Source of the DNA: a virus
Reading direction: 5' to 3' (one strand)
DNA: 21,342 nucleotides
Virus record (IMG/VR): IMGVR_UViG_3300006927_000100
Location: 1-21,342 of that record
The translations under genes and the position numbers were made by a program. Shown here piece by piece: positions 1 to 21,342 of the stretch (position 1 is its first letter; every line of letters starts with the position of its first letter). The notes beneath the pieces were generated by a model. That model did not search any database. It was not told where the DNA came from and was given only the letters and a program-made list of their open reading frames with translations.

Positions 1-1
1 G

Positions 2-3000
2 CGTTATGAGAAAGATATACAAAATATTCTTAAACGACTAAAACCAGAAATGAAGATGGTTACTGATGCACAGGGTGTAACTTGGTGGGAGATACCTATT
101 ACTAAAGAAGATGCAACACAACCAATGACAGCATTCTTAGAAGAAACAAAAGTTGCTAAACCTTGGAGAAAAAGAGTAATCATGGATACTGCTATAGTTA
201 AGGAATTAGTAGCTCACCTTAAAAGACTTGGATTAAAAGGTGTGCGTATTGAATTCGTTAAAGCTATATGGAATAGTAAAAGTGGTAAAAGAATATTTGG
301 TTCATATTTTGATGGTAAGATTACATTAGCATCAATATTATCAGAGTTTACTCATACACATGAACTTGGTCATCTTGTTTTTGAGCAGATGGAAGATATT
401 CCATTGTTTAAAGGTATATCTAAAAATGCTATTTATAGAGAATTGAGAGTTAAACATCCAGAATTAAAAACAAAACGTGAATTAAATGAAGCATTGCAGC
501 GTAGAGGTGAGGAGTTAGCTTATCAATATAAGAAACATGGGAAAGCAATATTTAATAAAACTAAAGTAGATACATTTTGGAAAAGAATATTTGAAAGTCT
601 AAAAGCAATATTTAATGTAAGTAAAGAAGGACAAATAGATAAATTTTGGGAAACACTTCTTACTAAAGAAGCTAAAGAAACAACTGTAATAAAAAAGAGG
701 GGTATTAAACCAGCTAATGCTGATGACTATAAAATATTTTATGATGAAGATTCTAATCCACCTGATGATTTTAATGAGTGGGTTGCAGAAGAACATGCAA
801 GACATATAGAAGAAACTAAATCAGATACAAATCAACTTACACAAGATGATTTAGAATGGTTTAAAAATAAATCAATGGAAAAATCATACGGACAAGAAGA
901 AGGTGAACACTTTGGTTCAGAAAATTTAGAAGAACAATATGAAGATTTTAAGAAACTTAGAATCCCAACAAAAACTTTACTTCGTTTAGAAGATTTAGAT
1001 ACATTTAAAGATACCGCTATATATAAAAACTATGTACAAAAAATTGGGATGGAACCTGGTTTCTTTTATAGTCAAGAATTAACAGGGGATGAAGTATGGC
1101 AAATGTTTAGAGATAGAATTGTTAGAGAACGTGAAGGACCATTAACCGAAGAAGATAAAATTAGATTTAGAGAAATTAAAAAACTTCTTAAAGCAAGAAC
1201 TATAAAAACTGCTATTGAAGATATATCTCCAAAATTAAAAGAAAAGATAAAGGCATATATAAGACCAGGAAAATCTAAAAATTCAAGAGCATTTGGATTA
1301 TTAGGAAATAAAGATACTACCATTCCTTTATTTCAAAATATGTATGAAAATTGGGTAAATATGGGAGTAGAATCTATAGTAGAACCTTATGCAGGTGCGT
1401 TTACTTTAGGTACTCATTCATTAAATAATGCTATGGTAAGTGGTTTAAAAGAATATCATGCAAATATATTTGATAAGGATAAATATATTATAGTGAAAGC
1501 TATAAAGAATAAAAAAGTTTCAGAAGTTAAAAAATTATATAAAAATACTGTTAAAGATTTAGAAGCAGAAATTTTTAAAGCTGCTAAAGAAGATACAATG
1601 GTTAATAAATTTTTATTAAAATTTAAAAAGAAATATCCTGATAATTTTATAGGAGATAATTTATTTAAAGAGTGGACTAAGAAAGAAAAACTTGGTGCAG
1701 AAGTTACAGTATATATAGATTATCGTAAAAGATTTGCTAAAGTATTTCAACAAGCATTTAATAAAATAGCAGATATTGAAATTAAAGATTTGAAAGATGC
1801 TGTTAAAGTATCATTTATACATCGTATAGGTCAAAGAGCTACTAAGGTACAAAAATTAGTAAATAATTTTGGTTTTCAATCTTATGAAAATTTAATATTT
1901 GATACTTTTGGAGCACTTACTGCAATGGATGATATAGCAAATACCTTTAAACTAGCAGAAGAAAACAATACTAAAATAAAACTTTATAATATGGATGGTG
2001 TTGAAATGATAAATAAAATACAGAAAGGTAAGATACCATCAGAAAAAATTGGTTATTATTTAGATCCACCATATATTAGTACAGCAGCAGCTACCTATAG
2101 AGAACAAATAAAACAACAAGAAAAAGGAACAGAATTTATACAAAAATTTGCAGACCCACAAGAATTTATAAATGCACATAAGAGTATTATTGATTCTGAT
2201 TCTAAGAAAGCATTTACAAATGATATAAATGAAGATTATCTATGGGGAATGTTAGATGTAGATAAAAATTTTAAACTTTTTGCATATAAAGAAGGAATGA
2301 CACCAACATCATTAGTAGTTGACAGTAAAACATCTGAAACAACTAATGATTATTTTACTAGTGCAGCTGCTCAAGATAATGTATTACTTACATATGATTA
2401 TGTTCTTAATAAATTAAAAAAACAAGGTAGTGTAGACATTAATATTAAAGCATTAAAAGATAAAGGTGTACCAGATGAATTAATTAAAGAAGTAGGAGAT
2501 GCATTAAGCAAAGAAATAGTAGATGAAAGAGGAACTTTCAAAAAGTTGCAAGACTTAATTAAGATGAAAGTAAATACAATAGATGGTGAAAAATATATTT
2601 CAGCAGTAATAAATAAAAAAACTCTTAACTATATAAAAAATACAAGTAATGTTAAAGATTTAAAGCCAAGATGGGTAAAAGAACTAAGTTTTGAATCTGC
2701 AGAAAGAACTGTGACTTCAGTATTAGAAGGTTATGAAACAGGAGCTAGATTTTTTACAAGACTTGGTAAAGGATTTAAACAAGTAGTTTTTGACCCAATT
2801 AGAATTGCTGAAAGAACTGCAGCTGATATAGCATTAAAGGAAATGCAAAAATTGAGAAAGGTTTTTTTTGGAAGTAGTTTTCTTAAAATAGGTGGACTAA
2901 ATAAAAAAGAAACAGAATCACTGTTTTACTATTCAGCATATAAACAGGGTAGGATGACCGAAAATGAATATTATAATGAAACAAAAATCAAACCTAAAAA

Positions 3001-4702
3001 AGAAGGTCCAACACTAGGAGATTTATCTAAGAACACACAAAGAGCATATTATGCTTTAAGAAAATTAACTGATAAATATTTGCCTAAGGTAAAAATGGTA
3101 GGCAAAATGCATGGTAAAGATGTAAAGAAAGTTAAGAATTATCTTCCAATGTTTACTAAGACGGATTTAAGAATACTAGAAGGTGGTGGACTTACAGGTT
3201 GGACTAGACATGACCCATTCTTTGGTTCAACCATAGAAAGAGCAGCTGATGTTCCATTTACAGCATATGAAAAAAATATGAAGAAGGTAATGGAAAATTG
3301 GATTTATGGTGTAACCAATTATGTAGAAGTTGGTAGTAGAACAGTACCAATTGGATATCTTATTAATAGTACTCAATTTAAAGAATTATCAGGTCATTCA
3401 TATAATAAAATAAGAGAGTGGTTTACTCATATAACAACACCTAAACCACCTACTAAAGCTGAAAGGTTTGTAAAAAACGTAAGACAGATAAAAGTTTTTA
3501 CAATACTTTCATTAACAGTTGGTGTTGTTGTTAAACAGCTTATTAATACATATAGTTTTATGGTTACAGCAGGAATAGGGAATGTCTTTAAAGCTGTTGC
3601 TCGTAAAAGTGTAGATGCTTTTTATAAAGGTGAGCAAAAATCACTTATTACTAGACTTGCTAATGAAGCTGGAAGTGTTAATGAAAGAACATTGGGATAT
3701 GATATACAAGATTTAAAGTCTACAATAATGAAATGGATGACACAACCTGCTTTATGGACCGATAGATTAACAGCTAAATTAGGATATATAGCTATATTAG
3801 AAAGAGAATTACAAAGAGCTAAAAAAGCAGGTATAACAGTAGATGCAAGAACATTTAAGAGAATGCAGTTTGTTGCAGATAATATAGTTGATGGAATTAT
3901 GGGAGGAATGGCAAAATCTGAACAACCAAAATATTTTAGAAGTGAATTAGGTAAAAATGTTAATACATTCTTTTCACAAGTTAATTCACAAACACAATTT
4001 TATGTTACTGATATATGGAGAAAAGAAGTTAGTAAAGATATAAGAGCAGATCAGAATAAAATCTTTTTTTTAACTAAAGCAATGGCAGCATTGTTTATGA
4101 TCGGATATACAGAAGAAATTATTAATAGATTAGATTGGGGTTTTGGTTGGGATGAAGAAGAAGATGAAGCAGATTGGGAGAAAATTTTTAAAGAAACTAC
4201 AAAAAATATAGTTGGTAATGTTCCAATAATGGGTTCTTTAATATATGCACTTGAAACAGGAAAACCCTTTACACCAGCACCTGTTTATGCTTCATTATTA
4301 AAAATAATATTAAATCTAAGTAGAGGTAAGTTTGGAGATGCAGCTTGGGAAGGTACTGGATTTATATATATGCCAAATGCTGTTCAAAATGTTATTAAAG
4401 GTACTAAAATTATTAAAGAAGGTGGAGTATATGATAAAACAGGTAGACTTATGTATCGTGTGGAAGGTACACCTGAACAGATAAGAACTCTTTTAAAAGG
4501 TAAGTACGGTTCAAAAACTGCGAGAGATTATTGGGAAGAAAAGAAACCTAAACCTAAGACAAAAGCAGAAAAGAGAAAAGAAAAAGCAAAAGCAGAAAGA
4601 GTAAAGAAAATAGAAAAAATAAGAGGTGCATCTAGAAGACGAACTGGTGGTTCAACCAAGGCAGAGAGAAAGAAGAAAATAGAAAGAATGCGTAAGCTAT
4701 AA
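2..4702 (+). CDS. Large polyvalent phage protein: zincin metallopeptidase + D12 adenine methyltransferase + hydrophobic C-terminus (5' partial)
   Basis: The frame is open to the left edge (first full codon at 2), so the gene is 5'-partial; the first ATG in the window is at 50 and residues below count from it. Residues 104-108 are HELGH, the HExxH zinc site of zincin metallopeptidases, preceded by a beta-strand-like segment. Around residues 415-690 is a D12-class (Dam-like) N6-adenine methyltransferase: GLLGNK ahead of motif I, EPYAGAF at 445, and catalytic DPPY at 672-675 (nt 2063-2074). The two motifs are about 227 residues apart, longer than in compact Dam enzymes, with a Lys/Glu-rich helical insertion. 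Residues about 1150-1180, 1338-1355 and 1385-1400 are hydrophobic, and the last 60 residues are strongly basic. This architecture matches the polyvalent proteins of phages and conjugative elements, which are often thought to be delivered with the DNA. That role is inferred here. A promoter and terminator follow the gene. Confidence 0.85.
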   Translation, partial: RYEKDIQNILKRLKPEMKMVTDAQGVTWWEIPITKEDATQPMTAFLEETKVAKPWRKRVIMDTAIVKELVAHLKRLGLKGVRIEFVKAIWNSKSGKRIFGSYFDGKITLASILSEFTHTHELGHLVFEQMEDIPLFKGISKNAIYRELRVKHPELKTKRELNEALQRRGEELAYQYKKHGKAIFNKTKVDTFWKRIFESLKAIFNVSKEGQIDKFWETLLTKEAKETTVIKKRGIKPANADDYKIFYDEDSNPPDDFNEWVAEEHARHIEETKSDTNQLTQDDLEWFKNKSMEKSYGQEEGEHFGSENLEEQYEDFKKLRIPTKTLLRLEDLDTFKDTAIYKNYVQKIGMEPGFFYSQELTGDEVWQMFRDRIVREREGPLTEEDKIRFREIKKLLKARTIKTAIEDISPKLKEKIKAYIRPGKSKNSRAFGLLGNKDTTIPLFQNMYENWVNMGVESIVEPYAGAFTLGTHSLNNAMVSGLKEYHANIFDKDKYIIVKAIKNKKVSEVKKLYKNTVKDLEAEIFKAAKEDTMVNKFLLKFKKKYPDNFIGDNLFKEWTKKEKLGAEVTVYIDYRKRFAKVFQQAFNKIADIEIKDLKDAVKVSFIHRIGQRATKVQKLVNNFGFQSYENLIFDTFGALTAMDDIANTFKLAEENNTKIKLYNMDGVEMINKIQKGKIPSEKIGYYLDPPYISTAAATYREQIKQQEKGTEFIQKFADPQEFINAHKSIIDSDSKKAFTNDINEDYLWGMLDVDKNFKLFAYKEGMTPTSLVVDSKTSETTNDYFTSAAAQDNVLLTYDYVLNKLKKQGSVDINIKALKDKGVPDELIKEVGDALSKEIVDERGTFKKLQDLIKMKVNTIDGEKYISAVINKKTLNYIKNTSNVKDLKPRWVKELSFESAERTVTSVLEGYETGARFFTRLGKGFKQVVFDPIRIAERTAADIALKEMQKLRKVFFGSSFLKIGGLNKKETESLFYYSAYKQGRMTENEYYNETKIKPKKEGPTLGDLSKNTQRAYYALRKLTDKYLPKVKMVGKMHGKDVKKVKNYLPMFTKTDLRILEGGGLTGWTRHDPFFGSTIERAADVPFTAYEKNMKKVMENWIYGVTNYVEVGSRTVPIGYLINSTQFKELSGHSYNKIREWFTHITTPKPPTKAERFVKNVRQIKVFTILSLTVGVVVKQLINTYSFMVTAGIGNVFKAVARKSVDAFYKGEQKSLITRLANEAGSVNERTLGYDIQDLKSTIMKWMTQPALWTDRLTAKLGYIAILERELQRAKKAGITVDARTFKRMQFVADNIVDGIMGGMAKSEQPKYFRSELGKNVNTFFSQVNSQTQFYVTDIWRKEVSKDIRADQNKIFFLTKAMAALFMIGYTEEIINRLDWGFGWDEEEDEADWEKIFKETTKNIVGNVPIMGSLIYALETGKPFTPAPVYASLLKIILNLSRGKFGDAAWEGTGFIYMPNAVQNVIKGTKIIKEGGVYDKTGRLMYRVEGTPEQIRTLLKGKYGSKTARDYWEEKKPKPKTKAEKRKEKAKAERVKKIEKIRGASRRRTGGSTKAERKKKIERMRKL

Positions 4703-4714
4703 AATACTAGGTAC

Positions 4715-4743
4715 TTGCGTTTTATTTGGTGGTATGCTATATT
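4715..4743 (+). promoter_or_regulatory. Extended -10 promoter after the polyvalent gene
   Basis: TTGCGT (4715-4720), a 17-base spacer and TATATT (4738-4743) with TG one base upstream of the -10. It has the same design as the promoter before the small terminase gene (TTGCCT, 17 bases, TGC then TATAAT). The expected start near 4750 lies about 30 bases before the terminator hairpin at 4782, so this promoter would make either a short RNA of about 95 nt or an attenuated leader for the genes from 5134. Confidence 0.5.
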
Positions 4744-4781
4744 TAGTATGCTATGTTAAATAGAAAAAAACAATTAAGTAT

Positions 4782-4842
4782 AAAAAGACTAAACTCAAGG
4801 GATGTCATATCCTACCAAGCATAGTTTGGGTTTAGTCTTTTT
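4782..4842 (+). terminator. Strong intrinsic terminator / stem-loop with 17-bp stem
   Basis: AAAAAGACTAAACTCAA (4782-4798) pairs with TTGGGTTTAGTCTTTTT (4826-4842): 17 pairs with a single G-U, ending in a U run. The 27-base loop contains ACCAAGCAT (4814-4822) and a small internal hairpin GGAT/ATCC (4800-4803/4809-4812). The A-run before the stem means it could also work on the other strand. It probably closes the late transcript that includes the polyvalent gene, or the short RNA started near 4750. Confidence 0.75.
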
Positions 4843-5133
4843 GTATTTAAATAAATATTCAGAACCTTGGTTTTGGGAGCGAACCAAGTAAAACACTTCC
4901 AAATTAAAAGTAAGGTATCTTTATCAGGTTCAAATTAAAATGGTTAGGAAAAACAACCAAGGCATGTCTAATCATTTTGGGTTTGAATCGGATGGGTATC
5001 AAAAATAATTTCCTGGTATACTATATTCCGACCAAGAGAGTGTAGAACAATATATTACAACAGTTATTTATTGAATGTTTCAAAATCGGCTTAGGTCTGG
5101 TTTATCCCAAGACTATGCCTTGTTAATAAAAAA
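4843..5133 (+). other. Structured noncoding region with several hairpins (candidate RNA or leader)
   Basis: There is no credible ORF here. Hairpin B is CTTGGTT (4866-4872) with AACCAAG (4882-4888). Hairpin C is very long: 4927-4947 pairs with 4968-4989 (21 pairs, several G-U, one bulged base) and continues outward, after an A-G mismatch, with six more pairs (4920-4925 with 4991-4996). Its 20-base loop contains ACCAAGGCAT. Hairpin E (5088-5100 with 5107-5119, imperfect) ends 14 bases before the start codon at 5134. ACCAAG occurs at 4814, 4883, 4956 and 5031, and TTTTGGG or TTTGGG recurs on the descending strands. The preserved G-U pairing favours an RNA-level structure over a DNA palindrome. 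I do not recognise a named RNA family; a leader of the 5134 gene is the main alternative. Confidence 0.5.
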
Positions 5134-5598
5134 ATGGAAATAACAAAAAAAGAATACATACAATTACAAGAGTTATGGTATCAATCATTAATAGATGATT
5201 GTGAAGCTATAATAACTGAAACAGTATTTACTTCACGATGGATTTTAATAGAAGGGTATCATTCTTTAGGTAAAAGAATATTAATAGAATCAGAAAAATT
5301 TGGAGACTTAACTATATCTGATATAGCTACCCATGTAGCTAAAGATGTTGGAAAAAGTAAAAGAACAATACAGAGAGCTATCCAATTTGCACGCAGGTAT
5401 CCTGATCTAGATGAATTACCAGGTGGTAAAAATATTAGTTGGCATAAGATATGTAATAATCTATTACCAACAGGAACTCACAAAGTTGCTGTACCAAGTT
5501 ACATTAGATATTTAGATGGACTAGATAGAAAACAAAAGATAGAAATGTATTCAAAATTACATAAAGAATTTAGAGGACTTAAACCTGATGAATTATGA
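5134..5598 (+). CDS. Putative HTH DNA-binding phage protein, function unknown
   Basis: A 154-aa soluble protein. Residues about 60-90 (TISDIATHVAKDVGKSKRTI, then QRAIQFARRYP) look like a helix-turn-helix in which the second helix begins near GKSKRT. The following segment, with LPGGKNISWHKI, resembles a conserved stretch I remember from phage HTH and PDDEXK-associated proteins, but I cannot assign a family. No Shine-Dalgarno sequence precedes the ATG, which sits 14 bases after an imperfect hairpin, so translation may depend on leader structure. Its TGA stop overlaps the ATG of the HNH gene (ATGA), indicating translational coupling. It is the first gene of the early region, a position consistent with a regulator or replication factor. 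That is inference. Confidence 0.7.
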   Translation: MEITKKEYIQLQELWYQSLIDDCEAIITETVFTSRWILIEGYHSLGKRILIESEKFGDLTISDIATHVAKDVGKSKRTIQRAIQFARRYPDLDELPGGKNISWHKICNNLLPTGTHKVAVPSYIRYLDGLDRKQKIEMYSKLHKEFRGLKPDEL

Positions 5599-5939
5599 GT
5601 AGAAAAATAAGTTATTATAGAAGAAAAGCTGATCGCCTTATGCAAGAGTGGGGTAGAAAAACTTACAGAAAGTGTATGGTTTGTGGAAGAGATATATGTT
5701 GCCTACATCATTATTTTCCTAAAAGCAAATCATCTTCATTGAGATATGATAAAGATAATTTAATTCCAATTTGTAATCCTTGTCATTTACAACACCATAC
5801 TGGGAATCCTGAGATTCACAATACTATTAATGAAATTAAAGGAGAAGATTGGTTAAGACAATTACGCAAAAAAAAAGAAAACCATATTAAAATTAATATT
5901 GGTTATTATAAGGATATTATAGATGATTATAAGGAGTAA
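5595..5939 (+). CDS. HNH endonuclease-like zinc protein (NinG/Rap-like)
   Basis: A 114-aa protein. CxxC at residues 27-30, an HH pair at 38-39 followed by FPKSKSSSLR, and CNPCHLQHH (60-68) form the zinc-coordinating HNH fold with conserved N55. The FPKS...LR then N..PIC..CH..HHTGNP pattern is what I associate with phage NinG/Rap-type HNH proteins, which act in phage recombination as structure-directed nucleases. Small HNH proteins next to terminase genes can instead help packaging, but this one lies about 7 kb from the terminase. It overlaps the upstream HTH gene by four bases (ATGA), so the two are probably co-translated. Family membership is moderately sure, the exact substrate is not. Confidence 0.8.
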   Translation: MSRKISYYRRKADRLMQEWGRKTYRKCMVCGRDICCLHHYFPKSKSSSLRYDKDNLIPICNPCHLQHHTGNPEIHNTINEIKGEDWLRQLRKKKENHIKINIGYYKDIIDDYKE

Positions 5940-5951
5940 GGAGGGCTTTAT

Positions 5952-6203
5952 TTGGCGTCTAATTGCTCTTGTAAGCGATTTAAATATGAATTAGGTACAA
6001 TGTTCTATGTTAAAAATTTAAGTAGTTTAAAATACAAATTTATGAAAAAAACAAAAGAAGAAATGGTAGGATTATTTTTGGCTCAAGGTGGAGTAGAAGA
6101 TGCAATACGACAATTAAAGTGGTATCAATTTCCATCAAAGTTTTTATTCAAAAGAGAGTTAAAAAAGATTAATAAAAAATTAGATGAGTATTATGGAAGA
6201 TAA
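5952..6203 (+). CDS. Small hypothetical protein with TTG start
   Basis: An 83-aa basic protein of unknown function. A strong Shine-Dalgarno AAGGAGGG (5938-5944) sits seven bases before TTG at 5952, which decides this start; an in-frame ATG occurs only at 6000 with no site. The N-terminus holds CSCK, but there are no partner cysteines for a metal site. The C-terminal half (GGVEDAIRQLKWYQF, then many Lys) is probably helical. The gene starts 12 bases after the HNH gene, so it belongs to the same transcript, and it ends just before the promoter of the Xre gene. Confidence 0.65.
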   Translation: MASNCSCKRFKYELGTMFYVKNLSSLKYKFMKKTKEEMVGLFLAQGGVEDAIRQLKWYQFPSKFLFKRELKKINKKLDEYYGR

Positions 6204-6206
6204 TAC

Positions 6207-6235
6207 TTGACAGTATTTACAATGTATGCTAAGAT
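6207..6235 (+). promoter_or_regulatory. Sigma70 promoter with embedded palindrome, upstream of the Xre gene
   Basis: TTGACA (6207-6212), exactly 17 bases, TAAGAT (6230-6235). The spacer contains the palindrome TACAATGTA (6218-6226), the same nine bases found over the -10 of the promoters at 9498 and 10612. A repressor bound there would cover the promoter. The start of transcription should be near 6242, about 20 bases before the ATG at 6263. Confidence 0.75.
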
Positions 6236-6262
6236 AGAGATATAATAATTAAAGTATAGTTT

Positions 6263-6487
6263 ATGTTTAGAATTAAAAAGGTGAGAAGAGATATGGGAGT
6301 AACACAAGAAGAGATAGCAAGTTACTTAAATATGAGTAAAAGAAATTGGATAAGAATAGAGAATGGAGAACACGAACCAAAACTTAAGGTAGCAGATAGA
6401 GCATACAATTATTTAATAGCAGTAGCAGCAAAAGATAATAAAGATTTTAAGTATAATATGTTAGAACTTTTTTCAGAAGATAGTTAA
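6263..6487 (+). CDS. Xre/Cro-type helix-turn-helix regulator
   Basis: A 74-aa protein, essentially a single HTH_3 domain. Residues about 4-58 read as IKKVRRDMGVTQEEIASYLN, then MSKRNWIRIENGEHEP. VTQEEIA and the IENGEHEPKL turn are classic for Xre/Cro repressors. The short length fits a Cro-like protein without a dimerization or protease domain. It is preceded by its own TTGACA/TAAGAT promoter carrying TACAATGTA, but no Shine-Dalgarno site. Because the same palindrome recurs in the downstream middle promoters, autoregulation plus control of those promoters is a reasonable inference. Binding itself is unproven. Confidence 0.85.
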   Translation: MFRIKKVRRDMGVTQEEIASYLNMSKRNWIRIENGEHEPKLKVADRAYNYLIAVAAKDNKDFKYNMLELFSEDS

Positions 6488-6536
6488 GTTGTGACACAAG
6501 TGACGAATTAATAAGTAAATAGAAAGGAATAAAAAT

Positions 6537-6743
6537 AAGACTAAAAGAGAAATTGAAAAATTGTCAGACCAAGAAATAGACCACCTTTTTTCTGAACTTA
6601 TCAGAAAAAAAATGATTGATGAAGACTTTGAAGAATGGTTAATAACTTGGGTTGATACAGAAACAATTTGCGACCAAGCCGAAGAGTGGGATATAGAGAG
6701 TAAAAAACAAACTCTTATAGATTATCGAAAACAATATAATTAA
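6537..6743 (+). CDS. Small acidic hypothetical protein with a damaged start codon
   Basis: The first 30 bases of this unit (6522-6551) match 6749-6778, the leader and start of the next gene, at 29 of 30 positions. The single difference replaces the T of ATG by A, giving AAG at 6537, exactly where the start codon belongs after AGAAAGGAA. Reading on in frame gives TKREIEKLSDQEIDHLF and an intact 60-plus-residue acidic protein. The nearest usable in-frame start is TTG at 6561, which has no Shine-Dalgarno. The gene is therefore either weakly expressed from TTG, freshly inactivated, or hit by a base-calling error. Function unknown; the intact frame argues for recent origin or error. Confidence 0.55.
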   Translation, partial: KTKREIEKLSDQEIDHLFSELIRKKMIDEDFEEWLITWVDTETICDQAEEWDIESKKQTLIDYRKQYN

Positions 6744-6763
6744 TTAAAGAAAGGAATAAAAAT

Positions 6764-7006
6764 ATGACTAAAAGAGAATTAGCAAAAGAAATATCAATAA
6801 CTTATAAAATGGGCGAGTTAGAAAATTATGTTCATCAAATATTATGCGAAGAAGCTAATAATTATGTTAAAAATAATTATCCAAAAGTAAGTTGTAAAGA
6901 AGAAAGTATTTTACAAGAAGCATATATAAATGGCTTTTATGGTGGGGAAGAAAACGAGAATTGGTATAATGACTTTCTGGAATATGACAATATTATTAAT
7001 AATTAA
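6764..7006 (+). CDS. Small hypothetical protein, paralogue of the 11918 gene
   Basis: An 80-aa acidic protein of unknown function with a good Shine-Dalgarno (AGAAAGGAA) eight bases before the ATG. Its core YKMG-E-YV-ILCEEAN-YV followed later by YINGF is repeated in the protein encoded at 11918-12235, so the two are paralogues within the same phage. The pattern predicts two or three helices ending in an aromatic, acidic C-terminus (ENWYNDFLEY). No metal-binding or catalytic motif is seen. The leader and first codons are shared with the gene just upstream, as if this promoter-less cassette had been duplicated. Confidence 0.7.
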   Translation: MTKRELAKEISITYKMGELENYVHQILCEEANNYVKNNYPKVSCKEESILQEAYINGFYGGEENENWYNDFLEYDNIINN

Positions 7007-7023
7007 AAGAAAGGAATAAAACT

Positions 7024-7362
7024 ATGTTAAAAACATTAGAAGAAAATTATAACAAAGGGGTGGAGTGTCCATCCTGCCATGAAAAAGGAGAATTTCGCCA
7101 AGTATATGTTGGAAATGATGATAAGGGTTGGCAAGAAACAGGTGAGTGGGAATGCGATAGTTGTGATTATCAAGATATAGAATGGTATCAGTTTAAAAAA
7201 AGTAATAGACCAAAGTATTTTAATAAGCTACCACCTGAAGTTCAAGCAGCAAGAGCTACTATAGAATTGAGTAATGAAGTAAAAAATGAACCAGTTATAC
7301 ATCAACATCATGAACCTACCTTTAGAGAAATACAAGAAGATAAAATTAAATTAAATAATTAA
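7024..7362 (+). CDS. Zinc-ribbon protein
   Basis: A 112-aa protein. CPSC near residue 15 and CDSC near residue 44 make a CxxC...CxxC zinc ribbon separated by about 25 residues (GEFRQVYVGNDDKGWQETG between). The rest is a helical, polar tail containing PPEVQAARATIELSNEV. Such ribbons in phages bind DNA or proteins, and no more precise role can be read. AGAAAGGAA precedes the ATG at good spacing. It lies immediately before the ERF gene in one unit, so a supporting role in DNA metabolism is possible but only inferred from position. Confidence 0.65.
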   Translation: MLKTLEENYNKGVECPSCHEKGEFRQVYVGNDDKGWQETGEWECDSCDYQDIEWYQFKKSNRPKYFNKLPPEVQAARATIELSNEVKNEPVIHQHHEPTFREIQEDKIKLNN

Positions 7363-7382
7363 AATAGAAAGGAAACAAACTT

Positions 7383-7811
7383 ATGAGTGATTCAAACAAA
7401 TTTTTTAAAGACTATCAATCTTTATTACAAGACACAAACCGACTTAAGAAAAGTGAAGCTAATCCATTTTTTAAGTCAAAATATGTTCCACTTAAGGATG
7501 TATTAAAGGAAGCTAAGCGATTGTGTGGTAAGAATAATTTTGTATTTATACAAAGACCCAATGTTTATGGGGATAAAGAAGATGTACAATCTACTTTAAT
7601 TACTGAACTTTTACATAGTTCAGGACAAAAGATTAAAGGAGAAATAAAATTAGTTGCTAAAGATAAAGATGACCCACAAAAACTTGGTGGTGCTATAACC
7701 TATATGAGAAGATATAGTTTATCTACTATGTTAGGAATAGAAGAAGATGATGATGACGATGGTAATATATCAGCATCTAAGGTAGTAGATTCAAAAGAAA
7801 TACCATTTTAA
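7383..7811 (+). CDS. erf: ERF-family single-strand annealing recombinase
   Basis: A 142-aa protein with the hallmarks of the ERF family, phage proteins that anneal complementary single-stranded DNA during recombination and genome circularization: ANPFFKSKYVPLKDVL near residues 27-42, and DPQKLGGAITYMRRYSL near 96-112 followed by the acidic run EEDDDDDGN. It is shorter than P22 Erf (about 200 aa), as in many compact phages. The C-terminus ends in KEIPF after acidic residues, reminiscent of the SSB C-terminal tip (DIPF) that recruits repair proteins. AGAAAGGAA precedes the ATG. The next gene encodes a small protein also found with DNA-metabolism genes, so the two probably act together. Confidence 0.85.
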   Translation: MSDSNKFFKDYQSLLQDTNRLKKSEANPFFKSKYVPLKDVLKEAKRLCGKNNFVFIQRPNVYGDKEDVQSTLITELLHSSGQKIKGEIKLVAKDKDDPQKLGGAITYMRRYSLSTMLGIEEDDDDDGNISASKVVDSKEIPF

Positions 7812-7828
7812 TAATTAATATAATAAGT

Positions 7829-8065
7829 ATGAGTAATCAATCAATCGGAGCTTTATGGCTCAAAAAAGCTAAAACAGGTACTACCTATATGTCAGGTGTT
7901 ATAGAAAAAGATGAAAAGAAAATACAAATTGTGGTATTTAAGAACAATAAGGAGAAAGATAACCAACCTGATTATAGAATATTAGAAAGCACTCCTTATA
8001 AGGATACAAGTTCTACAGTAGAAGGTGAAGGTACAAGTGGTGTTCCTTTAGATAGTATATTTTAA
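7829..8065 (+). CDS. DUF736-like small protein next to ERF
   Basis: A 78-aa protein. IGALWLKKAKTGTTYMSG followed by VVFKNNKEKDNQPDYRI matches the pattern (IG..W.k...G..Y.sG...vF.N..K.....PDYR) of DUF736-like phage and plasmid proteins, small beta-rich proteins of unknown function. The C-terminus is acidic and ends PLDSIF, similar in character to the SSB tip and to the ERF end just upstream. There is no Shine-Dalgarno; it starts 17 bases after erf and is probably in the same transcript. A single-strand DNA accessory role is plausible from context only. Confidence 0.6.
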   Translation: MSNQSIGALWLKKAKTGTTYMSGVIEKDEKKIQIVVFKNNKEKDNQPDYRILESTPYKDTSSTVEGEGTSGVPLDSIF

Positions 8066-8104
8066 AATTATTTGTTACTGGATAGTGCGTAATATGTCGG
8101 ATGT

Positions 8105-8201
8105 AATAGCTTAACCATAGCAGACAAATGACAATTTGGCACAATCTGGTGACATAAGCTAATTTTAAGAGGTGGTGAATGCATGGGTTCGCCATTTCTT
8201 A
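8105..8201 (+). ncRNA. Candidate structured RNA upstream of the cytosine methyltransferase
   Basis: No ORF is supported in 8066-8273. TAGCTTA (8107-8113) pairs with TAAGCTA (8155-8161) and encloses CAGA/TCTG (8121-8124/8145-8148), which encloses CAAAT/ATTTG (8125-8129/8134-8138) with loop GACA. Next is a 14-bp hairpin, 8166-8179 with 8188-8201 (three G-U pairs), with an eight-base loop. A third stem-loop (8203-8255) ending in a short U run follows immediately. Three consecutive compensated stems in an otherwise AT-rich gap suggest a small RNA of about 150 nt, or a leader controlling the methyltransferase. No clear promoter was found just before it, and I do not recognise the family. Confidence 0.45.
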
Positions 8202-8202
8202 T

Positions 8203-8257
8203 AAGCATCTCAATAGTGTTAGTCGCACAAGGATTCCTTTCGTATTGAGGTGCTTTT
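8203..8257 (+). terminator. Branched stem-loop terminator
   Basis: AAGCATCTCAATA (8203-8215) pairs with TATTGAGGTGCTT (8243-8255), 13 bp with one G-U, then a short TTTT. Inside are two small hairpins, GTG/CAC (8216-8218/8226-8228) and AAGG/CCTT (8229-8232/8236-8239). The short U run makes termination partial at best. It would end the candidate RNA or the erf transcript 17 bases before the methyltransferase start. Confidence 0.55.
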
Positions 8258-8273
8258 AAGAGATTAAAAAATT

Positions 8274-8900
8274 ATGATAACAAAAGCATTAGAATTATTT
8301 TGTGGAACAAAAAGTTTTACTAAAGTAATACAAAAATATGTTAATACAACAATTACATCAGATATAAACGAAAGGTTTAATCCTGATATATGTGAAGATA
8401 TTTTTAATCTGGAATTTAAAGAAGGTGAGTTTGATATTATATGGGCAAGTCCACCTTGTGAGGGATTTAGTGTTGCGAGTATAGGTAAACATTGGAATAG
8501 GGATCACACACCTAAAACAGAAAAAGCTAAGTTATCTTTAGACATGATAAGAAAAACTATTGATATTATTAAAACCATTAAACCTAAATATTGGTTTATA
8601 GAAAATCCAAGAGGAAAACTAAGAAAAGTAATAGATGATATATTAATAGAATCTCTTGGTAATTCATACAAGAGAGAAACTATCTGTTATTGTAGATATG
8701 GAGATACAAGGATGAAACCAACAGATATATGGACAAATGCTTTTGAGTGGAAACCAAAGGATAAGATGTGTCAAAATGGAAATCCTGATCATGAATCTGC
8801 TCCACGAGGAAGTAAAACAGGAACACAAGGGTTAAAGAATTATGAATTAAGGTCTGTTATACCACCAGCATTATTTGAAGAATTATTTAAAACATTATGA
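8274..8900 (+). CDS. DNA (cytosine-5) methyltransferase, short phage form
   Basis: A 208-aa protein. Motif I ALELFCGTKSFT (residues 5-16) binds S-adenosylmethionine. SDIN near 29-32 is the acidic turn. Motif IV SPPCEGFS carries the catalytic Cys62, and motif VI WFIENPRG has Glu110 (ENP instead of the usual ENV). The end, NYELRSVIPPALFEEL, resembles the C-terminal motif X helix region. At 208 residues it is shorter than typical restriction-type enzymes (over 300), so the target recognition domain is minimal. It should methylate phage DNA at C5, for example to evade restriction. No Shine-Dalgarno is seen, and it follows a structured intergenic region. Its stop overlaps the start of a glycosyltransferase gene (ATGA), which suggests a joint pathway. 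Confidence 0.85.
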   Translation: MITKALELFCGTKSFTKVIQKYVNTTITSDINERFNPDICEDIFNLEFKEGEFDIIWASPPCEGFSVASIGKHWNRDHTPKTEKAKLSLDMIRKTIDIIKTIKPKYWFIENPRGKLRKVIDDILIESLGNSYKRETICYCRYGDTRMKPTDIWTNAFEWKPKDKMCQNGNPDHESAPRGSKTGTQGLKNYELRSVIPPALFEELFKTL

Positions 8901-9487
8901 AACAAATTAAAATTTATACATCAATAACTGGTGATAAAGATAACCCAAGAGAAGATAAAATTAAATGTTTTACTGGTGAAGGAAAGTTTATAGAATCTGT
9001 AATGGAAGCTAAGATTTATAAAATTTTAGCACACCAATTTATAGAAGCAGATTACTCTATATGGACAGATGGAAATGTAGAATTATTAATACCACCAGAA
9101 CAATTAGTAGAGGAATGGTTAGGAGATAAATATGATATGGCATTATGGAAGCATCCTTATAGAAAATGTTTATATGATGAAGCAAATTTATGTAAAATAT
9201 TATTTAGTAATCAAAAATTAATAATAGATGAACAAATAAAACATTATAGAAATAAAAACTTTCCAGAATTACATGGTTTAAAAGAATGTTGCATAATAGT
9301 AAGAAAACATAGTAAGGAAATGGAAAGATTTAATAATGCTTGGTGGTCAGAAATATGTAGATGGAGTTCTAGAGACCAATTATCTTTTCCTTATGTATTA
9401 TCTAAATTTCCTAAATTAAAAGTTAAGGTGATAGATGGTAATGCCAGAAATCATCCTTACTTTAAATATACTGATCACTTAATATAA
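8897..9487 (+). CDS. DUF616/TOD1-MUCI70-like glycosyltransferase
   Basis: A 196-aa protein. IYTSITGDKDNP at the N-terminus, KILAHQFIEADYSIWTDGNV (about 43-62), then ALWKHPYRKCLYDEA (about 82-96), and WWSEICRWSSRDQLSFPYVL (about 149-168) match the DUF616 glycosyltransferase-like family, in which the Asp of WTDGN corresponds to the metal/nucleotide-sugar site of GT-A folds. Such domains occur in cell-wall, capsule and phage sugar-transfer loci. The ATG overlaps the methyltransferase stop by ATGA, so the two are translationally coupled. The sugar acceptor could be modified cytosine in phage DNA, a virion protein or a host glycan, and the sequence cannot say which. A promoter starts ten bases after its stop. 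Confidence 0.7.
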   Translation: MKQIKIYTSITGDKDNPREDKIKCFTGEGKFIESVMEAKIYKILAHQFIEADYSIWTDGNVELLIPPEQLVEEWLGDKYDMALWKHPYRKCLYDEANLCKILFSNQKLIIDEQIKHYRNKNFPELHGLKECCIIVRKHSKEMERFNNAWWSEICRWSSRDQLSFPYVLSKFPKLKVKVIDGNARNHPYFKYTDHLI

Positions 9488-9497
9488 ATTATTGGAC

Positions 9498-9526
9498 TTG
9501 ACTTATTCTTCAATCTAAGTTACAAT
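9498..9526 (+). promoter_or_regulatory. Repeated middle promoter, copy 1
   Basis: TTGACT (9498-9503), 17 bases, TACAAT (9521-9526). The -10 lies within the palindrome TTACAATGTAA (9520-9530), itself inside a larger dyad CAATCTA (9511-9517) / TAGATTG (9532-9538). A near-identical block occurs at 10612, and a related one at 11474. The dyad centred on the -10 is a natural operator. Transcription should start near 9533, a few bases before a boxA-like element. Confidence 0.85.
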
Positions 9527-9540
9527 GTAAATAGATTGGA

Positions 9541-9560
9541 AGTTCTTTGAAAACTGAATA
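9541..9560 (+). promoter_or_regulatory. boxA-like antitermination element, copy 1
   Basis: AGTTCTTTGAAAACTGAATA lies about eight bases after the predicted transcription start. It closely resembles the boxA-containing leader of rRNA operons, bound by NusB/NusE, especially the low-GC Gram-positive versions I remember. Related copies are at 10655, 11008 and 11533. Confidence 0.5.
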
Positions 9561-9582
9561 GGATATAGAAAGGGAAAAATTT

Positions 9583-9936
9583 ATGAATAAAAAAGCAAAA
9601 GTCAAGATGTTATTGGATTTATTATCCGATTTAAAAAACATACCGACTAACAAAGATAATAGTATAGATATGAAAAGATTTTACAATGTACCAGAAATTA
9701 TAGCTTTAATAACTATACTGCGACATTTAAAAGTAGACAGTAAATATTTATATAAAAATGGTTTTATTATAGCTAAAATGTTATTAGGCACACAGTTAAC
9801 GGGTATGATAAAATATAAATGTTTTCATTGTAAAACAAAAAACGAACACATTTATTATGGAAAAGATAATATTCATTATTGTACAGAGTGTGGTAGTGAT
9901 AGACATTTTACACTATCTTCAACAAATGATATTTAA
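9583..9936 (+). CDS. Small zinc-ribbon protein
   Basis: A 117-aa basic protein. The C-terminal third is a zinc ribbon: CFHC near residue 84 and CTEC near 104, separated by about 17 residues including HIYYGKDNIHY. The N-terminal two thirds is helical (KMLLDLLSDLKNIP, PEIIALITILRHLK) without a recognisable domain. ATATAGAAAGGG gives a Shine-Dalgarno before the ATG. It is the first gene after the promoter/boxA module at 9498 and so probably a middle gene; a DNA- or RNA-binding role is suggested only by the ribbon. Confidence 0.65.
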   Translation: MNKKAKVKMLLDLLSDLKNIPTNKDNSIDMKRFYNVPEIIALITILRHLKVDSKYLYKNGFIIAKMLLGTQLTGMIKYKCFHCKTKNEHIYYGKDNIHYCTECGSDRHFTLSSTNDI

Positions 9937-10018
9937 TTAGCTAATTAAATTATCCTATTCAGTTTTTAGAGAGTTAAAGGTCGGAGGTAAATAATTAATT
10001 AAGAAAGGAAATAAATCT

Positions 10019-10501
10019 ATGCAAAAACAAAAACTAGTAGCTCTTGCTATGATTATAGCATTAGTAATAGCAGGTTTATCATTAAACATGGATAATAGAA
10101 AAGGAGAGAAAGAAATTGAGAGATTAAAAAGTTTAATTTCTAACCACCAAGAACAAGTAGATTTAATTGATATTGAATTAGATATCTTAACAGTAATTGA
10201 AGTTGGTAAGAGGAGAGGTTTATCAGAAGAGGACATTAAAATCGCATTACAGATCATACAAGCAGAAAGTGGCTTTAATTGTAATGCTATAGGAGTAAAT
10301 TGGCACGAGTCAGGCAATTTTTACTCATTAGACATTGGATGTTGGCAGATTAACTCATTTCATCAAAAATCTGTAGCAGGAAAACACAGCGACAGAACTT
10401 GTTTATTAAATCTTGAATGTTCTACCCATAAAGCCATAGACATCTTTGAAGAGTGGGGAAATTGGACTGCTTGGACAACCTACAATAACTTTATTAAATA
10501 A
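10019..10501 (+). CDS. Membrane-anchored lytic transglycosylase-like endolysin
   Basis: A 160-aa protein. Residues 6-24 (LVALAMIIALVIAGLSLNM) form one hydrophobic segment after a basic start, a signal peptide or signal anchor. A short coiled-coil linker follows (about 28-55). The rest resembles an SLT/lysozyme-like fold: ALQIIQAESGFN with probable catalytic Glu83, then DIGCWQINS (about 107-115), then a C-terminal helix ending WGNWTAWTTYNNF. Cysteines in the catalytic part could form disulfides after export. The likely role is peptidoglycan cleavage in lysis, possibly as a signal-anchor-release lysin. No holin is recognised nearby. Position in the early/middle block is unusual for a lysin. AAGAAAGGAA precedes the ATG. 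Confidence 0.75.
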   Translation: MQKQKLVALAMIIALVIAGLSLNMDNRKGEKEIERLKSLISNHQEQVDLIDIELDILTVIEVGKRRGLSEEDIKIALQIIQAESGFNCNAIGVNWHESGNFYSLDIGCWQINSFHQKSVAGKHSDRTCLLNLECSTHKAIDIFEEWGNWTAWTTYNNFIK

Positions 10502-10508
10502 ATAGGTG

Positions 10509-10523
10509 TCGTATCGTTTCGTG
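10509..10523 (+). repeat. Degenerate TCGTN pentamer repeat
   Basis: TCGTA TCGTT TCGTG directly after the lysin stop, preceded by AGG-G. The same context (AGGTATCGTG...) with a longer perfect array follows the DUF2958 gene at 11391. The two sites are probably related copies at different stages of expansion or decay. Confidence 0.5.
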
Positions 10524-10565
10524 TGATATTACTTTAAAAAATATCCTGATCATATTATAAGAATT

Positions 10566-10597
10566 AAAAAATATCTTTACTAAAAAAGGTATTTTTT
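10566..10597 (+). terminator. Intrinsic terminator after the lysin gene
   Basis: AAAAAATATCTT (10566-10577) pairs with AAGGTATTTTTT (10586-10597), 12 bp with one G-U and an eight-base loop, ending in U residues. It is AT-rich and so of moderate strength. The A/U symmetry would allow function in both directions. It closes the 9498 transcription unit, 15 bases before the next promoter. Confidence 0.7.
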
Positions 10598-10611
10598 ATT
10601 TATTTTGATAC

Positions 10612-10640
10612 TTGACTTTTCTTTCAATCTAAGCTACAAT
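10612..10640 (+). promoter_or_regulatory. Repeated middle promoter, copy 2
   Basis: TTGACT (10612-10617), 17 bases, TACAAT (10635-10640). It carries TACAATGTA (10635-10643) within the dyad CAATCTA (10625-10631) / TAGATTA (10646-10652). Compared with copy 1 the spacer differs at few positions, and the bases from CAATCTA to the boxA-like element are nearly identical, which marks a duplicated regulatory module. Confidence 0.85.
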
Positions 10641-10654
10641 GTAAATAGATTAGA

Positions 10655-10670
10655 AGTTCATTGACAATTA
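10655..10670 (+). promoter_or_regulatory. boxA-like element, copy 2
   Basis: AGTTCATTGACAATTA, the same distance from its promoter as copy 1. Downstream, an eight-pair hairpin (GAGAACTT with AAGTTTTC, about 10678-10700) precedes a second, diverged relative of the leader and the Shine-Dalgarno AGAAAGGAA of the 10737 gene. Confidence 0.45.
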
Positions 10671-10736
10671 TAAAAAAGAGAACTTAAAAATAAAGTTTTC
10701 TAAAAGTTGAATGAGATATAGAAAGGAAACAAATCT

Positions 10737-10958
10737 ATGCAAATAAACGAACTTATTAAATTATTAAAAGCTCAGCCACAAAATAACGAAGTGTTATTAT
10801 CAATAGATAGTGAAGGAAATACTTTTAAAGAAATAGGTGGAGAATATTTTACTTCTGTAGAAAAAGATAAAAATAAAACAATTATCTTTCCCAATGATAA
10901 GTGTTGGGATTATGAAGAAAATGAAAAAGGGGATTTAGAGTTAGAAAAAATTAACTAA
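10737..10958 (+). CDS. Small acidic phage protein of a common uncharacterised type
   Basis: A 73-aa protein. INELIKLLKAQPQNNEVLLS followed by DSEGNTF resembles the widespread small phage proteins that begin with a xELIxxLxxxPxdxEVxxxxDxEGN pattern; their function is not known to me. The remainder is acidic and ends in a helical DLELEKIN. A Shine-Dalgarno AGAAAGGAA lies at good distance. It is the first gene downstream of promoter copy 2 and its leader, so expression should match that of the 9583 gene. Confidence 0.65.
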   Translation: MQINELIKLLKAQPQNNEVLLSIDSEGNTFKEIGGEYFTSVEKDKNKTIIFPNDKCWDYEENEKGDLELEKIN

Positions 10959-11007
10959 TTAAATAATTATATAATTCTCGTTCAACCCTTAGAAGACTTT
11001 ATAAAAT

Positions 11008-11023
11008 AGTTCTTTGAAAACTA
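11008..11023 (+). promoter_or_regulatory. boxA-like element, copy 3
   Basis: AGTTCTTTGAAAACTA in the gap before the DUF2958 gene. No promoter of the repeated type precedes it, so it would act within read-through RNA from the 10612 promoter. It is followed by the usual AGAAAGGAA before the ATG at 11070. Confidence 0.45.
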
Positions 11024-11069
11024 GAAAGGTCGCAACATTTAAAAATTAAATTAGAAAGGAAATAATATT

Positions 11070-11387
11070 ATGAACCTTATAACAAAAGAATTAGAAAAGC
11101 GATTTAAGAAAATAGGAAATCAAGAAAAAATAAAGATAGAAGATAAAGTAGTAGTAGCAAAGTTTTTCAATCCAGCTGGAGCTGGAACTTGGTTAGCTAC
11201 TGAATATGAACCAGAAAACAAAATGTTTTTCGGCTATGTTTCAATTTTCGGTGACCATAATGACGAATGGGGATATTTCTCATTAGCAGAATTAGAAGAA
11301 ATTAGTACACCATTTGGATTAGGAATTGAGAGGGATTTATATTGTGGAGAGAAAAAGATTAAAGAATTTACTTGTTTTTCTAAGTAG
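11070..11387 (+). CDS. DUF2958 family protein
   Basis: A 105-aa protein spanning the usual length of DUF2958. The family signature is visible in order: VVVAKFFNPAGAGTWLATEY (about 29-48), MFFGYVSIFGDHNDEWGYFS (about 53-72), LAELEEI, and the terminal IERDLYC. DUF2958 proteins are common on phages, plasmids and conjugative elements, often beside DNA-processing or anti-restriction genes, but their biochemical role is unknown to me. The start is supported by AGAAAGGAAATAATATT before ATG. A TCGTG microsatellite begins four bases after the stop, followed by a terminator. Confidence 0.8.
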   Translation: MNLITKELEKRFKKIGNQEKIKIEDKVVVAKFFNPAGAGTWLATEYEPENKMFFGYVSIFGDHNDEWGYFSLAELEEISTPFGLGIERDLYCGEKKIKEFTCFSK

Positions 11388-11390
11388 GTA

Positions 11391-11414
11391 TCGTGTCGTG
11401 TCGTGTCGTGTCGT
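11391..11414 (+). repeat. TCGTG pentanucleotide microsatellite (4.8 copies)
   Basis: Four perfect TCGTG units plus TCGT immediately after the DUF2958 stop codon. A perfect pentamer array is uncommon in a compact phage genome and stands out by its G+C content. Length variation by slippage is expected. A degenerate relative sits at 10509 in the same context after another stop codon. Confidence 0.85.
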
Positions 11415-11427
11415 CATGATCCATTGT

Positions 11428-11457
11428 AACCATCTAATTCATTTTGGGTGGTTTTTT
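11428..11457 (+). terminator. Intrinsic terminator after DUF2958
   Basis: AACCATCT (11428-11435) pairs with GGGTGGTT (11446-11453), eight pairs including two G-U, followed by a U run to 11457. It is well placed between the DUF2958 gene and promoter copy 3. Confidence 0.7.
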
Positions 11458-11473
11458 GGTCCTATTTATTTAC

Positions 11474-11502
11474 TTGACTTATTCTTCAATCTAAGCTATA
11501 CT
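11474..11502 (+). promoter_or_regulatory. Repeated middle promoter, copy 3 (variant operator)
   Basis: TTGACT (11474-11479), 17 bases identical to copy 1 except for the last position (TTCAATCTAAGC), then TATACT (11497-11502). Instead of TACAATGTA it has a different perfect palindrome, CTACATGTAG (11501-11510), and the right arm of the outer dyad is diverged. The same polymerase should read it, but its repressor response may differ. Confidence 0.8.
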
Positions 11503-11532
11503 ACATGTAGATGAGGGATTGGGGTTTATGGC

Positions 11533-11552
11533 AGTTCATTGACAATTGAATA
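11533..11552 (+). promoter_or_regulatory. boxA-like element, copy 4
   Basis: AGTTCATTGACAATTGAATA, about 24 bases after the predicted start of copy 3. It combines the CATTGACAA variant of copy 2 with the TGAATA end of copy 1, which supports one shared 20-base consensus. Confidence 0.5.
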
Positions 11553-11584
11553 TGTTTAATAATTAATCGGAGGGAAATAAATGT

Positions 11585-11848
11585 ATGACTAAAAAATATG
11601 TAATTAAATGGGACGATCTACAACATGTTAAAAAAATGGAAATCTTACACGATATTTATCCTAAATTTCATAATCAAACTTATTATAAAATGGATATGGA
11701 GGGATTAAATACTGTCTACGATTGTTCATTTGAAATTGAAATTGTTCCAGCTTTTGATAAAAAATGGCGGAGATCTAATAAAAAATTGACTCCCCAGCTT
11801 AGGGATAAAAATTCTCTTGCATCACAAAATGATAGATATTTTAGTTAA
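11585..11848 (+). CDS. Small hypothetical protein
   Basis: An 87-aa basic protein of unknown function; it starts MTKKYVIKWDDLQHVKKME and has no cysteine pairs, membrane segment or known motif. Its leader ATTAATCGGAGGGAAATAAA recurs almost unchanged before the 11918 gene. An ATG four bases upstream (11581) is out of frame and opens a three-codon ORF (ATG TAT GAC TAA) that overlaps this start and might modulate initiation. It is the first gene of the 11474 unit. Confidence 0.6.
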   Translation: MTKKYVIKWDDLQHVKKMEILHDIYPKFHNQTYYKMDMEGLNTVYDCSFEIEIVPAFDKKWRRSNKKLTPQLRDKNSLASQNDRYFS

Positions 11849-11860
11849 CGATCGTTTGGA

Positions 11861-11887
11861 GTTGGGCATCTCGTTAAACTGCCCGAT
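11861..11887 (+). other. Intergenic hairpin between two small genes
   Basis: GTTGGGCA (11861-11868) pairs with TGCCCGAT (11880-11887), eight pairs with two G-U, loop of 11. There is no U tract, so it is more likely an RNA-stability or processing structure than a terminator. It lies just upstream of the repeated Shine-Dalgarno leader of the 11918 gene. Confidence 0.45.
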
Positions 11888-11917
11888 CTTAATTATTAAT
11901 CGGAAGGAAATAAATAT

Positions 11918-12235
11918 ATGACTACAAAAGAACTTAAAAAACAATTTGATAAGGCATATAAAATGGGTGGGGAAGAAGAATATGTTTATGACATATTATG
12001 CGAAGAAGCTAATGATTATGTTAGCCAAGTTGAGAGTCGAAATCTAGGAAAAAGTATGACTGACGAAGAAGTTTCTTTACTTGTAACTTCTTACATAAAT
12101 GGCTTTTTTCATGATAAACGAATGAATGGTAAAGATTGGAAAACATTCTGGTCACCCCATTCTTCTTATTCAGATGGAAAATGTGAATTTTCGGATCGTG
12201 TATATCCAAATTCAATCTTAGTAGGTAAAAAATAA
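11918..12235 (+). CDS. Small hypothetical protein, paralogue of the 6764 gene
   Basis: A 105-aa protein. Its N-terminal 45 residues align with the 6764 product: MT-KEL-K...YKMG--E-YV--ILCEEAN-YV, then YINGF further on. It is longer by an insertion (about 45-60) and a C-terminal extension ending SILVGKK. Function unknown. The leader CGGAAGGAAATAAATAT before ATG provides a strong Shine-Dalgarno. It is the last gene before a terminator and the noncoding region in front of the late operon. Confidence 0.7.
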   Translation: MTTKELKKQFDKAYKMGGEEEYVYDILCEEANDYVSQVESRNLGKSMTDEEVSLLVTSYINGFFHDKRMNGKDWKTFWSPHSSYSDGKCEFSDRVYPNSILVGKK

Positions 12236-12243
12236 ACTCTAAT

Positions 12244-12273
12244 AAAAATCTATCCTTAATTGGGTAGGTTTTT
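12244..12273 (+). terminator. Intrinsic terminator closing the early/middle region
   Basis: AAAAATCTATCC (12244-12255) pairs with GGGTAGGTTTTT (12262-12273): 12 pairs with two G-U, a six-base loop and a terminal U run. It lies nine bases after the last early gene and separates it from the late region. Confidence 0.8.
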
Positions 12274-12598
12274 GTTTTGCTTAAATCCCGCAAGACTAAT
12301 ACTTAAATAATACTATAGGGGAATTTATTCTTTGTTTTTGTTCTGTTCTTCCCTTTTTTATGTGTTTTGGTTGGATCTCCACTTCTTTCTTGATTAAAAA
12401 AATCGCCTTTAATAGTCTTTTCTTCCTTATTTTTAATAGTTTTCTTCCTTTATTTTATTTAATCAATTATTTAATAGTTTTCTTCCTTTTATTTATTTTA
12501 ATTATATAATATCTACTAACCATAGGGGGTAGCCACTCGGAGGTTCGAGTTTAATTTTATAATTATATATGAAACCTACGCAATTATATTTTAAACAT
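12274..12598 (+). other. Noncoding pyrimidine-rich region before the late operon
   Basis: No ORF is supported. Contrary to the purine-rich + strand elsewhere, 12325-12500 is strongly pyrimidine-rich. It holds ACTATAGGGG (12312-12321) and TAATATCTACTAACCATAGG (12507-12526, followed by GGG), both resembling T7-type phage promoters, three 25-base direct repeats, an AT-only stretch (12495-12510), and a small hairpin ACTCG/CGAGT (12535-12539/12546-12550). A replication origin, a packaging site or a late control region are all possible. Nothing here decides between them. Confidence 0.5.
12408..12494 (+). repeat. Three direct repeats (iteron-like)
   Basis: Copies start at 12408, 12432 and 12470 with the core TTTAATAGTTTTCTTCCTTT; copy 1 has a two-base insertion (TAGTCTTTTCTTCC). 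Spacing is 24 then 38 bases, followed by an AT-only stretch. Tandem repeats beside an AT-rich region are typical of replication origins, but protein binding is not shown, and there is no replication initiator gene next to it. Confidence 0.6.
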
Positions 12599-12627
12599 TT
12601 GCCTTTTAAGGTAATATGTGCTATAAT
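12599..12627 (+). promoter_or_regulatory. Late operon promoter (extended -10)
   Basis: TTGCCT (12599-12604), 17 bases, TATAAT (12622-12627) with TG at 12619-12620. A start near 12634 leaves only about nine bases before the ATG at 12643, so the small terminase mRNA would be almost leaderless. An upstream in-frame ATG at 12616 lies inside this promoter, which argues against it as the start. Confidence 0.65.
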
Positions 12628-12642
12628 TACATAAGATATAAT

Positions 12643-13083
12643 ATGAAAATAAAAGGATTAACAATTCAGGAGAAGAAAGCTGCTGACCATTATCTTGAAT
12701 ATGGTCAAAAAGCTAATGCTATTCGTCATGCCTATAATATAGGTAAGAAGGGGGGTTCTAAAACTGAAGAGTTAGAAAAAATAACAGTTAGAAATATGGG
12801 ACAACAAGTATTTAGTCGTAAAAACGTTTCAGAGTATATTGAAGGACATGCTACTGGAGCAGCTAGTAGAGTAGTAGATTTATCTAAAACAGCAGATTCC
12901 GATGCTGTGCGTTTGAATGCTAATAAAGATATTTTAGATAGAGCAGGGTTTAAACCAAAAGAAGTAAGCGAAGTAGAAGTAAAGAAAACCTATGATGAAG
13001 AACAAATCCAAAGGGCAATCAAAGAAATCCAAGACAAGTCCGCTTCAGATGGCGGAGATGATGGAACAGAAGGCAAGGAATAA
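12643..13083 (+). CDS. terS: Terminase small subunit
   Basis: A 146-aa protein from ATG 12643, chosen because the earlier ATG at 12616 overlaps the promoter. GLTIQEKKAADHYLEYGQKA then AIRHAYNIGKKGGS is a helix-turn-helix typical of small terminase subunits, followed by a central helical oligomerization part (RKNVSEYIEGHATGAASRVV, DSDAVRLNANKDILDRAG) and an acidic tail (SDGGDDGTEGKE). It should recognise the packaging site and deliver DNA to the large subunit. It is the first gene of the late operon, with almost no 5' leader, and its 3' end overlaps the large-subunit gene. Confidence 0.75.
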   Translation: MKIKGLTIQEKKAADHYLEYGQKANAIRHAYNIGKKGGSKTEELEKITVRNMGQQVFSRKNVSEYIEGHATGAASRVVDLSKTADSDAVRLNANKDILDRAGFKPKEVSEVEVKKTYDEEQIQRAIKEIQDKSASDGGDDGTEGKE

Positions 13084-14446
13084 CTTCCGAGTCTTTTGTA
13101 CGTTAATAGATAGGAATTATCAATTTAACTGGCATCATCGTGTTATAGCTGATAAACTAGAAGCAGTTGATAGAGGTGAGATAAAACGTTTAATGATATT
13201 CATGCCACCAAGACATGGCAAATCGCAATTAGCTAGTATATTATTTCCTGCTTGGTTTCTAGGTAAGAACAAAGGTAAAGAGATAATTACCGCTTCTTAT
13301 TCGGGGGACTTAGCTCAAGACTTTGGTGGTAAAACAAGAGATATTGTAGCAGACCAAATATTTACCAAGATATTCGGTACAACCCTTAAAAGCGATGAGA
13401 AGTCCAAGGCAAAGTGGAGAATGACTAATAAAGGCACATATACATCTGTTGGTGTGGGGGGTGCAGTTACTGGTCGTGGAGCAAATATTTTAATAATTGA
13501 TGATCCTATTAAAAATAGAGAAGAAGCTGAATCTGATGTTATACGTGACAAAGTATGGAATTGGTACACATCCACAGCTTATACACGTCTGGAGAAGAAT
13601 GGAGCAATAATAATAATTCTTACTAGATGGCACTTAATGGATTTAGCAGGTAGATTATTAGAGAAAGAAATGGAAGGCGGAGAAAAATGGGAAGTCATTA
13701 ATTTTCCAGCTCTAGCCAGAAAAGATGAGGAATTTAGAAAAGAAGGAGAAGCACTATGGAAAACCAAGTATGGGAAAGAAGATTTACTTCAAATAAAAGA
13801 AACCATAGGAATATATGATTGGGCAGCACTTTATCAACAAACACCAGTATTAACAGAGAGCCAAGAATTTAAACAAGATTGGATACAATATATTTCTCGT
13901 AAAGATGTTATCTTGAAAGATACACGTAAATACCTAACTGTTGATACAGCGATGAGTAAAAAGGAAACAGCTGACTATACAGGTTTTACTGAGAACTTCG
14001 TAGATAAAGAGAATAAATGGAATGTAGCTGCTTACAGGATGAGATTAAATGCCAAAGAGTTCGTTGAATACTTATTTACCCTACAAGATAGACATAGCTT
14101 TGAAAAAATAGGAATAGAGAAAACAGCTTATGTCTGGGGATTAAAACCTTATTTAGATGGAGAACAAAGAAAACGTAATAAATATTTACCAATAGTGGAG
14201 CTGACACATAAACAAACAGCAAAGGAAACAAGAATTCGTGGACTTGTTCCCAGATACAATAGTGGAAGTATATTCCACATTAGGGGTGAATGTAAGGATT
14301 TAGAAGAAGAAATGTTTACTTTCCCAAAATCAACTCACGATGATGTATTAGATAGTCTTGCTTATCAAGCACAAATAGTAGACCATAAGAAAAAAGGTAA
14401 GCGACAATTTATACCAAATTTTAAAAAGATAAGTTATTTAAGATAA
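13049..14446 (+). CDS. terL: Terminase large subunit (packaging ATPase/nuclease)
   Basis: About 465 aa. The frame is open back to ATG 12992, but that start would overlap terS by 92 bases. ATG 13049 (or 13058/13061, preceded by GGCGGAG) gives a modest overlap and begins in the helix leading to ARNNFRVF. Walker A is PPRHGKSQ (Lys58 in this numbering) and Walker B is ILIIDDP (Asp151-Asp152). The RNase H-like nuclease has LTVDTAMS (Asp299) and THDDVLDSLAYQ (Asp431-Asp432). Together these power DNA translocation into the prohead and cut the concatemer. Length and order are normal for the family. The portal gene starts one base after the stop (TAATATG). Confidence 0.9.
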   Translation: MAEMMEQKARNNFRVFCTLIDRNYQFNWHHRVIADKLEAVDRGEIKRLMIFMPPRHGKSQLASILFPAWFLGKNKGKEIITASYSGDLAQDFGGKTRDIVADQIFTKIFGTTLKSDEKSKAKWRMTNKGTYTSVGVGGAVTGRGANILIIDDPIKNREEAESDVIRDKVWNWYTSTAYTRLEKNGAIIIILTRWHLMDLAGRLLEKEMEGGEKWEVINFPALARKDEEFRKEGEALWKTKYGKEDLLQIKETIGIYDWAALYQQTPVLTESQEFKQDWIQYISRKDVILKDTRKYLTVDTAMSKKETADYTGFTENFVDKENKWNVAAYRMRLNAKEFVEYLFTLQDRHSFEKIGIEKTAYVWGLKPYLDGEQRKRNKYLPIVELTHKQTAKETRIRGLVPRYNSGSIFHIRGECKDLEEEMFTFPKSTHDDVLDSLAYQAQIVDHKKKGKRQFIPNFKKISYLR

Positions 14447-14447
14447 T

Positions 14448-16370
14448 ATGTTAATAGATTTAAATACAGAAAGAGCACCAAAGAGTGGTTACACACCAGG
14501 TGCAAAAGACCAAGAAATAATTCATTTTGTATTAGAAAAGTTTCGTATATCAAATGAAATTCGTAATACTAACTTTGAAGAATTTAATGGTTTAACACTT
14601 ACTGAACGTCAAAGAAAAGACCAGAGAGCTTTTAATGTTTGGCAAGAAAAAAGAAGTGGGGATGACTCTTGGAAGTCTAACGCAGTAAGACCCATTGAAA
14701 GAAATAGAATTATTAGTATTGCTGCTCATTTAGCTGTAACCTTAATATTTCCTAAAGTAAATGCTCAAAATACTAGAGATGAAGAAGATAAGGATGCGGC
14801 ATTAGTTATGGAGGATTTAATGGAATGGAGAGCAGACCAAGCTGATTATGAGAAAACTTTTTTATATTCAATTATAGCTGCATTAGTTAATCCTGCAGTA
14901 ATCATTCAAACAGAATATGCTGATGTTAAACGTAAGATAAAAGAGATTAAAGATGATGGCTCTTGGACCGAGAAAGAAATAACAGATGAAATCTTTAGTG
15001 GATTCCAAGATACCCTTGTTCCAGTGGATGAACTTTATATTGCTAATATTTATGAAGTAGATATTCAGAAACAAGAGTTCTTAATCTGGAGAAAGGTAAT
15101 AGATTATGCAACAGCACAAGCTAAGTATGGAGCTAAAGAAAACTTTGAATATGTTAAACCAGGAGCACAAAATGTTTTATCAGGAGACAATACTTATTTA
15201 CAAGAAGATAAAGATTTAGAAGGAAGAAATGTAGAAGAAATTATTTTTTATAATAGAGGATTAGATTTACAGGTGACAATTCTTAATGGAGTTTTAATAG
15301 ATAATGCTGAACAACCTAATCCACGTAAAGATAAGATGTATCCCTTTGCTAAAACAGGATTTGAAATAATTAATGAAAAATTCTTTTATTATAAAAGTTT
15401 AGCTAATAAAATGTCAGTAGATGGAGAAGTAGTAAATACTTTATACAGAATGATAATTGATGGAACATTCTTACAACTAATGCCACCTACTGCAATTTTT
15501 GGAGATGAAGAAGTAAATTCAAATATAATAATGCCAGGAGTTATTACTTCCTTTGGTAAAGACACTAAGATGGAAAAGATAGATGTAGGAGGAAATTTAA
15601 GTGCTGGATTAAATGTATTAGCTAAAGTAGAAAATTCTATATCTGAAACTTCTCAAGATGTGATGCAAGCAGGTATATCTTCTAAAGGAGAAAGAACTGC
15701 TTTTGAAATTTCTCGTTTACAAGAGAATGCTAGAACAATGCTTGGACTATTTGGACAGATGATTGGCTTTTTAGTAAAAGACTTAGGTAAATTATTTGTA
15801 GATGATATTGTTCAATTTATGACAGTAGGAGAAGTTGGAGAACTTACAGATGGTTTAGGAGTATTAAAATTTAGAAAAGTTCTTATTCCAGAACAAATGG
15901 TTGAAGGGAAGGAAGTTACAAAGGTTATAGACTTTGATATGGAATTACCTGAAGAAATTACTGAAGAAAAAAATATAGAAATGGGGATGGACATTATGAC
16001 AGAAGAGGGTGGTATGGATTCTAAGAAAAGAATATACAAAGTTAATCCATCTTTATTTAGAGAATTAAAATATAAAATAAGAATATCACCAGAAATTATG
16101 ACACCAAAAAATGATGCTGTTGCTAAAGCATTTAATCTTGAATTATATGATAGAGCAATCAGTAATCCTTTAGCTGACCAAGAATCAATATTTAGAGACC
16201 TTTTACTTGGAAGTTATGATTCAACTAAACATGATACAGATAAATATATTAAAGGTGCAGATTCAACAGGATTAGATAAATTGATAGGTGCGGATATAGG
16301 ACCACAAACGCCAATGTCACGACAAAGTCCAGTTGAATCAGTTGTTAATGCTCAAGGACAACCAACTTAA
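14448..16370 (+). CDS. Portal protein
   Basis: A 640-aa soluble, acidic protein directly after the large terminase gene, where the portal is found in most tailed phages. Supporting stretches are an N-terminal helical part with WQEKRSGDDSWKSN, the conserved-looking mid region with NRGLDLQVTILNGVLID and YPFAKTGFEIIN, and the long helical wing/crown region KVENSISETSQDVMQAGISS with ERTAFEISRLQENARTM. The C-terminus is polar and flexible (QTPMSRQSPVESVVNAQGQP). It should form the dodecameric ring at the capsid vertex through which DNA is pumped. No Shine-Dalgarno is seen; the start follows the terL stop by one base, suggesting re-initiation. Assignment rests on order, size and pattern. Confidence 0.75.
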   Translation: MLIDLNTERAPKSGYTPGAKDQEIIHFVLEKFRISNEIRNTNFEEFNGLTLTERQRKDQRAFNVWQEKRSGDDSWKSNAVRPIERNRIISIAAHLAVTLIFPKVNAQNTRDEEDKDAALVMEDLMEWRADQADYEKTFLYSIIAALVNPAVIIQTEYADVKRKIKEIKDDGSWTEKEITDEIFSGFQDTLVPVDELYIANIYEVDIQKQEFLIWRKVIDYATAQAKYGAKENFEYVKPGAQNVLSGDNTYLQEDKDLEGRNVEEIIFYNRGLDLQVTILNGVLIDNAEQPNPRKDKMYPFAKTGFEIINEKFFYYKSLANKMSVDGEVVNTLYRMIIDGTFLQLMPPTAIFGDEEVNSNIIMPGVITSFGKDTKMEKIDVGGNLSAGLNVLAKVENSISETSQDVMQAGISSKGERTAFEISRLQENARTMLGLFGQMIGFLVKDLGKLFVDDIVQFMTVGEVGELTDGLGVLKFRKVLIPEQMVEGKEVTKVIDFDMELPEEITEEKNIEMGMDIMTEEGGMDSKKRIYKVNPSLFRELKYKIRISPEIMTPKNDAVAKAFNLELYDRAISNPLADQESIFRDLLLGSYDSTKHDTDKYIKGADSTGLDKLIGADIGPQTPMSRQSPVESVVNAQGQPT

Positions 16371-16386
16371 TTAAATATAAAAACTT

Positions 16387-16719
16387 ATGAATAGAATAAA
16401 AGTTAAAATACAGAATTGGTTACTTAAAAATTTATTTAACGCAATTAGCGAAGATGATATTCTCAAGTATGAGAAAGGAAAGTTTCTTCTTAGAGGAACA
16501 CCTTTAGATACGAGAGTAACAGGAAACTTTGTTAATCAAGCTAATAGTATATTAAAATCACAATTATGGAAGCATCTTACCGATGATATAAAATATATTT
16601 CTAATCAAAGGATGTATGAGAAAAGTACAACCATTGATGATGTAATATTTGGTAAAGCTATGCTTTATAATTTAGATATACTAGAACGCAAGTTAGAGCG
16701 TTTAAGTAAATTAAAATAA
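16387..16719 (+). CDS. Hypothetical protein between portal and scaffold
   Basis: A 110-aa basic protein of unknown function. The N-terminus IKVKIQNWLLKNLFNAI looks like an amphipathic helix, the middle has FLLRGTPLDTRVTGNFVNQA, and the C-terminus is a long charged helix (LDILERKLERLSKLK). Genes of this kind in head operons often encode head-completion or accessory proteins, but no motif proves it. The context before the ATG (TATAAAAACTT) lacks a Shine-Dalgarno and recurs nearly unchanged before the 20170 gene. Confidence 0.6.
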   Translation: MNRIKVKIQNWLLKNLFNAISEDDILKYEKGKFLLRGTPLDTRVTGNFVNQANSILKSQLWKHLTDDIKYISNQRMYEKSTTIDDVIFGKAMLYNLDILERKLERLSKLK

Positions 16720-16759
16720 TTAATTCGTGGGGTTGAGTATACCCCTTAATCAAAACACT

Positions 16760-17410
16760 ATGTCAAATGAAAAAAAGATGGAGAAAAAAGAAGACGTTCA
16801 GAATGCTCCTACTGAACAAGAGGAGAATAAAGAAGACGTTCAATCTGCTCCAGTTGAGCAAAGTGAGGAATCTAAACCTGAAATTGATTACGTAGCTGAA
16901 CTAGGTATAGCTAAGTCTAAACTAGAGAAAGCTGGTAACACAATTGAAAAAATAAAGAAAGAAAACAAAGAGTTAAAGAATGATGATGATGAGTTTGTTG
17001 ACTATGAAGAGGAGATAGAAAAGCGTGTAGCTTCAAAAGTAAAAGAAACAATGACCAGTGTAAGAACTGATCTTGCTGCTGATACTATTGAATCCACATT
17101 AGAAGATTTATCTGCTAACGTAGACGAAAGAGCTTTAATCAAACATCATTACGATAATTCTTTACAAAGAACTGGCTTTTCCCGCCAGGCAATTATGCAA
17201 GATTTACTTAATGCTAAATTACTTGCTAACCAAAGAAGTCTTACAAAAGAGAAAGCAGAATTATCTGCTGCCTTAATTGCCAAAGAATCTATGGGTAATT
17301 CAAGTAGAGGAGCTAACTTAGATAAAGCTAACATTGATAAACCAATGAAACCTATATCTGATATGAGTAGAGATGAGCATAAAGCATACTGGGAAAGTTT
17401 TAAAAAATAA
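16760..17410 (+). CDS. Probable scaffolding protein
   Basis: 216 aa from ATG 16760; a GTG at 16727 in frame would add 11 residues but falls at a small hairpin (GGGGT/ACCCC, 16729-16733/16741-16745). The N-terminus is a low-complexity acidic region with an internal repeat (KEDVQNAPTEQ, KEDVQSAPVEQ). This is followed by a coiled-coil segment with ELGIAKSKLEKAGNTIEKIK, then a helical C-terminal part ending near MSRDEHKAYWESFKK. Acidic, coiled-coil proteins immediately before the major capsid gene are usually scaffolds that guide prohead assembly. There is no sign of a protease domain. Function is by position and composition. Confidence 0.65.
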   Translation: MSNEKKMEKKEDVQNAPTEQEENKEDVQSAPVEQSEESKPEIDYVAELGIAKSKLEKAGNTIEKIKKENKELKNDDDEFVDYEEEIEKRVASKVKETMTSVRTDLAADTIESTLEDLSANVDERALIKHHYDNSLQRTGFSRQAIMQDLLNAKLLANQRSLTKEKAELSAALIAKESMGNSSRGANLDKANIDKPMKPISDMSRDEHKAYWESFKK

Positions 17411-17411
17411 T

Positions 17412-17438
17412 TGAAGATTTTAAATTATAAAATCTTCA
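17412..17438 (+). other. Perfect 11-bp hairpin upstream of the capsid gene
   Basis: TGAAGATTTTA (17412-17422) pairs without mismatch with TAAAATCTTCA (17428-17438), loop AATTA. It starts right after the scaffold stop and ends 17 bases before the capsid ATG. It lacks a following U tract, so a processing or stabilising structure for capsid mRNA is more likely than termination. A matching hairpin follows the capsid gene. Confidence 0.6.
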
Positions 17439-17455
17439 TTAGGAAAATCAGAAAT

Positions 17456-18301
17456 ATGGCAATAAGTACAGGAACAATTACAAAAGCAGATGTTGAAGTA
17501 TTTGAACCAGAGATATGGGAAGGTGCTGTTAATGATTTCTATAGAGCAAAGTTAGTTGCAGGTAATTTCTTTTGGGATTTATCTTCTGCAGTAAACCAAG
17601 GTGGTGACCAAATTAATATTCCAAATATTGCAGAAATGACAGCGAATACTAAAACAAATGGTGCAGAAGTAACTTTAAATTCAGATGTAGAAACTGATAT
17701 TAATTTAGTGATTAATAAATGGCAAGAAGTTTCCTTCTTAATTGAAGACTTTGAAGCAAGACAAGTTGCTGCAGTATATGATTTACAAGAGAAATTTGCT
17801 AGAAACGCTGGGTACACAGCTGCTGCTAAATTAGAAGATGCACTAATCGCATTATTTAGCGGGTTTACCCAAATTGTTGGAGCATCTGACGCAACATTAG
17901 TAGATTCTGATATTAGAAAAGCAATTCAATATCTAGATGATGCTGATGCTCCACAGGAAGACAGAGCATTCTTTTTATGCCCTGCAACAATGTGGGATGA
18001 CATCATGGCTATTGATAAGTTTGTATTAGCAAACGAATCAGGTGGTCGTGGTCCAGTAACCTCAGGTCCAGTTGGTATGTTATATGGATATAAAGTTTAT
18101 GTAACTTCAAGATGTACCGATGGTGATGGTGGTGTTCAAGCATTTGCTCACAAAGATGCATTAGTATATGCGTCTAGTAGAGTCAGAGTACAATCAAACT
18201 ATGTTCCACAACGTTTAGGTACTTTAGTTACCGCAGACGTTATGTATGGCACTTTAGAAAACAGAGACACATCAGGAGTATGGATAAAAGCTGCTGCTTA
18301 G
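17456..18301 (+). CDS. Major capsid protein (HK97-like)
   Basis: 281 aa from ATG 17456, after a weak AGGA; an in-frame TTG at 17411 would put the hairpin 17412-17438 in the coding region and is rejected. The sequence has the features of coat proteins: N-terminal arm AISTGTITKADVEVFEPEIW, the P-domain-like DLQEKFARNAGYTAAAKLED, and a C-terminal A-domain-like end with SSRVRVQSNYVPQRLGTLVT and ADVMYGTLENRD. Codon choice is richer in G+C than in its neighbours, as often seen for highly expressed structural genes. It follows the scaffold-like gene, as in typical head modules, and is bracketed by two perfect hairpins. Confidence 0.85.
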   Translation: MAISTGTITKADVEVFEPEIWEGAVNDFYRAKLVAGNFFWDLSSAVNQGGDQINIPNIAEMTANTKTNGAEVTLNSDVETDINLVINKWQEVSFLIEDFEARQVAAVYDLQEKFARNAGYTAAAKLEDALIALFSGFTQIVGASDATLVDSDIRKAIQYLDDADAPQEDRAFFLCPATMWDDIMAIDKFVLANESGGRGPVTSGPVGMLYGYKVYVTSRCTDGDGGVQAFAHKDALVYASSRVRVQSNYVPQRLGTLVTADVMYGTLENRDTSGVWIKAAA

Positions 18302-18310
18302 TAGTTTTAT

Positions 18311-18337
18311 TCTGTGGGTTATCTATTAACCCACAGA
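18311..18337 (+). other. Perfect 11-bp hairpin downstream of the capsid gene
   Basis: TCTGTGGGTTA (18311-18321) pairs perfectly with TAACCCACAGA (18327-18337), loop TCTAT. There is no U run after it, so it would slow rather than stop transcription, or protect the 3' end of a processed capsid mRNA. Confidence 0.6.
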
Positions 18338-18361
18338 GCTAAGATTATTAACCAAAAACCT

Positions 18362-18493
18362 ATGGGAGTAAGAATAAATATCACAAAAAAAGAAAGATTG
18401 TTCATTCACAAAGATGGTCGTATTGAAGTTCTAAGTAGTACAGATAAATCAAAACCTAAAAAGAAGAAAGAGAAAAAAGATGAAAGTATATAA
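18362..18493 (+). CDS. 43-aa basic peptide after the capsid gene
   Basis: ATG at 18362 opens a 43-codon frame: MGVRINITKKERLFIHKDGR, then a Ser/Thr linker and a lysine-rich tail (SKPKKKKEKKDESI). The first half looks like a small beta unit and the second is strongly basic. It lies 24 bases after the capsid hairpin, fills the gap, and overlaps the next gene by 14 bases, as compact phage genes do. No Shine-Dalgarno. It could be a head decoration or DNA-binding peptide; nothing specific can be said. Confidence 0.5.
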   Translation: MGVRINITKKERLFIHKDGRIEVLSSTDKSKPKKKKEKKDESI

Positions 18494-19556
18494 TATTACA
18501 GGGTGTCATTTTTCTTGTGCTTATGTTAGACAACTTCTCCCTATGTGGGAGAATGGCTATAATGGTAATTTTATTGGATTAAATACACCTAGAAAAGATA
18601 TGAAGACAATCACTCAAGAAGCAATAGATTCAGACATAATAGTATTTCATAGACCAGAACTAGGTACATATTGGAAGGTAGCTGACATTCTTAAGGGGAT
18701 GGGGAAAAAAATAGTATTTGATAATGATGATACATTTAAACTTCACAAAGGACATCCTTTTTATAAGATGCATATTGGTATGAAATTAATGGACAAATTT
18801 AATAGAAATTATGATATGATAAATTATCAAACAAATAGTTTCATTAGAGCTGCAGACTTAGTAACTACTACTACAAAGACATTAGCTAAAGAGTATAAGG
18901 AATTAAATCCTAATGTAGTGATATTACCAAACTGTGTTAATCTAGATGATTGGGAAGAACCATTAAGACATGAAGATAATATAGTAAGAATAGGTATATC
19001 AGGTTCAACTGCATATACTTATGATTTTAAGAACATTAAAAATTATATCAAAGAATTAGATGAAAGGGATGATGTTCAATTTATACTATTTGGACTTGAT
19101 GATAAAGAAGATAGAAAAAAATATCCAAAGGTAACTAAGATTCTTGAAGATGAATATGCATTTTGGGATACATTAAAAAATAAAGAACACATGCATTGGG
19201 TTGATAGGTCTAAGTATAATAAAACATTAAATAATTTAAAGTTAGATATAATGCTTATTCCAAGACAAGAATGTTATTTTAACAGATGTAAATCAAACAT
19301 TAAATTTTTAGAAGCAGCAATGTGTGAGATACCAGTAGTAGCAAGTAGTTTTACAGATGGTCCTTACGAAGAACTAGATGGGAAGAATGGTATTAAAATA
19401 AAAGATAAAACAAAATGGAAAGAGATAGTTGATGACCTTATTAAGAATAAAGAAAAGAGAAGGGCGATAGGCAAAGAAGCAAAACGATATGTTCTTAATA
19501 ATTATGATATTAAAGACCATGCATATAAATGGGAAGAAGTATATAAAACCTTATGA
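18480..19556 (+). CDS. GT-B glycosyltransferase (GT1/GT4-like)
   Basis: A 358-aa protein. It lacks a signal peptide and has two Rossmann-like halves. The N-terminal half contains KIVFDNDDTFKLHKGHP and ADLVTTTTKTLAKEY then VVILPNCVNLDDW. The C-terminal half contains RIGISGSTAYTYDF and the donor-binding segment KSNIKFLEAAMCEIPVVASS near residue 271, with Glu278 in the usual place of the E-x7-E type motif. This is characteristic of GT4-like retaining enzymes. The gene is in the structural operon and its TGA overlaps the next glycosyltransferase ATG (ATGA), so the pair probably acts in sequence on one acceptor, perhaps a capsid or tail protein. The acceptor is not determinable. Confidence 0.8.
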   Translation: MKVYNITGCHFSCAYVRQLLPMWENGYNGNFIGLNTPRKDMKTITQEAIDSDIIVFHRPELGTYWKVADILKGMGKKIVFDNDDTFKLHKGHPFYKMHIGMKLMDKFNRNYDMINYQTNSFIRAADLVTTTTKTLAKEYKELNPNVVILPNCVNLDDWEEPLRHEDNIVRIGISGSTAYTYDFKNIKNYIKELDERDDVQFILFGLDDKEDRKKYPKVTKILEDEYAFWDTLKNKEHMHWVDRSKYNKTLNNLKLDIMLIPRQECYFNRCKSNIKFLEAAMCEIPVVASSFTDGPYEELDGKNGIKIKDKTKWKEIVDDLIKNKEKRRAIGKEAKRYVLNNYDIKDHAYKWEEVYKTL

Positions 19557-20164
19557 AAAAAGTATTATTAGCAATTCCAACTGGTGGTAATTTAGATTAT
19601 AGAATAGTTGAATTTATGCTAGATATGTATAACCAAAAGAAGTATAAAGTAATTATACATATTTCAAAGCTAGTAGGAATTGAAGCAAATAGAAATCAAA
19701 TAGTTAAAGCACTTTTAAATTCAACTTGTGATTACCTACTTATGGTAGATACAGATAATCCCCCCCTGGATAATCCTTTAGATTTAATAAAAGAAGATAA
19801 AGATATTATAGGATTACCCACTCCAATTAATATGAGTTGTATTAGAGGAATGAGTTTCTTCAAATATAATATCTATAAAGATGATAAACAATTAAAAGAT
19901 GGTGAAGGATTACAAAAGGTAGATGCGGTAGGAACTGGTTGTATACTTATTAAAAGAGAGGTATTTGAAAAATTGGGAGATAATCCTTTTACTCCAGAGA
20001 GATATGAAGATGATAGAATAAAAGTAGGAGAAGATATAATGTTCTGTAGAAGGGTAAAGAAAGCAGGAATAGATATATGGACACATTGGGATTATAAGTG
20101 TCATCATTATAAGGAGATAGATTTAACTACATTACCAGTAGAAATATTTAATAAACTAATATAA
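19553..20164 (+). CDS. GT-A glycosyltransferase (GT2-like)
   Basis: A 203-aa protein. The N-terminus KKVLLAIPTGGNLDYR begins a GT-A nucleotide-binding fold; GIEANRNQIVKALLNSTCDY leads to LLMVDTDNPP, where DTD (residues 66-68) is the DxD metal/nucleotide-sugar motif. AVGTGCILIKREVFEKLGDN and GEDIMFCRRVKKAGIDIW form the acceptor-side region with the catalytic ED, and CHHYKEID supplies a late metal-binding histidine. The layout is like short GT2 enzymes and phage glycosyltransferases. It is translationally coupled (ATGA) to the GT-B gene, so two sugars may be added successively. Whether DNA, virion or host surface is modified is unknown. Confidence 0.8.
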   Translation: MKKVLLAIPTGGNLDYRIVEFMLDMYNQKKYKVIIHISKLVGIEANRNQIVKALLNSTCDYLLMVDTDNPPLDNPLDLIKEDKDIIGLPTPINMSCIRGMSFFKYNIYKDDKQLKDGEGLQKVDAVGTGCILIKREVFEKLGDNPFTPERYEDDRIKVGEDIMFCRRVKKAGIDIWTHWDYKCHHYKEIDLTTLPVEIFNKLI

Positions 20165-20169
20165 AACTT

Positions 20170-20544
20170 ATGTTTAAAATTGAAGACATCACACCTACAC
20201 GCGAAGTAGAATTACAAAACGCAAAGTTACACAAATTGTTAGAAGAAAAAGTAAAGTTAGTAGAGGAAGGTAAATCATTTCAAAAGAAGGTAGAAAAATT
20301 ACAAAAAGAACAAAGAAAGATTGGACTTAAATTAAATAAGGTAAAAGAAAAGGTTTTGCCTTTAATAGCAGGAGAATCAACAAAGTTAGACATTGGACAA
20401 TTTGAAGCACCTATGAATGTTAATATTATAGATGGTAAATCTATTCTAACAATAGTAGATAGAGTAGAAGATTTTAAAAAAAGACTTTTAGAAAAATTAG
20501 AAGAAGATAATAAAAAAGATGCCAAAGAAACAGAAACAGAGTAA
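20170..20544 (+). CDS. Coiled-coil protein of the late operon
   Basis: A 124-aa, highly charged protein. Residues about 15-65 form a long coiled coil (LHKLLEEKVKLVEEGKSFQK and on). A short beta-like part follows (FEAPMNVNIIDGKSILTIVD), then a second charged helix to an acidic end (KKDAKETETE). No enzyme motif. The TATAAAACTT context before the ATG equals that of the 16387 gene and has no Shine-Dalgarno. A chaperone or structural adaptor role is possible; unknown. Its 3' end overlaps the next gene by 26 bases. Confidence 0.65.
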   Translation: MFKIEDITPTREVELQNAKLHKLLEEKVKLVEEGKSFQKKVEKLQKEQRKIGLKLNKVKEKVLPLIAGESTKLDIGQFEAPMNVNIIDGKSILTIVDRVEDFKKRLLEKLEEDNKKDAKETETE

Positions 20545-21342
20545 ATACTACGAACAGTATTTTCAAATATTCACGTACTTTAATAACCTTTGGAATAAAA
20601 TTATTCGTAAGCATGTTTTTAAAGTTAAGGTTGAAAATCAACCTAAAGTTCAAGATGTTAAGATTACTAATCCACAAGCTCCCCAATCTTCATTAAAGGT
20701 TTCTAACTTTGAACAAGTTGAACAAGCATTGAATAAAAATGTAATTGACATTATAAAATTCCTAGAAAAGAAAATGGAAGAATTAAAAGTTGAGCCAACT
20801 GATAATTCAGATATTCTTAAAAGTTTAAAAGGTATTAGAAAAGAATTGAAGGTAAAAGATTTAACACCAAATGTAATTAAACGATTAGAGGATGTTAAAA
20901 AAGCTATAAGCAAGTTAGATATTAAATTTGACTTAAGTGGCTTAGAAGAGCGTTTAGACGTATCACAGGGCTTATTAGAGAGCTTAAAGAACTACACAGA
21001 GTATGATGAGTGGAAGGTAAAGATAAATGGTAAGCAAATGGAAGAACTTGTCAATGCTATGGGTAAGCAATGGATTAGTGCTAGTGGCACAGGAATAATT
21101 AAAGATGGTAGTGGGAATCCTTATAGCTCAACTAATAAATTACCAGTAGAAGCTACTTTAGAAATAGGAGATATAGAAATTGGTGCAGTAGAACTTAAAG
21201 ATGGTGATAGTGATACCAGAGCAGATATTGAAAGTGATGGAACTAAAAATGCTTTATTCGTTCAAGCCAATGATGATAGCATGGGGACACAAAAAATAAA
21301 GAATGCTAAAGAAAGTTCTGCAAGTTCAAATACAAAAGTTAC
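20519..21342 (+). CDS. Putative virion structural protein (3' partial)
   Basis: ATG at 20519 opens a frame that runs off the right edge (274 codons visible). The N-terminus is basic and aromatic (MPKKQKQSKYYEQYFQIFTY). A helical region with KKMEELKVEPTDNSDILKSL and LEDVKKAISKLDIKF follows. Then KVKINGKQMEELVNAMGKQW and a beta-rich part with GIIKDGSGNPYSSTNKLPVE and GAVELKDGDSDTRADIESDG. This last pattern (short beta strands with Gly/Asp turns, DSDTRA, SDGTKNALFVQ) recalls phage tail or virion surface proteins with repeated beta modules. The identity is tentative. Confidence 0.65.
   Translation, partial: MPKKQKQSKYYEQYFQIFTYFNNLWNKIIRKHVFKVKVENQPKVQDVKITNPQAPQSSLKVSNFEQVEQALNKNVIDIIKFLEKKMEELKVEPTDNSDILKSLKGIRKELKVKDLTPNVIKRLEDVKKAISKLDIKFDLSGLEERLDVSQGLLESLKNYTEYDEWKVKINGKQMEELVNAMGKQWISASGTGIIKDGSGNPYSSTNKLPVEATLEIGDIEIGAVELKDGDSDTRADIESDGTKNALFVQANDDSMGTQKIKNAKESSASSNTKV

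Follow-up and report, generated by a model that had tools for sequence, protein, structure and literature searches.

A zincin-like metallopeptidase and a D12/Dam-type methylase in one giant phage frame, a candidate polyvalent ejection-type protein

Polyvalent proteins are giant multidomain proteins whose hub domain is a zincin that probably processes the polyprotein (Iyer et al. 2017, PMC5512222). The adenine methylases found in them are mostly of the EcoKI/TaqI type, carrying NPPY and joined to an SNF2 helicase, and the protection in cis that P1 DarB gives to DNA is of a type thought to need such a helicase (PMC5512222). Self-processing by the zincin has been proposed for P1 DdrB, with some polyvalent proteins being processed before packaging; effector roles for zincins are also allowed, and one protein with a zincin, an adenine methylase and an ART together is named, so that the pairing of the first two has precedent (PMC5512222). 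The ejection proteins of T7-type podoviruses, in turn, are internal virion proteins (PMC8954989).

Here we describe a frame of 1,566 codons at the left end of a 21,342-base window, the whole stretch of DNA analyzed, which makes up one virus record, has no end repeats and is probably a fragment. With polyvalent proteins, including P1 DarB and DdrB (PMC5512222), the encoded protein shares a giant multidomain build, a zincin hub and unrelated enzyme domains, and two or more such enzyme domains lie in one large protein in four phages, namely the window and the uncultured phages G032, G033 and G034. It departs from the described polyvalent methylases, which mostly carry NPPY, LPD36 and an SNF2 helicase, in having a D12 enzyme: the motif found is DPPY only, and neither a Walker A motif nor a helicase match was detected in the 1,566 residues. 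By domain content, the window protein fits the polyvalent class, but with a D12 enzyme and without a helicase. A sequence-only reading had likened the frame to polyvalent proteins, and this likeness is borne out by the shared domain class, by the position of the gene in relatives, where it ends the structural set, and by fusion of the upstream domain to LPD38 in one related protein (L095). The literature searched gave us no account of a polyvalent protein with a D12 methylase, which is not proof of absence.

The open frame and its relatives

The frame (positions 2-4702, plus strand) is free of stops and open at its 5' end. HELGH, EPYAGAF and DPPY had been placed in a single uninterrupted frame of more than 1550 codons, and their coordinates proved to be exactly those given (Table 1); in a protein of such composition, HExxH would be expected by chance 0.015 times and DPPY 0.003 times. 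The frame had also been taken to enter from outside the window, and residues 2-45 indeed match the C-terminal end of an upstream part of ~1100-1200 residues in relatives, by comparison with which the full-length protein is probably ~2700 residues long. A separate internal start for the enzyme part was rejected, as in-frame ATGs with SD-like sequences occur only at residues 766, 948 and 1303, past the catalytic motifs. The giant gene is followed by tailed-phage genes encoding HNH/NinG, an Erf annealing protein, a lysozyme-like protein, the small and large terminase, the portal and the major capsid protein. The small and large terminase frames (12616-13083 and 12992-14446) overlap by ~90 bases as listed. 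Two glycosyltransferase-like genes (18480-20164) lie directly 3' of the major capsid gene; the first has a homologue in phage G012 (66.8 kb), again just past the capsid gene, and a TOD1/MUCI70-like glycosyltransferase gene (8897-9487; E=6.5e-26) lies in a stretch that is 98% identical in phages G007 and G022.

Table 1. Features of the giant frame and their coordinates in the window
Feature	Positions	Strand	Basis or remark
C-terminal end of upstream domain (residues 2-45); remainder beyond contig	2..136	+	66% identity to C-terminal end of 1219-aa protein (L056, phage G022); 52% to that of 1109-aa protein (L071, phage G030)
Zincin-like metallopeptidase domain (residues 82-212)	245..637	+	hhalign against crAss-like phage zincin profile
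HELGH, zinc-binding and catalytic motif (residues 120-124)	359..373	+	Both His and the Glu unchanged in four homologues
Predicted third zinc ligand, Glu170 of EELAYQY	509..511	+	Invariant in four; aligned with EExxAE of crAss-like zincins
Variable linker, zincin to methylase	638..1201	+	HExxH-EPYAGA distance differs among relatives
D12/Dam-type (alpha class) DNA adenine methyltransferase (residues ~401-788)	1202..2365	+	Homologues, D12 profile, AF2 model
Motif X, LLGNK	1298..1312	+	In alignment, coincides with GNK of phage Dams
Motif I, EPYAGAF, AdoMet binding (residues 461-467)	1382..1402	+	EPYAGA invariant in four; aligned with EPFxGxG
Enlarged stretch between motifs I/II and IV: target-recognition position and ~75 extra residues	1508..1981	+	
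Motif IV, DPPY (residues 688-691)	2063..2074	+	Invariant in four homologues
C-terminal region of unassigned fold	2507..4495	+	Neither a sequence relative nor an LPD38 profile match found
Single strongly hydrophobic stretch (residues 1163-1181)	3488..3544	+	Kyte-Doolittle mean 1.83 over 19 residues
Basic tail	4496..4699	+	Net charge +18 in last 60 residues

Whole-protein and piecewise searches with the 1,566-residue protein gave no acceptable match in Pfam, PHROGs, NCBIfam or PDB sequences, and no significant match was found in 50,697 phage records, 72,556 plasmids or the first viral and genome contig scans. Since the family is too divergent for such plain searches, relatives were reached through the phage itself, with terminase and portal searches leading to near-identical and distant phages. 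The closest phage covering the site is G022, whose portal is 73% identical to that of the window. The upstream-domain proteins of G022 and G030 stop ~30-40 residues past the shared stretch, in a hydrophobic segment and a few lysines, whereas the window frame goes on for ~1500 residues past this domain. The same stretch occurs in ~25 further phage proteins, and alignment of the upstream domain yielded 30 loci; among them, L095 connects the domain to the polyvalent network, LPD38 being a recognized polyvalent-protein domain, and L092 (G032) carries the upstream domain, then an HEAFH zincin and then the methylase in a complete protein of 3062 residues. Two more phages, G033 (2057 aa) and G034 (2082 aa), came from a scan for EPYAGA[FY]T, their proteins matching the window methylase with E-values of ~1e-89. 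A zincin followed by a D12 methylase is thus found in one protein in each of these three phages, an HExxH zincin lies ahead of the methylase in all four, and the G034 protein covers window residues 2-130 in a single unbroken alignment. Phage G012, with a large terminase ~57% identical to that of the window, encodes a 1343-residue LPD38 polyvalent protein with HEVGH (L026, 4151-8182, minus strand).

Enzyme domains and C-terminal region

The proposal that HELGH marks a zinc metallopeptidase gains support from profile comparison. On its own, the window protein matched the zincin profile of crAss-like phage giant proteins (hhalign probability 95.9, P=6e-9) over ~120 residues, HExxH and the distant Glu coinciding in both, and the profile built from all four zincins reached P=2.2e-16 with a score of 109.9, compared with at most 19.2 in column shuffles. 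The window protein differs from the crAss-like proteins in having HELGH where they have HEAFH, and no RNA polymerase was found in it. Alignment of the four divergent zincins left nine invariant columns, among them the H, E and H of HExxH and Glu170, predicted to be the downstream glutamate on the second helix, and this invariance may be read as a sign of selection for catalysis. Across the zincin part the AF2 model has a pLDDT below 50; given that this part is left unfolded, the zincin fold is assigned from the profile match, and the structure search, which listed no zincin, is uninformative here. When the zincin and methylase profiles were run against PDB sequences with hmmsearch, chance matches only were returned. 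The distance from HExxH to EPYAGA is ~340 residues in the window, 184 in G034, 364 in G033 and 694 in G032.

The methylase domain is 37-42% identical to its three phage homologues (E 1e-71 to 3e-90; E=1.5e-71 for L092 of G032), and motif I, DPPY, TND, KEGxTPTSL and others are invariant in the four-way alignment. We compared it with a profile of 12 Dam-type proteins comprising annotated phage Dams, one unannotated phage homologue and E. coli Dam. The window sequence alone scored 34 (shuffles at most 21.6) and the four-sequence profile 50.4 (P=3e-6; column shuffles at most 22.5), with motif X, motif I, the recognition region and DPPY in register both in the hhalign comparison and in the alignment of the four. 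The curated Pfam profile PF02086 gave no match to the window and E=0.006 with one of its homologues. An AF2 model from the single sequence (mean pLDDT 36) was discarded; with four sequences the methylase core reached a pLDDT of 80-90, and Foldseek against the PDB placed Dam-family structures at all of ranks 1-16 (E. coli Dam at 1-14, then DpnM and T4 Dam), with modest E-values of ~1e-3. VIA-align gave Z of 10-12 to Dam-family structures (rmsd 3.6-4.1 over ~200 residues), consistent with a Dam-like fold of the AF2 model, and Z of 8-10 to unrelated methyltransferases, which covered less of the domain. Given the profile matches, the motifs in register and the Dam-family matches from Foldseek and VIA-align, the assignment of this domain as a D12/Dam-type enzyme, earlier proposed from DPPY, is well supported by profile comparison, conserved motifs and predicted fold.

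The window enzyme shares with E. coli Dam, DpnM and T4 Dam the order of motifs X, I, recognition region and IV (DPPY) as well as the predicted fold, but it is ~12-16% identical to the solved Dams, its motif I ends in GA[FY] rather than GxG, and it sits inside a giant protein. The extra insertion that the sequence-only reading had noted between the methyltransferase motifs recurs in all four phages as ~75 additional residues before DPPY, motif I and DPPY being separated by ~225-235 residues in these proteins versus ~145-150 in Dams. None of the four has the RYNxxGEFNVP signature seen in several Dams, but neither do the T4-type Dam proteins of our set. Collectively, these comparisons establish, at the level of profiles and, for the methylase, of predicted fold, a zincin with intact predicted ligands followed by a D12 methylase with intact AdoMet-binding and catalytic motifs.

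In profile comparison, residues 842-1566 have no detectable relative, the C-termini of the G032, G033 and G034 proteins included. LPD38 was rejected as the identity of this region, with no hmmscan match and an hhalign score of 20.1 against shuffles of up to 25.3. The basic tail described earlier is indeed strongly charged (Table 1), and the G033 and G034 proteins have acidic tails at their C-termini. The membrane-like character ascribed to the C-terminus is weak, with residues 1163-1181 strongly hydrophobic and one further stretch marginally so, and a membrane role is only weakly indicated. Of the combination that had been proposed for this protein, the zincin, the D12 methylase and the basic tail therefore stand, and the membrane-like region comes down to one strongly hydrophobic stretch.

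Gene place and likeness to ejection proteins

Among the large genes of the structural cluster, the zincin-D12 gene comes last in G032, G033 and G034, and its neighbor in G034 has an L-alanyl-D-glutamate-peptidase match. The order in G022 is a tail-type gene, a gene for an 830-residue protein with a glucosaminidase/transglycosylase match and then that for the 1219-residue protein, which is the last large gene after the tail/ejection-type genes. Phage G003 shares 8.8 kb with the window at 99.3% identity and continues rightward into a tail-type gene, a homologue of the first of these G022 genes. For the window gene itself, a place at the end of the structural cluster is assigned by homology, since its own upstream genes lie outside the contig. 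In the gene order of T7, the internal virion (ejection) protein genes occupy such a place in the structural cluster. With T7 gp16 and the podovirus ejection proteins (PMC8954989), the window protein shares the features of a very large, internal-virion-type protein encoded at the end of the structural genes, a place known from relatives only, as are the peptidoglycan-cutting neighbors that add to the likeness. No sequence similarity to gp16 was shown, and the window protein differs from it in bearing DNA methylase and protease domains.

Proposed role, rival readings and the GATC pattern

We favor, with moderate confidence, a polyvalent ejection-type protein with processing by the zincin and methylation of the entering DNA. 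The giant protein would be a late product, packaged in the head among the internal virion proteins, and would enter the cell together with the DNA or before it, its C-terminal part engaging membrane or DNA. The zincin would cut the polyprotein and free its units, during assembly or inside the cell, as proposed for P1 DdrB, and the methylase would modify adenines of the entering phage genome ahead of host restriction enzymes. We infer delivery, self-processing and the protection of incoming DNA from precedent and gene position, on which grounds the protein is probably carried in the virion and probably helps incoming phage DNA survive in the host. On balance, the frame would then represent the C-terminal 1,566 residues of such a protein, from a podovirus-like phage whose genome is ~40 kb long. 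The lack of a helicase in these residues counts against protection on entry.

The zincin may instead be an effector that cuts a host protein, with the methylase acting on host DNA and changing gene expression, as effector roles for zincins would allow and as a zincin-methylase linker that varies strongly next to conserved active-site residues might suggest. The experimental precedent for polyvalent methylases, P1 DarB, is nevertheless protection of phage DNA (PMC5512222) and no host target can be named, and we regard a host-directed role as unlikely. For the zincin, which the sequence-only reading had suggested could act on host proteins, self-processing is at least as likely. The late-cluster position of the gene, together with the processing of some polyvalent proteins before packaging (P1 DdrB; PMC5512222), would also suit a virion structural or ejection protein whose enzymes serve mainly in assembly, with the methylase modifying progeny DNA late and not on entry; a stand-alone methylase would suffice for this, however, and four phages retain the methylase as part of a giant late protein, which leaves this reading rather improbable. 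That the frame joins unrelated sequence, as an assembly chimera or decaying gene, is highly improbable given its in-frame continuity across 1,566 codons, the same domain order in G034 with window residues 2-130 matched in one piece and the invariant catalytic residues, even though no other IMG/VR contig with the gene was found and the evidence at the join comes from a single contig.

Methylation on entry, as in our favored reading, bears on the GATC content of these phages. GATC is absent from the close relatives G003 (47 expected), G007 (44), G022 (74) and G030 (138), and the window has 19 sites where 53 are expected. Within the 8.8 kb common to the window and G003, 61 bases differ, and the two GATC sites of the window in this stretch (13502 and 17069) have GGTC as their counterpart in G003 and G007, with GATT or GACC at these places in relatives farther removed; they consequently look derived, as though the window clade had regained some of the sites lost in near-identical phages. 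None of the four D12-polyvalent phages is free of GATC (observed/expected 0.30-0.79), compared with a ratio of at most 0.13 in 12 of 29 phages that have the upstream domain and no D12 seen, a contrast with one-sided P~0.06 by hand calculation uncorrected for kinship. A protective methylase would explain this pattern and is offered as a lead, with a separate C5-methylase gene as the rival cause: the comparison is confounded by the window's own 208-residue C5-type DNA methylase gene (8274-8900), a clean block missing from G007, and by the fact that G003 and G007 end before the giant gene. At the place of the C5 gene, G022 has a 483-residue CcrM-like methylase. We consider it doubtful that a virion-borne Dam-type methylase replaced sequence avoidance, such that the relatives (20-46 kb) purged GATC, apparently under GATC-directed attack, and the window clade regained sites because its enzyme methylates them on entry.

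The GATC differences among near-identical strains constitute a natural experiment in avoiding versus modifying restriction sites. The presence of a D12 enzyme beside a zincin in the polyvalent proteins of four phages suggests a second and simpler route, which may protect or mark DNA on entry by other means than the usual EcoKI/TaqI methylase and helicase.
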